NCBI GenBank assembly: GCA_014378195.1
Contig: JACMOC010000061.1
Location: 1-64,000, forward strand
Length of the DNA stretch: 64,000 bases
Direction: 5' to 3'
Origin: Oligoflexus sp.
GTDB lineage: Bacteria > Bdellovibrionota_B > Oligoflexia > Oligoflexales > Oligoflexaceae
Shown here: positions 1 through 64,000 of the stretch, piece after piece
Position numbering within the stretch: the stretch's first letter is position 1
How the letters are laid out: each line of letters opens with the position of its first letter
Notes under the pieces: generated by a model
Databases searched by the model: none
Told to the model about the DNA's origin: nothing
The model's input: only the letters and a program-made list of their open reading frames with translations
Translations under genes and position numbers: made by a program

Positions 1-977
1 GCAGCGGTCAGCTGAGCGCTTTTTTCGATACTTTCCATCGATACACGTTCAAAGGTATCTGTCGGTTGATGCCAAGTGTCCAGATCTTCAAAGCCGATGA
101 GATCGAGCGACGGAATGCCTTTCTCAAGAAAAGCAATATGATCATCTTCAACGGACTTCGGGCTGGAACGAGAAAAAAGCTGGTCTTGGAATAGCTCTTG
201 ATCAAGAGCAAGGGCTAGGTCTCGCATTTTTGCGTCCGAATGGAGCTCGGGTGTCAATCGGAGATCAGGCATCCCTACCATATCCAGGAGGATGAGCCCT
301 TCGACTCTTTCTCCACCCCAGTTTTTGGGAAGACACAGACCCTTGCCGCAAGGTGATAGGCTTTCCGCAAGATGGCGACTGCCGTAAGTATTGTCCACAG
401 TGCGCGCGGGATGATGAATTTCCCCGTCACGCCATTCAGGAAGATAAGCCTCCTCCCCATCGAACCAAACGGCAACAACGTGACATTTCAAAACGATGTT
501 TTTGCCTAAGGTCCTGATCCCTCTCATTATTTCGAGAAGGGCCACCGACGAGGACCCACTATCGTTGGCGCCGATACCGGCCCCCTGAAGAAGTCTCTTG
601 GAATCGTAATGCGAGGCGATTAAAAAAGCACAAGAGTCAGAGCCGGCCTGACTCTTGGCGTAAATATTCTGGAGGTCTATGGGGAGTGTTATCGAACGCA
701 TGGGATTTGCCTCCTGACCCAGAAGATCAGGATCGGGGACCTGCACTATCCACTTATCGCGGCCTGTTGTCAGACCCTCGTTTTGCATCTGCTTTTCGAG
801 GTAGTCCGAAAGCCACAGCATACGAGGCGAGCCCATGGGATGAGGCGCCTCTGCAAACACCTTGAGGTCGGCAGTAGCGCGCTCATTGTTCCAAGGCAGT
901 TTCTGGAGCCCCGCGGGATGACCACAGGTGGCGGCCATCGCCATAAAACTAACGAGCAGGAGAAGTTTGGACTTCAT
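1..977 (-). CDS. M28-family metallopeptidase / glutaminyl-cyclase-like secreted protein (partial, runs off left edge)
   Basis: Translated by eye from ATG at 977 on minus strand: MKSKLLLLVSFMAMAATCGHPAG... with ASHYDSK, GANDSGSSSVALLE and WFDGEEA motifs; open to window edge so missed by the ORF track. Confidence 0.85.
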   Translation of the reverse strand, partial: MKSKLLLLVSFMAMAATCGHPAGLQKLPWNNERATADLKVFAEAPHPMGSPRMLWLSDYLEKQMQNEGLTTGRDKWIVQVPDPDLLGQEANPMRSITLPIDLQNIYAKSQAGSDSCAFLIASHYDSKRLLQGAGIGANDSGSSSVALLEIMRGIRTLGKNIVLKCHVVAVWFDGEEAYLPEWRDGEIHHPARTVDNTYGSRHLAESLSPCGKGLCLPKNWGGERVEGLILLDMVGMPDLRLTPELHSDAKMRDLALALDQELFQDQLFSRSSPKSVEDDHIAFLEKGIPSLDLIGFEDLDTWHQPTDTFERVSMESIEKSAQLTA

Positions 978-1009
978 ACGATCCCTTTCCCACGTCTCAT
1001 TAAAGGCGA

Positions 1010-1864
1010 TTAGGTGGCTTTTTTACCGCTAACCTGCGCCTTAGGTTGGTCCGCAAGGGGCGTCGAATAATTGAGCCATGGCATTCGTTCCACAAGTTTG
1101 CCCGAAAACAACAGTATACCGATAAGCACAAAAGGAATGCTGAGAAGCTGCCCCATATTCAGAGTCATGCCGTTTTCAAAAGCGACCTGGTTTTCTTTGA
1201 CAAACTCGATGAAAAAGCGAGCCGTGTATATCCAAGCTAACATCAATCCGATGAGGCGACCTGGAACCTGGGCGGCATTTGTCTTCCAGTACATCCAGAG
1301 CAGCACTCCAAACAGAACCATATATGCTGCTGATTCATAGAGCATAGCAGGGTGACGAGGAATCATGTCGCCATTTGCTGCGAAGATAATGGCCCAAGGC
1401 AGGTCAGAGGGTGTGCCGAGAATCTCTGAATTGAAAAAGTTACCGATCCGAATACAGCCTGCGGTAAAGGCTGTGCCGATTGCCAAACGATCGGCAAGCC
1501 AGATGTAACCTTGGTCCAAGTGTTTCCGGCGATAAAGCCAGAGAGCTATGAGGACACCGATGGTTCCGCCGTGGCTTGCCAGCCCTCCACGCCAGACAAA
1601 TAAGATTTCGAGGGGATGTGAGAGGTAATAATCGGCTTCGTAGAAGAGACAGTGGCCAACGCGCGCGCCTACGATTGTGCCAACCATAATGTGGAAGAGT
1701 AGCGAGGAAAGATCTTCTTCCGGGCGGCCTTCCTTCAGGAAAATTCTTTGCGTGATATTATAGCCGACCAAAAATCCAATCGCGAACATCAGTCCGTAAT
1801 AACGAGGACCAAATGAGCCGATTTTGAAGATCTCGGGCGAAAAATCCCAGATAAAATGTTGCAT
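1010..1864 (-). CDS. lgt: Prolipoprotein diacylglyceryl transferase
   Basis: Multi-TM protein with GGLASHGG, RIGNFFNSEI and HPAMLYE motifs; start chosen at MQHFIWDFSPEIF instead of ORF-track start 1891. Confidence 0.93.
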   Translation of the reverse strand: MQHFIWDFSPEIFKIGSFGPRYYGLMFAIGFLVGYNITQRIFLKEGRPEEDLSSLLFHIMVGTIVGARVGHCLFYEADYYLSHPLEILFVWRGGLASHGGTIGVLIALWLYRRKHLDQGYIWLADRLAIGTAFTAGCIRIGNFFNSEILGTPSDLPWAIIFAANGDMIPRHPAMLYESAAYMVLFGVLLWMYWKTNAAQVPGRLIGLMLAWIYTARFFIEFVKENQVAFENGMTLNMGQLLSIPFVLIGILLFSGKLVERMPWLNYSTPLADQPKAQVSGKKAT

Positions 1865-1970
1865 AGTCCCTGCAATCCTCCAGCAAGTCAAAATAGTAAG
1901 GGGGGAAAAGGCTTTCGATTATCGCAAAGCGCGGAGGTTTTTGCACCGAAGAGTTTGGAGGGAAACGTAT

Positions 1971-2006
1971 AAGGAGCCGGGTTTTCCTAAGAATCCTCGG
2001 CTCCTT
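1971..2006. terminator. Inverted repeat AAGGAGCCG...CGGCTCCTT between lgt and cassette 1
   Basis: 9-bp perfect stem downstream of the minus-strand gene ending at 2025. Confidence 0.5.
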
Positions 2007-2024
2007 TTCACCTTTAGTCTTTGT

Positions 2025-2471
2025 TCAGTCAGCTCGGCTGTGCTTGGTGCAGGTCGAGATAAAGTCATCGGCCGAACTTGCATCGGCCGTATTAGCCGGA
2101 AGCAATATGACGAGTTCGTCTTTGACCGTTACGCCAATGACTGCATGAAGGGTCGGGTAGTATTGGAAGGTTACGGTTTCGAAATCGTCAAAGTCCAAAT
2201 TAACTTTGTAACCTTTGAAGGTATAAAAGTATGTCGTGCGATAAACGCTCGGACTCACGCGCGAAACAAGCATACCGTTGTGTTCGGCGGATTCAAAATA
2301 GTTGAAAACAGCTTTGCTGTTGATGGTCGGATCATTCAAAGCATCAGTGATGACATAGTCAACGGCATGGACGGGTAGAAAAACGGTGTTTGAGCCGCTT
2401 GCATGAGCCGAATTTAAACCAATGAAACTCGAGCAAACGAGCAAGGTTAGAGTTAATAACAGTATTTTCAT
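2025..2471 (-). CDS. Small exported protein, cassette copy 1
   Basis: 148 aa with N-terminal signal peptide (MKILLLTLTLLVCSSFIGLNSAHA); shares FxYYPTLxAxIG and VxLLP with copy 2; start overlaps upstream stop (ATGA). Confidence 0.8.
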   Translation of the reverse strand: MKILLLTLTLLVCSSFIGLNSAHASGSNTVFLPVHAVDYVITDALNDPTINSKAVFNYFESAEHNGMLVSRVSPSVYRTTYFYTFKGYKVNLDFDDFETVTFQYYPTLHAVIGVTVKDELVILLPANTADASSADDFISTCTKHSRAD

Positions 2472-3271
2472 TCGTCCAACTCCTTATTGGGACACTCACT
2501 CTTCGTACGTCTATCAGTCCGCAAATCGTTTCGATCGTAAAGCGAATACATCAAATCACAAAAGAAGTGAGTGTCGCCTTCTGCATCCTGATTGTCTTTG
2601 AGCGCATTTAAGTCTTTCATAAAGTTTAATACAAGCTCTTTCAACTTGGGTACCAGCTCCGGTTTCACCGCTCCTGTCGCATGCATCAGACTTGCGCCGT
2701 CCGTTCCGACTAGCTGCTTTACGAAGTGATGAGTTGATTGCCGAACCTGCACAAGTGCATCGTCGACGTTGCCTATTACCCAATTGTCATGCGTATATTT
2801 AATTGTGCCATCAGGAAGCTCGACCAGGATCGTGTCATCAAGCATCTCGTCCAAGGCTTCAATACCGCTTTGGCCACAGAGAGCGGCAATGGCCCTACGC
2901 GTAGTGCCTTTTTTGGTCGCGGCTATGTTGAAAATGCGATTGTGCGGCTCGAGACGAATAAAACGACTTAAGGACTCCTGATTAGGATCAGGACGGACGT
3001 TTGTCGCATAAACTTCGTCCATCAAATTGCCAATAGTCGGGAAATGATTTTTGAGAAATTCTAAACGCTGCTGAGTTGTCATCACCACTTCAGCGATTGA
3101 AAGCGCCGTATAGGGATGGGGGACACTCTCGTTCTGAGCGATTCTTCGTATAGTCGAGTAAGCGACAGACGTGCGCCGAGCCAGACCGGATAAGCTCCGA
3201 CCTCGGTTGCCCTGTGTCCATGCGTTGATTGCACTGACCAGATCAGATAGCAGTGCTTGCTCGTTGACCAT
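2468..3271 (-). CDS. HTH regulator, cassette copy 1 (possibly TIGR02147/DUF4423-like)
   Basis: N-terminal HTH (SLSGLARRTSVAYSTIRRIAQNESVPHPYTALSIAEVV), about 70% identical by eye to 3998..4774; family name is inference. Confidence 0.75.
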   Translation of the reverse strand: MVNEQALLSDLVSAINAWTQGNRGRSLSGLARRTSVAYSTIRRIAQNESVPHPYTALSIAEVVMTTQQRLEFLKNHFPTIGNLMDEVYATNVRPDPNQESLSRFIRLEPHNRIFNIAATKKGTTRRAIAALCGQSGIEALDEMLDDTILVELPDGTIKYTHDNWVIGNVDDALVQVRQSTHHFVKQLVGTDGASLMHATGAVKPELVPKLKELVLNFMKDLNALKDNQDAEGDTHFFCDLMYSLYDRNDLRTDRRTKSECPNKELDE

Positions 3272-3360
3272 GCGCCTCTCAAATTTGGGAAAATACCACG
3301 CCGAGAAAAGATCAGATCTTCTCCTGAGTACCTACCATTGCTATCAAAACGTTAATCAAA

Positions 3361-3403
3361 TTTGTTTAAAACAAACATAATAATGTGCTGGCAAATGAAT
3401 TGT
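3361..3403 (-). promoter_or_regulatory. Conserved upstream element with TTTGTTT-A-AAACAAA palindrome, cassette 1
   Basis: Perfect 7-1-7 inverted repeat at 3361-3375; 3368-3403 aligns with 4860-4898 upstream of cassette 2. Confidence 0.6.
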
Positions 3404-3519
3404 TCGATTTTGAGGCAAAGTGGTTAACTGATTGTGCGCGTAGTTCGGGGAAAAGTTAAGCGCAAATCCGCTTCTTTTGAATTTTAAAAATGAGGGAGAA
3501 TCGAATCGGTGGGATTTTC

Positions 3520-3543
3520 TGCTGCCCTAAACCAAGGGCAGCA
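3520..3543. terminator. Hairpin TGCTGCCCT-aaacca-AGGGCAGCA downstream of cassette 2
   Basis: 9-bp perfect stem, 6-nt loop; no strong U-run. Confidence 0.5.
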
Positions 3544-3569
3544 AAATGATCGGCATCTCTAAAAGAGAA

Positions 3570-4001
3570 TCAGTTTGCAACCGGCAAAGTATCATCGCCG
3601 TCTTCAGTTGAGCGACTATGCGCAACTTGTGGAAGCAAAACGACCGTATCGTTATTGCTGTCAAAACCAATAAACGCTTTGAGTGTAGGATAGTAGTGGA
3701 ATATTATTTTGCCATATTGACCGAAGCCTAAAGCGACGTCGTAATTATTAGCAGCGCAGTAAGCAACCCAGCGATAAATGCTCAGATCGATACGTGCGAC
3801 CATCAGCGTGTTAGCTGAGGACTCTAGGACTTCAAACAGACTCGAATTATTAAACATCTTGTCGCGAATGGCTGATGTTAAAAAATACTCTTCGCTACGC
3901 ACTTGCAAGAACACGACAACGGCACCATTTGCGTGAGCTTTTTCCGTATTGACGGTCATAACACCGCAAAGGACGAGAAGAGCTAAAATAAGTTTTTTCA
4001 A
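3570..4001 (-). CDS. Small exported protein, cassette copy 2 (probable TTG start)
   Basis: LKKLILALLVLCGVMTVNTEKAHA signal peptide; TTG at 4001-3999 preceded by AGGAG with 8-nt spacing and overlapping the regulator stop as TTGA; ORF-track start 4028 lies inside the regulator. Confidence 0.75.
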   Translation of the reverse strand: MKKLILALLVLCGVMTVNTEKAHANGAVVVFLQVRSEEYFLTSAIRDKMFNNSSLFEVLESSANTLMVARIDLSIYRWVAYCAANNYDVALGFGQYGKIIFHYYPTLKAFIGFDSNNDTVVLLPQVAHSRSTEDGDDTLPVAN

Positions 4002-4774
4002 GTGTCTTGCTCCTGAGTAGGTAACCACTCCGTACGATCGTAGAGTGAATACATGAGATCACAGTAAAAATGAACGTCGCCGACAGCATTGTCGTCCATT
4101 TTCAGCGCATTTAAGTCCTTAATGAATTTTAATACAAGCTGTTTTACCTGGGGGATAAGCTCTTTTTTAATCGACCCGGTCGAGTGCATTAGGCTTGCGC
4201 CGTCAGTACCAACAAGCTCTTTATCAAAATGATGAGTTGAATGACGTACTTGGCAAAGAGCATCCTCTAAATTGGACGTCGTCCACGAGTCTTGAGAGTA
4301 TTTAATAGTGCCATCTGGCATCTCTATTAAAAACGCTTCGTCGAGCATTTGATTCAAAGAGTCGAGTCCAATTTGACCGCATAGGTCCTGGATCGCGCGC
4401 CTGGTAACGCCTTTAGAGGTCGCTGCCATGTTGAAAATGCGGTTGTGTGGCTCGAGACGGAGAAACCTTTGGAAGGCCTCTTCGTTTCCTTCGCTCCCCA
4501 TTTTGGGCCCGTAACATTCTTCCATGAGATTACCGATAGTCGGGAAATGAGTTTTCAAAAACTCAAGGCGCTGCTGCGTCGTCATCACTACTTCGGAAAT
4601 CGACAGGGCTGTGTACGGGTGCGGGACGCTCTCGTTCTGGGCAATGCGCCGTATCGTTGAATAAGCGACACCAGTGCGTCGAGCGAGCCCAGACAGACTC
4701 CGGCTACGATTGCCGTCGATCCACGTATTTATCGCGTCGACTAGATCGGATAGCAGTGCTTGCTCGTTAACCAT
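3998..4774 (-). CDS. HTH regulator, cassette copy 2
   Basis: 258 aa, colinear with 2468..3271 product over most of its length. Confidence 0.75.
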   Translation of the reverse strand: MVNEQALLSDLVDAINTWIDGNRSRSLSGLARRTGVAYSTIRRIAQNESVPHPYTALSISEVVMTTQQRLEFLKTHFPTIGNLMEECYGPKMGSEGNEEAFQRFLRLEPHNRIFNMAATSKGVTRRAIQDLCGQIGLDSLNQMLDEAFLIEMPDGTIKYSQDSWTTSNLEDALCQVRHSTHHFDKELVGTDGASLMHSTGSIKKELIPQVKQLVLKFIKDLNALKMDDNAVGDVHFYCDLMYSLYDRTEWLPTQEQDT

Positions 4775-4859
4775 GTGTTACTAGTTCCCTACGAGGGTAA
4801 TCGTCCAGTGCTCAATCCTATCGAGCACTTCACCACAAAAAATGACAATCGATTTACAC

Positions 4860-4898
4860 AAAACAAACATATTATTTATGCGTTGGCAAACCAATTGT
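4860..4898 (-). promoter_or_regulatory. Conserved upstream element, cassette 2
   Basis: AAAACAAACATATTATTTATGCGTTGGCAAACCAATTGT on + strand, matching 3368-3403. Confidence 0.55.
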
Positions 4899-5324
4899 GC
4901 TTAATGCGAGCGAAGTTGATATCGCATTGTGCTCGCCTCGCTCGAAAATGTTAAGCGTTATTTCGATGTGGATTGACACAAAACGGTGAGTTTGGGAGAA
5001 ACACGGTAGGCAGTCATTAGCGCGAGATAGAAGTCAGCAGAACAGCAACAACGCTGACGTCATTATATGTCGTGGTGGTCGATATGAGTTCCTCTCGAGA
5101 ACAGCAAGAGAGAGAAACAAAGGGGTCTCCTAAGACGAGATCCTTATATCGACACATTAGAGTGTGGTCAAGCAAGGACTGCACCCATTTTCAGAGGGAC
5201 TGCCAATCTCCCTCCCCGTTGATTTGCCGTTCACAAGTAAGACGGCAACCTAGAGATGAAGAGTCTCAATCAATGGTAGCCACCCCCCAGACCTTTTAAC
5301 AAAGGTTCTACTTTTTCCCCTGAA

Positions 5325-5346
5325 GGGCAGTTAACTGAGACTGCCC
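5325..5346. terminator. Hairpin GGGCAGT...ACTGCCC downstream of 5366..6571
   Basis: 7-bp perfect stem with 8-nt loop. Confidence 0.35.
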
Positions 5347-5365
5347 TCAAACCACCTTTTTAAGC

Positions 5366-6571
5366 CTATGAATAGATGTACTCAGCAATGAGCTTCATCT
5401 GATACTCCATAACCTCAAAGCGCGTATAAACACCGTGGCCAAAAACACCAATAATAAAATTGTTACGGTGTACGGTTGCCCTTTGGTAATCAATGAGAAG
5501 AGTGCGGCCAAAATCACCCAACCGCTCACGACGCACTATGGATCGTAACCAGAGTCTTGTATGCCAACCTTTGCCGAGTAATGTATCGAGCTCCCGGTTT
5601 AAAGTTCGTTCGCGCGGAGTAGGGGAAAGATTGTCCGATCCAATCATGCCCCATTGCTGCACAAAATCCCCACCCGATGTATTCCAAAAGGCCCAAGGTG
5701 ATTTTACTGCAGTGGTGTCGCCCTCGTGGTTGACGATGTGGAGCACTCTCATCCCGTCGACGAACGACCAGGAGTAACGCACAGGACCGCCCAGAGTGAC
5801 GAAATCGAAGCGTTGCTTGCGAAGGGCCTTCGCTTTATCTCTAAGCCCGTGAGGGGCGAGATTTTTGTGAGCGAGGAATTGCCAGAGCGCGTGACCGAGC
5901 CCGTGGTTTGTGCCGCTTCCTTGAATGAGATGCGTGAACAACGCAAACACCTGCCGAGCATGACTGTGGCCCATCAGAAGAATGCGATCGTCGGCCTTTT
6001 TCGGAAAATCGTGTCCTATCTGCTCGAGCAAACTCACAGCGCCTTCAAGTCGTGCCAGGTGATGGTTCGCCGAAGACCAATATTGCAAACTCACCGGGAT
6101 ATTCGCGTGGAGGGCTTCTTCCAAAAGCGCGGTATAGGCGGGAATGAAATTGCCATTATCCTGCGCGACGTGATCGATTAGGCCGCGCATTCGCTTCGAC
6201 ATGCCGCCTTCGATTTTTTTGCTCATTTTAGGAAAATAGAAACGCAGCGACGAAAATATATTCGCAGGGTCTGAGCCAACAAATGTTCCGTGAAGGAGTA
6301 TGATGCGTTTTACTTTGGAAGCTTTCAGGCTCGCTCCGGAGCGCTTCATGCTTTCCCGCCATTCGGCGGATTGACCGTTGATGATCTTTGAATGGGCATT
6401 GAAACTATTCAGTCCCTGGAATTTGAGATGAATCGGCTCAAGCGGAAGGGGAATCGCGGGCGACTCGAGGAGCTTCGGTAAAGGACGCCTGAGGTACCAA
6501 ATGCCAAAGCCGATACCGATCAGCAGGATCACTGAGACTGCGATCACGCCATGATACCATTCCACATGCAT
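5366..6571 (-). CDS. Membrane-anchored alpha/beta-hydrolase-like protein
   Basis: N-terminal TM helix; ILLHGTFVGSDP and GHSHARQVF (GHSxx-like) motifs. Confidence 0.6.
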   Translation of the reverse strand: MHVEWYHGVIAVSVILLIGIGFGIWYLRRPLPKLLESPAIPLPLEPIHLKFQGLNSFNAHSKIINGQSAEWRESMKRSGASLKASKVKRIILLHGTFVGSDPANIFSSLRFYFPKMSKKIEGGMSKRMRGLIDHVAQDNGNFIPAYTALLEEALHANIPVSLQYWSSANHHLARLEGAVSLLEQIGHDFPKKADDRILLMGHSHARQVFALFTHLIQGSGTNHGLGHALWQFLAHKNLAPHGLRDKAKALRKQRFDFVTLGGPVRYSWSFVDGMRVLHIVNHEGDTTAVKSPWAFWNTSGGDFVQQWGMIGSDNLSPTPRERTLNRELDTLLGKGWHTRLWLRSIVRRERLGDFGRTLLIDYQRATVHRNNFIIGVFGHGVYTRFEVMEYQMKLIAEYIYS

Positions 6572-6702
6572 ACAATTTGCTCCCGATCAAAAAACGGACA
6601 GCTTCATTATAAAGGAAAGCGTGACAAAAACCTCGCGCATCCTCGCAAAGTGAGGAAGAATTACAGGACACCTCCAAATCTAACGCTTCGGAAGGAAAAG
6701 CC

Positions 6703-7557
6703 GTGTTTATTAGCCGACGTCTCCTCGAATCTTACTATAAGGACATGAAACAGCTTGATAAAGACCTGGCACTCGCGGCGAAAAGTGAAAGTGAGGACAA
6801 TCGGCTGTTTGATTGGCTAATTGAGGAGGACGACGTTTGGCCTGTCCTAGTCCCTGTATTCGAGAGGCGTGTTCACACCCGTAAGGGCCTTGAAAAATGG
6901 CTTTTGGAAGCCGATCATGCGGCTTTCAAGCTGACGTCTGACCAAAAACGAATAGGTGCATTTTTTATCATACTTGAAATAAGGGAATACGCCGGTCACA
7001 CGCTTTGGAACACGCTCCGTGAACCGCCCCATTACGATGAGATCGTCAAACAGGTTCATGAGCGCGTGGCCAAGAGGTTCAAACGGCCATTTGATAAGCA
7101 AATGTCCGTACAAGATCGTGAGTTGAGTTTGAGTGTGATGCTGCTTGGAGAAAGTCTGGAAGGGCTTTCTCCGGAAAAGGTGTTTGAACTCCTCAAAGAA
7201 TCCGAGTTTTTGGGGGGAAGTGATTACAGCGAGATCAAAAAAACGCTTTTGGGCAAACTTGGGACGTCCGGTGTCGGAGGGATGAAAACCATGCTAGGCA
7301 AAACCGTTGCAAAACGATTGGCCGCAGGTCTCATTGAATCGGCGTGGGGAGCCTCAAGACTTGCTCAGGCCGGGCGAATTGGGGGGGTGTTGAGCCGGGT
7401 CCTGCCTTTTGCGCTGAGACGGGCTAGCCTCTACGTAAGCCTCGGATTTCTTTTAAAAGATGCCTATCAGCTCGGCGGAGAGGCGACTCGGATCACCAAT
7501 CCCGCCGTTATCATTATCGCTCTTTATCGCAGCTTCAGTGATGCGCCCTCGGCTTAA
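6703..7557 (+). CDS. Hypothetical protein with YaaW/UPF0174-like C-terminus
   Basis: 284 aa; C-terminal hydrophobic LLKDAYQLGGEATRITNPAVIIIALYR resembles YaaW-family ends; inference only. Confidence 0.5.
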   Translation: MFISRRLLESYYKDMKQLDKDLALAAKSESEDNRLFDWLIEEDDVWPVLVPVFERRVHTRKGLEKWLLEADHAAFKLTSDQKRIGAFFIILEIREYAGHTLWNTLREPPHYDEIVKQVHERVAKRFKRPFDKQMSVQDRELSLSVMLLGESLEGLSPEKVFELLKESEFLGGSDYSEIKKTLLGKLGTSGVGGMKTMLGKTVAKRLAAGLIESAWGASRLAQAGRIGGVLSRVLPFALRRASLYVSLGFLLKDAYQLGGEATRITNPAVIIIALYRSFSDAPSA

Positions 7558-8549
7558 ATACGGGTGATCGCGAGAAGACCGGAGACCATTATGTCTTTGG
7601 CGTTAGCCCCACGCGATAAATCGAGATAAGGCCTGACGCTGCCTTGTAAAATGGGCCCGTAGGCTTCAAAACCGCCGAGACGTTGCGCTATTTTATAACC
7701 GATATTACCGGCATCAAGATCAGGGAAAATAAAACAATTCGCGATGCCGGCTACTGGACTGCCTGGGGCCTTCCTCGCTCCAACCTCGGGCACGTAGGCC
7801 GCATCAAATTGCAGTTCGCCATCGGCCTCGATGTGTGGGCAGCGTTTTTTAAAAGCTGTTACGGCGTCGATCATCTTTTGGACACTTGGATGCTCGGCAG
7901 AACCTTTGGTTGAAAACGATAGGAACGCAATCCGAGGAGGCTCCGAGGAAAAGAGCTGGGCATAAGTCTCTGCCGTCGCTTGCGCTATATCGACGAGTTG
8001 TTCCGGGCTCGGGTCAGCTACCACTCCGCAGTCGGCAAAAAGGAAGGATTTTTCCTCCTTGATCATGACAAACACACCACTCAAAGTCTTGATCCCTTCC
8101 TTTAGACCAACACCTTTTAAACTTGCTCGAATAACGTCCCCTGTTGTGTGAACACAACCTCCGACAACAGCATCGGCCTTGCCGCTGGCAAGGTAATACG
8201 CGGCTTGATTCAAAACGGAACGACCGAGTATCAGCTGTTCTGTGGCATCGATGTCTTTGCCTTTTGCCTGAGCGCGTGTTCGAAAGTGCGCGAGGGTCTC
8301 CTCGTGCAAACCAGGATCATCGGAATCGATGATGCGGAGTCGTGGGTCCGAAAGCTTCACCGAAGCAAGGAGCCGTTCGATCACTGCGACTTTTCCGAAA
8401 AGTAATATTTCCTCGGGCGCACCCGTTTCAAGGAGGAGACGAGCGGCCTCGATTACACGGGGGTCTTCCCCCTCGGGCAAGGCGAGTCGGGCGTTTTTGG
8501 GGGAAGCCCTGGCCACGAGGTGGGGTATGAAATCGTTTGCCATCGTCAT
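7554..8549 (-). CDS. pta: Phosphate acetyltransferase
   Basis: ARLALPEGEDPRVIEAA, ADAVVGGCVHTTGDVIRASL, IANCFIFPDLDAGNIGYKIAQRLGG motifs. Confidence 0.93.
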   Translation of the reverse strand: MTMANDFIPHLVARASPKNARLALPEGEDPRVIEAARLLLETGAPEEILLFGKVAVIERLLASVKLSDPRLRIIDSDDPGLHEETLAHFRTRAQAKGKDIDATEQLILGRSVLNQAAYYLASGKADAVVGGCVHTTGDVIRASLKGVGLKEGIKTLSGVFVMIKEEKSFLFADCGVVADPSPEQLVDIAQATAETYAQLFSSEPPRIAFLSFSTKGSAEHPSVQKMIDAVTAFKKRCPHIEADGELQFDAAYVPEVGARKAPGSPVAGIANCFIFPDLDAGNIGYKIAQRLGGFEAYGPILQGSVRPYLDLSRGANAKDIMVSGLLAITRI

Positions 8550-8757
8550 ATAGGGAGCCTTTCTTTATACAAAAAATATATGGTAAATAGATCAGTAAGT
8601 AATTGATATTTAAGTATTATAATTGATCAGTCACCTGTTTGCGGAAGGCCCTGCATGGGTATTGATACGAGCTGCCTTAACTTTTCTATTCCATGGCCGA
8701 TAGAGCACTGTCCGGGATTTATATGGTCGTCACGGTTGATCAAGGATGCGTGCCTAG

Positions 8758-10548
8758 ATGATATTGATTGCCAACAAAAATCAAGCCCTTACTCAACGCC
8801 TCGAGTCAGACCTGACTCATCGTGGAGGTAAGGTAGCATCTATCCGGCTCGATGATCCACACGCCTTGAATCTACTTTATAGTCCCGTCGTGACTGTCTT
8901 AATCGTAGACGAGAGCCTAACGAGTCTCCCGCGTGAAGGTCTTGTGGATCTAGTCAACTCCTTGGGTCGCCGCATCTCCGTGATCGTTCTGGCCGCAGCC
9001 GCGCCGAACGATGGCAGTACCTACTCAGATTACATTACTGTTCTTGATATCAATAACTACGAAGAAGTCCTCTCGACCGCTATATTCTGTTTTTCGGGTC
9101 TGGATGATTCGGTTCGTCGCCAACTTCGAACGATACCTTACTACAATCACCAAATTCCAGTTTCCCTTCTGAACGCTTACGGCGGGCTTGGTATCTTGAC
9201 GCTTGACGCCTCCGGCCTCAACAAAATAAGCGTCGAATACGGCACCGAAGTCTACAACACGATGAAAACCGTCCTCCACGATGTGATGGTATCGCTCTGG
9301 GGCGGAACTGGCAGTCTGCGTGAAAATGACATTATTTGCCGCAAATCAATGAGTTCCAACACCTATATTATCTTCATGGACCGATCGCGGGAAACCGGCT
9401 CGCTTCCTTTCCCCGGTGCACTTGAACGAGTCGCTGACCGACTGTCGCAGGGCATCAATAATGCCATGTGGAAAGAACTTTTCCTTCCCTCAAAACAACG
9501 CCGCATTCCTGAGTGTGTGCAAACGATCCCGCTTTTAGGTGTTGGATATTTTGGTGTCCTGAACAACCCTTGTATCGACATTCATGAGATCGTGGAAAAC
9601 GGACTCGAGTCCAGTCGCGCCATGGCTCAATCTCAACTAAAACGCGGGAAGGATCGTCAACGCGAGTTGATGGCGACCCTTATCCAGGCTGACGATTTCC
9701 TTACACCTCATTACCAGGGCGTGTTCATGCTGCAGAGCATCGACAAAAAGATGATCGACGAAGCCAAACGTACCAAAAGTATCCAGGGACTCAGCGATCA
9801 TATCTATGGTTTTGAATCACTTATTAGAGTCAATCAAGCTGCTATTAAAGAGTATAGTTTTGAAGCTGGAATCGATTCCCAATATCTAAGACCCGATGTG
9901 TTATTTGCTATTGCCAAATACACAAATGTTGCTCTGGAACTCGATCAGGCCTGTATGAAACACGCCGCGCGGTTTGCTAAGGATCTTCCCGGAACCCTGA
10001 TGGTCAACATTCTCCCTCGGAATCTCTATCACATCGATAGTCTGCTGAACCATTTCGACAAAACAATGAAAATCATGTTTGAGGTCTCCGAATCGGAGGC
10101 CATCAATAACCTTGATCTAATGATGAAAGCACGCGAACACCTCCAGAGCTACAACATGGGGATCGCAGCCGATGACTTTGGCAAAGGTTATTCCAGCCTT
10201 GATCGCATCATCAAGATTCGTCCGGATATCATCAAATTCGATCGTGGTATGATCCAGGACATCGACAAGGACCCCGTGAAGCAGGCCTATGTTCAAGGTC
10301 TCGTGACAGCAGCTAAGATTTTGAATACGACGATACTCGCTGAAGGTGTTGAGACATGGAATGAGGCCCAAATCCTCAAGGATATGGGTATCGAGCTGAT
10401 CCAGGGCTTTCTTTTGCATAAACCGGAAGCCTCGCAAAGCATCCAGGCTCAGCTTGCTACAACTCAAGCGGACGGGAATAAAAACACAAATTCGAATGGT
10501 ACAGAGAAACCTACGATAGTCCCTGCTCTTAAAAACAACGTAGCTTGA
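8758..10548 (+). CDS. Receiver-like / degenerate GGDEF / EAL-domain protein
   Basis: C-terminal EAL motifs GFESLIR (ESL variant), DDFGKGYSSLDRI, IKFDRGMI, AEGVET, QGFLLHKP; N-terminus resembles a receiver without the usual acidic cluster. Confidence 0.85.
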   Translation: MILIANKNQALTQRLESDLTHRGGKVASIRLDDPHALNLLYSPVVTVLIVDESLTSLPREGLVDLVNSLGRRISVIVLAAAAPNDGSTYSDYITVLDINNYEEVLSTAIFCFSGLDDSVRRQLRTIPYYNHQIPVSLLNAYGGLGILTLDASGLNKISVEYGTEVYNTMKTVLHDVMVSLWGGTGSLRENDIICRKSMSSNTYIIFMDRSRETGSLPFPGALERVADRLSQGINNAMWKELFLPSKQRRIPECVQTIPLLGVGYFGVLNNPCIDIHEIVENGLESSRAMAQSQLKRGKDRQRELMATLIQADDFLTPHYQGVFMLQSIDKKMIDEAKRTKSIQGLSDHIYGFESLIRVNQAAIKEYSFEAGIDSQYLRPDVLFAIAKYTNVALELDQACMKHAARFAKDLPGTLMVNILPRNLYHIDSLLNHFDKTMKIMFEVSESEAINNLDLMMKAREHLQSYNMGIAADDFGKGYSSLDRIIKIRPDIIKFDRGMIQDIDKDPVKQAYVQGLVTAAKILNTTILAEGVETWNEAQILKDMGIELIQGFLLHKPEASQSIQAQLATTQADGNKNTNSNGTEKPTIVPALKNNVA

Positions 10549-10574
10549 TCCTTTGTCAGCCAGCTCGTTGTTTA

Positions 10575-10616
10575 CAAACAAAAAGCCCTTGCAGTGATGC
10601 AAGGGCTTTTTGTTTG
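10575..10616. terminator. Bidirectional terminator with 19-bp perfect stem and GTGA loop
   Basis: CAAACAAAAAGCCCTTGCA-GTGA-TGCAAGGGCTTTTTGTTTG between convergent genes. Confidence 0.95.
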
Positions 10617-10633
10617 AGGCCGGTTGAGAAAGA

Positions 10634-11329
10634 TCAGTTCTGGTTTGCAATATAGCTGAGGGCTTTTTGCGAAAAGATGGAGTCTTTTACACCGGATTTG
10701 TTTTCCCAATAGAGAGCCATGGTTACAGCCATTCCTGCCGAACCGTCGACGTGAGTCAAGCTAGGCGGCGGACCCATATCATTCGCGCGTTTCGAATACT
10801 CCTGGCACGAGATCGCTAAGTTGGTCTGAAGGTCGATGAGTTCGATAGCGAACTCGGCGAAGGCCTTCTCGGCGTTGAGTATAGAGTCTTTATCAGCAGA
10901 AGTATCGGGGCTAATTTGGAGGCAGAAGTAATAACGATTGCCATTACCGCTGGGAGTGACTGCGTTACTACAGCGAGTTATGGCCTGGGTGTGAACGAGG
11001 GGGGCATTCCCATTGATGACCGGCGGGGTTTTCACCGCGTATGCGTTTTTACCATTCAACAGCCCGCCCGTCGTGATGAAGTCCGCAGTGGGGCAGGTAA
11101 ATCCTCCAGCCACGGGTACAGTAAGCAAACCTTTATGAAACTGATCCACAACAGCATTGATCAAGGCTTGGTTCACGTCAGAATACGAACCTTTAACCTG
11201 TATCGCTTTTTGAACGCTTTTTTGTTTGAAGCGTGCCTGCGAGATCAAAAGCATCGATACGAGGACAACGCCCATGATGATCAAAACGCCAACGAGGGAG
11301 AACCCTTCTTGAGACTTGGATTTATTCAT
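10634..11329 (-). CDS. Type IV pilin/pseudopilin-like protein
   Basis: Prepilin-type N-terminus MNKSKSQEGFSLVGVLIIMGVVLVSMLLI. Confidence 0.8.
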   Translation of the reverse strand: MNKSKSQEGFSLVGVLIIMGVVLVSMLLISQARFKQKSVQKAIQVKGSYSDVNQALINAVVDQFHKGLLTVPVAGGFTCPTADFITTGGLLNGKNAYAVKTPPVINGNAPLVHTQAITRCSNAVTPSGNGNRYYFCLQISPDTSADKDSILNAEKAFAEFAIELIDLQTNLAISCQEYSKRANDMGPPPSLTHVDGSAGMAVTMALYWENKSGVKDSIFSQKALSYIANQN

Positions 11330-11425
11330 AGGTAAGATCCCCTTTCTAATAGTGGCCTTAAGTCGCTATCGGGTTATTGCTTTCAATAGTTTATAGCATT
11401 TTGGGGCTCTTAGGCGAGCGGGGCG

Positions 11426-11456
11426 AAAAAAAGGGCTCCCGAAAATCGGAAGCCCT
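11426..11456 (-). terminator. Rho-independent terminator for 11475..13859
   Basis: Minus strand AGGGCTTCCGATTTTCGGGAGCCCTTTTTTT. Confidence 0.85.
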
Positions 11457-11474
11457 GATAACTATCGAAAACGA

Positions 11475-13859
11475 TTAGAAGTTCATCGGTGGGAATCGCG
11501 CCGGGTCCCGTTCGCTCACGAGCTCATAAATAGCCTCAAAAACGTCTTCGGCACTGGGTTTTGTGAAATAATCACCGTCCGATCCATAAGGAGCCCTGTG
11601 AGCCTTGGCCGTTAGGGTGCGGGGCGCGGCATCGAGATACTCATAGGCGTTCTGTCCCTCGAGAACCTGTTGCATCATATAGGAGCTTGCGCCTCCGGGA
11701 ACATCCTCGTCCAAAAACAACACGGCATTGGTCTTTTGGATCGAAGCCCCAATGAGTCCGGAACGATCGAAGGGGAGGAGTGTTTGGACGTCGATAAGTT
11801 CGAGCGAGACATTATGGTGTTTCAGGAGGCCGATCGCCTCCCGTGCAACAGCCACACACGCTCCGTAAGTGACGAGCGTGATGTCCGAGCCTTCCATCAG
11901 AATCTCGGGAACACCGAGGGGTACGCGGAATTCTGCAAGGTTAGTTGGAACATCTTCTTTCACACGATAACCGTTGAGCACTTCAACAACTAAAGCGGGA
12001 TCTTCGCTCGCGAGGAGGGTGTTATACATACCCGCTGCCTGGACCATATTGCGTGGCACACAGACATGAATTCCGCGCAGACCATGAACGATCATGCCCA
12101 TAGGCGATCCGGTGTGCCAGACGCCTTCCAGGCGATGGCCTTTGGTGCGAATAATAACAGGCGCTACCTGGCCACCCGCGGTGCGGTAGTGAAGGGACGC
12201 GAGGTCATCTGACATCAATTGGAAGGCGTAAAGAAGGTAATCTAGGTATTGGATATCGACGATAGGACGAAGGCCCCGGAGGGAAGCCCCCAAGCCCTGG
12301 CCGAAAATTGTTGCTTCGCGAATGCCGGTGTCCGTGACTCGCATCGCGCCGTGTTTTTCGCTGAGGCCTTCGAACTCGAGGTTAACGCCACCGAGCTGGC
12401 CGATATCCTCGCCGACGATAAAGAGACGAGGATCGCGGCTTAAGTGAAGATCAAAACAGCGTTGAATAATCACCCGCCCGTCAACGGACTCACGCTCACC
12501 GTTAAAGATAGCTGGAATCGCTTTCTGAAGGAGAGCGGAGCGGTCCGATTCAAGGAGGAGATGGCTGTTGTAGCGTTCGGCATTTTCGCTTTTGTAAGCC
12601 GCGATAAAGCTTTCGAGTGCAGCCTTCGCGCGCTCATCGCGCACGGAGTAGGATAGCCTTCGCGCGCTTTGCAAAATGCCTTTGCGATTGGCGGTTTGCA
12701 TGCGTTTCAGTTTCGCCAGTTCCCCTGCGAAACCTTCGGTGTTTTCAAACTCACTGTAGATCGCGATAAGACGATCGCGTTCCTCCAGGAGCGGTGCCTG
12801 ATATTCGCGCCATGACTCGTCACGGAGCGCCAGAACCTCGGCCCGAACCTCCTCTTCGATTTTGTCGAGGGTCTTTTGGTCGGCGAACTTTTGTTCGATC
12901 ATCCATTCCTGGAGTTTTAAGAGACAATCGATCGAAGACTCGTAACTGAGACGATCCTTGGATTTATAGCGCTCATGACTGCCCGACGTGGAGTGGCCCT
13001 GCGGCTGAGACAGTTCGATCACATGGACTAAAGCTGGAATGTGATGCGCCCGCGCATTAGCTGCCGCTTGACGGTAGGCGTCTAGAAGCTCGGGGTAATT
13101 CCACCCTCGAACAGTATAGATATGGAAGCCATTGGTATCTTTTTCCCGGGCGAATCCCGCGCAAACGCGCGAAATCGATTCTTTGGTGGTCTGATATTTG
13201 TTGGGAACCGAAATCCCATAACCATCATCCCACACCGACATCACCATAGGCACATCAAGAACACCGGCCGCATTGAGAGTTTCCCAGAAAAGACCTTCCG
13301 AAGTACTCGCGTTGCCGATAGTTCCGAAAGCGATCTCGCGGCCACCGCGAGAGAATTTCTTCGTGCTGTCACTCTCGGGAAACTGGCGATAGTATTTGGA
13401 CGCGTATGCCAGGCCCAGTAAACGACTCATCTGACAAGCCGTTGGGGAGGCATCCGCACTGGTGTTGACCATCTCAAGCTGATTATTCCACTCGCCGTTT
13501 TCGTCGAGAGAACGGCTCGCGAAGTGCGAGTTCATTTGGCGACCGCCGGAAGCCGGATCGCGTTCGATCGAAGTGTCGGCGTAAAGCTGCGCGAAAAATT
13601 GTTTCACGCTCAATCCGCCGATCGCCATCATCAGAGTCTGATCGCGATAATAGCCTGAGCGCCAGTCGCCTTTTTCAAAAACTTTAGCGAGAGCGATCTG
13701 TGCCAGTTCTTTGCCATCCCCGAAAATGCCGAACTTGGCTTTGCCGGAGAGGACTTCTTTACGGCCGAGCAGACTCATCTCACGACTCGTCACGACCAAT
13801 CGATAATCATCCAGGACCTGTTGCGGCTGCAGATCCGGGACAGGTTTTGTATTTTGCAT
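11475..13859 (-). CDS. 2-oxoacid (branched-chain-type) dehydrogenase E1, alpha and beta subunits fused
   Basis: N-half E1-alpha (SGGRQMNSHF..., GNASTSEGLFWETLNAAG), C-half transketolase-like E1-beta (FIVGEDIGQLGGVNLEFEGL..., VTYGACV). Confidence 0.88.
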   Translation of the reverse strand: MQNTKPVPDLQPQQVLDDYRLVVTSREMSLLGRKEVLSGKAKFGIFGDGKELAQIALAKVFEKGDWRSGYYRDQTLMMAIGGLSVKQFFAQLYADTSIERDPASGGRQMNSHFASRSLDENGEWNNQLEMVNTSADASPTACQMSRLLGLAYASKYYRQFPESDSTKKFSRGGREIAFGTIGNASTSEGLFWETLNAAGVLDVPMVMSVWDDGYGISVPNKYQTTKESISRVCAGFAREKDTNGFHIYTVRGWNYPELLDAYRQAAANARAHHIPALVHVIELSQPQGHSTSGSHERYKSKDRLSYESSIDCLLKLQEWMIEQKFADQKTLDKIEEEVRAEVLALRDESWREYQAPLLEERDRLIAIYSEFENTEGFAGELAKLKRMQTANRKGILQSARRLSYSVRDERAKAALESFIAAYKSENAERYNSHLLLESDRSALLQKAIPAIFNGERESVDGRVIIQRCFDLHLSRDPRLFIVGEDIGQLGGVNLEFEGLSEKHGAMRVTDTGIREATIFGQGLGASLRGLRPIVDIQYLDYLLYAFQLMSDDLASLHYRTAGGQVAPVIIRTKGHRLEGVWHTGSPMGMIVHGLRGIHVCVPRNMVQAAGMYNTLLASEDPALVVEVLNGYRVKEDVPTNLAEFRVPLGVPEILMEGSDITLVTYGACVAVAREAIGLLKHHNVSLELIDVQTLLPFDRSGLIGASIQKTNAVLFLDEDVPGGASSYMMQQVLEGQNAYEYLDAAPRTLTAKAHRAPYGSDGDYFTKPSAEDVFEAIYELVSERDPARFPPMNF

Positions 13860-13934
13860 GAGCGCTCCGTCTGGGTAGAAGACAATTTTCTATCACAAGC
13901 GTAAGGTGAAAGTCGACACTCCAAGGTGTCCGAA

Positions 13935-16400
13935 TCAGTGGCGCAGTTGAACCACTGTCACGCCGTCGCCACCTTCTTCGGGCTCGCCGGGCCTAAAGTC
14001 GAGCGCATAGGGCGCATCTTTCGCTAAAGCTCGCCTCAGAGCGCGTTTTAATGTGTCTGTACCATGACCGTGAATCAAAATCACAAAGCTTTCCCCGCGC
14101 AAAACAGCCTTGTCAATAAACCCCCATGTGCGATCAATAGCCCCGTCTGCGTCCATTCCGCGGAGATCGAGGCTATTCGTTAGAGTCGGAATTGTGAAGG
14201 AAACCTCGCCTTTATCGCGCGTTGGTGCGACCGTCGATTTTGTCCTGTCTTTACTTTTGCCCTTAGTGAGCTCGGGCTTTTCATCCCCAAGGATACGCAG
14301 GTCAGCGAGCTGAGGTTTGATTTTCAAAAGTCCCGCTTTGACTTCGATCGTAATATTGGGTTCGCCCTGAACTTTGCTGACGACAGCTGCTTTCTGCATG
14401 GAAACGATATAAACGCGGCTGCCCTCCTTGAGGTCGCCTATGGCTGCCGGACGACCAGGCAATTTGTCGACGCTGAAAAATTCGTGCGCGACGTCTTCCA
14501 AGCTGCCTTGTATCCCCCGATTTTTGCCGTCGAGACGATTCTGCCAGTCTTTGGTGAGATCGCGGAGCTGATCGGGTGATGATGGGGCTTTTTTCTGCTC
14601 TTTCAAAAGCTCTTTGAGCTCTTCCAGCATGCCTTCGTATTCCTGCTTCAGACGATCGATCTGATCCTGGTAACGGGCTTTGATTTTGGCTGACGTATCC
14701 TGTTTTGCATTCGCCAACGCAGCCCGGTCCTGTTCCCAGCGATGCTTTTGGCTTTCCATATCGAGTTTAAGCTGATTATAGCGTGTTTTTTCTTCCTGAG
14801 CCTCGTCGCGAAGTGCCATCCAGCTATCGAGTATCTGTTCCATGTTGCTGCTCGAACGACCACGAAGATCTTTAGCCCGTTCGATGACATGACGTGGAAG
14901 TCCGATCTGCTCGGCGACTTCAAGGCCATAACTTTGGCCCGGAATATCAAGGACGAGGCGATAAGTCGGCTGGAGATTTTTCGTCGAGAATTCCATGGAG
15001 CCGTTGCGGAAACGCGTGTCGTTGATCGCAAGGCTTTTGAGATTGTCGTAGTGAGTCGTGACGATCGCTGTGGATTGGCGGTTTGCCAATTCCTCGAGGA
15101 CGGCCTGGCCGATCGCACTTCCGGTCTGTGGTTCCGTACCAACTGCGAGTTCATCAAGCAGAATAAGGTCGGTCGGTCCCGCATTAAGCAGGACGGGTTT
15201 GAGACCGATGAGATGCCCTGAGAATGTCGACAGGTTTGCCGAGAGGTTTTGGGCATCACCAATCTCGACAAAGATGTTATCGAAAAGGTAAACCTCCGAT
15301 TTTTCGTCGAGAGGAAGGAGCAGGCGGGCTTTCACCATGAGATGAAGAAGTCCGACCGTTTTCAGAACGACGGTTTTACCGCCGGCGTTTGGACCCGAAA
15401 CGATCAGCGACAGTTGCCCCTCTTCCAGCCCCACATTATTGGCAATAGTCTTAAAGTCTTGGCGCATTTCCAATAAAGGATGACGAGCCCGGATGAACGA
15501 GAGGCCCGGTTTGTTGCGAAGTACGGCAGAGCCTGCATCAAGTTTGACGGCGAGAGCGGCTTCGGCTGTTAAGATGTCCAGTTCCACAAGCTGCTTATAG
15601 TTGTTATCAATGACTTCGAGATCGGTGGCGATGTGCGCACTGAGCTCTTTGAAGATCCGGAGGATCTCAAGCTTTTCCGAGCTTTCCAGCTCGAGGAGCG
15701 CATCGTTCATAGGGCGAACTTCGGCGAGCTCCATGTAAAGGGTCTGGCCTGAGGAGGATGTGTCGTAAATCGAGCCCTTCACACGGCCTCGACCGTCGAC
15801 CCGCATTGGGACGACATAACGATCGGAGCGAATAGTGAAGATCTTGTCCTGCACGTATGCTTCGACGTCCTGATCGGTTAGCAGCTGTTTGATGGTCTGC
15901 TCAATCTTTCGCCGCATCGAGAGCTTTTGCTGCCGAATGCGCGTGAGTTCGGGCGATGCGTCGTCCAGCAGGTCGCCGTCCGGACTGATCGTCTTTTCTA
16001 TCATCCGCGCAAGCTTGGGCAGAGGATGAATGAGACGATAAAACTTACCGAGCGTTTTGCATCGCTCCTGTTTATCCATCGCAAACTGGTGGACGGACCG
16101 AACCATCTGCAGGAGCGTGTAAACACTCCAGATCGCTTCGCCTTCGAGGATTTGCCCGAGAGACACGGCCCGGAACGTGAGATGCATTTCCGGAAGTTCG
16201 CCGATAGGGGGGCGATAGCCGGAGCGCAAAAGATCTCGCAAAGGCAAAACGTCCTGCCAGCGCAGTTCTATATCGAGTTTGTCAAACCGAGGTTTGAGCG
16301 TAAGGCAGCTTTGATTGCCTTCAATAGTGTTAGCTTCGGCAGCAAGGGCTTCGCAAAGCAGGGACCATTGAAGTTTTTCTAACGTGAGCTCGTTTATCAT
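13935..16400 (-). CDS. mutS2: MutS2 family ATPase with C-terminal Smr domain
   Basis: SGPNAGGKTVVLKTVGL Walker A, DLILLDELAVGTEPQTGSAIG, Smr LDLRG...LIHGHGTDTLKRALR; start chosen at MINELTLEKLQ. Confidence 0.95.
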   Translation of the reverse strand: MINELTLEKLQWSLLCEALAAEANTIEGNQSCLTLKPRFDKLDIELRWQDVLPLRDLLRSGYRPPIGELPEMHLTFRAVSLGQILEGEAIWSVYTLLQMVRSVHQFAMDKQERCKTLGKFYRLIHPLPKLARMIEKTISPDGDLLDDASPELTRIRQQKLSMRRKIEQTIKQLLTDQDVEAYVQDKIFTIRSDRYVVPMRVDGRGRVKGSIYDTSSSGQTLYMELAEVRPMNDALLELESSEKLEILRIFKELSAHIATDLEVIDNNYKQLVELDILTAEAALAVKLDAGSAVLRNKPGLSFIRARHPLLEMRQDFKTIANNVGLEEGQLSLIVSGPNAGGKTVVLKTVGLLHLMVKARLLLPLDEKSEVYLFDNIFVEIGDAQNLSANLSTFSGHLIGLKPVLLNAGPTDLILLDELAVGTEPQTGSAIGQAVLEELANRQSTAIVTTHYDNLKSLAINDTRFRNGSMEFSTKNLQPTYRLVLDIPGQSYGLEVAEQIGLPRHVIERAKDLRGRSSSNMEQILDSWMALRDEAQEEKTRYNQLKLDMESQKHRWEQDRAALANAKQDTSAKIKARYQDQIDRLKQEYEGMLEELKELLKEQKKAPSSPDQLRDLTKDWQNRLDGKNRGIQGSLEDVAHEFFSVDKLPGRPAAIGDLKEGSRVYIVSMQKAAVVSKVQGEPNITIEVKAGLLKIKPQLADLRILGDEKPELTKGKSKDRTKSTVAPTRDKGEVSFTIPTLTNSLDLRGMDADGAIDRTWGFIDKAVLRGESFVILIHGHGTDTLKRALRRALAKDAPYALDFRPGEPEEGGDGVTVVQLRH

Positions 16401-16517
16401 CAGACCTATTCCTTCTTTGGGGGTCATCCCAGATTGGTCCGGGAGTCTCCAAGAGAGCTTTTCTTTATAATAGTTTTCTTATTTTTTTGAGAGTGAATAT
16501 AATAGCTTGATATCATT

Positions 16518-17387
16518 TTGACCGACACAAATTGCACCCTGCGAGGTTTCATGCACAGGTTTGACTTTGCTGCCATGCTTCTGAGCCCCGCCACATGGTT
16601 CGTTTTCGCGTTTGGCAGTCTTTTCGGCAGCTTTTTTAATGTATGCATTTATCGCATACCACGGGGCATCTTCTGGAAAAAGAGCCGATCCCACTGTCCT
16701 GCGTGTGACGCACCTATACCATCATGGCATAACATTCCGATCCTATCCTGGCTGTTTTTGCGAGGAAAAGCTGCGTGTTGCGGCAGCAAAATTTCGGTTC
16801 AGTATCCTCTGGTGGAGCTCGGCACGGCTCTGCTCTGGGTTGTGATTTATTGGAGTTATCCTTTTCTCATGCAGCTCGATGGATCGTTAGTCTACGATAA
16901 TAATGAGCTGCTCCGGTTTGCTCATGCTCTCGTGTTTTGCAGCGTCCTGCTTATCTGCTCTGTGATCGATCTCGAGCACCAGATTATTCCTGACGTTTTG
17001 AGTTTGCCCATGATCGCCCTAGCGCCCCTTGTCGCTTGGTTTCACCCCGAGTTGAATCTAAAAAGTTCGCTTATTGGTGTGGCTATGGGTGGCGGCATTT
17101 TTTATGCAATAGCCTGGATATACTTCCTCGTCAGGAAGCAGTATGGCCTCGGTCTTGGTGATGTCAAGCTCCTCGCCGCCATCGGAGGATGGCTCGGTTA
17201 TCAATCGGTCATCACAACTATGCTCTGGGCGTCGGTTTTTGGCTCTCTGGTGGGTATAAGCGCGATACTTATAACGCGGAAAAAAGATCTCCAGCTCAAG
17301 ATACCCTTTGGGCCCTTCTTATCCGGCGCGTCTGTGACTTACCTTCTGTTCGGCCGTTATTTTGGTGACTATCTTTTTCCCTTTTGA
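16518..17387 (+). CDS. pilD: Type IV prepilin peptidase / methyltransferase
   Basis: GSFFNVCIYRIPRG, HCPACDAPIPSWHNIPILSWL, GLGLGDVKLLAAIGGWLG. Confidence 0.92.
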   Translation: MTDTNCTLRGFMHRFDFAAMLLSPATWFVFAFGSLFGSFFNVCIYRIPRGIFWKKSRSHCPACDAPIPSWHNIPILSWLFLRGKAACCGSKISVQYPLVELGTALLWVVIYWSYPFLMQLDGSLVYDNNELLRFAHALVFCSVLLICSVIDLEHQIIPDVLSLPMIALAPLVAWFHPELNLKSSLIGVAMGGGIFYAIAWIYFLVRKQYGLGLGDVKLLAAIGGWLGYQSVITTMLWASVFGSLVGISAILITRKKDLQLKIPFGPFLSGASVTYLLFGRYFGDYLFPF

Positions 17388-17396
17388 TCCGGAGAT

Positions 17397-18482
17397 TTGT
17401 GTATGCAGATCAAGCCTAAGCCCACACCGACATTAAAAGCGCGTCCCGGAAGCACAGAGGAAGTATTCGCCAAGACTTTGGCCGGGGCGGAAGCGCTCTG
17501 GCGCGAGACGCAGATCGAAAGTCTTATCGAAAAAACGATGACGCTGCTCAAACATAATTTTGCCATCACAGCCCTCGCTATGCTTAAGCTTCCGAATCTG
17601 AGGCTGTCGGCAGAGTGCTGCGCTGTGGTGATCGAAGGATCCGATACGCAGCTTTTTTTTGACGAGAAGCGGCAGAAGTTTATCCTCGAGAGACTGTTGC
17701 CGACACTTGGCAGTCCCGAATACGTGGAAGGCATCCACAGTCTGCAGGTCGAGACGCACACCATCAATTTTGCCCTGCTCGGGGATAGAACCGAAGATGC
17801 GTATCTCTTGCTTTGGATCGATGGTGAGCATCCCACTGAGAGTACGGATGTTGCCATCGATTTTTTGGTGCGACAGCTCCAGACCACATATCGATGGTTC
17901 TCGCGAATGTCAGAGACCCAAACACTGCTCCATTTAGACGATCTGACTGGACTCTACAATCATCGTTATCTCGACCTTACCCTTGATCGTGAGACCAAAC
18001 GGTCGCTTCGCTACGGTTCGAGTTTCAGTCTTTTATTCATCGATCTCGACAACTTCAAGCCAGTCAACGACACCTACGGACACTTGGCAGGAAGCCAGGT
18101 TTTACGGGAGGTTGCAGCCATTATCCGCGCAACTGTTCGCGATGTTGATCTCGTCTTTCGGTTTGGAGGGGATGAGTTTGTTGTCATTCTCATTGAGGCG
18201 GATTCGGCGGCAGGGCTTCGGACCGCCACACGTATTCAGGAGCGCATAGAACAGTCGAAGTTTGTGGTTGCCAAAGATGCGCTTGCCCAAGTGACAAGTT
18301 CAATCGGCGTCGCTGCATTTCCCGAACATACGGACGAAAAAGAGCGATTGATAGCCATAGCGGACGAAGGTATGTACGAGAGTAAACGTCGCGGCAAAAA
18401 CCAATGCGTCCTTGCCAAAGTACCCGAATCCTACAAAAATCCACTCGAAAATAAGGATCTCAAGGCATGGCCTCACCGATAG
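17397..18482 (+). CDS. GGDEF-domain diguanylate cyclase
   Basis: HLDDLTGLYNHRYLD...RFGGDEFVVIL...SSIGVA. Confidence 0.92.
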   Translation: MCMQIKPKPTPTLKARPGSTEEVFAKTLAGAEALWRETQIESLIEKTMTLLKHNFAITALAMLKLPNLRLSAECCAVVIEGSDTQLFFDEKRQKFILERLLPTLGSPEYVEGIHSLQVETHTINFALLGDRTEDAYLLLWIDGEHPTESTDVAIDFLVRQLQTTYRWFSRMSETQTLLHLDDLTGLYNHRYLDLTLDRETKRSLRYGSSFSLLFIDLDNFKPVNDTYGHLAGSQVLREVAAIIRATVRDVDLVFRFGGDEFVVILIEADSAAGLRTATRIQERIEQSKFVVAKDALAQVTSSIGVAAFPEHTDEKERLIAIADEGMYESKRRGKNQCVLAKVPESYKNPLENKDLKAWPHR

Positions 18483-18982
18483 CTCCCGGCAAATCTTCGG
18501 CCGCCAGCGAAGCGATCATGACAGAAATGGTTCTTCCTCAGCACACTAACGCTATCGGCACCGTATTCGGGGGCGTGATCATGTCCTGGGTCGACATTGC
18601 CGCCGCGATCTGCGCTGAGCGCCATGCAAACAAACAGGTCGTAACGGCCTCGGTCGATGCGCTCGAGTTTGTGGCTCCTATCAAACTCGGTTGGATTGTC
18701 ACGCTCAAAGCTTCGGTCAATTATGTGTGGCGTACAAGCTGCGAGGTCGGGGTGAAAGTCACGGCCGAGAATCCCAGAACGGGCGAATATTTCCATACAG
18801 CATCCGCGTACGTGACGATGGTGGCACTCGACAGTCATAGCAGGCCGACCGGCATCCCTCAGGTCATTCCCGAAACCTACGATCAAAAACGTCGTTTTGA
18901 AGAGGCCAAATTCCGACGTATCTCGCGTCTGGAACTCAAACGTCAAAATGCTGAACGGGCTAGCCAGAAAGAGTCGACATGA
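18467..18982 (+). CDS. Hotdog-fold acyl-CoA thioesterase (YciA-like)
   Basis: NAIGTVFGGVIMSWVDIAAAICAERH. Confidence 0.88.
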   Translation: MASPIAPGKSSAASEAIMTEMVLPQHTNAIGTVFGGVIMSWVDIAAAICAERHANKQVVTASVDALEFVAPIKLGWIVTLKASVNYVWRTSCEVGVKVTAENPRTGEYFHTASAYVTMVALDSHSRPTGIPQVIPETYDQKRRFEEAKFRRISRLELKRQNAERASQKEST

Positions 18983-20277
18983 AAGTGATGATCCGCTGTT
19001 TGATGTTCGCCGTTCAACTGCTGTGCTTAAGCGGGATTTCAAATCTGGCGTCTGCCGAGGAAACCAATCGCTACAATGCAGCGGCACTGCCGGGCGAGAC
19101 CGATGCAGACGGCATGGATCAGGTTGATTTCTATCTGCATACCGTTGATGTCGGACATATGATCTGGGACAATTTCGGCCACGCTGCGATCCGCGTCGTG
19201 GATCATCGCAATCACTCGGATCTGGTTTATAACTGGGGTCAGTTCGAGTTCTCGAATCCGATCACTTTCGCTGTCGATTTCTATCGAGGCTTTCTTTATT
19301 ACAAACTCGGCGTTTATCCCAACGCCGTAGCCATGCGTATCTATCGGTGGGAAAACCGTTCGGTCTGGGAAGATAAACTCCTCCTTAAACCCCAGGAGAA
19401 AGCCAAACTACTGGCCAAACTTAATTGGAACAACCGCCCCGAAAACCAGTACTATCTCTACCAGTACTTCTTCGACAACTGCTCGACACGGCCGCGCGAT
19501 TATATCGACGAGGCTATCGGCGGCGTGCTCAGGGAGCGTTATTCCAAAGTGTTGAGCTCCAAAACCTTTCGTGACTTTGTTATGGAAGGTTATGCGCCCA
19601 ACCCAGGTATGGATGTCCTTTTGGACTTCGGAATGAACAGCAACATCGATCGGTTCGCAACGCTGTACGAAACCATGTTCCATCCCATCAATGCGCGACA
19701 GGTGCTGCTCGACTACACGCAGGAGGTGAGGCCTCTTCTTTCGGAAGGCCATAAATTGGTTGACGCAGAACGACCGAACTCTTACCCCAAAATGGGTTAT
19801 TCGTTTATCCTACTTTTTGGGGGCGTGCCCCTCATTCCTTTTGGATTTTGGCTTTTCTTTCAGCAGAAAAAGGCCGTTCCATCGAAGGCGCTTTATCGCC
19901 TTTTCGGCGCCTTTTCATCCGTATGGCTTGGATTAGGCGGTTTTTTTGGGTTTCTCATGGCGCTGAGCTGGGGCTTCTCCGGGCATCTTGATCTCCATCA
20001 TAACGCAAATATGCTTTTGTTCTGGCCGATTGATGGATTTGCCTTTGCCATAGCATTCGGAATCTTTCTAAAAGGCCAGCCTTTGGTTCTTAAGCCCGGC
20101 TTCTGGACGTTCGCGCGTGCCTATTTTCTTCTGCACATTGTCGTCAGTATACTCCTGCCGTGTCTCCGTATGGTCGGTGTGATAGCGCAGAATGTGGACA
20201 GTGTGTCGGTGTTCCTCTTGCCGCCTTACGTGGTGATACTCTTTTTATTGTTCCGGGTTGGTTTCCGTAAAAGCTAA
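18979..20277 (+). CDS. DUF4105-type membrane protein
   Basis: GHMIWDNFGHAAIRV...YNWGQFEFSNP...YFFDNCSTRPRDYIDEAI plus C-terminal TM helices. Confidence 0.78.
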   Translation: MKVMIRCLMFAVQLLCLSGISNLASAEETNRYNAAALPGETDADGMDQVDFYLHTVDVGHMIWDNFGHAAIRVVDHRNHSDLVYNWGQFEFSNPITFAVDFYRGFLYYKLGVYPNAVAMRIYRWENRSVWEDKLLLKPQEKAKLLAKLNWNNRPENQYYLYQYFFDNCSTRPRDYIDEAIGGVLRERYSKVLSSKTFRDFVMEGYAPNPGMDVLLDFGMNSNIDRFATLYETMFHPINARQVLLDYTQEVRPLLSEGHKLVDAERPNSYPKMGYSFILLFGGVPLIPFGFWLFFQQKKAVPSKALYRLFGAFSSVWLGLGGFFGFLMALSWGFSGHLDLHHNANMLLFWPIDGFAFAIAFGIFLKGQPLVLKPGFWTFARAYFLLHIVVSILLPCLRMVGVIAQNVDSVSVFLLPPYVVILFLLFRVGFRKS

Positions 20278-20282
20278 ACGAG

Positions 20283-20963
20283 GTGCCCATGGCTATCGTC
20301 GATCCGGCCGCAGACTATATTGCGAGTCAAAAAGAGACCTTAACAGACTTTATTTTCCGCATGACGGGTGATCGAAGTCGCGCCGGTATTACGGCGTCTG
20401 AAGTCAGCGAGTCCGTTCATAGAGAACTTTTGTCGAGCTGGACGCTGCAGGACATTCGCGTTGAGCTTTTTGCGTATGCCTTTGAAGTGAATGCGGACGC
20501 CTTTCGAGGGATCGAAAAGTCTTTTTTAGAAGGGTATTATCGCAACAATTTGAAAGACGCGACGAGCATTGGTGCGTTCTATCCACTCGAGATTTTTCTA
20601 CTGGAACAGGTGGGGATCGAGCGAAGTCTCACCATTTTACTCATGGAACGATTTCATTTCACGCCCGAAGAAAGCGCACGCATACTCGACAAAAACCTCG
20701 AGAATGTCGAAGACGATAGGAAGGCGTTTCGAGACCTTGTGAAAAAACACCCTAAAATCAAGGTCGATCTGTTTTCCGCGCTGCCTCATTACAATTTCCT
20801 GGTTGAACATGAGCCCCATCAAACGGCGCTGAGTCACATACTGGTCAGTATGAAAACTAAACGTTTCTCCTGGGGGACTCGAGTCTTCTTGACGCTTATT
20901 ATTCTTGGGCTGGTCATCGGTTGGGTGGCTTATCTTTTGAGCGAATCGAGCTCGACACCGTGA
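20283..20963 (+). CDS. Hypothetical protein with C-terminal TM helix
   Basis: 226 aa ORF directly after the DUF4105 gene; tail FLTLIILGLVIGWVAYLL. Confidence 0.65.
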   Translation: MPMAIVDPAADYIASQKETLTDFIFRMTGDRSRAGITASEVSESVHRELLSSWTLQDIRVELFAYAFEVNADAFRGIEKSFLEGYYRNNLKDATSIGAFYPLEIFLLEQVGIERSLTILLMERFHFTPEESARILDKNLENVEDDRKAFRDLVKKHPKIKVDLFSALPHYNFLVEHEPHQTALSHILVSMKTKRFSWGTRVFLTLIILGLVIGWVAYLLSESSSTP

Positions 20964-21140
20964 ATTCATGAATTTTGTTTTTTATGTCTATTTATTAGTT
21001 TAATTCATTGTTTTTCTTGAAATAAATAATGACTGTATTATGAACGCGACACCTGCGTCGCAACATCACTGACGACCGCCTTCACCCGGAATGCTACTGT
21101 CTCTCTCGTCAGGCCTCGCCTTTTTTCAGCAGGATATTTC

Positions 21141-23423
21141 ATGAAACTGACTTTCGTACTCATACTGTCCCTTGTCGCTAGCACCCTGGGTTTCAGCCAG
21201 GCCCCAAAGTCCGCAGAGGGTCCGCGTCAGAAAGCGAGCGCCTCGGTGCTCGGGCTTTCCAGTTATGATTATGAGTTTGGACGGCCGCTGCGGCCTGACG
21301 AACACAATTACCTTTGGTATCGGACCACACACGCAAAAGAAGCCGCTGAGATGGGCCTTGATCCCAAAGCTGTTGCCGACGGAATGGATACCTGGCACTG
21401 GTGGGTCGGTGTGGACAACCCAGGCTTCTGGCGTGACCTCGCCAATCTCACAGGCGGCAAACACAACTTCACCAACTTAAAACTCGACCTCCTACGCGTG
21501 ATTCTGACTGTGCCACGGGCCGAGCGTTTTAAAGCCTTAGGGCTCATCAATGACCCCGATGCGGTCGCCGCCACCAAGCCTGACCAGTTCGGGTTGATGA
21601 TAGATAGAATGAAGGACGGCACACTCACGTGGGATCCCGAGGTATTCGGTTATTCATCGGGAATCATCGGTCTGCAGATCTTCAAAAACGAAAAATACAA
21701 TCCAAAACTCTGGTCCCTCCAAAAGTATCTCGACGAGCCAAAATCAGTTGAACCTCCTTATAAAATCGGGATGTCGTGCGCTTTTTGCCACATTGGATTC
21801 AACCCGCTTAATCCTCCCGCAGACCCTGCAGAGCCTACATGGGAAAACCTCACGTCCGCGATCGGCAATCAATATCTTCGCGAAGGCAAAGTCTTCGGCC
21901 AGCATCTTCCGCAGTCGTCCATAATTTATCATTACATCAACACACAAGAACCGGGGACAAGCGAAACCTCGCGTTTCCCTACAGACTCAATCAACAATCC
22001 GACTGTTATCAATTCGATTTACCGGCTTAAAGACCGTCTGACCCTGGCGAAAGAAGAACGCATCACTCCAGCCCAAAAAACAATGATCGAGTCGATGTAC
22101 AAAAATGCAGGCGTCCCACTGAATAGCCCGATTGGAGCACTTGGAGGAACGGATACCGAACCAACTCTAAAGGTCCCTCATATCCTCACGGATGGCTCCG
22201 ATTCGCTCGGCGTGTTGGTCGCGTCGGTCCGTGTCTATGTGAACGAAGGCATGATGTACAAAGACTGGTATAGTGCGTGGCCGGTGAACCCATTCAATAT
22301 CAAAGACAGTTTCAAACGAGGCTTTACGCCTGGCGAGTTTGATATCATTGGCAAGGAACGCAAAGATCCGAACAGTCCGTGGATGCAAACAGAACGCCGC
22401 ATGCCGAATATGGCAACCTTTCTTGAGTCTTACGATTCTTTTCCTTTGGCGCACTCAGCGAGTGGCAAAAAGTTTCTGACAAACGACAAAGACATCCTCA
22501 CAAAAGGGAAAATAGTTTTTGCCGATAACTGCGCCCGTTGCCACAGCGGCAAGGTGCCCGAGAATTTGCCTAAGGATCCGGAAGGCCAAAAACAAGCGTG
22601 GCGGGCCCTTGTTCAAAAAGATGATTTTCTGAAAAACAATTATCTTTCCGATGACCAGCGGCACTCTGTCTTGGAAATTGGGACAAATGCTCAACGGGCT
22701 GAAGGCACAAACGCTCACGGTGGATCCACCTGGGGCCAGATGTCGAGTCAGACCTATAAAGACCTCCGTGCTGTAAAGATGGATCTCGTGGATTTCGATG
22801 CTCAAGGCAAAGCTATCCCGCTCTACAATCCATTGACGGGCAAGCATGACATCAAATGGTCGGGACCCACGGGATACTATCGCACGCCGACTCTCGTCAG
22901 CATTTGGGCGACGGCTCCTTTTTTACATAATAATGCACTTGGCTCCTACAAGGCTGACCCTTCGATCGAAGCCCGTATCGAGTCCTATAATGATGCCATG
23001 ACGAAAATGTTATGGCCGGAGAAACGGTTGGGTGTGAAATCCATCAAAGTCACCAGCGAGGACACTTCGCTTCCGGATATTTTTCCTGGACTTCATAACG
23101 AGTTGAAGTCGCTTGACGGCCTTAAGCTCAAACTCCTTGAATTGCCGAAAGGCACACCTGTGAACCTCGCGATGAGTCTCAACCCCAAGTATGCTCCCGA
23201 GCTTGTCGAAGCCTACATCAGCGGCGTCTTAAACGGAAAACCACGGACGGAGTTTAAGAATTGGATCAATCGCAGGCGGGATGCAGGTATCAAAGCGATG
23301 GTCGCTAAAATGCTGGAACTCAATTCCTGTCCGGATTTCATCGAGGATCGTGGCCATACCTATGGCGCGCAACTGAGTGATGATGAGAAAAAAGCATTGA
23401 TGGAATACGTAAAATATTTCTAA
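21141..23423 (+). CDS. Secreted diheme cytochrome c, possibly RoxA/RoxB-like
   Basis: Signal peptide; two CxxCH motifs (CAFCH, CARCH); NPPADPAEPTWENLTSAIGNQYL and YYRTPTLVSIWATAPFLHNNALG. Confidence 0.78.
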   Translation: MKLTFVLILSLVASTLGFSQAPKSAEGPRQKASASVLGLSSYDYEFGRPLRPDEHNYLWYRTTHAKEAAEMGLDPKAVADGMDTWHWWVGVDNPGFWRDLANLTGGKHNFTNLKLDLLRVILTVPRAERFKALGLINDPDAVAATKPDQFGLMIDRMKDGTLTWDPEVFGYSSGIIGLQIFKNEKYNPKLWSLQKYLDEPKSVEPPYKIGMSCAFCHIGFNPLNPPADPAEPTWENLTSAIGNQYLREGKVFGQHLPQSSIIYHYINTQEPGTSETSRFPTDSINNPTVINSIYRLKDRLTLAKEERITPAQKTMIESMYKNAGVPLNSPIGALGGTDTEPTLKVPHILTDGSDSLGVLVASVRVYVNEGMMYKDWYSAWPVNPFNIKDSFKRGFTPGEFDIIGKERKDPNSPWMQTERRMPNMATFLESYDSFPLAHSASGKKFLTNDKDILTKGKIVFADNCARCHSGKVPENLPKDPEGQKQAWRALVQKDDFLKNNYLSDDQRHSVLEIGTNAQRAEGTNAHGGSTWGQMSSQTYKDLRAVKMDLVDFDAQGKAIPLYNPLTGKHDIKWSGPTGYYRTPTLVSIWATAPFLHNNALGSYKADPSIEARIESYNDAMTKMLWPEKRLGVKSIKVTSEDTSLPDIFPGLHNELKSLDGLKLKLLELPKGTPVNLAMSLNPKYAPELVEAYISGVLNGKPRTEFKNWINRRRDAGIKAMVAKMLELNSCPDFIEDRGHTYGAQLSDDEKKALMEYVKYF

Positions 23424-23427
23424 GAGG

Positions 23428-23781
23428 TTGGCCTTGTCGAAGTTGAAACATATAGCTTTGTCTTTCAGTTTGATGACAAGCGCTGGTCTCATGGCCGCGC
23501 CTGTTCCCAACGCACCTGTACGGATTGAAATGAAAAGCATCAGTTTTGGACCCAAGGCTATCGACATAGTCGAGGGTCAGTCAATTCAATGGGAAAACAC
23601 GTCCCTCACTGACCACTCGGCTACGAGTGACGATGAGGGGAATACTTTCGATACGGGGATGATAGATCCGAAAAGAGCGTCAAAACCAGTCGAGTTCGCT
23701 AAGGCAGGCGTTTATCATTATCACTGCATGATGCATGGCCGGACTATGAGCGGATTGATCAACGTCAAACCCAAGTCATAG
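23428..23781 (+). CDS. Exported cupredoxin
   Basis: TTG start, signal peptide, IQWENTSLTDHSA and YHYHCMMHGRTMSGLINV (type-1 Cu ligand region). Confidence 0.85.
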   Translation: MALSKLKHIALSFSLMTSAGLMAAPVPNAPVRIEMKSISFGPKAIDIVEGQSIQWENTSLTDHSATSDDEGNTFDTGMIDPKRASKPVEFAKAGVYHYHCMMHGRTMSGLINVKPKS

Positions 23782-24774
23782 GTCTTTGATGGAAATGCCT
23801 TCCACCTTGAGGCCTTGAGTCGTCAGATATTCGTTGTTATAAAGTTTCGAAGCGGACCTTTCCCCAAGATCGCAGGCGATGGTGACTATTCGTTTCCCTC
23901 GTCCGAGCGATCGGGCCATCCGATAAGCCGCCGCTACATTGAGTGCGCTGCTGCTGCCAAGCAATAAACCATCATGATCCCTGACATGCTGGGCGATCGT
24001 AACAAGTTCCTGATCGGGGATCTGGTACGCATCGTCGAGCTCGGCTTCCTTGAAGTTGGCGACGAGCCGCATGATCCCAATACCTTCGGTAATAGAGGAG
24101 CCCTTAGAGGCGAACGTGCCTGTTTTGACGAAGGAATAAAGTCCTGATCCGTTCGGATCGACAAGCGCTGTTTTGATGAGCTTGTTTTGCTCCTTTAGAA
24201 AACGCGAAACTCCGGCTAGGGTTCCGCCTGTCCCGGCCGATGTTACAAAAGCATCAATGCGTCCCTCGGTTTGCTCCCAGATCTCAGGTCCCGTTTCCGT
24301 GTAATGAGCCTTGAAGTTTGAGAGGTTTTCAAACTGATTTGCCCACCAGAAATCCTTGGGATTTTCTTCCGCAATGCGGCGGGCCGTGTGATAAAAATGA
24401 TTCGGGTTGGCAAAGGGAACAGCGTCCACCATGACCAGCTCAGCTCCGTAGAGCGAAACCATTTTGACCTTCTCTATCGTCTGGCCCTTGGGCATGACCA
24501 CCGTTGCCTTCAGCCCCTTGACCTTAGAAACGAGGGCGATGCCAATGCCCGTATTGCCGGCCGTGCCTTCGATCACAGTCATACCAGGCTTTAAATCGCC
24601 GCGAACCAGCGCATCCTCAATCATGAACTTCGCCGCGCGATCTTTTACGGATCCCCCAGGATTCATAAATTCGCATTTGACGAAAATATCCGAGCCAGTG
24701 AGGCGACTGAGACTTTCGATACGGAGGAGGGGAGTCCTGCCGACGAGTTCGAGTTGATTGAATGCGCTTTTCAT
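23776..24774 (-). CDS. cysK: Cysteine synthase-family PLP enzyme
   Basis: VGRTPLLRI, NPGGSVKDRAA, EGTAGNTGIGIA, SAGTGGTLAG. Confidence 0.85.
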   Translation of the reverse strand: MKSAFNQLELVGRTPLLRIESLSRLTGSDIFVKCEFMNPGGSVKDRAAKFMIEDALVRGDLKPGMTVIEGTAGNTGIGIALVSKVKGLKATVVMPKGQTIEKVKMVSLYGAELVMVDAVPFANPNHFYHTARRIAEENPKDFWWANQFENLSNFKAHYTETGPEIWEQTEGRIDAFVTSAGTGGTLAGVSRFLKEQNKLIKTALVDPNGSGLYSFVKTGTFASKGSSITEGIGIMRLVANFKEAELDDAYQIPDQELVTIAQHVRDHDGLLLGSSSALNVAAAYRMARSLGRGKRIVTIACDLGERSASKLYNNEYLTTQGLKVEGISIKDL

Positions 24775-25637
24775 TAGTTTTTGCCTTCGGAGAATTGAAA
24801 TTCCTGAAGGTTAAACACCTTGTTTTTAACTTCGCCCACGAGGACGATATTCGCTTCTTTTTTCTTCGAAAAGTCGGCTTTGTAGAAAATCTGGACCATA
24901 CTTCCGCGCGAACGGGCGGCAACTTTGGTAAGGGTCTGGAATGTACCGTAAGACTGCACTTCAGAGACTTTTTTCAGGAGCTTCGTGGCGAGATCCTGCG
25001 TCAGAGCCTTGATGTCGTCTTCGCTGAGCTCTTTGCTTTTTTTCACTTCTACCGGTTTGTACCAGTCGCCATGAATATCGATGCCGAGGATTTTGACGTC
25101 GGTTTCTGGCTTGGTGCCGGTAGTTTTGACGTTTGAAATAGCGACCGCTACGTCAACGCCTTTGGTGATTTCACCGAATATCGTGTGTTTGCCGTCGAGG
25201 TGAGGCGTCGGGGCTACTGTAATGAAAAACTGGCTGCCGTTGGTATTCGGACCTGAGTTGGCCATGGAAACCGTTCCGGCCTTGTCATGTTTCAAAGCGG
25301 GATTAAATTCGTCCGGGAAAGAGTAACCAGGACCACCATTACCTGTACCCTGAGGATCGCCGGTTTGCACCATAAACCCAGGCACTACGCGATGGAACAA
25401 AAGGCCGTCGTAGAATTTGCTTTTTGCGAGAGTCACGAAATTGGCAACCGTTTGAGGAGCCTTATCGGGAAATAAACGCATTTCCATCGTGCCCATAGAC
25501 GTACGAAGCGTCGCGGTCAGTTCTTGAGTCTGGGCTGCAGGGGCTGCCGCAGCCGCGGGTGCTAGCGCTTTGTCTTCGGCAAAAGCCGTCTTAAAACAGA
25601 ACAAGGGCAAAAAGAAAACGATTAAAAAGCGGCGCAT
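24774..25637 (-). CDS. Cyclophilin-type peptidyl-prolyl isomerase, exported
   Basis: FHRVVPGFMVQTGDPQGTGNGGPGYSFPDE; signal peptide from MRRFLIVFFLPLF. Confidence 0.92.
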   Translation of the reverse strand: MRRFLIVFFLPLFCFKTAFAEDKALAPAAAAAPAAQTQELTATLRTSMGTMEMRLFPDKAPQTVANFVTLAKSKFYDGLLFHRVVPGFMVQTGDPQGTGNGGPGYSFPDEFNPALKHDKAGTVSMANSGPNTNGSQFFITVAPTPHLDGKHTIFGEITKGVDVAVAISNVKTTGTKPETDVKILGIDIHGDWYKPVEVKKSKELSEDDIKALTQDLATKLLKKVSEVQSYGTFQTLTKVAARSRGSMVQIFYKADFSKKKEANIVLVGEVKNKVFNLQEFQFSEGKN

Positions 25638-25960
25638 AAAATTCCTTTCGCAGAATAAACTGCCGCCAGTATACCATTCCCATGGCTGAATCAAAGTCCG
25701 AAGAAGGCGGGTCTTTTTGACTGATTTTAAATGAAATCAGAAAAAACAAATTGCTGCGAAAAAAGCTGTGCGAAATGTTTGCGGGACAAGGGGGCGAGCC
25801 TCGATACTTTCGGTCCGGTCCTCAGTAAAATTCCGAGTGAAGTCGATCACCTGCATGACCTGTACCCGACGTAAGATTTGCCTGTGTTTGAAGCCTTACG
25901 AATGAGAGCAGCCTGACCGAAAAAGAGTTATGGCCCTAGTTTGGTGCCCGGGAGTGCCAC

Positions 25961-26821
25961 ATGCGTAATGTCCTGCTACTTTTGTTTCTAAGCTTGAGTG
26001 CCGCTCCTGCGTGGTCACAGACGAGACGCATAGTTACCTACATCGACGATGTTCAAGAAGAACGCAAAACAACGCGATGGACTTTGACTGAATGGCTTCG
26101 CATCAAAGAACGCATGAAAATGATGGATGTCTGGCTCGCGATGTTTTCAAAGCCGCAAGAAAAATTCGCCCCAGAACTCAGCTTTTCCTATGCGAAAAGC
26201 GTAGGGACCAATTCCTATGAACTCGGGACGCTGGCAGGATTTGAGACGGATAAAAAACGCACGATGGCGCCGGACCATGCGGAGGACGGACGTCTTCAGT
26301 TTTGGTTTACCAACCTTGTCTCAGGCACAACGGGACTGCGGACCCTTGCTATCGATCTAGGGATTGAAGGCCGTATTCATAATCGTTTCGTCGAGGGTCT
26401 TCCTCTCGTAAGCGATCCAGCAGCGGCAGCTTATAAAGTCGGCTCGGAAAAGGTTCAGCAGGGTGGCTTGAACTTACGCTTATTTGGTGCCAACACCCAG
26501 GACTCGTCGCTCGTCGTGAAATTTGGGAAATACGACCACGACACGGGTTTTGTGATGAATGCAAGACAGAGTGGTCAGTATTTCGGTGGTGAAATGAGCC
26601 TTTACTTTTTGAGCATCCTAGGGGCTGAAGCGAACTACTACCAATATATGGATGGTAAGGTGCGCGCGGGCGATAGCGTCGATTATCTGGGCTTTCTTGA
26701 GATATATAACATACGCGTCGGCTATGGGGAGTCTCTTCAGAACTGGCAATGGAAGGATTCGGTCAATCTCTACAAGACGCATGAGAACGATCGCTTTCTG
26801 ATGCTGAGACTTTACTTCTAA
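25961..26821 (+). CDS. Hypothetical exported, probable outer-membrane protein
   Basis: Signal peptide MRNVLLLLFLSLSAAPAWS; alternating beta-like segments; C-terminal Phe. Confidence 0.6.
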   Translation: MRNVLLLLFLSLSAAPAWSQTRRIVTYIDDVQEERKTTRWTLTEWLRIKERMKMMDVWLAMFSKPQEKFAPELSFSYAKSVGTNSYELGTLAGFETDKKRTMAPDHAEDGRLQFWFTNLVSGTTGLRTLAIDLGIEGRIHNRFVEGLPLVSDPAAAAYKVGSEKVQQGGLNLRLFGANTQDSSLVVKFGKYDHDTGFVMNARQSGQYFGGEMSLYFLSILGAEANYYQYMDGKVRAGDSVDYLGFLEIYNIRVGYGESLQNWQWKDSVNLYKTHENDRFLMLRLYF

Positions 26822-26891
26822 AAATCGCCTTTGACCTCGGTCATTAAACGGGCTAGTTTTAAACCAAACGCTTACCAGAGAGGTAGCCGCT

Positions 26892-27473
26892 ATGGTTCAG
26901 CTAAGCATTCCGTCCCTGCTGGTCGCTCTACCTAGTATGACTGATCCTCATTTTTCCCGATCGGTTATTTTACTCGTCCATCACGCGCGGGACGGCGCAG
27001 CGGGCTATGTTATCAATAGGCCGCTGCCGTCATCGCTCCGGGATTCGTCATTTCAGAACCGTTACCAGATTCCCACGCACATTCCCGTCTGGATGGGAGG
27101 CCCTCTTTCTACCAACAATGGTGTTGTCCTTCACAACGAAGGCCGTGATGTGAGCGCGACCTACTCATTTGGGTCCGTTCGGATCAGCGTCTCGGAGGAG
27201 GCCATTGATGGTCTCATCGATTCCGCTGAAGCCGGAGTACAGTCGGAACATATTCGTCGAGGTCATCAGCCCTACCGCTTTATCCTGGGCCAGGCGTCGT
27301 GGGCCTCCAAACAGCTCGAAGCGGAGCTGAAGGCCGGGATGTGGATACAGAAGCCTATGGACGAAAAACTGGTCTTTGCAACCCCTTGGCAAGAGATCTG
27401 GCCTGAGGCTTTTGCCGATTTGGGCATTCATCCGCTTGACATCAAACCCAGCGTGCAAAGTTATCTCAACTGA
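26892..27473 (+). CDS. algH: YqgE/AlgH (UPF0301) family protein
   Basis: LLVALPSMTDPHFSRSVILLVHH...GAAGYVINRP...GGPL. Confidence 0.9.
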   Translation: MVQLSIPSLLVALPSMTDPHFSRSVILLVHHARDGAAGYVINRPLPSSLRDSSFQNRYQIPTHIPVWMGGPLSTNNGVVLHNEGRDVSATYSFGSVRISVSEEAIDGLIDSAEAGVQSEHIRRGHQPYRFILGQASWASKQLEAELKAGMWIQKPMDEKLVFATPWQEIWPEAFADLGIHPLDIKPSVQSYLN

Positions 27474-27571
27474 TTGACGCGGCACTCGTCTAGAGAATCG
27501 ACTTAAACTTGTTCCGATCCGAGTTTTCTTTGTGATATGACTGACTTCTCTAGACGACAGTCAAAAAAGGC

Positions 27572-29017
27572 TTGTCGAGAGCGAAAGAAAGCATATCAAT
27601 GGACGTGGGCGGCGTTGATGAACTTCGTGGCCCGGCGGTAAGCAAAGCAATACGAGGACTTATGAGAATTACGAACCCTCATCTCAAACCCGGTCAAAAG
27701 CAAGTCATCATCGTAGGAGGCGGATTCGGTGGCGTTCACGCTGCGAAAGAACTCGCCAATCGTGATGACCTCCAGGTAGTCCTCATCGATCAGCGCAATT
27801 ATCACCTCTTTCAGCCTCTGCTTTATCAGGTTGCCTCGGCTGCGCTCAACCCGTCGGACATCGCGGTGCCAATCCGCGGCATTTTCACGAAATTTCAGAA
27901 CATTAGTGTCCACCTCGGTCGCGTCGAGAAAGTAAATCTCAAAGAACGCACAATTACGGGCGGATCGGGTGAACAACTCTCCTACGATTACCTCATCTTG
28001 GCCTGCGGTGTGCGGCATAGCTATTTCGGTAAACCTGCTTGGGAAAACTTTGCTCCGGGACTTAAAACACTGGAACAAGCAACGGAAATTCGCCGCCGCA
28101 TCCTCTCTGCATTTGAACTTGCGGAAAACGAACCCGATCCTGCGAAACAAAAAGCCCTTCTGACGTTTGTGATCGTGGGCGCGGGACCGACGGGTGTCGA
28201 ACTCGCGGGCGCGATTGCTGAAATTGCGACTAAGGTTCTCGTCGATGATTTCCGCAATATCAAGCCCGAAACTGCAACCGTCCTCCTGCTTGAGATGGGA
28301 CCCAGGGCACTGACTATGTTTGCCGAAGACTTATCCAGACAGGCAGCGAAAGACCTCAAGGATCTAGGTGTCGAGCTACGTACCGGCGTGAAGGTTGATA
28401 GCATCGACGAAAAAGGGGTGGTATGTGGCGATACCCGAATCGAGTCACCTAACGTGTTCTGGGCTGCTGGGGTGGAAGCGGACGAAATCAGCAAAAGCCT
28501 TGGAGTGGAACTCGATCGCGCCGGCCGCATCGTTATTGGTCCCGATCTCTCGATTCCGGGGCATCCTGAAGTGTTTGTGTCCGGTGACCTAGCCCACCTT
28601 GAAATAGACGGTAAAGTGATGCCCGGCCTTGCCCAGTTTGCAATTCAGACGGGCAAATTTGCGGCCAAAAATATCAAATTCAGCATGAAAAGCCAGCCCC
28701 GCAAAACGTTCAAGTATAACGATAAAGGTCAGATGGCGACGATTGGGAAACGAAAAGCCGTCCTGCAGACCAAGTCGATTAAAATGCACGGATACTTCGC
28801 CTGGCTTGCATGGCTTTTGGTGCATCTTCTCTCGCTTGTCGGCTTCCGCAATAAAATGACTGTCCTTACCGAATGGTTCTGGAGCTATGTCTTTTCAAAA
28901 CGAGGCGCCCGTCTTATCACACAAAAAGAATGGCGCTTTGGCAAAGATTTGGGGCCTACACCGACTCCTCTTGCGGCACCGGCTCCCCTCAGTGTTCAAC
29001 CAGCAGCAAAAGCTTGA
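27572..29017 (+). CDS. ndh: Type II NADH dehydrogenase
   Basis: VIIVGGGFGGVHAAKEL, RNYHLFQPLLYQVASAALNPSDIA, VIVGAGPTGVELAGAIAE. Confidence 0.9.
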   Translation: MSRAKESISMDVGGVDELRGPAVSKAIRGLMRITNPHLKPGQKQVIIVGGGFGGVHAAKELANRDDLQVVLIDQRNYHLFQPLLYQVASAALNPSDIAVPIRGIFTKFQNISVHLGRVEKVNLKERTITGGSGEQLSYDYLILACGVRHSYFGKPAWENFAPGLKTLEQATEIRRRILSAFELAENEPDPAKQKALLTFVIVGAGPTGVELAGAIAEIATKVLVDDFRNIKPETATVLLLEMGPRALTMFAEDLSRQAAKDLKDLGVELRTGVKVDSIDEKGVVCGDTRIESPNVFWAAGVEADEISKSLGVELDRAGRIVIGPDLSIPGHPEVFVSGDLAHLEIDGKVMPGLAQFAIQTGKFAAKNIKFSMKSQPRKTFKYNDKGQMATIGKRKAVLQTKSIKMHGYFAWLAWLLVHLLSLVGFRNKMTVLTEWFWSYVFSKRGARLITQKEWRFGKDLGPTPTPLAAPAPLSVQPAAKA

Positions 29018-29069
29018 TTTTCAGCGTTCCCTTGGCTTCCCGGATTCCGGGGAGCCTTTTTTACGAGCT

Positions 29070-29531
29070 CTAAATGAGTGAAATAAGCCATTGAATCAAG
29101 GCAATAGTAGCGTAAACTGTGGCGCCTAAAATAGCGATCAATACGACCATCGCACCCATAATAAACCAACGATCGGCAGACTTGGCCTGAGGGTTCGCAA
29201 GGTTTTTCTCGAGGAGTATGCGGTTTTTCTCGTTGGATTTCCAAACCGCATCAAAGAGGTCGCCAGCTACCGGCACAATGCCAATGACCGAATCCACAAG
29301 GATGTTGAAAATCATTCGAACCAATGTCCAACGTGAGATATTCATCTTCATGGCTGCAAATACAATGTAGGTCGAGATGAGGCTTGTGAAAGCATCCCCT
29401 ATGCCGGGTATGAGCCCTATAATGGGATCAAGGCCGATGCGGAATCGGGTGCCGGGTATGAGGAAAGCGTCGTCGAGGAGGTAGCTCAGACGGCGAATGA
29501 AAGCAAGTTGGCGGTTATCAGATGAGTTCAT
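29070..29531 (-). CDS. DUF4112-type small membrane protein
   Basis: LDDAFLIPGTRFRIGLDPIIGLIPGIGDAFTS...IGIVPVAGDLFDAVWKSNEKN. Confidence 0.85.
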   Translation of the reverse strand: MNSSDNRQLAFIRRLSYLLDDAFLIPGTRFRIGLDPIIGLIPGIGDAFTSLISTYIVFAAMKMNISRWTLVRMIFNILVDSVIGIVPVAGDLFDAVWKSNEKNRILLEKNLANPQAKSADRWFIMGAMVVLIAILGATVYATIALIQWLISLI

Positions 29532-29624
29532 AATGATCCCAGGCTATTTTCCCGTACGAGAGTGCGCAAGGCCTATGATAACTTTGAATCGATTCTCCTT
29601 TCATCACATTCTTAGGGAAAAGCC

Positions 29625-31505
29625 GTGAAATCTCATTCCATTGAAGCTGCAACTGACGAGATCTTCAAGCATTTCGATGAAAGTGGAATCAAAGCGATAA
29701 AACTTGCGACTCCTCTTGGGCTCGGCAAACCCAATCAGTTGCTCAATGCTCTCTATAATCGCGTGAAAAAAGACCCGACTTACAGCCTTGATATTTATAC
29801 AGCTCTATCCCTCGACCTGCCTGAGCCGAAGAGCGCGCTAGAAGGCCGTTTTTTAGGGCCTTTCATCAAGCGTCAGTGGGGCGAGGATTATCCGCGTCTT
29901 GACTACCTGAAAGACTTAAAGACGAGCGGGCTGCCGGCTCACATCAATCTTCACGAATTTTATGTGAATGCCGGAGCGTTCAAAAACACGCCTTACATGC
30001 AGCAGAAATACCTCAGTATAAACTACACACATGTCGCTCAAAGCCTAGCGGATGTGAAGGTGCAGATGATTGTCCAGCTGGTTGCCAAACGCGGTGAGTC
30101 TTACAGCTTGAGTGGCAACACCGATCTGACGCTTGATATACGCGACCTCTTGGCAAAGGAGGGCGAAAGGCTGTTTATGGTTGGCGTCGTGCATCCGGAT
30201 TTGCCTTTCCTCGGTGGCGAGGCCGTCGTCGATGCGGCCTTTTTTGATTTGATCGTCGAAAGCCCTGAGGTCACACACAAGCTCTTTGCAGTCCCGCGTG
30301 AGCCCCTCACAGAGGTTGATACCGTGATAGGGTTGCACGCGAGTCAAATCATCGAGGACGGGGGAACCCTCCAGATCGGAATCGGATCGTTATCCGACAG
30401 CCTTGTGCAGGCGCTGCTTTTGCGTCAGTCAGATAATGAGCGTTACCGGAAATTAGCGGCAACGTTCGTGGCCCCTCATTTTCCTGAGCACAATCGCCTT
30501 GAGCTCAATCGATTCGAATCGGGTCTCTATGGGACGAGCGAAATGGTGATGGATGGTTTCATGCACCTTCGTGAAGCGGGCATTTTGAAAAGGACGGTCC
30601 AGGATAAGGGTCAGGCTATCTATCTTCATGCGGGTTTTGCCCTCGGATCACAGGTTTTTTATGACTGGATGAACACGCTCAGCGCCGTTGACTTCCAAGG
30701 GTTCGCAATGAGCCGTATCTCCAAAATAAATGATCTCTATGATAGTGACGAGAATTCCCTTCGCCGGCAGCGGGTGAAAGCTCGATTTTTTAATACGTGC
30801 ATGCAAGTGACTCTTCTCGGGGCCGCCGCATCCGAGACTCTGGAGGATGCCACTGTTATCAGCGGTGTGGGAGGGCAATACAATTTTGTGGCGATGGCTC
30901 ACGAACTCGATAAGGCTCATTCCATACTCATGCTGCGAAGCACGAGCTATCGGGACGGAAGGGTGCAGTCAAACATAGTCTGGAACCACGGCAACCTCAC
31001 AATTCCAAGGCACCTGCGAGATGTTGTGATCACAGAGTACGGGATCGCGTTTCTGCGCGGCAAATCCGATGAGGATGTAATCAAAGCGCTTTTGAATATT
31101 ACTGATAGCGCTTTTCAAGCGGAACTTTTAAAAAAAGCCAAGGCTCAGAATAAAGTGTCACAGTCTTATGAAATTCCTGCCTTCGCCGCTCAGAATGCGA
31201 GTGCTAGTATTAAGTCGCGATTAAGATCGAACGAAGGATTTTTTAAAGTGTTTCCTTTTGGAAGCGACTTCAATCCCGAGGAATTGAGGATCCTAAGAAG
31301 TCTCGTGAGTTTGAAGTCACAAGGTTCGATTGAAAGATGTCGTTCGATTTTGAAAGGGCTTTTTACCGATCACAAGCCCTTTGCGTCCGAACTCACGCGT
31401 ATGGGATTCGGATTTGGGCCGCGTGTGGGATTTAAGGATCGTCTCATACGTTATGCGTTTTTGGGGAGTCTTGGATCTAAGGAGAGGACTGAAGATTGCG
31501 TCTAA
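29625..31505 (+). CDS. Acetyl-CoA hydrolase/CoA-transferase family protein
   Basis: GTLQIGIGSLSDSLVQALL, GLYGTSEMVMDGF, SGVGGQYNFVAMAHEL, VVITEYGIAFLRGKSDEDV. Confidence 0.8.
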   Translation: MKSHSIEAATDEIFKHFDESGIKAIKLATPLGLGKPNQLLNALYNRVKKDPTYSLDIYTALSLDLPEPKSALEGRFLGPFIKRQWGEDYPRLDYLKDLKTSGLPAHINLHEFYVNAGAFKNTPYMQQKYLSINYTHVAQSLADVKVQMIVQLVAKRGESYSLSGNTDLTLDIRDLLAKEGERLFMVGVVHPDLPFLGGEAVVDAAFFDLIVESPEVTHKLFAVPREPLTEVDTVIGLHASQIIEDGGTLQIGIGSLSDSLVQALLLRQSDNERYRKLAATFVAPHFPEHNRLELNRFESGLYGTSEMVMDGFMHLREAGILKRTVQDKGQAIYLHAGFALGSQVFYDWMNTLSAVDFQGFAMSRISKINDLYDSDENSLRRQRVKARFFNTCMQVTLLGAAASETLEDATVISGVGGQYNFVAMAHELDKAHSILMLRSTSYRDGRVQSNIVWNHGNLTIPRHLRDVVITEYGIAFLRGKSDEDVIKALLNITDSAFQAELLKKAKAQNKVSQSYEIPAFAAQNASASIKSRLRSNEGFFKVFPFGSDFNPEELRILRSLVSLKSQGSIERCRSILKGLFTDHKPFASELTRMGFGFGPRVGFKDRLIRYAFLGSLGSKERTEDCV

Positions 31506-31915
31506 CGTGAAGAATACATCGACCCCGAATGAGTTGGTACAGCCATTTATTTTCATGAGTCTATAGACCCGCTTTCTTTTGATGCTTCGGTATGATCGAC
31601 GTTTTAATCTGTTTTTGGACGGTGAATACCGAGCTTGCGATAGGAGCAATCAAGGAACAACCGAATAGAAGAAGGTTCAATTGTTTTCCCTTGTCCATAC
31701 TCGCTTGGACTGGATCGATGGAAACGACGCTTCCGATTACTCCGTTTCAAGGTTTGAAAATTTAACATACGACACCTTGTCAACGATCACGAGATCTTTC
31801 AAAACCGCTGACTTAATCGCCATTCATGAATCCATCTTATGATTTGGCCTGCTCAATAATATCAGAAAAATAGTTCCTATGTTAGACTTGATGTGCCCAC
31901 CCACGTTATCTTTGA

Positions 31916-32590
31916 GGTGCGATTCTCAGTGAAAATATTAACACTGCAAATCAAGGCGTCGTATGGGTTCTGGAAGATGATGATCAGATGCGCCGTATCT
32001 TAAAATCTCTTCTGCAGTCCTATCGCTGTCAATATTTTAAAACTTTGGAAAATTTTAACAGCAAGTGGAAAAAGGCTTTGAAAAAACCAGTGCTACTTTT
32101 GGCCGATTTATCTCTTCCCGATGGAAGTTTCATGAGCTGGATGGAAATCAACGGTACTTTCAAGGACGTGACTACGAAATGCATAGTCATATCAGGGCAG
32201 CAGGATATTGGGGATATGAGAGGTTGCCTCGACCTCGGTGTACTGGATTATATCGTTAAGCCGTTCGTTCCCGCAGAAGTACAAATCAAGGTCGAACGTG
32301 TTTTTCAAGAGTTGAGATTGCCTTGGGCATTGAACCCGACAGCTCATTCAGTATCCTTAGATCTCAACGGAACGACACTGACGTCAAAACAATTTCAAAT
32401 TTTCTCTCTGCTTCATTCAGCTTATCCTCAAGGTGTTACGCGGATTGAAATTCAAACCTTAGTTTCGCAGAATACTAAGGTGAATGAGAAAAATCTCACG
32501 GTTCACCTTTCCCTGCTTTGAACGAAATTGAGAGAAATTGGCTTAAAGATCCTGCATCAGAACGCGGTTTACAATCTAGAAGTCCTATGA
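31916..32590 (+). pseudogene. OmpR-like response regulator, probably interrupted (no canonical start before beta-1; in-frame TGA at 32519-32521)
   Basis: Frame reads NQGVVWVLEDDDQMRRIL...LLLADLSLPDG...DYIVKPF...NLTVHLSLL*TKLREIGLKILHQNAVYNLEVL*. Confidence 0.65.
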
Positions 32591-32603
32591 GAATTTCTTC
32601 CTT

Positions 32604-35600
32604 TCATTTGTAGCCGAGGAATACTTGGATACTGCCCAACCCCGTAGGAGTTCCCCCACCCCCGTATATGAGGTGCCTGCCGTTTGCTGTGAAGAGCAGG
32701 CTGTCTCGGGAAGGTGTGTCGATCTTTGCAGATGCACCACTCACTCCGGAGCTCGCATCACCGGCAACTCCTGAACCAAACATTCGATAACTATTATTAA
32801 CAGTGAGTGCGCTGCAGAATCCGACCGTATTATCCACGCAAAGCACCCGAATGCGTCTATTGGTAGATTCAGCTAGATAGACATTGCCTTTATCATCACT
32901 CTGAACGGCGTTCATCGCCGATATTGCGCTTGTCCCTGCACTCGTATCACTGATGGCATCTCCCGTTGTTCCCGTTCCGAGGGCCCGATAGATTTTGCCA
33001 GTTGGCAAAACCTTTGATGCGCAAAACCCGCCGTTGCCATTGCTACAGTAAACCCGAACAAAGAAATTGCTGCTGTCACCCAGGATCAGGTTGTTCCAGG
33101 GGTCAACGTCAATGGATGTCAATGTCCCTACAGCCGAGCTAGCCCCAGTTGCCGCATCCAAAGCATTACCCGTAATGCCCGTTCCCAAGATTCGATAGAG
33201 GTTGCCGATCGTTTTACTCACACACAGACCGCTTAAATTTCGGCAGTACAGTCGAACGCGAAAATATTGAGCATCGGCGATCCAAATGTTGCCTTGGACA
33301 TCCAAAGAAATATCAGCTGGCTGGCCCAGTCCGGCCGATACTCCAGGCGTGTTGTCAGCCGTATCGATTGCGGTGGTATTGCCAATGTAGCGATACATGT
33401 AGCCCGAAGCTTTGCCTGAACAGGCTCCCGTGATCGTGCCACACACTAACCTGATCGTTCGGTTTGTGTTGTCAGCGAGGTAGAGATTGCCATCACTGTC
33501 AACTTCGACTCCCGTTATTGTTCCAATGGAGTTCGCAAGAGCAAGGACGTTGTCGACGGCATTTCCAGTGACCGCGTTTCCGGCGATGACATAGGAATGA
33601 CCCAAGGTTTTGTTGAAACAAAAGCCGGCATTACTCACGTCGTAGCAAATCACCCGGGCCACAAAATTAGTGGCATCTGCAAAGTAGATGTTTCCGAAAG
33701 GGTCTTCCGCCAGCCCCTGAGGAAGCCCAACAGGAGTTAGGAAAGCGTTCAAGTTCCACCCGAGTGATGCCGCACCGACACCTGCCAGTTGATAGTGATA
33801 GTCTGGGAGTTTGCCATCGCAGACTTTGCCTGGAGCTGAAGATGAGCAATGAAGTCGAATTCTACGGTTCGTCGCATCAGAAAAGATCATGTTTCCCACG
33901 GAGTCGATCGCCAGACCTCGGGGAGAACCGATGGCGACCGAGACTGCAAGTGTGTTGCTAGCTCCATCCGTGCTGGCACCTGTTCCGGATATTCTGTATG
34001 AATTTCCTGAAGTTCTACCGTTACAATAATAGTCCTGAGACGCATTAAAGCAGAGGGCTCTTATGCGGTTTCCGGTCGCAGAGTTATCTGTAAAGTAGAC
34101 GTTGCCTGCTGGTGATACGGCCATGCCGTTTACAGCGGAGACTGCCGCCGTCGTTGCTGTAATGTTGTCGAGGCCATCGCCGAGCGTTCCTGTGCCTGAG
34201 ACACGATAGGTATTGTTAACTGTTTTACCTGAGCAGAAATGATTAGTGCCGGATGTCGTCTGGCAAAGCACTCGAATCCTGCCGTAGGTGAGATCCGAGA
34301 AGTAGAGGTTACCTAAGCTGTCTATCGCCTGGGCTCCAATGTTCCCGAGATTTGCCGCAAGGGCCGGGATGTTGTCGGAGGCGTCCCCGGCGATGCCGGT
34401 TCCAATCAGATTGTAAATATTACCCACAACTTTGCCAGCGCATGGATTCAGCACATTGTTCGCGCAAATTACCCGGATTTTGCGGAAGGTATTATCAGCA
34501 ACGTAGACGTTGCCTTGGCTGTCGACTGAGACGCCGTATGGAGTTCCTATGCCAGTCGTTTTAGCCACAGAATCGTCAAGCCCATCGACGCTCGATCCAG
34601 TGCCGGCAAGGTGGAACGCATATCCGATCGCTTTACTGTTACAGAAACCAGGAGCCCCGGGGTTATAGCAGTAAGCCCGCACCCGAAAATTTGTGGAGTC
34701 GGCTAAAAACATATTTCCATAGGTATCAAAAGTTATTCCATAAGGTTCGCCCGTTGCCGTCGCCGAGCCAAGGCCGGCGTCACTTCCATCATCGGAACCA
34801 TCTGTTCCTGCAAAACTATAGATTTTATCGAGCAAACGATTTTTGCAGTAATAGGCTTGGATCGACTCTTTGCAAATGACATTGAGACGGCCGGGAGCGC
34901 CTCCAAATATCAAATTGCCAAACGGGTCGACAGCTATAGCCCAAACGCTGCTCAGAAAGGTCTGGTTCAAGGGATCCTGCCCGAGGTACCTGCCGCTTGA
35001 CGTAAGCTTGTGATGAGTTCCAGGAGCGAGCTTAAGCCTCAATTCACGTTTATTGCCGTCGAGGGTCCCATCGGCCTTCCATTGCTTGGCTGTTACATAT
35101 AGGTTATCGCTCGTTCCATTGTCGACATAACTGATTGATTCCTTGCCAACAGTCGTCGCAACTGGACTGGCATAAATCTGCTCGTTGGGTGAATCTGATT
35201 TAAAGACGGCATAGGTGATGGAGCCGGATTGACTGGGATCAAAAGCTTGCCACTCGGCTGCAACTGTTCGATTGGGGCTAGCAAGGGACATCCGCGTCAA
35301 GCCTTGAAAGCGCTCGTCCGTTTTGGTTTGTACGGACGCCCTTGCTCCACTGCTATTTCGATTTCCTGCGCGGTCGTAGGCAATTACTTCATAATAATAC
35401 CAAGTGAATGCATCCAATCCACTGTCGACACAATCGGTTTGAGTTGTGATGCAGGCCACAAAGTTATCGTTGCCAAGTGGGAAGCCGAGGGATGGCGGAG
35501 CACCCGGAGCAGGGATAGCCGAGACGGGTGCCCAGGCCTTTCTTACGACGAGATACTGCGTGGCATCGGCAATGGGCGGCCATGAAAGGGCTATAGATTG

Positions 35601-36407
35601 TTGTTGAGTGCTGGCTGTGAGCGTGGGCACTGCAACCGGTGCTGCGGTATCCCAAACAAATTGAAAGGGACTTGATTGCGATTGAATATTTCCGGCCGTA
35701 TCCCCGGCGCGAGCCGTAATTGTGTAGGTCTTAGCATCTTTCAGCAAAGGCGTGGGAATCGAAATCTGATAGCTTTCGTTGGCGATTTTGATGGCTTGAG
35801 TGTAGGTAGGGCAAGGGGCCCCAAAGGCGGTCATAGCGGGATTCAGGCAGGTCTCTCCATCGGACACCGAAATGATCGCCGATGTAACTGCGCTTGTCGC
35901 ATCCGAAATCTTCAAAGGAATAGAAAACTTTGGGCCAATCTGGGTATAGGGGCCAAAGCCAGCTGGACTTATGAATTCTATAGTGGGTGGTGTTGCGTCT
36001 TTGAGCCAGGTATAAGAAAAGGAACTGGCTTTTCTATCGTTTCCATCCGCAGTGACGGCGATGATGCAAAGAGTCTTAGTCGCATCCACCCCCAAATCGT
36101 CCCGGATGATATCATCGGCTTTTTTTAGTTCGGATAGCTTAGCATTGTCGCAGAGAGTGCTATCACTTTGAAGAGCGTACTGATAGCCCAACAATGAGGG
36201 GCCGGTTAGTGCGACGGAAAGAGTCTGGTCTTTGGACGGATTTGTGGGAAGGCCTTGCAGCGCCGCTGAGCCGGGAATTGCGATCGGGGATGTTTGACCC
36301 ACTTCTTGTTCTTTCCCCTTTGAATGACAATTGCAAAGCAGCAGTAAGGTTGCAAACAAGGGAAGCCGAGGTATGCAATTAAATTTCACCAAATATCGTT
36401 CGAACAT
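32604..36407 (-). CDS. Large lipoprotein-like protein with FN3-like region and NHL-type repeats
   Basis: 1267 aa; LLLLCNCHSKG lipobox-like N-terminus; 11 copies of a (G)NLYFADxxNxRIRVxC...C..K...YxxxGTGxxGD-type repeat. Confidence 0.85.
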   Translation of the reverse strand: MFERYLVKFNCIPRLPLFATLLLLCNCHSKGKEQEVGQTSPIAIPGSAALQGLPTNPSKDQTLSVALTGPSLLGYQYALQSDSTLCDNAKLSELKKADDIIRDDLGVDATKTLCIIAVTADGNDRKASSFSYTWLKDATPPTIEFISPAGFGPYTQIGPKFSIPLKISDATSAVTSAIISVSDGETCLNPAMTAFGAPCPTYTQAIKIANESYQISIPTPLLKDAKTYTITARAGDTAGNIQSQSSPFQFVWDTAAPVAVPTLTASTQQQSIALSWPPIADATQYLVVRKAWAPVSAIPAPGAPPSLGFPLGNDNFVACITTQTDCVDSGLDAFTWYYYEVIAYDRAGNRNSSGARASVQTKTDERFQGLTRMSLASPNRTVAAEWQAFDPSQSGSITYAVFKSDSPNEQIYASPVATTVGKESISYVDNGTSDNLYVTAKQWKADGTLDGNKRELRLKLAPGTHHKLTSSGRYLGQDPLNQTFLSSVWAIAVDPFGNLIFGGAPGRLNVICKESIQAYYCKNRLLDKIYSFAGTDGSDDGSDAGLGSATATGEPYGITFDTYGNMFLADSTNFRVRAYCYNPGAPGFCNSKAIGYAFHLAGTGSSVDGLDDSVAKTTGIGTPYGVSVDSQGNVYVADNTFRKIRVICANNVLNPCAGKVVGNIYNLIGTGIAGDASDNIPALAANLGNIGAQAIDSLGNLYFSDLTYGRIRVLCQTTSGTNHFCSGKTVNNTYRVSGTGTLGDGLDNITATTAAVSAVNGMAVSPAGNVYFTDNSATGNRIRALCFNASQDYYCNGRTSGNSYRISGTGASTDGASNTLAVSVAIGSPRGLAIDSVGNMIFSDATNRRIRLHCSSSAPGKVCDGKLPDYHYQLAGVGAASLGWNLNAFLTPVGLPQGLAEDPFGNIYFADATNFVARVICYDVSNAGFCFNKTLGHSYVIAGNAVTGNAVDNVLALANSIGTITGVEVDSDGNLYLADNTNRTIRLVCGTITGACSGKASGYMYRYIGNTTAIDTADNTPGVSAGLGQPADISLDVQGNIWIADAQYFRVRLYCRNLSGLCVSKTIGNLYRILGTGITGNALDAATGASSAVGTLTSIDVDPWNNLILGDSSNFFVRVYCSNGNGGFCASKVLPTGKIYRALGTGTTGDAISDTSAGTSAISAMNAVQSDDKGNVYLAESTNRRIRVLCVDNTVGFCSALTVNNSYRMFGSGVAGDASSGVSGASAKIDTPSRDSLLFTANGRHLIYGGGGTPTGLGSIQVFLGYK

Positions 36408-36575
36408 AGGACCACCTAGGTGTGACTGATGAATTCAATTCTTTGTTCGTCCATTCCATTGTCTAACTTTATGATGTTTCCAAGAGTATTTATTCTTATC
36501 CCAACAGTATCGATAATATGCCATATTCATTGGTGTCTATGACTACGTAATTTTTTAAACTACCTTGACTTGCAC

Positions 36576-36595
36576 TCGATTTGTAAACAAATCGA
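36576..36595. repeat. Perfect inverted repeat TCGATTTGT-AA-ACAAATCGA
   Basis: 9-bp arms, 2-nt spacer, 14 nt downstream of the RR-TPR gene and about 170 bp upstream of the NHL gene. Confidence 0.75.
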
Positions 36596-36608
36596 ATATT
36601 CTGAAAAG

Positions 36609-37793
36609 TCAAACAGTGAGTCCCTCATGGTCGTAATCGGAAAGATCCAAGGTGTCCGCGTAGTCGGGGTCTGCCAAGTTTCTAAAGGTCATACCGGATA
36701 CGATTTTGGAATGAAAAATTTCTGGTTTGATGAACTCTAGATCAGCATTGGCCATCGATTCGAACATGTAGTTCTGCGCCTTGGTCATGTCCCCCTTCCC
36801 AAGATAAGCGAGACCGAGGTTGAACTGAAGGCGAGCGAGCATTGCTGGGTCATGAATGAAGCACAGGGCCGATTTGTGCTGTTCGATGCCTTTGTCAACT
36901 TGGTTGTCGCAGACAAAAGCCATTCCAACGACATTCAAAGTCGAGGCGAGCTTTAAATTGAAAGGCTTGTTTTCTTTTGTTAAATCCAAATATTCCTTCA
37001 AGTTATTCGCGACAGTCAAGCCTGCCTGCGCGATAGGCTGCTCATCGTCGATTTGTAAAGCTCTTTCGAAGAAAGCTCTCGCTTTGTCCGTTTCGAGTAG
37101 GGCAAGAGATTTTACGGGGCGGTTCAAGCGAAGATTCGTTTTTGCAAGTTCGGTCATGGCCAATACGCTTTTGGGATTCAATTTCGTAGCCAGTTCCCAG
37201 ATTGCCTCTGCTCGAAGGTATTGGCGAAGATGCATAAAGTAACTACCAGATGCGACAAGAAATTTGAATTGATATCCGGTTGTCTTGGCTACCGCTACGA
37301 TCTCTTTGAGGAGGTCTGAAGAGCTTGACTTTGAATGATCGATAATGATGCCCGCGATTTCTGATAATTGAATGTCCAGGGAGCTACAGACGCTGGTGCT
37401 GTTCATTGCCTTTTCGAAGATTTGAAATTGGAATGGCTTTTCAAGAAAAGAGGTAGAGCTGATTTCTTCGAGAATTCGAAAATCCTCTTTGCCCGCGAAG
37501 CCGCAGAGGATGACAGTTGGTGTATGACTCATCCTGGGGTGGCTACGGATTCTATTGTAAAAGCTAAGTCCGCTAACGCCCCTAAGTTTCCAGTCCATAA
37601 CAACGACTTGGTAAGTCTCATTCTGCATCGCTTTCCAAGCTTCATTACCAGTTAGGTAAGTATCGACATTACGGAAACCAAGGTGGCGGAGATATTTTTT
37701 TATTGTCGTAACTAACATGATGTCAGAATCCACGACAAGAGCCCGATCATTGATATTGTGATATCTGCGCTGAAGGATGCGATCGCAATGAAT
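36609..37793 (-). CDS. Response regulator with TPR-like C-terminal region (5' end uncertain)
   Basis: ALVVDSDIMLVTTIKKYLRHLGF...VVVMDWKLRGVSGLSF...SFLEKPFQF then TPR-like helices; ORF-track GTG at 37733 cuts inside beta-1, the frame continues upstream without ATG/GTG/TTG. Confidence 0.7.
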   Translation of the reverse strand: MHCDRILQRRYHNINDRALVVDSDIMLVTTIKKYLRHLGFRNVDTYLTGNEAWKAMQNETYQVVVMDWKLRGVSGLSFYNRIRSHPRMSHTPTVILCGFAGKEDFRILEEISSTSFLEKPFQFQIFEKAMNSTSVCSSLDIQLSEIAGIIIDHSKSSSSDLLKEIVAVAKTTGYQFKFLVASGSYFMHLRQYLRAEAIWELATKLNPKSVLAMTELAKTNLRLNRPVKSLALLETDKARAFFERALQIDDEQPIAQAGLTVANNLKEYLDLTKENKPFNLKLASTLNVVGMAFVCDNQVDKGIEQHKSALCFIHDPAMLARLQFNLGLAYLGKGDMTKAQNYMFESMANADLEFIKPEIFHSKIVSGMTFRNLADPDYADTLDLSDYDHEGLTV

Positions 37794-38095
37794 CGTCCTG
37801 TTTACGCATAAGCTATCGTTACCCCTGAACAGTTACGTTAAATCTATCTGATGATGAAAATTGAGTCTGTATAGTTAGTTGCATTAGAAAGCAATAGCGT
37901 TGACATTTTCACGACTTTCTTGAGGGACAGGGAACTCTGTTACACTGACTTTCGCGAACTGAACGTCTAGGGCATCCTCTGATGCTGTGGAAAACGGTCT
38001 TACCTTGAATGAGAGACAGCTTTATAAATATGGCATATTGATTGCTTCCTTTCTCCCAAGAAGTCTGTTCTTCTTCCGCAAAAAGGAATCAATTT

Positions 38096-38629
38096 ATGCC
38101 TCGTACATCAGCAGCCCGAAAAGTCGAGCCCCAGATCGTCGCTGTGATCAACGTCAACGCTATCGAACTCCTGACCAGCCAGCATCGTGAAGTTGACAAA
38201 CTTTTTGATGAGTTTGAGCAGCTTGGCGAGCGCGCGTTTAAAGCCCGAATGCAAACTTTTGAAAAAATCGCTCATACACTTACCTGTCACTCGATGATCG
38301 AAGAAAAGATCTTTTATCCTGCCGCGCGTAAATTTGAAAAGGAAACGACCCTTGAAGCCTATGAGGAGCATGACGTTCTCAAAAGCCTTATGAAAAAGAT
38401 ATCGCTCCTCGAGCCTGGAGACGAAACATTTTTAGCGAAAGTCAGAGTTATGAAGGAGATTGTTCAACATCATGTGAAAGAAGAGGAAGGCGAGTTTTTT
38501 CTCAGAGTTCGGAAGAACTTGGGAGATGACATCCTGATCGAACTTGGAACGCAGATGCAGGTGATGTTTGATAAGCTCGATGCCACTCATCCTGAACCGA
38601 CCCCTCGTTACCTGAAAAAGGCCAAATGA
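38096..38629 (+). CDS. Hemerythrin HHE-domain protein
   Basis: LTSQHREVDKLFDEFEQL...CHSMIEEKIFYPA...VQHHVKEEEGEFF; AAAGGAA upstream of ATG 38096. Confidence 0.88.
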   Translation: MPRTSAARKVEPQIVAVINVNAIELLTSQHREVDKLFDEFEQLGERAFKARMQTFEKIAHTLTCHSMIEEKIFYPAARKFEKETTLEAYEEHDVLKSLMKKISLLEPGDETFLAKVRVMKEIVQHHVKEEEGEFFLRVRKNLGDDILIELGTQMQVMFDKLDATHPEPTPRYLKKAK

Positions 38630-38651
38630 ATCATAGTAGTACACGTCAAAA

Positions 38652-38683
38652 AAGAGCGGCATTCCTAATGGAAAGTCGCTCTT
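38652..38683. terminator. Bidirectional hairpin AAGAGCG gca TTCC taat GGAA agt CGCTCTT
   Basis: Nested stems between convergent genes. Confidence 0.7.
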
Positions 38684-38723
38684 ATTGAAAGCCAAGTCTG
38701 TTGTCAAAATCTTACAGTCGGTC

Positions 38724-39752
38724 TCAGTGAACGGGACGAGCCATTCCAAAGTTTTCACGACGTTCTGTCGTGACGATTTCGTTACGCGGCATACCTGTAA
38801 TTCCGCCAAGAGTCGCCGCTACGGCGCCAAGAATAAGAGCAATAAAGCTGAGGATTGCGGCCTTCGAAATATTTCGGGCTGCAACATCACCCACCTCGCG
38901 TGCTTTTTGCTCAGCCGCACCTTTTGCCTGCTCGAATTTTTGTTTGGCGACTACAGCGCTTGCCTGCCATTTATCAACAGTTTGACTGGCTTGTTCCGGA
39001 GACATAGTGGTGCGTGCAACCAGAACATTTACGACGGCTTGTTTGTCAGCCTGGTTCAAAGTAGCTTGACCGTTTGAAAAAACCCGATCGATCAAACCGG
39101 AAAGTTCGGCATCTGTCGCGCCTGGGTTGGCAGCTGCACCTTGCGCTGTGTTGCCGGCATCAGTTGCCGCCGACTGCGCTTGTCGTTGAAGATTTTCAGG
39201 CTGAAGGGCTGGTTTACCAGTCTGGCGAAGCATGGTTGTTGCTTCCGATTTGATGCTGGATAGATCGATCCCATTCTGTTGAAGCTGGTTTTTCGCCATG
39301 TCGCCGATTTGTGGCGCTATGCTGGCAACGCCCTGACCGACCATAGACGCGCCGGATTTTACCACACCAGCCATACCTGAAATGGCGCTCGTCATCATCG
39401 AATTGACGAAATAAAATGCGATCAAGGCTGTGAATGCCCATGTAAGCAATCCGTGCAGTGACGACTCAAGACGACGGTTCATACCAGCGAGTCGCCCTGC
39501 AATCCATCCACCTGCAAAAAGCGAAATAATAGTCGTAACGGCAAACCAAATACCGGTTCCGGTCGCAAGGCCCGCCAAAGGATTTTGTTCTTTCAAAGGA
39601 TCGATCGTACTCGCACCGATTCCGAGTCCAAGCAGGCTCAATAAAAGCTGAACAGCGAGGGCTACGACCACACCGCCTAAGACGGCGGGCCAGGATATGC
39701 GTTTCACTATAGATAACGGACGATCCATGTCTAAATACTGAGTGTCTGTCAT
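38724..39752 (-). CDS. Multi-TM membrane protein, unknown function
   Basis: Gly/Ala-rich TM helices at both ends, Ala/Gln-rich soluble middle; 342 aa. Confidence 0.75.
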   Translation of the reverse strand: MTDTQYLDMDRPLSIVKRISWPAVLGGVVVALAVQLLLSLLGLGIGASTIDPLKEQNPLAGLATGTGIWFAVTTIISLFAGGWIAGRLAGMNRRLESSLHGLLTWAFTALIAFYFVNSMMTSAISGMAGVVKSGASMVGQGVASIAPQIGDMAKNQLQQNGIDLSSIKSEATTMLRQTGKPALQPENLQRQAQSAATDAGNTAQGAAANPGATDAELSGLIDRVFSNGQATLNQADKQAVVNVLVARTTMSPEQASQTVDKWQASAVVAKQKFEQAKGAAEQKAREVGDVAARNISKAAILSFIALILGAVAATLGGITGMPRNEIVTTERRENFGMARPVH

Positions 39753-40052
39753 AAAAACTCCTTTATTGCGTTACAAGTCGATACTCATAAGAGGTAACAA
39801 ATCCTCCTAAGCTCCGTCTGCGAAGTGTCCTTGCAAATTCGTGCCCAAAGTTGACAAGTCTCCGAAAATTACCAAGACCAAAATTCTTTCAAATTGGCTG
39901 AACATGTGAGAGTTACCCTTAGAGCATAGGCGTATGAAAGCATAGCGTTGCAAGGTCTCGATAAACGTGCCTTGATTAAGCCTTCGATTTTCTGGTTTGC
40001 TGACTGAAACCTCTTTTCGAGGGACCCCAACCAACATGAGTGAGGAGAAAAT

Positions 40053-40778
40053 ATGCAAAGATTCGGTAGCACTCGTAAGCTTTCAACAGGTCTTTTTGGT
40101 CTGGCACTCATATTGGGTGCTGCAGCGTGTTCGCATGGCGAGAATAAAAACGTCGATAAATCGGATGTTTCAAGCACCGATACGCAGTCTGCCCACTCTA
40201 CGGATGGGACCGACACCCGAACAACCAGGACTACGCACGCAGAAGCTCGTATTAAAGAAGCAACTAACGATGCCAAAGTTCAGACTAAAAAGTCAGCGCA
40301 TCGAGTTCAGGCTGCTGCGGATCGCACCGCCGCTAAAGCTCCAGCCGAAGGGAGTGAAGAAGAATATGCGGCGAACGTCGACGCCGCGATGGGCGACAGT
40401 TCCAACACTAGCGCCAATGCCTCGGCAAATTCAGTCGCTTCCACCGACGCAGGTGCCGATTCATCAGCGGCCGTCAATCCGCAGGCTGATAATTCGAAGG
40501 TCAATCGCATCAGCAATGGTGTTGTTGGACTATCTGCTGAGCAGCAAGGTAACAGCAAAACTGATGTCGAAATCACCCGTAAAATTCGTCGTGCCATCAT
40601 CAGCAACAAAAGTCTTTCGACCTACGCACACAACGTGAAGATCATTACCCGCGACGGGCGCGTTGTGCTCAAGGGACCGGTTCGTTCTGTGGATGAACGC
40701 AGGATAATCGAAGATTCCGCAGTGACTGTCGCGGGTGCCGATCACGTTTCCAGTGGACTCGAAATCAAAATGAAATGA
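40053..40778 (+). CDS. BON-domain lipoprotein
   Basis: Lipobox LGAAACS; C-terminal BON TRKIRRAIISNKSLSTYAHNVKIITRDGRVVLKGPVRSVDERRIIEDSA. Confidence 0.88.
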   Translation: MQRFGSTRKLSTGLFGLALILGAAACSHGENKNVDKSDVSSTDTQSAHSTDGTDTRTTRTTHAEARIKEATNDAKVQTKKSAHRVQAAADRTAAKAPAEGSEEEYAANVDAAMGDSSNTSANASANSVASTDAGADSSAAVNPQADNSKVNRISNGVVGLSAEQQGNSKTDVEITRKIRRAIISNKSLSTYAHNVKIITRDGRVVLKGPVRSVDERRIIEDSAVTVAGADHVSSGLEIKMK

Positions 40779-41078
40779 AATGATAATCCCTAAGAGGCAA
40801 CGGCCGCATTCCAAGATCAACGGGAGTACGGTGCCTCTTTGTCCGCGTATGAAATTTACGTCTTACCACTCTCTGAGATTTCGACAAAAAAAAGCATTCC
40901 TGCATATTTCTTCCAGCATATCCACGTATTATATGTATTTTCGTAAGGAATGGTCTCGGCCAGCCACTTTCGATGCATGCAAAAAATTTCTGATTCCGTT
41001 TGAATAGCCCTACGCCCCGCTCAGAGCTTAGGAAGAGTTTGGCTAAGAAGCGGACCGTCTCGCCTTAAAGGGTGTTTC

Positions 41079-41549
41079 ATGACACTGAGTTCAGACGATA
41101 GCAAAACACGTAAGCAGGGCTCCCAGAGTCTAAAGACTTGTAAGCATTCTCTCTCTGCTTTGCTGGTCGAAGATGCGCCTGAGAATCAGTTTTTGATAAG
41201 CAAAATATTAGGGAACTGCGCTATCGCGGTGGAAATCGCCAATGACGGCGCGGAAGGTGTGCGAAAAGCACTGGCGGGTACGTTTGACTTTATCTTGATG
41301 GATATGCATATGCCTGTTCTCGACGGCTATGATGCCACCCGGTCCTTGAGAAAACTTGGATACGATCGTCCCATCATCGCCCTCACCGCCGACTCCCTTG
41401 CAGAAGACCACGTCCGTATCCTTGGTTGTGGCTGTGATGCTCATCTCACTAAGCCGGTCGATTTCCGCTGCCTTTTGGAGACGATCGAAGCCTTACTTAC
41501 GAATGCTGCGAACCGGCATTATGTGGTAGATGATATTTTTCAAAAATAA
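41079..41549 (+). CDS. Stand-alone receiver-domain response regulator
   Basis: SALLVEDAPENQFL...FILMDMHMPVLDGYDATRSLR...IALTAD...HLTKPVDF. Confidence 0.92.
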   Translation: MTLSSDDSKTRKQGSQSLKTCKHSLSALLVEDAPENQFLISKILGNCAIAVEIANDGAEGVRKALAGTFDFILMDMHMPVLDGYDATRSLRKLGYDRPIIALTADSLAEDHVRILGCGCDAHLTKPVDFRCLLETIEALLTNAANRHYVVDDIFQK

Positions 41550-41793
41550 AAGTTCCGAGAGGCAACACGGAAGCGACATAAGAGAGAAACCATACTCTTT
41601 TAGTCCATTTGAGCTCCATCGCTGCAAAGTTCGCGAGGAGTATGTATACGAGGAATAAAAAGCCATGAGCCATTCCTACGAACCGAACGGCTTCTGGATG
41701 TCCAAAGAAATATTTGAGCGGCATAGCGATCAGAACGAGAATCAGAAAGGAGCTTCCTTCGAGGCGACCTATCCAACGGAAAATGTTGATCAT
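41497..41793 (-). CDS. DUF3817-type small membrane protein
   Basis: FRWIGRLEGSSFLILVLIAMPLKYFFGHPEAVRFVGMAHGFLFLVYIL. Confidence 0.85.
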   Translation of the reverse strand: MINIFRWIGRLEGSSFLILVLIAMPLKYFFGHPEAVRFVGMAHGFLFLVYILLANFAAMELKWTKRVWFLSYVASVLPLGTFIFEKYHLPHNAGSQHS

Positions 41794-41904
41794 AAACTTT
41801 GACTCCAGTCTTAAGATGGAACGGATGGGGAGCGTACTGAGTAGGACTTGTAAACCGCTCCTAAGTGAAGCTCAACGAATATTCAGACAAAGGGTCCCGA
41901 CTAA

Positions 41905-43827
41905 GTGACATGTATTGTCTGTCGTTTCATAGAGGTGTCCCTTGTCTCTCCTCAAAATTTCGAACAATCGGTCGCAGCTCGTAAATCGCCTCTTATTCTC
42001 GCGATCGATGATGAAGTAGCAACTCGGTATGGCCAAGTATGGGCGCTCAGGCAGGCCGACTTCCGGGTACTCGAAGCCGGCACGGGACAGGAAGGCCTCG
42101 ACCTTCTTAAAGAAAAACCCGATTTGATCGTCCTTGACGTTATGCTTCCCGATATTTCAGGTTTTGAAGTCTGCCGTACAATTAAAGCAAACCCTATAAC
42201 GTCAGCCATACCCGTTCTCCATATGTCCGCCTGTTATCTTTCCTCCACAGATAAAACGCAAGGGCTTGAATTGGGTGCTGATGCTTATCTTATTCATCCG
42301 GTGGAAGCTCCTGAGCTGCTCGCGACCGTGAGGGCACTCCTACGCGTGCGTGAGTCGGAAACCCGGGCAAACGGAGCCGCGCGCCTATGGCAATCCACTT
42401 TTGATGCGATTCAAGATGGTGTCTGCCTTATCGATGATCGTGGCTTTATCCTCAGCGGAAACCGTGCTCTCGGTCAAATTATTCATCGTTGGGAGAACGA
42501 GATCCGTCTTGATCAGCTCGTTCCGGACCTGCCTGGGTTAAACGAGAACAACACAGCAGTTGATATACGTATTCAGGACCGGTGGTTCAGCTTTGAAATG
42601 AGTCCAGTGGAAACTAGGGGGAAGGTCTGTACCTTTCGAGATGTTACCGACCGACGCCTGGCGGAGATCGAACTCATCAACGCCAAACGAACAGCAGAAT
42701 CACCGAATCAGTCAAAATCCATGTTTCTCGCGAACATGAGCCACGAGATACGAACCCCGCTCGGCGCCATGCTTGGTTTTGCAGGACTCCTGAAAGAGGA
42801 CGGACTAGCGAATCAAGACAAACATCAATTTTTGAAAACAATCATTCGGAATGGACACAATCTTACGCTGTTGATCGACGATATCCTCGATCTGTCGAAG
42901 GTTGAAGCCGAGAAAATGGAGTTCGAACGTATACCCGTCGATATCTATTCCGTATTGGAGGAGGTGAAAGTTTCTCTTGGCATTATGGCGCTGAGCAAAG
43001 GGATTACTTTGGAATCGACTTGGGACGATAATGCTCCCAAAGTTATTTCAACCGATCCGTCACGCATGCGGCAGGTTTTAACAAACATAGTCGGAAATGC
43101 CTTAAAATTCACGGCGGTGGGCACTGTCTCTGTGCGTGTGTCCTCGGGCGCGGGCGGACTTTTGCATTTTGAAGTCACGGACACGGGGCGCGGTATTTCA
43201 CTTGAATACAGGGATAGCCTGTTTCAACCTTTTTCTCAGGGTGATAGTTCGGCGACGCGCAGCTTCCGAGGGACGGGCCTTGGCCTGGTCCTCTCCAAAC
43301 AATTAGCCAAAGGCATGGGTGGGGACGTCAGTCTGCTGATGAGTGAGATCGGGAAGGGGAGTATTTTTCAAATCACGGTCCATGCGGCCGAGGCCTCGAT
43401 CGAAACCAAGGAGTCCGAAAGAGTCGACGAAAGTGCACATAGGCTCAAAGGCCTTCGTGTGCTGATTGCCGATGATTCTCCTGATAATCGGCTCCTCTTG
43501 CGCCGTATTCTGGTGCGGAGAGGTCTGGATGTCTACGAAGTCGAAAACGGCCTTGAGGCCGTGAAATGCGCGCCTCAGTTTGATGTTGTGATCACGGATA
43601 CACAGATGCCGGTCTTGGATGGCTATCACGCCACCGCGCGGCTACGGGACGAAGGGTATAAGGGCGCGATCACTGCGCTGACAGCCCACGCGACGAAGGA
43701 GGAGCGTGATCGCTGTCTAGCCATCGGTTGTACGGAATATCTCACCAAACCCATCGATGTGCCTCAGCTCATTAAGGTCCTTTTGAGATCCGAACGTTCG
43801 GTGATCCATGCCTCCGGCCGCACGTGA
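41905..43827 (+). CDS. Hybrid histidine kinase, receiver-HisKA-HATPase-receiver
   Basis: PDLIVLDVMLPDISGFEVCR; FLANMSHEIRTPLGAMLGFAGLL; DTGRGIS; GTGLGLVLSKQL; C-terminal VVITDTQMPVLDGYHATARLR. Confidence 0.93.
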   Translation: MTCIVCRFIEVSLVSPQNFEQSVAARKSPLILAIDDEVATRYGQVWALRQADFRVLEAGTGQEGLDLLKEKPDLIVLDVMLPDISGFEVCRTIKANPITSAIPVLHMSACYLSSTDKTQGLELGADAYLIHPVEAPELLATVRALLRVRESETRANGAARLWQSTFDAIQDGVCLIDDRGFILSGNRALGQIIHRWENEIRLDQLVPDLPGLNENNTAVDIRIQDRWFSFEMSPVETRGKVCTFRDVTDRRLAEIELINAKRTAESPNQSKSMFLANMSHEIRTPLGAMLGFAGLLKEDGLANQDKHQFLKTIIRNGHNLTLLIDDILDLSKVEAEKMEFERIPVDIYSVLEEVKVSLGIMALSKGITLESTWDDNAPKVISTDPSRMRQVLTNIVGNALKFTAVGTVSVRVSSGAGGLLHFEVTDTGRGISLEYRDSLFQPFSQGDSSATRSFRGTGLGLVLSKQLAKGMGGDVSLLMSEIGKGSIFQITVHAAEASIETKESERVDESAHRLKGLRVLIADDSPDNRLLLRRILVRRGLDVYEVENGLEAVKCAPQFDVVITDTQMPVLDGYHATARLRDEGYKGAITALTAHATKEERDRCLAIGCTEYLTKPIDVPQLIKVLLRSERSVIHASGRT

Positions 43828-43839
43828 TTGGGACTTTCG

Positions 43840-45255
43840 TCACGCCTTTATTGCTAAATCAAGCGTAGACGTCCCAGTCGGTTTCAGCTTCTTTTTGAGG
43901 TCACGCAGTGCGGTTCGGAGTCCTTCTTCAATGGTCGGGTGATAGAACGGTACCCGGAGGAGTTCATGGACCGTTGCTTTTTGTTCAATTGCGGCCGCTA
44001 AGATGTGGCCGATGTGTTCGCCTGAGGGCATGATAAATTCAGCACCTAAAATAAGACCTGTCGTCTGTTGGGCATAAATGCGGAGCAGACCAAAATTCTC
44101 TTCCATTATATAAGAGCGCCCCTGATTATCAAACTTCGCTTCGCCAACAACCGGAGCTGAGAGCTCATTCAGCGATTGACCGACACTGCCGATGTTAGGT
44201 GTTGTAAAACAAATTCTTAAACTGACTCGCCTTTGAAACGAGGTGTCGCCAGGGCGAACGGAATTATAACCAGCGATTCGGCCGTCATCGGCCCCTTCGT
44301 GAAGGACCGCTCTCTCCGCGTCCACATCGCCTGCAAGATAGACTTGCGTGTCTTTTATAGCCATCGTCGATGGATCACAGGATAATTTTCCTTTGGCATC
44401 AAGCATTAATCCCGCTGCCTCCAAATTCAGATGTTCGAGGTTGGCTTTGCGCCCGAGAGCCGCCAGGACGCGATCAACCTTTTGAACCTGAGACCCATAT
44501 TTCAAACACAGAGCTTTGTTATTGCCGCCGTGATCTTTTTCGATGCTAACATCAACGCCCAGCATAATCGGAAAATCGCGGCGAAGCCCTTCCAGGGCTT
44601 TGGTCTGAACAGCGGTATCCCGAATGCCTCCCAGTTGTTCTCTTTTATCAAAACCCGACACATCACAATCGAGCCAAGCAAGAGCCTGGCCGATTTCCAG
44701 ACCCAAAGGACCGAGCCCGATCACGCCCCATTTTTCCGGTAGGTCTTCCATTTCAAACAAATCGTCGGTTGTGACAATGCGGCTCTTGTAGCTTTGCCAT
44801 TCTTTGGGGACCACGGGCGACGAGCCAGTTGCAATAATAATTTTTTGGGCAGTTATTTCGAGCTTTCCGTCAATTCGAATTTGTGAAGGCCCGATAAATT
44901 GAGCTTCGCCTTGAATAAAACGATCTCCAAAGGCCAACGTGTCTTCCAAGGCATACTTCACGAAATGATCACGCTTCTCGCGCAATTTCAGCATGAGATG
45001 ACGACGATCCAGGCGACCTTTGTCACCATCGCGCCATATCCCGCTCGCTGCGAGGCTTTTCACGCGTCTGTAATCGTGAGCGATTTGCAAAAGGATTTTG
45101 GAAGGCATGCATCCCACTCGACTGCACGTCGTACCGAGAGGCCCTCGATCGATCAGTATTATGTTTGAAGTAATTTTTTCAGCCTCTTTTGCGGCCGTAA
45201 GTCCGGCTGTTCCAGCGCCAATGATAACGAGATCGACGTGTTTAGGTTTTGGCAT
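43840..45255 (-). CDS. Pyridine nucleotide-disulfide oxidoreductase (dihydrolipoamide-dehydrogenase-like)
   Basis: VIIGAGTAGLTAAKEA, CSRVGCMPSK redox motif, VIGLGPLGLEIGQAL, YLAGDVDAERAVLHEGADDG. Confidence 0.87.
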   Translation of the reverse strand: MPKPKHVDLVIIGAGTAGLTAAKEAEKITSNIILIDRGPLGTTCSRVGCMPSKILLQIAHDYRRVKSLAASGIWRDGDKGRLDRRHLMLKLREKRDHFVKYALEDTLAFGDRFIQGEAQFIGPSQIRIDGKLEITAQKIIIATGSSPVVPKEWQSYKSRIVTTDDLFEMEDLPEKWGVIGLGPLGLEIGQALAWLDCDVSGFDKREQLGGIRDTAVQTKALEGLRRDFPIMLGVDVSIEKDHGGNNKALCLKYGSQVQKVDRVLAALGRKANLEHLNLEAAGLMLDAKGKLSCDPSTMAIKDTQVYLAGDVDAERAVLHEGADDGRIAGYNSVRPGDTSFQRRVSLRICFTTPNIGSVGQSLNELSAPVVGEAKFDNQGRSYIMEENFGLLRIYAQQTTGLILGAEFIMPSGEHIGHILAAAIEQKATVHELLRVPFYHPTIEEGLRTALRDLKKKLKPTGTSTLDLAIKA

Positions 45256-45704
45256 AGGCTCTCCTTTGATTGCCGAAAGCATAGCGAGCGGCATGATCGG
45301 TGTCTAATTTTCTGCAATCCCGAGGACACTTAAAGACAATCGCAAATGCATCCCAAACTGTCTCTTAAATCCGTGAAAATTTCTGATTTAAGGCTTTAGT
45401 ATGGGTCGAAACCTACCCCTATCTAGCTGAATTAGCTGATTCTTTTGCTAAGTTGGCCGAATGGTCGAGTGAAGGTTTTCGCCAACGGACATGCATTTCC
45501 CTATTTCATCGAATACGAGACATGTGACATCTTTCGTAGGAGCTCGGAAGAGCTTGTGAAGAGATCTACGGGAAAGTTACAGTCGAATGCCAAATTGTAG
45601 CGAACTCTCTTTGATACCTGACCGAATCGTAAAGTATTTTAAAGAATTTTGCTTTGAAAGTCAGATCACTCATTAGGCCTGTTTAAAGAAATTGGAGAGA
45701 ACCT

Positions 45705-47033
45705 GTGAAATTTGCAAAAGTATCGATTCTTGCCGTATTCCTAGGTGCAGCTGGCGCTTGTAGCACGACACCCCCAGTGGAAAACTTCCCAGTTGGCGCC
45801 AGCCCAAGCGACGAAGTTGCCAAACTGACTACTGATGTTAGCGCTGCGCAAGCGAACCAAGTCGACGTTTTGTCTCCTAAAAACTACGAAAAAGCTCACG
45901 ACGCTCTTAAAACAGCGCAGAAAGATCTCGATAAAAAAGACGACGCAAAGGATATTCTAGAAGATGTCGCTAAAAGCCGCGCATTCCTTAACCGCGCCAA
46001 CGAGTTTGCTAAAGTCGCTAAAGACAACATCGGTGATGTGATTGATGCACGCACCGCTGCTGTTAAAGCCGGCGCGAACGAAAGCTTTGCCAAAGAATTC
46101 AGAAAGTCTGATGACGAGCTGAAAGACGTTGCCGAAAACATCGAAAAAAACGACATGGACAAAGCCAACAAAAAACGCAAAGAGCTTCAGGCGCAATACC
46201 TCGATCTCGAAGTACGCGGTATCCGTCAGTCTCGCCTCGGCGAAGCCCAAGGTATCATCAAGGAAGCTGAAGACCGCAACGCAAAAAAATGGGCACCCCA
46301 GACCCTTTCTGTCGCCCAAAAAAGCATCCAGGATGCTGACGCTTACATCATCGCTAACCGCCATGACGAAGCCAAGATCAAAGCTCTTTCGGGCAAAGCT
46401 CTGGCCGATGCGCAACACGTAAGACAAATTATGGGCACAGCAAAAGACGGCACGAAGATAACGGCTGAAGAAGAAGCCCTTCGATTTGAAGCAGCGAACA
46501 AGGCTGTCGCCGCTAAACAGGCCGAACTTGCTCAAACTTCAGCTCAGCTGAGCCAAACAGCTGCTGCTGCCGGCGCTGCTCAGGGTGCACTCGCACAAAA
46601 AGAAGCTATAGACAAAAAATATGCTGAAGCCCGCGCAATGTTTAGCAAGGACGAAGCTGAAGTTTATCGTCAGGGTGATGCACTCGTCATCCGACTTCGC
46701 AACCTTGAGTTCGATACAGCGAAAGCCCAGTTGAAAGGCTCTAACTTCCCAGTCCTTTCAAAAGTTTCCAATGTCATCGCCGAGTTCCCAGCAAGCTCTA
46801 TCACTGTCGAAGGTCACACAGACTCAAAAGGCAGCAAGGCAACCAACGAGAAAGTTTCGCAAGCACGCGCTGAAGCCGTTAAGTCTTATTTCGAGTCTAA
46901 CGCTAAAGTCCAAGGCGCGAAGTACTCTGCAGTCGGATACGGTTTTGACAAACCACTCGCTTCGAACAAAACAGAAAGCGGCCGCGCTCAAAACCGCCGT
47001 GTAGACATCGTAATTCATCCTGAAAGCATGTAA
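45705..47033 (+). CDS. OmpA-family lipoprotein with DUF4398-like N-terminal helical region
   Basis: Lipobox GAAGACS; C-terminal ITVEGHTDSKGSKATNEKVSQARAEAVKSYF...GYGFDKPLASNKTESGRAQNRRVDIVI. Confidence 0.93.
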   Translation: MKFAKVSILAVFLGAAGACSTTPPVENFPVGASPSDEVAKLTTDVSAAQANQVDVLSPKNYEKAHDALKTAQKDLDKKDDAKDILEDVAKSRAFLNRANEFAKVAKDNIGDVIDARTAAVKAGANESFAKEFRKSDDELKDVAENIEKNDMDKANKKRKELQAQYLDLEVRGIRQSRLGEAQGIIKEAEDRNAKKWAPQTLSVAQKSIQDADAYIIANRHDEAKIKALSGKALADAQHVRQIMGTAKDGTKITAEEEALRFEAANKAVAAKQAELAQTSAQLSQTAAAAGAAQGALAQKEAIDKKYAEARAMFSKDEAEVYRQGDALVIRLRNLEFDTAKAQLKGSNFPVLSKVSNVIAEFPASSITVEGHTDSKGSKATNEKVSQARAEAVKSYFESNAKVQGAKYSAVGYGFDKPLASNKTESGRAQNRRVDIVIHPESM

Positions 47034-47061
47034 TTTACCCCTGTAAATTGCCTCTCAGATG

Positions 47062-47100
47062 AAGAAGCTCGAGATCGTCAGATCTCGGGCTTCTTTAATT
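47062..47100 (+). terminator. Rho-independent terminator after OmpA-family gene
   Basis: AAGAAGCTCGAGATC-GTCA-GATCTCGGGCTTCTT followed by TAATT. Confidence 0.85.
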
Positions 47101-47135
47101 TGGTTTGTTTGGATCGCTAGCAGAAGTTTCATCGA

Positions 47136-48074
47136 CTAGAAAAAGAGCGCACCGCTACGGAGATCCTCAGCTGGCTGTTCCTCTTTGTTCTCGGCGCCAG
47201 GCGGCTTGCCTTTGACGAGGGAACCATTCATGGTAAACTCGAGGCTGAAATTGTAGTCTTCGCTTTTCATCGGAATCACTATCACGGGGCTTTTGCCGGG
47301 ATGACTGATAGCATGATTATCGCCCACCACGACTTGCGGCAATCCAATATTCACGTAGTAATCGATTTTAGCAAAATTTATCTTTATTTTACCTGCAATC
47401 TGGTTACACATTTCGCCGGCGAGGTCGCGCGTCAGTTCTTCTGTGAGAGGCTGACCGTTCTCACCAAAGATGCTTTCGGCTAATTTTTTGAGAAAATTAG
47501 CGTTACAGGAGAAAGCAACCGAACCCATCGCTTGACCCTGACTGAGCGATATCAAGGCAGAGAAATAGCCTTTTGCGACATTCAATGCCTTGATATAAGG
47601 CTTGCCAACATCGATGTCGCTACCCAGGTAGAATTGAGCGACTTCCTGCATAGCAGCCGCAACACTGCGAATGATGTTGGCGTCATACGATACCGTGGCC
47701 TTTGGAGTGACAGGTGCCGCGGCTGCGATCTTCTCCAAGACTTTCTTCACAACGGTATGGGCTTCAAACGGCTTAATTATCACGCTGGCGACGCCAATGG
47801 CCGAAACCCGGCGTAGATTTTCGCCGTCGAGTGTTCCGGAAAGGATAAAAAGTTTGGCCTTTTTATTAAGAGCATTGGCCTTTGCGTGACCTAAAAACTC
47901 AATGCCTCCCATGCGAGGCATGGTGATGTCAGTCAGGATTACGTCGAATTTTTCGGTTTCCATGATACGCAAGGCGTGAACGCCTTCATTTGCCACAAAA
48001 ACCTTCCAGCTGGATTTGCCAAATTCTTCCGAAAGAACGGCCCGTATATCTTTTTCGTCGTCGACTATAAGTAC
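47136..48074 (-). CDS. Response regulator with C-terminal CheX-like domain (5' end disrupted or mis-started)
   Basis: Frame reads VLIVDDEKDIRAVLSEEFGKSSWKVFVANEGV...DVILTDITMPRMGG...VIIKPF then CheX/CheC-like domain; in-frame TAA at 48077-48075 directly precedes VLIVDDE. Confidence 0.75.
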   Translation of the reverse strand, partial: VLIVDDEKDIRAVLSEEFGKSSWKVFVANEGVHALRIMETEKFDVILTDITMPRMGGIEFLGHAKANALNKKAKLFILSGTLDGENLRRVSAIGVASVIIKPFEAHTVVKKVLEKIAAAAPVTPKATVSYDANIIRSVAAAMQEVAQFYLGSDIDVGKPYIKALNVAKGYFSALISLSQGQAMGSVAFSCNANFLKKLAESIFGENGQPLTEELTRDLAGEMCNQIAGKIKINFAKIDYYVNIGLPQVVVGDNHAISHPGKSPVIVIPMKSEDYNFSLEFTMNGSLVKGKPPGAENKEEQPAEDLRSGALFF

Positions 48075-48278
48075 TTAAAGATGGTTGACGGGCGGACACT
48101 GCGTCTGGATCAGCTTGTTCACGTCGAGGCAAAGGAAGAAACGAAGTTGAGCGAAAGGCGAGATCGGTCCGCGGATCTGCGCGAGAAGCTCGCGATTGAG
48201 GAAACTCGATTCTTCCCGAACGGTCTAAGTTGAGCCTTCCGATGAGGCAATGGTGATTGGGTATAAAAACCAATAAAG

Positions 48279-48306
48279 AAAACCACAGCTTTAGGGCCGT
48301 GGTTTT
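48279..48306 (-). terminator. Rho-independent terminator for csbD-like gene
   Basis: Minus strand AAAACCAC...GTGGTTTTCTTT. Confidence 0.65.
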
Positions 48307-48346
48307 ACTTTTAAGATTGAGCTGCCTGGGTTGGCTCCAGGGGAGC

Positions 48347-48568
48347 TTAGCTTAGGCGACTCTTATCTTTATTCATACCTTCGATATAAGTATCGACCTC
48401 GCGCTCGGCGTGATCTTTGGCAAGGCCATAACGTTCTTGCAGTTTGCCGACAAAACGGTCTTTTTTGCCACCGATGAGTTCGACATCATCGTCTGTAAGC
48501 TTTGCCCATTTTTCTCGTACTGAGCCTTTGATATCTTTCCACTGCCCTTCGATTTGGTCCCAATTCAT
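48347..48568 (-). CDS. CsbD-family stress protein
   Basis: MNWDQIEGQWKDIKGSVREKWAKLTDDDVELIGGKKDRFVGKLQERYG. Confidence 0.95.
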   Translation of the reverse strand: MNWDQIEGQWKDIKGSVREKWAKLTDDDVELIGGKKDRFVGKLQERYGLAKDHAEREVDTYIEGMNKDKSRLS

Positions 48569-48925
48569 GTCAAATCTCCTTTGTGCGCCTCTAGCGCAAA
48601 ATGTTGTTGACATATCTACTTCACGATTCGTGCCATACCCAAAAACATAGTCATTTCAATGCCTTGCTCAGTAGAGTACTTGGATGATACAGACATGATT
48701 CTCCGATTTCCTTCACGTGATGCCAAATCAGGCGCATGCTTCATTCGCTCGGCATTGACCAGCACTGAATTTCCTACACTCCATGGACTGTCGCAAAATC
48801 ATAGCCTCGCCTGCTGAACGTTACGACACTTTACCAATCGAAAGCGGGACAAAGCCTTTGGATATTGGATCGCTCTTTGCTTAATCTTCAGTAGGTTTCG
48901 AACTGAATGACTGAGGAGTAACTCC

Positions 48926-49276
48926 ATGTCTAACTATATAAAAATTGCTACCACTGCCTTTATAATTCTTTGCGCCCAAGGAGGAGCTGCTCAGCCTCGC
49001 GGTTGTACCTCTCAGCAAAAGTCTGTTGATGGTGTTCAGCGTTGTGTGGAGCCAAGCTCAGACGATGTAATTGCTCTCGGCACGCTGATGCGCGCCCCCA
49101 TTCCAGGGGGCGGCGAACGCGTAATACTCCACGATGAAAAACGCGGTGATATCGATCTCAAACTTACACCGAGTCTGGTGGAAGTCGTGGACGAATCACC
49201 TGCAGATTCCTTTGAAGTCGAGGGGTATCTGTCTGGAATTGAATTGACAGTGAAGAATTTGCGCCCGATTGAATAA
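48926..49276 (+). CDS. Small exported hypothetical protein
   Basis: 116 aa with signal peptide; TCC-ATG start after gaggagtaactcc RBS. Confidence 0.65.
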   Translation: MSNYIKIATTAFIILCAQGGAAQPRGCTSQQKSVDGVQRCVEPSSDDVIALGTLMRAPIPGGGERVILHDEKRGDIDLKLTPSLVEVVDESPADSFEVEGYLSGIELTVKNLRPIE

Positions 49277-49286
49277 GCAGGCTTTG

Positions 49287-51881
49287 TCATGAGATAGGCG
49301 GCACGAGGCGTTGCGTCTTCCATCTCTGTCGCCATACCCAGAACAGTCCAAGAAGTACAGTAAGAGGCGCAAACCCCATATGAAGTATCATAATATTGGT
49401 TTTTAGGTGATCGAGTTGAGCCTCGGTTGCATCTTTCAGGAGTCTACGCTCGCGTCTTACCTTCGCTTCGCTTTCCCTCAGTTCCTGTATGGTCAACAGC
49501 TGCTCTTTGCTTACGACCTGACCGACCTCATTACTCTGTTGGCCTTCCCATTGGCTCAACTTTTCCTGAATTTCAGCCAGCCTTGCGGCGAGAGTTGCGT
49601 CTTTGCCTTGAAACTGTTCGGCGACACGTCGCTCGATTGCTACAATGCGCTTCAGGCTTCTGTCCACATGAATACGGCTTCGGATGGCAATAAGGTCTTG
49701 ATGGCCGTTGATGAATTCCAGGGCATTCATAATGAAGCTGATATTGTCGCCTTTGGGCTTATAAACCATTTGGCCCATGGTTTGGATCTTATCGACCGTA
49801 AAAGCATCGGTGAGAAAATCGACGTCACTCACTACGACGATCGCGCCTTCCTGCTCAGCCTGTGCCTTGTATCCAAAAAAGGATCCATCCGGAGCAGCTT
49901 TAAAAGTAGATTTCCATCTGCCTTTCAGTAGTCCGGCCACAATCCGGGACTCTCCGTCGGGTTTCAGCTCGGCCGTGATCTGCTGAGGAGACATGTATTC
50001 AGTCAGGTCTGTTTTAACCAAACCGCTTGATTCTCCGGCTGTGATAAGGGGTTCAAAGGAATAGGGCGCATCTTTTTTGATTTCAAACCAACCCGCTTCA
50101 AGCAGATTGATCTTTTGCAGACTTTTGCTGATCGAGAGTTCGTGGTTCATATCGGCTTCGATAAGTTGCATCTGAAATGGATAGTCATAACTCATCTGAG
50201 CCATCTGCACGTGCATAGCTCGGCTTTCGTCACCCACAAGAGTTTCATTATGAAAAATCACGCCCCAGGGTTCGAGGAAATGAGTCAATTGACTCGAAAA
50301 ACTATTGTGATTTTGGCCGCCGTTTGGATAGTTGATCTCGAAACGACAAAAGGCATCGAGAAAAACCAACATCTTTCCGCCCCGCATTAAAAACTGATCG
50401 ATGGCGTAGAGCGTTTTGTTATTAAGGTTTTTGGGGTGAACAAGGATGAGCGTTTGCAAGGTCTCGGGTATAGACTCCGCTGCGATCGGCACGCTTACAA
50501 TCTGGTAGAGGCTCCGAAGGGCGGAAATAAAGGCCCAATCGTTGCGCAGAGTGCTGTTTTCCCCCAATTCATCCCCAACAAGCGGCAGCTCCGACATAAT
50601 CCCAAGGCTTGGTTTTGCGGCCTGCGCAAGACGGACGATCGACTCGGTCAATTCATATTCCAACTGGGCTTCGGTCTGCACATTAAAGAGGGGGATCGAG
50701 AGGCTGTGGTCGCCCTGACGAAGGGCAAGCCCAAGATAGGAATTTTCTCCGTTTGGTCCTGTCACGGCATGCATTCCTGCAATACGTGCCTGCACCTCCT
50801 CTTCGGAATCCTGTATAGGATCAATCAGCCGAAGGCGAAAGGTCTTGGGTGAGGTCGCCGCGTATTCACGCAGGAGTTCTTCAATTCTTTGCCCATAATG
50901 TTTCATGGACGAGGGGATATTGCTCCTCGTGAAATAAAAATCTGCGTGGACGGGTTTCTCCAGACGCTCAATAATATCTTTCGTTCCACCCGATAAGGTA
51001 TAGAGATTTTCTTCGGTTAGATCCCAACGGACATGAGCATCCCGCGCAAGCAAAACCAAGAGGAAAATACCAGTTGTTACGGATAGATACGCAAATATAG
51101 TCGTGCGTCCAGGACGCCTTTGTTTGCGTTTGTTATAAAGTATCGACTGATTGAGATAAAGACAGAGTAGCGTCCAGGCCAGAAAATAGAGTCCGTCCCT
51201 CAAATCCAGCACACCGCGGAAAGCGGCAATTAAATGATACGGGACACCGAGGGGACTTAAGCGTTCGTTCCAAACAAATGGCAGAAGAGTCGGGATTTTC
51301 TCGTAGAGCAGATGGCTACCAAGCCCCAGGAAAAAAACGTTGCCAGTGGCTGCGAGTACGTAGGCCGCGAGCACGTGAGGCGCCAGGGCTGATGCAAGGG
51401 ATCCCCAAGCCACCTGAAAGGCACTCAGAGCTGCAAGAATAATATATCCCGAACCTATCGTTCCCCAATCGGGCGAACCGAGATAGGAAAGAGTAAAGCT
51501 TAAGGGAAAGGTCCCAAAGAGGGCGATAAGCCCAATGCTCCAGGCCAAGGCAAATCGCGCGAGGACCACCGACCAAAGGGGGAGGGGAAAGCTAAAAAAC
51601 CACGGTAAAGCTTCCAGCGACTTTGGTTTGGCCCATTGGGTCATCGTCAGGAGCGGTATGAAAAGTGCGCTGATAAGCGGGACGTTGACAAACAAAGGCA
51701 GCATCGTCGCGTGAGCGGTATCAAAAAATTTGCTCGACACGAGAGTGAGTGTATTGACGATAAAAAGGTTAGCCGCCAATATCCAATACGTCTGTGGCTG
51801 TCTGAGAAGGATACGGCCTTCATGAAGATAGAGAATCCAGGCTTTCTTTATCGTTACCACGCGGTTCCTTCCACAGCTCAA
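49287..51881 (-). CDS. Fused Gld-like ABC permease plus GldG/DUF4350-like substrate-domain protein
   Basis: N-terminal ABC-2-like TM segments followed by LTEENLYTLSGGTKDIIERLEKPVHADFYFTRSNIP and terminal TM helix. Confidence 0.8.
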   Translation of the reverse strand: MSCGRNRVVTIKKAWILYLHEGRILLRQPQTYWILAANLFIVNTLTLVSSKFFDTAHATMLPLFVNVPLISALFIPLLTMTQWAKPKSLEALPWFFSFPLPLWSVVLARFALAWSIGLIALFGTFPLSFTLSYLGSPDWGTIGSGYIILAALSAFQVAWGSLASALAPHVLAAYVLAATGNVFFLGLGSHLLYEKIPTLLPFVWNERLSPLGVPYHLIAAFRGVLDLRDGLYFLAWTLLCLYLNQSILYNKRKQRRPGRTTIFAYLSVTTGIFLLVLLARDAHVRWDLTEENLYTLSGGTKDIIERLEKPVHADFYFTRSNIPSSMKHYGQRIEELLREYAATSPKTFRLRLIDPIQDSEEEVQARIAGMHAVTGPNGENSYLGLALRQGDHSLSIPLFNVQTEAQLEYELTESIVRLAQAAKPSLGIMSELPLVGDELGENSTLRNDWAFISALRSLYQIVSVPIAAESIPETLQTLILVHPKNLNNKTLYAIDQFLMRGGKMLVFLDAFCRFEINYPNGGQNHNSFSSQLTHFLEPWGVIFHNETLVGDESRAMHVQMAQMSYDYPFQMQLIEADMNHELSISKSLQKINLLEAGWFEIKKDAPYSFEPLITAGESSGLVKTDLTEYMSPQQITAELKPDGESRIVAGLLKGRWKSTFKAAPDGSFFGYKAQAEQEGAIVVVSDVDFLTDAFTVDKIQTMGQMVYKPKGDNISFIMNALEFINGHQDLIAIRSRIHVDRSLKRIVAIERRVAEQFQGKDATLAARLAEIQEKLSQWEGQQSNEVGQVVSKEQLLTIQELRESEAKVRRERRLLKDATEAQLDHLKTNIMILHMGFAPLTVLLGLFWVWRQRWKTQRLVPPIS

Positions 51882-52551
51882 CTAAAGTCTGCATGAGAGG
51901 TTCGGTCCCTTCAAACTTCATATCAATCTTAATCACGCCGTTATCGAGGACGAGTATTCTATCGATCCACGCTGGCAAACTTTCGATTTTATTGGTTGCG
52001 AGTATGATGCTGCTTCGATTGAACTTTCGCCCCAAGATGTCAATGATACTATGCAATTCCTTTGGATCCAAACCTTGGAGTGGATCGTCGAGAAATAAGA
52101 GTTCGGGATCATGCAAAGTTGCAAGTGCCATGAGCACACGCATCTTTTGCCCATAATGAAGTTCGTGTATCGAGTGAGAGAGTTCTTTTTTAAGCAACCA
52201 CTTCTCAGCAAGGTCTTCGGCCGTATTGGTAGGAAATGGCATGTCACGCATAGTGGCGAAAAGGCGAAAGGTTTCTTCGACCTTCCATTCGCCATCGAGA
52301 GTGGGATGAGAGGGGACGTACCCGAAATGGCGCCTGGCTTCCTGCGCATCGTAACGAAGATCGCTTCCACGTATCTTAATGCGGCCTTGATGAGGAAGTA
52401 TATAGCCGGCCAGGATCTGGAGCAGCATGCTTTTGCCGGAATTATGCAGGCCTATGATGGCGATTTTTTCCCCATCCCCTACCGTAAGATTAAAGTCTTG
52501 AATAGCGACACTACCCCGCGGGGCATGGGTGAGACCTTTGACTTTTAACAT
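51820..52551 (-). CDS. ABC transporter ATP-binding protein (GldA-like partner)
   Basis: IIGLHNSGKSMLLQIL Walker A; LLFLDDPLQGLDPKEL; overlaps downstream permease start. Confidence 0.88.
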   Translation of the reverse strand: MLKVKGLTHAPRGSVAIQDFNLTVGDGEKIAIIGLHNSGKSMLLQILAGYILPHQGRIKIRGSDLRYDAQEARRHFGYVPSHPTLDGEWKVEETFRLFATMRDMPFPTNTAEDLAEKWLLKKELSHSIHELHYGQKMRVLMALATLHDPELLFLDDPLQGLDPKELHSIIDILGRKFNRSSIILATNKIESLPAWIDRILVLDNGVIKIDMKFEGTEPLMQTLVELWKEPRGNDKESLDSLSS

Positions 52552-52590
52552 GGGAAGTGCCCCTTTATTACAGCTTCAACCGTGCAGCCT

Positions 52591-53940
52591 TCAGGCTTCG
52601 AGGACCACAGCTTTTTTCTGCATCCACTTTATCGTATTCAATATGGCCGTAAAGCTCAAGCCCAACGCAAGACCGATCCAGAGGCCCAAAAGACCTTTAC
52701 CCATTGCAAAACAAAGGGTGAGACCTATTGGCAAACCAATTCCGTAATGAGCGATGAGGTTAGAGAAAAGGGCAGTTTTTGTATCGCCGAGTCCGCGCAG
52801 GGCGCCGGCCGATGCGACCTGCACGCCGTCAAAGACTTGAAAAAGCGCGCAAAGAAAAATAATGCGACTTGCGATCTGGACGATGGCCTCGTCATCAGTA
52901 AACAGATGGAGCAGAAAATTAGGAAACAAAAAGAGTACAAGGGCCGAAAAACTCATAAACAAAAATGCGTAAAATATACCTTGCCAGCCAGCTTCCAAAG
53001 CTGCGTGTCCTTGATGCCGGCCGCGGTGATACCCTACCCGCACGGCGATCGCCGAAGACAAACCAACGGGAAACATGAACGCAAACGTAGCAATGTTCAG
53101 AACGATATGATGCGTTGCCAGGGTCTGGGCCCCAAGACGCGTCACCATTATAGTCGTGAAACTAAAAGCAAATACTTCCAGAAGGATCTGTGCACTTGCT
53201 GGGAGCCCAAGGCGGAAGAGACGATCATTCATCTCCTTGTCTTTGCGTAGGATGAGGGCCCAAAGGTGCTGCCACGGTCTTTCGTGTTGTTTTCGCCAGT
53301 AATAATACGAGATCCCAAGGGCCGCGGCGATCGTGAAAAGACGACAGATGAAAGTGGAAAGGGCGGCCCCTTCCGCGCCGAGGGCTGGCATTCCCCAGCG
53401 GCCTGAAACGAAGGCCAGGTTGCCTATCCAGTTGACGAGATTGGCGAGGAGAATAGTGATAGTGAACGGCATAGCAATCTCAAAAGCTTGCCAGTACCGT
53501 GCTATGGCCTGATAAATCATCAATGGCCAGAGGCTATACCCTAGCATTTTAAGGAAAGGGCGGGCCGCGTCGATGACATCCTGTGGGGCGCCGAGTATCC
53601 AGAGATTCTCGCTTACAAGATAAACGATAGGGGTGAAGATCAGGGAAAAGATGAGACCCATCTTAAGGGCCGAACCTAGGCAGCGTTCGGCTTCGCCTAA
53701 GTTCCCGGCTCCATGCGCCTGAGCGACTATGGGATCCATCCCATGCAGGAGGCCAAAGCCTATCATCACTATCATCCAGAAAATCGAGTTGCCCGCGGCG
53801 ACACCCGCCAGCTGCAAAGACGAATAATGCCCGACAATGACGCTATCGACTATGCCCATCGTCATCGTACCGACTTGCGAAATAATCACGGGAATAGCAA
53901 GTTTGAAAAGCAACCCAGCTTCAGTGCGAGAAAAAACCAT
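52591..53940 (-). CDS. MATE-family efflux transporter
   Basis: 449 aa, 12-TM pattern; AIPVIISQVGTMTMGIVDSVIVGHYSS, GLLHGMDPIVAQAHGAGN. Confidence 0.92.
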   Translation of the reverse strand: MVFSRTEAGLLFKLAIPVIISQVGTMTMGIVDSVIVGHYSSLQLAGVAAGNSIFWMIVMIGFGLLHGMDPIVAQAHGAGNLGEAERCLGSALKMGLIFSLIFTPIVYLVSENLWILGAPQDVIDAARPFLKMLGYSLWPLMIYQAIARYWQAFEIAMPFTITILLANLVNWIGNLAFVSGRWGMPALGAEGAALSTFICRLFTIAAALGISYYYWRKQHERPWQHLWALILRKDKEMNDRLFRLGLPASAQILLEVFAFSFTTIMVTRLGAQTLATHHIVLNIATFAFMFPVGLSSAIAVRVGYHRGRHQGHAALEAGWQGIFYAFLFMSFSALVLFLFPNFLLHLFTDDEAIVQIASRIIFLCALFQVFDGVQVASAGALRGLGDTKTALFSNLIAHYGIGLPIGLTLCFAMGKGLLGLWIGLALGLSFTAILNTIKWMQKKAVVLEA

Positions 53941-53988
53941 GAATTATGTACTTTCCGCGATCCCTGAGCGGGTTCCGAAGGGAACGGC

Positions 53989-54954
53989 TCAAGATTTGAA
54001 TAAAACGGTGTTAATCGCCTGGATGATGTCCGAAAATGATTCGAGAGTAATATCGGGTTGCGGGCTTTCCGCACTCATAGGATCAAGCGCGACATTTTTC
54101 GCGATGTTGCTCCTGGGACTGAATTGCAGCAAAATATCGATTGCGTCGGCACGAATCACAGTTCCATAGCGGGCCCAGCCAGTGTGCACTCCGAGTCTTT
54201 TGCCGAGTCCAACATCCTTACGCAGGTTGTCGCCGATCCACAGAACATCGCTGAGATGACTTTCCATGTCATGATCCATGAGAACAGTCTTGAGACCTTT
54301 CGTGCCCGGCTTTTCGTAGTCTTCGGGCAGAATACGAATGCGGCCGACGAAGCCAAATTTGGATTTCTGAAGATGTTTAAGCAGTATTTCTTTTTCGACT
54401 TTGACCTCCTGGGTCTCCTCGTCGATCGGAATATTAGGGTCAGGTAGACCATAAACAGCCGAGAAATATTTGAGCAGCCCCAGCTTGTTCAGTTTCCACA
54501 TTGCAACATAGCGCGGGGCATCAGTCAGTGCAATGATGGGGACTTCGGGGTAAAGCGTCTTCACGTTTTGAAGCGTTTCGATCACGTCATCATAGGGTTT
54601 AAGGCTGGTTTCGGCCGCCGTATTAAACGCTTGGCGACCGGCATGGACGGCTTCGCTCATAAGGCGCGGGATATCATGCTCATAATAGGCGACGACGGAA
54701 GGCAGTTCCTGAATGAGAAATGGATATTCAATCGAGCCCTCGCGTTCAAAGACGGGCCTTGATTCCTCGAACAAAACGTCACGCGGAATACCGGTGAGGA
54801 GTGAGACCTTGTCCATCATCGCACACATGCAGGCCACATAATATTCGACCCAGTTGAACACTGTATTGTCGATATCGAGAACTATCAGTTTGCCTTTATT
54901 TTCGGGCCTTTCCATCACATCAGCTCCTGACACAGGTTCTAGGCTGTATAGCAC
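53989..54954 (-). CDS. HAD-superfamily hydrolase
   Basis: LIVLDIDNTVFNW; IIALTDAP; WIGDNLRKDVGLGKRLG. Confidence 0.85.
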   Translation of the reverse strand: MLYSLEPVSGADVMERPENKGKLIVLDIDNTVFNWVEYYVACMCAMMDKVSLLTGIPRDVLFEESRPVFEREGSIEYPFLIQELPSVVAYYEHDIPRLMSEAVHAGRQAFNTAAETSLKPYDDVIETLQNVKTLYPEVPIIALTDAPRYVAMWKLNKLGLLKYFSAVYGLPDPNIPIDEETQEVKVEKEILLKHLQKSKFGFVGRIRILPEDYEKPGTKGLKTVLMDHDMESHLSDVLWIGDNLRKDVGLGKRLGVHTGWARYGTVIRADAIDILLQFSPRSNIAKNVALDPMSAESPQPDITLESFSDIIQAINTVLFKS

Positions 54955-55011
54955 AAAGAGTCAGTTCGCCAAAAAGAATTTCACAGAGATGACGGTCATT
55001 CGCCCCGACAT

Positions 55012-55809
55012 TTACTTCCAATGCAACTTGATGAATTCCTCAGGCAATTCCATCTCTTTTGCATACGAGAGATCTATGCCTATTAGACGTAGTGACAGAA
55101 AGTGTTTCACCCAGTCCGACCCTTCGAGGAGTAGCTTTTTCCAGGAATCGTCTGCGACGACCTCTCCTTTATCGACCAGGATGACGCGTTCGGCAAAACG
55201 AATGGCGATCTCTACAGAGGAGGTGGAAACCAGCGACGCGCTCTCTTTGTTTTCGCCACCTAATTCGTGGATCATATTTAAAATAATCGTTGAGGTCACA
55301 GGATCCAGGCCGGAAGTGGGCTCGTCGAATAAGCAAACGATGGGGTTGGTCGACAACGCTCGGGCGATACCGATACGGCGCTTCATACCGCCGGAAAGCT
55401 CATGGGGAAACATCGTGCGGGTCCGTTCGAGTTTCACGGTCGCAAGGAGCTGATCAATCTTGGTCGACATCTCATCGCGAGACATCTTCGTCATATTTTC
55501 CATCGCGAAATAAATATTTTCTTCGACCGTCATAAAATCAAAGAGGGCCCCTTGTTGGAAAGCCATACCTACTTTTTGCAAAGTGACAATTTTCTGATCT
55601 TCAGAACTATCCGCCATATTCATGCCTAAAAGCTCAACTTTACCGGCATCGGGGGGTGTCAAACCCAAGAGTATCTTAAGGATAGTGGATTTTCCGCAAC
55701 CACCTGGTCCGAGGAGGCTGACCCGCTCCCCAGGTTTTATATTGAAGCTAATGTTTTTCAAGATGGGCGTATTATCGTATGATTTCGAAACGGCATCGAG
55801 AACTATCAC
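55012..55809 (-). CDS. MlaF-like ABC ATPase
   Basis: LGPGGCGKSTILKILLGLTPPDAGKVELLG; FQQGALFDFMTVEENI; LSGGMKRRIGIARAL; FDEPTSGLDPVTS. Confidence 0.88.
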   Translation of the reverse strand: MIVLDAVSKSYDNTPILKNISFNIKPGERVSLLGPGGCGKSTILKILLGLTPPDAGKVELLGMNMADSSEDQKIVTLQKVGMAFQQGALFDFMTVEENIYFAMENMTKMSRDEMSTKIDQLLATVKLERTRTMFPHELSGGMKRRIGIARALSTNPIVCLFDEPTSGLDPVTSTIILNMIHELGGENKESASLVSTSSVEIAIRFAERVILVDKGEVVADDSWKKLLLEGSDWVKHFLSLRLIGIDLSYAKEMELPEEFIKLHWK

Positions 55810-55894
55810 TTGGTGCGGACTCCTTTAGTTGCCCATCAGTGTAACGAAAAGTCGTGAGAGCTCAAACATCTGAATCCGATCAAAGGGAAACGGC

Positions 55895-56641
55895 ATGAAA
55901 CAAATAGTTTGGACGAGACCTGCGGAAGATTGGGAAAACGATCGGAAGTTGATGCGCTCTACCCAACATGTCATGCTCTTTCCTTTGACGCGTCAAATTG
56001 AGATCTTTCCAACCTTGCCCTCCAAGCCGTGCGATCTTGTAATCCTCACGAGCAAAAAAGCAGCGAGCGCATTTTTGCAAAAGTGCCAGCTCTCAAAAGA
56101 GGCTCTGCAAAAACCGGAGTACATTACCTTCGGCCTCGAGACCTACAAATATCTCCTGGGGCTCAATCTCAAAGCTCGTCTGATCGAAGCGCAATCCGCG
56201 AAAAAATTTGCGGAAAATTTGCTCCTTGAGATCAAAAAAACGGCAACTGTATGGTTTCCGCGTCCGATCGATGTGGCCTTTGAGCTAAGTGATTACCTAA
56301 GGGCCCAGGGCATGGAAGTGCAGGACATTGCCATGTATAAAACCGAACCGGTGAAAAACCTTGAGGCAGCAGAAATCCAAAAACTCACAGCCGATCCTTG
56401 CATCGTTTGCCTGGCGAGCCCGAGCGCCGTGAAGTCTTTTGTCGACATCATACTCACGCATGACAACGGCCGTTTTCATCGCTATATCCCGGTAGTCATC
56501 GGACCGACAACCAAAGCTCAGGCTCAGTCTTACTTCAAAGAGGTTCTCGTCTCAAGTCAGACAACTCTGCAATCGCTTTGGGAGAAGGCCTATGAAACAG
56601 CTCGAAAAGACGATATTCGCAGCTACCTCAACGTTCATTGA
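55895..56641 (+). CDS. hemD: Uroporphyrinogen-III synthase-like
   Basis: VWTRPAEDWENDRKLM, VILTSKKAASAF, VYKTEPV-like MYKTEPVKN, CLASPSAVKSF. Confidence 0.8.
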   Translation: MKQIVWTRPAEDWENDRKLMRSTQHVMLFPLTRQIEIFPTLPSKPCDLVILTSKKAASAFLQKCQLSKEALQKPEYITFGLETYKYLLGLNLKARLIEAQSAKKFAENLLLEIKKTATVWFPRPIDVAFELSDYLRAQGMEVQDIAMYKTEPVKNLEAAEIQKLTADPCIVCLASPSAVKSFVDIILTHDNGRFHRYIPVVIGPTTKAQAQSYFKEVLVSSQTTLQSLWEKAYETARKDDIRSYLNVH

Positions 56642-56644
56642 CCG

Positions 56645-57121
56645 CTAGAGCTGCAGATGAAGGACGACGCTAACAAAGTATTTCGGATTCGCCTTGAACG
56701 TGAAGGTCTGCTCCTCCGGACCTTCGCTGCGAAAGTCCAGAAAGATCTCGCGTCCCAGCGGGGCTAGGCTATCCTCTTGAATTCCAAAGAGTTGCGCCAG
56801 CTGCTTTTCATTGATGACGAGCAGATCAAAGGGAGCGCGCTCCGCCGGATCATCGGAGCTTTTTACGCCTACAGCCTTGATCGTCCCGCGGGGTGTTCTG
56901 AGGAGAATGCCGTCGTCAGGGCGAACCTCCAGGGTCCATTCTTCGCCGTAGGTATCCGCCTCAAGCGCGACGTCGAGCGTATTATTAAAGCCCGAGCGAA
57001 GGATTTCCCAGTTGGCACTAAAGGGAAAAACGAGACTTGGCGCTGCCTTCACCTCAGCCGCTGCGCATAGCAGAGTAAGGGCAAGGGAGAGGACAAAAAA
57101 TATTGACTTCACTATCATCAT
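56645..57121 (-). CDS. Small exported hypothetical protein
   Basis: 158 aa, signal peptide MMIVKSIFFVLSLALTLLCAAAEVKA. Confidence 0.65.
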   Translation of the reverse strand: MMIVKSIFFVLSLALTLLCAAAEVKAAPSLVFPFSANWEILRSGFNNTLDVALEADTYGEEWTLEVRPDDGILLRTPRGTIKAVGVKSSDDPAERAPFDLLVINEKQLAQLFGIQEDSLAPLGREIFLDFRSEGPEEQTFTFKANPKYFVSVVLHLQL

Positions 57122-57144
57122 TTACTCCTATCAGAACTCCTCAT

Positions 57145-57167
57145 CTTAATCCCCCCAAGGGATTAAG
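57145..57167. repeat. Perfect inverted repeat CTTAATCCC-cccaa-GGGATTAAG
   Basis: 9-bp arms, 24 nt upstream of ATG at 57121 in a divergent intergenic region. Confidence 0.8.
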
Positions 57168-57365
57168 GCCAGTCCAGACGCGGCGCTTGCGAAATGGCAG
57201 GGTTAGAAAAAAAAAGGAAGGAAAATCATCAAATAAAGCCTTACACCTGTGTTAGAATACCGGCAGAGATTACGAAAGCGACATGATTTCATCGATACCT
57301 TTGACCCGCGAAGGAAAAGGTCTGTCTTTAGAACCATGCTCGCGTAGCAAAGGGTAGCGTAGGAC

Positions 57366-58769
57366 ATGAGGTTCTGGTTCATGCACGGTATGTTACGCTC
57401 CGTTCTAATGGTGATAGTCAGCACGGTTTTGTCGGTATCGGGTGCTCAGTGCCTCATCGCGGGCATTCATAGAGCCCCCATTATCATTCCGGCGAAAAAG
57501 CTACGGGATATCGCTGATTATCCAGTCAAAAACTATCGGCTGTTCAAAACGGATGCGCAGGGTGTGGCGACGCCTATTCCTTTTCAAATCGATGAAGTGA
57601 ATAAAATCGGCGATTATGTGATGCCGGACGGACCTGTGCCTAACGCCAAAACAGGCGATGGCGTATTTAGCGATGCGGATGAGCTTTCCTTCATGGGTGA
57701 CGATGTCGGCGAAGTTGTTAAACCCAGCAAATGGCCTGATAATAAAGTACCGGAAAACGTTTTTGAGCTGAAGTTAAGTCCCCCTTCCGGCAAAGAAGGC
57801 CTGACTGAAGGTGCGGTCTATATCGCAGTGTTTAATCAGAATGCGCCTGCCCTCAACGATTCCAAATATGTGGTTTTTAATCTTGCCGCTGGTGAAGTCG
57901 TCACTTCACGTTACCGTTATCGCTTCGACAAAAAGAACTATCTCGTTGTCAACGGCGTGGAAATGATTCCACCCGTTAAAGGCGCAAGTACCCAGGTCGC
58001 GGTTCCATCGACTATCAACGTCCCTCTGATCGATTCGTCGACCTTTTATGCCAAGGCCGATCTGAAGTACTTCCTCACGGTCCAGGTCAATCATCGCTCC
58101 GTAAATTCGAAGCTGGAAGCCTTTAAAACCGGACCGATCCGAACCATCGTGCGAGTCACCTTCCTCTACACTTTCCTCAAGCTCAATTTTGAAGTGGGCA
58201 TGTATACGGAAGTCAGTTTCTTCTCCAACTCCGTTATCCTTCCCGCTATCATTTACAACCCTTTGGACGGGATCAAAAGTCTCAACAAAGGCAGTGGGTT
58301 TTATTATGGCTTTGCCCTTACGGAAAGCCCGCGCCGTTATCAGTTTGACACCAACATGCGGCCTTACCAGGATGTGGTTGATGCGGATGCCAACTTTCTG
58401 AGCTTCCTCAAAAAGGACGTTCCTGTCGAGAAGGATTACTGGGCAAGTCTCATCGGCGAGGATCGCATGATGTACATTATGCTGAAACCATCGGCAACTA
58501 TGCTCCAGGACAAAAACGTCCCGTATTATTTCGTCAGTGATAAAAACGGCTCCGATCTAAAAAACCGCGATAACAACCTTATGAAACCGATACTTGAAAG
58601 CCCCGTGAATCTTGGTCTCTACTTTGACCTGACTCGGTTTCGCGAAGGTGAGCATTTCATGTCGTTCCAGCTTTTCTTTGAGAACAAGAAAGACTATAAA
58701 ATCCTGGACGTGTTCAAAAGCCTCGATAAGTGGCGTGCGCGTCTCACAAAAGTTTCAGGGAACCAGTAA
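57366..58769 (+). CDS. Exported hypothetical protein
   Basis: 467 aa with signal-like N-terminus; uninterrupted frame with coding-like composition. Confidence 0.75.
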   Translation: MRFWFMHGMLRSVLMVIVSTVLSVSGAQCLIAGIHRAPIIIPAKKLRDIADYPVKNYRLFKTDAQGVATPIPFQIDEVNKIGDYVMPDGPVPNAKTGDGVFSDADELSFMGDDVGEVVKPSKWPDNKVPENVFELKLSPPSGKEGLTEGAVYIAVFNQNAPALNDSKYVVFNLAAGEVVTSRYRYRFDKKNYLVVNGVEMIPPVKGASTQVAVPSTINVPLIDSSTFYAKADLKYFLTVQVNHRSVNSKLEAFKTGPIRTIVRVTFLYTFLKLNFEVGMYTEVSFFSNSVILPAIIYNPLDGIKSLNKGSGFYYGFALTESPRRYQFDTNMRPYQDVVDADANFLSFLKKDVPVEKDYWASLIGEDRMMYIMLKPSATMLQDKNVPYYFVSDKNGSDLKNRDNNLMKPILESPVNLGLYFDLTRFREGEHFMSFQLFFENKKDYKILDVFKSLDKWRARLTKVSGNQ

Positions 58770-58789
58770 AGTTCCCCTACGAGGAACTT

Positions 58790-59641
58790 ATGCCCTTCGA
58801 AGTGACGGCCTCCCAAAAAGATCAGACTCTGCCTATGATCCTCACACTCCGTGGGGATGAGGCGATCGTTGACGAATTCACCTACGATTCCGATCAAGCG
58901 ATGGGTTACCTCGGTATCAAACGCTCACGTCTTAACCAGATCTCGGGGCGAGAGCTTCGGGTCGCCCGAATCCGCCGCGATCGCTATATCCGTCCTGTCT
59001 ATCGGGAATGCGACCTCAGAGACTACCTTGAATGGACGCGCGCAACCGCAACCCACTTGAGTTCTTCCAAAGCGATTGAGCAGGCTGTGGAGAATCTTGA
59101 CGACCGTTTTAATGACGTTCTGCAGGTCTTCAATGAAAAACTCATGCAGGTGTCATCCGAGCAGCAGCTGTGGATGCGGGGCGAGTTTGATCGTCTCCCT
59201 AACAAACTGGGTCGAGTGCAGATTCAAGAGCCCGACGTGCGGATCGAGCCGTCCCTCATGCAGAGCGACAAAGTCCTGAGGCAGGTTGCAACACGCGTCG
59301 GAGCCGTTGCCAATCAACTCGATTCAACAGACACACATATCCTCGAATTGAGACGTCTGGTTGAAGCCCTTATTCCCGAGATGCGCGAGCTGAACGTTGG
59401 GCAGAAGACCCTTCGTTTTGACTTCGATAAACGGTTTGAAGCCTTGAGTGTGATGGTGCGGGATTTTCAGAAACTGATGGTGGATCATGCTGTCCATCAA
59501 AGAGAAATGCTGGCCGAACTCTCGGCACGCGTGGACGAGCTGAATACGGATGTTGCGCCCATCGAAGTGCTCACGCCACGTCGGGTGCCACGGCGGGTGA
59601 AGCCCAATGCCTTGGCTCTTAGACGTTATAATGCGGAGTAA
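58790..59641 (+). CDS. Coiled-coil protein with N-terminal MerR-like/excisionase-like helix-turn region
   Basis: AMGYLGIKRSRLNQISGRELRVARIRRDRYIRPVYRECDLRDYLE then long heptad-like helices; start at MPFEVTAS preceded by GAGGAACTT. Confidence 0.6.
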   Translation: MPFEVTASQKDQTLPMILTLRGDEAIVDEFTYDSDQAMGYLGIKRSRLNQISGRELRVARIRRDRYIRPVYRECDLRDYLEWTRATATHLSSSKAIEQAVENLDDRFNDVLQVFNEKLMQVSSEQQLWMRGEFDRLPNKLGRVQIQEPDVRIEPSLMQSDKVLRQVATRVGAVANQLDSTDTHILELRRLVEALIPEMRELNVGQKTLRFDFDKRFEALSVMVRDFQKLMVDHAVHQREMLAELSARVDELNTDVAPIEVLTPRRVPRRVKPNALALRRYNAE

Positions 59642-59684
59642 AGTCCAAGCTTTAACTCCGCATTTTCAGTTCATTCCAGATCGG

Positions 59685-60386
59685 CTAAACGAGATTCCTA
59701 GCCCGAATCAAGCTCACAAGAGCATCTATAGTACCGTTCATATCGAGCTCGCTTGTATCGAGTAGTATCGCATCCGGAGCTTGGATCAAAGGGGCAACAT
59801 CGCGTGCAGCATCCTGCTTGTCGCGCTCGGCGATACTTGTGCGAATCGTATCAAGTTCTTCCGGAGTCACATGCGCACCGTCTTTGAGTTGCCGAATGCG
59901 CCGACGTGCACGTTCATCGATGGATGCTGTCAAAAACACTTTGAGATCCGCATCGGGAAATACGACTGTCCCTATATCGCGACCATCGACGATAGACCCA
60001 ACCGGTGAGCGTCGCGCAAGATCACGTTGCAGGGGAAGAAGTTTTTCGCGAACCAAACGATTGGTCGCTATCAAACTTGCATCCTTACCGGCTTGATCGG
60101 TGTACAGATGTGTGGAAATATTTTCGCCTTGAAACCAGACAGCCTGCGTCTCGGGATCCCAAATCAGGCTTTGCATGAAATCATCAATCACGACACCGAG
60201 CTTCTCGGATGCATTCAGAGGAATCTGACGCACGCCGCAGATATAGGCGACTGCGCGATAAAGAAAACCAGTGTTGACATAAGTCCAGCCGAGGCGTTTG
60301 CAGGCCTTCGAGCATACGCTGCTTTTACCTGATCCAGCAGGACCGTCGACGGCGACGATGAGACAGCGTTGCTTAGATTGATTCAT
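59685..60386 (-). CDS. cmk: Cytidylate kinase
   Basis: VAVDGPAGSGKSSVCSKACKRLGWTYVNTGFLYRA; SIVDGRDIGTVVFPDADLKVFLTAS. Confidence 0.95.
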   Translation of the reverse strand: MNQSKQRCLIVAVDGPAGSGKSSVCSKACKRLGWTYVNTGFLYRAVAYICGVRQIPLNASEKLGVVIDDFMQSLIWDPETQAVWFQGENISTHLYTDQAGKDASLIATNRLVREKLLPLQRDLARRSPVGSIVDGRDIGTVVFPDADLKVFLTASIDERARRRIRQLKDGAHVTPEELDTIRTSIAERDKQDAARDVAPLIQAPDAILLDTSELDMNGTIDALVSLIRARNLV

Positions 60387-60474
60387 AAAGGGACTCCGGT
60401 AGGGATCTCATTGCACCAACAATTCTACACGATAATAAAAATCTGTCTGATAATAATTATACGGTAAAGATCGA

Positions 60475-61818
60475 CTAGAATGAGTTGACGGCGTCTAATG
60501 CCTCGTAGAAATTCGGGAAGCTCACTCGTACACATTCCGAATCTAAAATACAACACGGCTTTTTGCATCGCCGAGCCATGATTGCCGCGGCCATAGCGAG
60601 TCTGTGATCGCCCTTGGGATCGAATGTGAAGGGCTTTACGGCTTCGAGCCCACCCGCGATCCAGAGATCGTCGCCACGGATTTCATAGACGGCGCCAGCG
60701 GCTTCCAGCAGAGCCGCAGTGAGAAGCAGGCGATCGCTTTCCTTGACGCGCAGTTCCGAGAGTCCACGAAACAGCGATGGTCCTTTTGCAAATGCGGCGA
60801 CAACAGCAAGCAGGGGAATCTCGTCGACGAGTGTCGGGACTTCGCTCTCGTCTATCGTTGTGCCAAAGAGCGGAAGGCCCCCTTTGACCGAGAGGAGTCC
60901 CACGGGTTCGACAAAGCCCTGGCTTTCGCTCCGGATGAATTGAAGTCCTTTGCTCATTCGATTCAAGACGTTCATAAACCCTGTTCGGGTTGGGTTATCG
61001 AGAACCTCGGGCATTTCGATAAGTCCCTGCGATTTTAAAAGACCGAGACCGGCGAAAAACGCGGCCGAAGACGGATCAACAGGAATTGAAACGTTCATGG
61101 GTTTTACGACAAAAGGTCCAGCGAGATCTATGACTTCCAAAGTATCGGTTGTGCTCGTTCGGATTGCTGCGCCCATGGTTTGCAAAACGCGTTCGGTGTG
61201 ATCCCGAGAACCTTTCGGGAGTTCGACATGAGTTGTTCCTCTGCAAAACAGGCCGGCTAAAAGGAGGCTCGATTTGATTTGAGCACTGGCTTTGTCGATC
61301 GTGTGGGCCACTGGCCTGAGATCACGCCCATGAACTGTGAGGGGCAGAAAATTGCCATCGCCCGGGCCCTCTATCGATGCGCCCATAGCGCGAAGCGGAC
61401 CCACGACTCTTTTCATCGGCCGGCTGGAGAGACTTTCGTCACCAACAAGTCGAAATGTAAGGCTTTTCTGAGCGGCAAGTATCCCAAGTATCAAGCGCAC
61501 TGTGGTCCCACTATTGCCGCAGTCAAGATCGCGCGTTGGCTGTGTGAAATGTTTAGAACCCATAGATGTAATGATGACCCTTGCCGGGGAATCGGTGATC
61601 ACATCGACCTTGACGCCAAGGGCCTGAAAGCACGATAGAGTCGAAAGGCAATCGGCGCCCAAGAGGGGCTGGAGTACCGTACTTGTGCCTTCGGCCAGAG
61701 ACGCGAACATAATGGCGCGATGGGTAAGTGATTTATCGCGACCGCAGTAAACGCGGTAGGTTTCGGATGAGACGTTCGAAGGGGCCTCAAGGGTGCGCTT
61801 CATACTCAAACCTTTCAT
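60475..61818 (-). CDS. aroA: 3-phosphoshikimate 1-carboxyvinyltransferase
   Basis: DKSLTHRAIMFASLAEG; LDCGNSGTTVRL; LRVKESDRL; GDHRLAMAAAI. Confidence 0.95.
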   Translation of the reverse strand: MKGLSMKRTLEAPSNVSSETYRVYCGRDKSLTHRAIMFASLAEGTSTVLQPLLGADCLSTLSCFQALGVKVDVITDSPARVIITSMGSKHFTQPTRDLDCGNSGTTVRLILGILAAQKSLTFRLVGDESLSSRPMKRVVGPLRAMGASIEGPGDGNFLPLTVHGRDLRPVAHTIDKASAQIKSSLLLAGLFCRGTTHVELPKGSRDHTERVLQTMGAAIRTSTTDTLEVIDLAGPFVVKPMNVSIPVDPSSAAFFAGLGLLKSQGLIEMPEVLDNPTRTGFMNVLNRMSKGLQFIRSESQGFVEPVGLLSVKGGLPLFGTTIDESEVPTLVDEIPLLAVVAAFAKGPSLFRGLSELRVKESDRLLLTAALLEAAGAVYEIRGDDLWIAGGLEAVKPFTFDPKGDHRLAMAAAIMARRCKKPCCILDSECVRVSFPNFYEALDAVNSF

Positions 61819-61899
61819 TCCGCAGGGCTTAGGTTCGACTATTGTGCATCGAAAACCAAGACCTGGCTAGACGTGAATAAACCTTGGATAAGGCCACTT

Positions 61900-62367
61900 A
61901 TGAAATCCATTTGCATTCAAACCGACGCGCAAAGCATTCGTATATACGCAACCGATCGCGGCGTCGCACAGATCGAATTTTTGGGGCAGGATCTTCCCGA
62001 AGAATCAACCGACGATCCGATACTTTTGCAGGCCGTACGTGAATTGCGCGAATATTTTGCGGGCAACAGACGCGCGTTTGAAGTCCCTATCGATCTGCAG
62101 ACAGGAACTTCATTTCAACGGGAAGCCTGGGATATGCTGCAACGCATTCCTTTTGGCGAGACCCTATCCTATGGTGAGCAGGCACGCGCCATGGGCCGAC
62201 CAAAAGCGTTTCGTGCGGTGGGAGGAGCCAACGGCAAAAATCCTTTGCCTGTGATCATCCCCTGTCATCGTGTGGTTAATTCTCTCGGCAAATTGCATGG
62301 ATTTTCGGGGGGTCTCGATGTGAAGCGTTATCTGCTCAAAGTCGAAGGTGTAAATCGAGAACGATAA
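61900..62367 (+). CDS. ogt: Methylated-DNA--protein-cysteine methyltransferase
   Basis: PVIIPCHRVVNSLGKLHGFSGGLDVKRYLL active site. Confidence 0.95.
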   Translation: MKSICIQTDAQSIRIYATDRGVAQIEFLGQDLPEESTDDPILLQAVRELREYFAGNRRAFEVPIDLQTGTSFQREAWDMLQRIPFGETLSYGEQARAMGRPKAFRAVGGANGKNPLPVIIPCHRVVNSLGKLHGFSGGLDVKRYLLKVEGVNRER

Positions 62368-62699
62368 GAGACGAATAAAAGGAAAACATCGCCGAAATGC
62401 GCGACGCATTGTAACGGACTCAGGGGAAACACAGGAAAAATAAATTCTCGCCCATCAAAAAGAGCAATTGACTCCAAAATCCAGAATAGACGAATACCGA
62501 TGGAAATAGGATGAATAAAAGAGTGTTTTATTCATAACTCTACCATTTTAACACGAACCGACCTTGAGCCGTTTTTCTGAAAACGCATAAATGCTGCCTC
62601 GGTTCCGTCTGGAAACGCCGACCTAATTTGAATCCCCTTGTAAATTATTCACCGATTTTGGATAAGGATCGCAGCCCAATTCTTTTTCGAGGTTACCCC

Positions 62700-63614
62700 A
62701 TGTATCGCCCCTTGGAAGTCAATGACCCAGTCTCTTCCGCTATGGATTATCCTAAGCAGGCTATGGGCCGCAAAGTCTTCATGATGAATCCGCTTCATTT
62801 TGATGTTGTTCATGCGATCAATCCACATATGGTCAATATCGATGGTACTTTGAATACTATCGACAAAGAGCGTGCCCGTGAGCAATGGACATCTTTGAAG
62901 ACTGTTTATGAAGACCTTGGCTTTGCGATCGATGTTCTCAATTCCGAACCAGGTTGTCCCGATATAGTGTTCTGCGCGAATCAGTTTTTTCCTTTTCTCG
63001 ACGAAGCTGGCAAACCTTCGGTCGTCATGAGCAACATGGCAAATGACGGAAGACAAAAAGAGGTTGAGCCCATCGCACGGCAACTCCGTGAACGCGGCGT
63101 GAACTGCCATTATCTGCCGGCTCGCGACAGCAGCACTTATTTTGAAGCAACGGGCGATGCTCTCTGGGTCCCGGGCCGCAAGTTGATCTGTGGTGGGTAT
63201 GGCTCACGCACCAAACGGGAAATTTACAAAACGCTGGAAGTCCTGACAGGCACTCCTATCATTACGTTTGAGCTGGTAAATCCTCGTTTTTATCATCTCG
63301 ATACCTGTCTGAGTATACTCAATGACGAAACCGTTCTGGCCAGTCGTGATGGATTTCATCCTCAGGACTGGGAAAAACTCAAAGGTCTTTTTACTCACGT
63401 GATCGAAGTTCCAATCACCGAAGCCGACGCCCCTGGCTTCGCTTGCAACGCGCATTCTCCCGATGGCAAACATGTAGTCCTGCAGCATGGCAATCACGAG
63501 ACCTGCACGCGACTCAAGGCTATCGGCCTCATTCCCATCGAAGTCGAAACCGACGAGTTCATCAAATCTGGTGGATCCGTTTTTTGTATGAAACTCCAGT
63601 CTCTCTGGGCGTGA
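62700..63614 (+). CDS. Amidinotransferase/dimethylargininase (DDAH)-like guanidino-modifying enzyme
   Basis: CPDIVFCANQFFPF, FEATGDALWVPGRKLICGGYGSRT, FYHLDTCLSIL, GGSVFCMKLQS; alternative TTG start at 62628. Confidence 0.85.
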   Translation: MYRPLEVNDPVSSAMDYPKQAMGRKVFMMNPLHFDVVHAINPHMVNIDGTLNTIDKERAREQWTSLKTVYEDLGFAIDVLNSEPGCPDIVFCANQFFPFLDEAGKPSVVMSNMANDGRQKEVEPIARQLRERGVNCHYLPARDSSTYFEATGDALWVPGRKLICGGYGSRTKREIYKTLEVLTGTPIITFELVNPRFYHLDTCLSILNDETVLASRDGFHPQDWEKLKGLFTHVIEVPITEADAPGFACNAHSPDGKHVVLQHGNHETCTRLKAIGLIPIEVETDEFIKSGGSVFCMKLQSLWA

Positions 63615-63675
63615 ATGGGTTAGGCCTGCAATGTGTTGGCCCTGATCTTCCCTGTAACATGAAGGATACGTGGCT

Positions 63676-64000
63676 ATGAAAAGACCCAACAGTTCTCTTG
63701 TTCTGACCGGACTCCTTGCTTTTTCGCTGGCCTCCTGCGGCAAAACAAACCACGCTTCGGATGTCAAAGGCCACTTCGAAAACTCCACGTCGGCCGCTGC
63801 CAAAGCTTACGTCAACCAGCAGACGATTGCACCGGAATGGGCGCCTTCCCAGGCTGTCATCGTTTCGTCAGCGTTGATGGATAGTTACGGTCGCGAAGAC
63901 CTCGTCAAAGCGATCGTTGATGCGGGTGTGGAAAGTGTTTGGGTCGCTGTCCCGCGCGGGAGCTCAACTTCTACCAATACCTCGACTTTCAGTTCGCTTC
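63676..64000 (+). CDS. Lipoprotein-like exported protein, possible peptidylarginine/agmatine deiminase family N-terminus (partial)
   Basis: Lipobox FSLASCGK; APEWAPSQAVIVSSALMDSYGREDLVKAIVDAGVESVWVAVP resembles the AEWEPxxAV start of PAD-type enzymes; runs off right edge. Confidence 0.5.
   Translation, partial: MKRPNSSLVLTGLLAFSLASCGKTNHASDVKGHFENSTSAAAKAYVNQQTIAPEWAPSQAVIVSSALMDSYGREDLVKAIVDAGVESVWVAVPRGSSTSTNTSTFSSL

Follow-up and report, generated by a model that had tools for sequence, protein, structure and literature searches.

Two head-to-tail copies of a gene pair, each consisting of a regulator followed by a small exported protein, lie on the minus strand at positions 2025-4774 of the window (the whole 64,000-nucleotide stretch of Oligoflexus sp. 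contig JACMOC010000061.1 analysed here), and pairs of this kind form a large and apparently undescribed family. A profile built from 47 relatives of the regulator found the family in 27 of the 58 genomes of the phylum, with up to 17 copies per genome (G005) and four in the window's own genome, but no member among 325 genomes sampled from outside the phylum; these genome-wide statistics come from pattern and profile searches, and many of the genomes are incomplete metagenome assemblies. Neighbours were collected for 83 distinct members, 82 of which were testable by a rule requiring an ORF on the same strand that has its start between -45 and +60 nt relative to the stop of the regulator and encodes a signal peptide (called by a heuristic, not by SignalP). 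An exported ORF was found directly behind the regulator in 68/82 members versus 12/231 control ORFs of the same loci, and the commonest spacing, seen in 24 cases, was an overlap of 4 bases. Among the 68 positives, a few of those with the lowest scores may be false, and two real partners (L076 and L111) were missed solely through the signal-peptide rule; a minority of regulators have no visible partner, some of these being fragments. Many of the 82 members are orthologues from sister species and hence not independent of each other, but paralogues that are only 20-30% identical are also among them. The preliminary description of this DNA had proposed a paired regulator/exported-protein system, and this holds family-wide: a neighbourhood search did uncover more pairs in related genomes, and homologues of the regulator, rather than normally lacking a downstream exported ORF, mostly have one.

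In the window, the gene order on the minus strand is regulator A (3998-4774), partner A (3570-4001), regulator B (2468-3271), partner B (2025-2471) and then lgt (1010-1891). Regulator A is a protein of 258 aa with an N-terminal helix-turn-helix (HTH), linker helices, a winged-helix-like segment and a DUF4423-like C-terminal domain, and regulator B (267 aa) is its paralogue. Both partners are small Sec-exported proteins with a textbook N-terminal signal peptide: partner A has 143 aa counted from a TTG codon and a mature start reading ...AHANGAVVVFLQV, and partner B has 148 aa and a mature start reading ...AHASGSNTVFLPV. Regulator stop and partner start overlap by 4 bases in both copies, TTGA in A and ATGA in B, the start of partner A being best taken at the TTG at 4001, with which the overlap matches that of copy B. 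These four ORFs confirm the tandem arrangement as initially described, and the similarities given at the time stand as well: the regulators, put at about 70% identity, reach 72% in a BLAST alignment of 250 aa and 70% globally, and the partners, said to share only a few blocks, do have these in common (FHYYPTLKAFIG / FQYYPTLHAVIG and VVLLP / VILLP) within an overall identity of 33-35%. Searches of Pfam, NCBIfam and PADLOC with all four cassette proteins gave no family match. Near the cassettes, two further ORFs of 401 and 284 aa (5366-6571 and 6703-7557) have no Pfam match.

To this picture can be added a private conserved block upstream of each copy. Control block A (4843-4957, minus strand) is a 115-bp element lying 68 bp upstream of regulator A. 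Its identity among A orthologues is 90-91%, compared with 42-63% for the spacer that separates it from the start codon (42-55% in pairs including the window), and in the very species whose blocks are this similar, 52-60% of third codon positions are different. Upstream of cassette B, control block B (3350-3462, minus strand) is a diverged form of block A with 66% identity, parts of which are alignable throughout the ten close cassettes. Within block A, an imperfect 13-base inverted repeat read from the sequence, GAGCACAATGCGA...TCGCATTAAGCAC (4897-4934, minus strand), is a candidate operator, a regulatory role for block and repeat being suggested by conservation. Two other elements, likewise read from the sequence and on the minus strand, may mark the ends of the transcription units, namely a perfect 8-bp hairpin 3' of partner A (3521-3542, GCTGCCCT-TGGTTT-AGGGCAGC) for unit A and a perfect 9-bp inverted repeat 3' of partner B (1971-2006, AAGGAGCCG...CGGCTCCTT) for unit B. 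A consensus scan of the locus for promoters and terminators gave nothing above shuffles; it did not list the hairpin of partner A, and the loop of the partner B repeat exceeds the length that it allows. Rfam gave no match over the locus, including a further non-coding stretch upstream of block A (4975-5030, GACTGCCTACCG...CTCCCAAACTC...TGTGTCAA) that is conserved in most close cassettes.

The same tandem pair is found in Oligoflexus sp. LF-bin-353 (L042, apparently identical to contig G001:C54), and in a third genome (G003) both cassettes are present, but on separate contigs. In a phylogeny of the regulators, the A copies from three species cluster together (95/93) and so do the B copies (86/90), which implies that the tandem duplication predates these three species and that the two copies have been kept apart. 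As judged from the sequences, the duplication is thus old, and each copy, A as well as B, is represented by orthologues in three species of the genus. The suggestion that the system expands by duplication therefore stands in part: the pair has multiplied within genomes (four copies here and as many as 17 in G005), but an ongoing local expansion is not what the window records, and a recent tandem expansion was rejected because the duplication is older than at least three species. Cassettes lie beside lgt in several species and are old and vertically inherited, and no relatives of the regulator were found in plasmids and viral contigs. The arrangement is far beyond chance: both copies have orthologues in related species, with low dN/dS (0.05-0.09 for the regulators and 0.14-0.23 for the partners where silent sites are unsaturated), indicating that both genes are translated and under purifying selection. 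The partner does diverge faster than the regulator, as had been claimed, and this in every comparison, whether of dN/dS or of identity, the latter being always well below that of the regulator (e.g. 48% vs 78% between window A and its G001 orthologue).

The AlphaFold2 model of the regulator (pLDDT 90) shows an N-terminal Xre-type HTH like that of SinR/HigA, helices, a winged-helix-like segment and a C-terminal domain. A fold search of the PDB with this model (Foldseek) matched the HTH domain only, leaving the C-terminal domain without a match, and a PDB sequence search with the family profile returned only weak helical or HTH matches. The regulator thus has the fold of its DNA-binding domain in common with Xre-type local autoregulators such as SinR and HigA, but differs from them by a long extra C-terminal half and by its exported partner. 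Its resemblance to TIGR02147/DUF4423, proposed at the outset, proved real as remote homology with the same domain order, the alignment of the two families by hhalign reaching a probability of 91, and then of 96.5 (E 9e-10 over 211 columns) with a larger alignment, the two comparisons covering 211-218 columns or nearly full length. It does not amount to membership. At the NCBIfam cut-off of 50 bits, the window regulators do not match TIGR02147, nor do any of 47 relatives at E 1e-3, and at the gathering cut-off of 30 bits the window proteins do not match DUF4423 (PF14394), with which 6/47 relatives show weak matches (best E 5e-4). The window's own genome encodes six TIGR02147 members above cut-off, all outside the window, and the true TIGR02147 proteins of this genome score 115-118 bits against DUF4423. 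Full-length remote homology combined with failure at both curated cut-offs argues for a sister family of TIGR02147/DUF4423 rather than for members of it. The two families are alike in size, domain order and the presence of many paralogues per genome, but the window family was found only in its phylum whereas TIGR02147 (Fsuc_second) also occurs in 11 sampled genomes outside.

Because of this full-length homology, the genes downstream of genuine TIGR02147 regulators were examined, and there too an exported protein with a short conserved mature N-terminus is encoded directly downstream, in about 30 of 35 cases as scored by rule. While partners in the window family are small signal-peptidase-I proteins with glycine-rich motifs, those of TIGR02147 are nearly always lipoproteins, many of them of 150-400 aa or more, with the mature end C-G-[TIV]-E-[TVAI]-G-N-[PG]; in L001-L003 and L131-L157, TIGR02147 lies directly upstream of lipoproteins starting CGTE[TV]GN[PG]. 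A degenerate DNA pattern for CGTExGN had 15 matches in 58 genomes, of which 14 are lipoproteins that in every case follow a TIGR02147 regulator immediately; the one other match does not fall in a gene-like frame. With the GTExGNP pattern in 383 genomes, exported carriers were found only behind TIGR02147 regulators, with the exception of L213 (G189:C31), a GGTEAGNPP lipoprotein near a contig end where the upstream gene is cut off and a regulator is therefore uncheckable. Outside the phylum, the motif is sometimes further from the lipid cysteine and repeated two to four times. In one such genome (G246), three TIGR02147 partners (L186, L185 and L193) carry two to four copies of a ten-residue motif, L186 having four SGGTDTGNPF-type units head to tail.

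The partners of the window family (60-222 aa) are hardly alike except for the glycine-rich start of the mature protein. Glycine makes up 21% of residues there, as against 6.8% in the other exported proteins that these loci encode, and the forms that recur include SGSNTV, NGETGV, GQHSGLGGG and AGGxSGxGGG. Pattern searches found that all exported carriers of NGETG[VI]L (4/4) and of GQH[ST]GxG (5/5) lie directly behind a family regulator, the remaining matches not being exported starts. The partner body is conserved and folded in the close set, with a pLDDT above 90 in the core of partner B, and a PDB fold search with the partner returned nothing. Covariation between regulator and motif among distant members was null (Mantel 0.013), so that a lock-and-key recognition is not visible in the sequences and no specificity of recognition is claimed.

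The coupling of the two genes, a control block private to each copy and the exclusive association of the motif with the regulator are most readily accounted for by an autoregulated cassette whose exported protein is of consequence for its cognate regulator. In the scenario that we tentatively favour, each copy would be a self-contained two-gene operon in which translational coupling ensures joint production of regulator and Sec-exported envelope protein. The regulator would bind the conserved block just upstream and set the output of its own operon, tuning it to the level of its cognate partner or to the state of its export, and the glycine-rich stretch at the mature start of the partner would be the most likely recognition element. 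Many diverged copies might thereby provide a set of separately switched envelope proteins. The pairing, the overlap, the signal peptide, the conserved control block, purifying selection and the exclusive co-occurrence of motif and regulator are observed; self-binding, feedback and the role of the motif are the putative components of this scenario, as is the step by which a cytoplasmic regulator would read an exported partner.

Ranking close behind partner feedback, and a serious possibility in its own right, is an ordinary local switch responding to another signal (a small molecule, growth phase, prey or surface contact), in which the partner motif would be an envelope-localization tag read by separate machinery. 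The partners are periplasmic or surface proteins by their signal peptide or lipobox, with the motif in a position typical of sorting signals, and regulation by a life-cycle signal is plausible since Bd3700, a DUF4423 protein of Bdellovibrio, is among the proteins upregulated during growth within prey (PMC12546842). Nevertheless, a localization tag would be expected also without a regulator, yet in the phylum 23/23 exported proteins that pattern searches identified as carrying a motif lie directly behind one, and in some TIGR02147 partners the variable distance between motif and cysteine and the two to four motif repeats are unlike position-dependent sorting signals. An effector or signal role of the partner, as first suggested, would be conjectural, and the structure of the regulator does not support a peptide receptor of the RRNPP type. 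RRNPP systems (Rgg/SHP, PlcR/PapR, NprR/NprX) also combine an HTH regulator and an exported partner encoded next to it, the receptor having C-terminal TPR repeats and the partner being a short exported pro-peptide that is processed to a re-imported signal of 5-10 aa. A pheromone of this type, a fragment of which would re-enter the cytoplasm to bind the regulator, would fit the one-to-one pairing of adjacent genes and the many diverged paralogues, and the tandem repeats of some TIGR02147 partners (L186) recall multi-copy precursors. It is nonetheless improbable, because the model has no TPR-like match (ComR, ElrR and Rgg give a Foldseek probability of 0.12-0.25 and a TM of ~0.2), because proteins of 60-222 aa with a conserved folded body in the close set are not short pro-peptides, and because many TIGR02147 partners are lipoproteins of 150-400 aa or more. 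Another difference from RRNPP pairs is the host, Gram-negative as inferred from taxonomy and the lipoproteins.

Still less credible is a toxin-antitoxin or defence pair whose toxin is exported, a reading in line with a small two-gene operon with overlapping ends and an HTH that resembles HigA. PADLOC, Pfam and NCBIfam give no toxin match, the regulator lies upstream and is 2-3 times larger than usual antitoxins, and the cassettes have been inherited vertically for long, sit beside lgt in several species and gave no hit in viral contigs or plasmids. That the small ORFs might be spurious frames beside a regulator gene could be argued from the fact that they match no database family, but this is refuted by the selection data: dN/dS of the partners is well below 1, contradicting the possibility named in the preliminary description that they might be untranslated, their start, signal peptide and frame are conserved in ten orthologues and they recur throughout the family.

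To our knowledge, TIGR02147/DUF4423 has curated models but no assigned function, and some bacterial genomes carry tens of copies of it. In the open-licence literature, TIGR02147 was found in no paper, DUF4423 in one table entry and the motif strings in no paper, and broader searches returned nothing relevant. A rule tying these regulators to exported proteins with a short motif thus offers a concrete handle on the regulated targets, and it extends to a sister family that the databases do not recognize. Whether a regulator reads its own exported partner becomes directly testable, and many unannotated small envelope proteins could be found by looking behind such regulators. A far-reaching and rather doubtful generalization would be a hitherto undescribed regulatory system in several phyla, in which DUF4423-superfamily regulators each monitor one cognate exported protein via a short linear motif with which the mature form begins (CGTExGN for lipoproteins and glycine-rich variants for the window family, in tandem in some), giving rise to many independent protein-sensing circuits of the envelope.

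In three TIGR02147 loci (L004, L158 and L159), the protein encoded behind the regulator has a signal peptide and a motif of the GNGGD or GSGGD type, not CGTExGN, possibly marking a third class of partner. Tandem TIGR02147/lipoprotein pairs are present outside the phylum as well, in the genomes with the highest TIGR02147 scores (L179 in G146 and L182 in G286), the lipoproteins being of ~500-1000 aa and having in common a stretch like KGPFVKGSxVTVQ.
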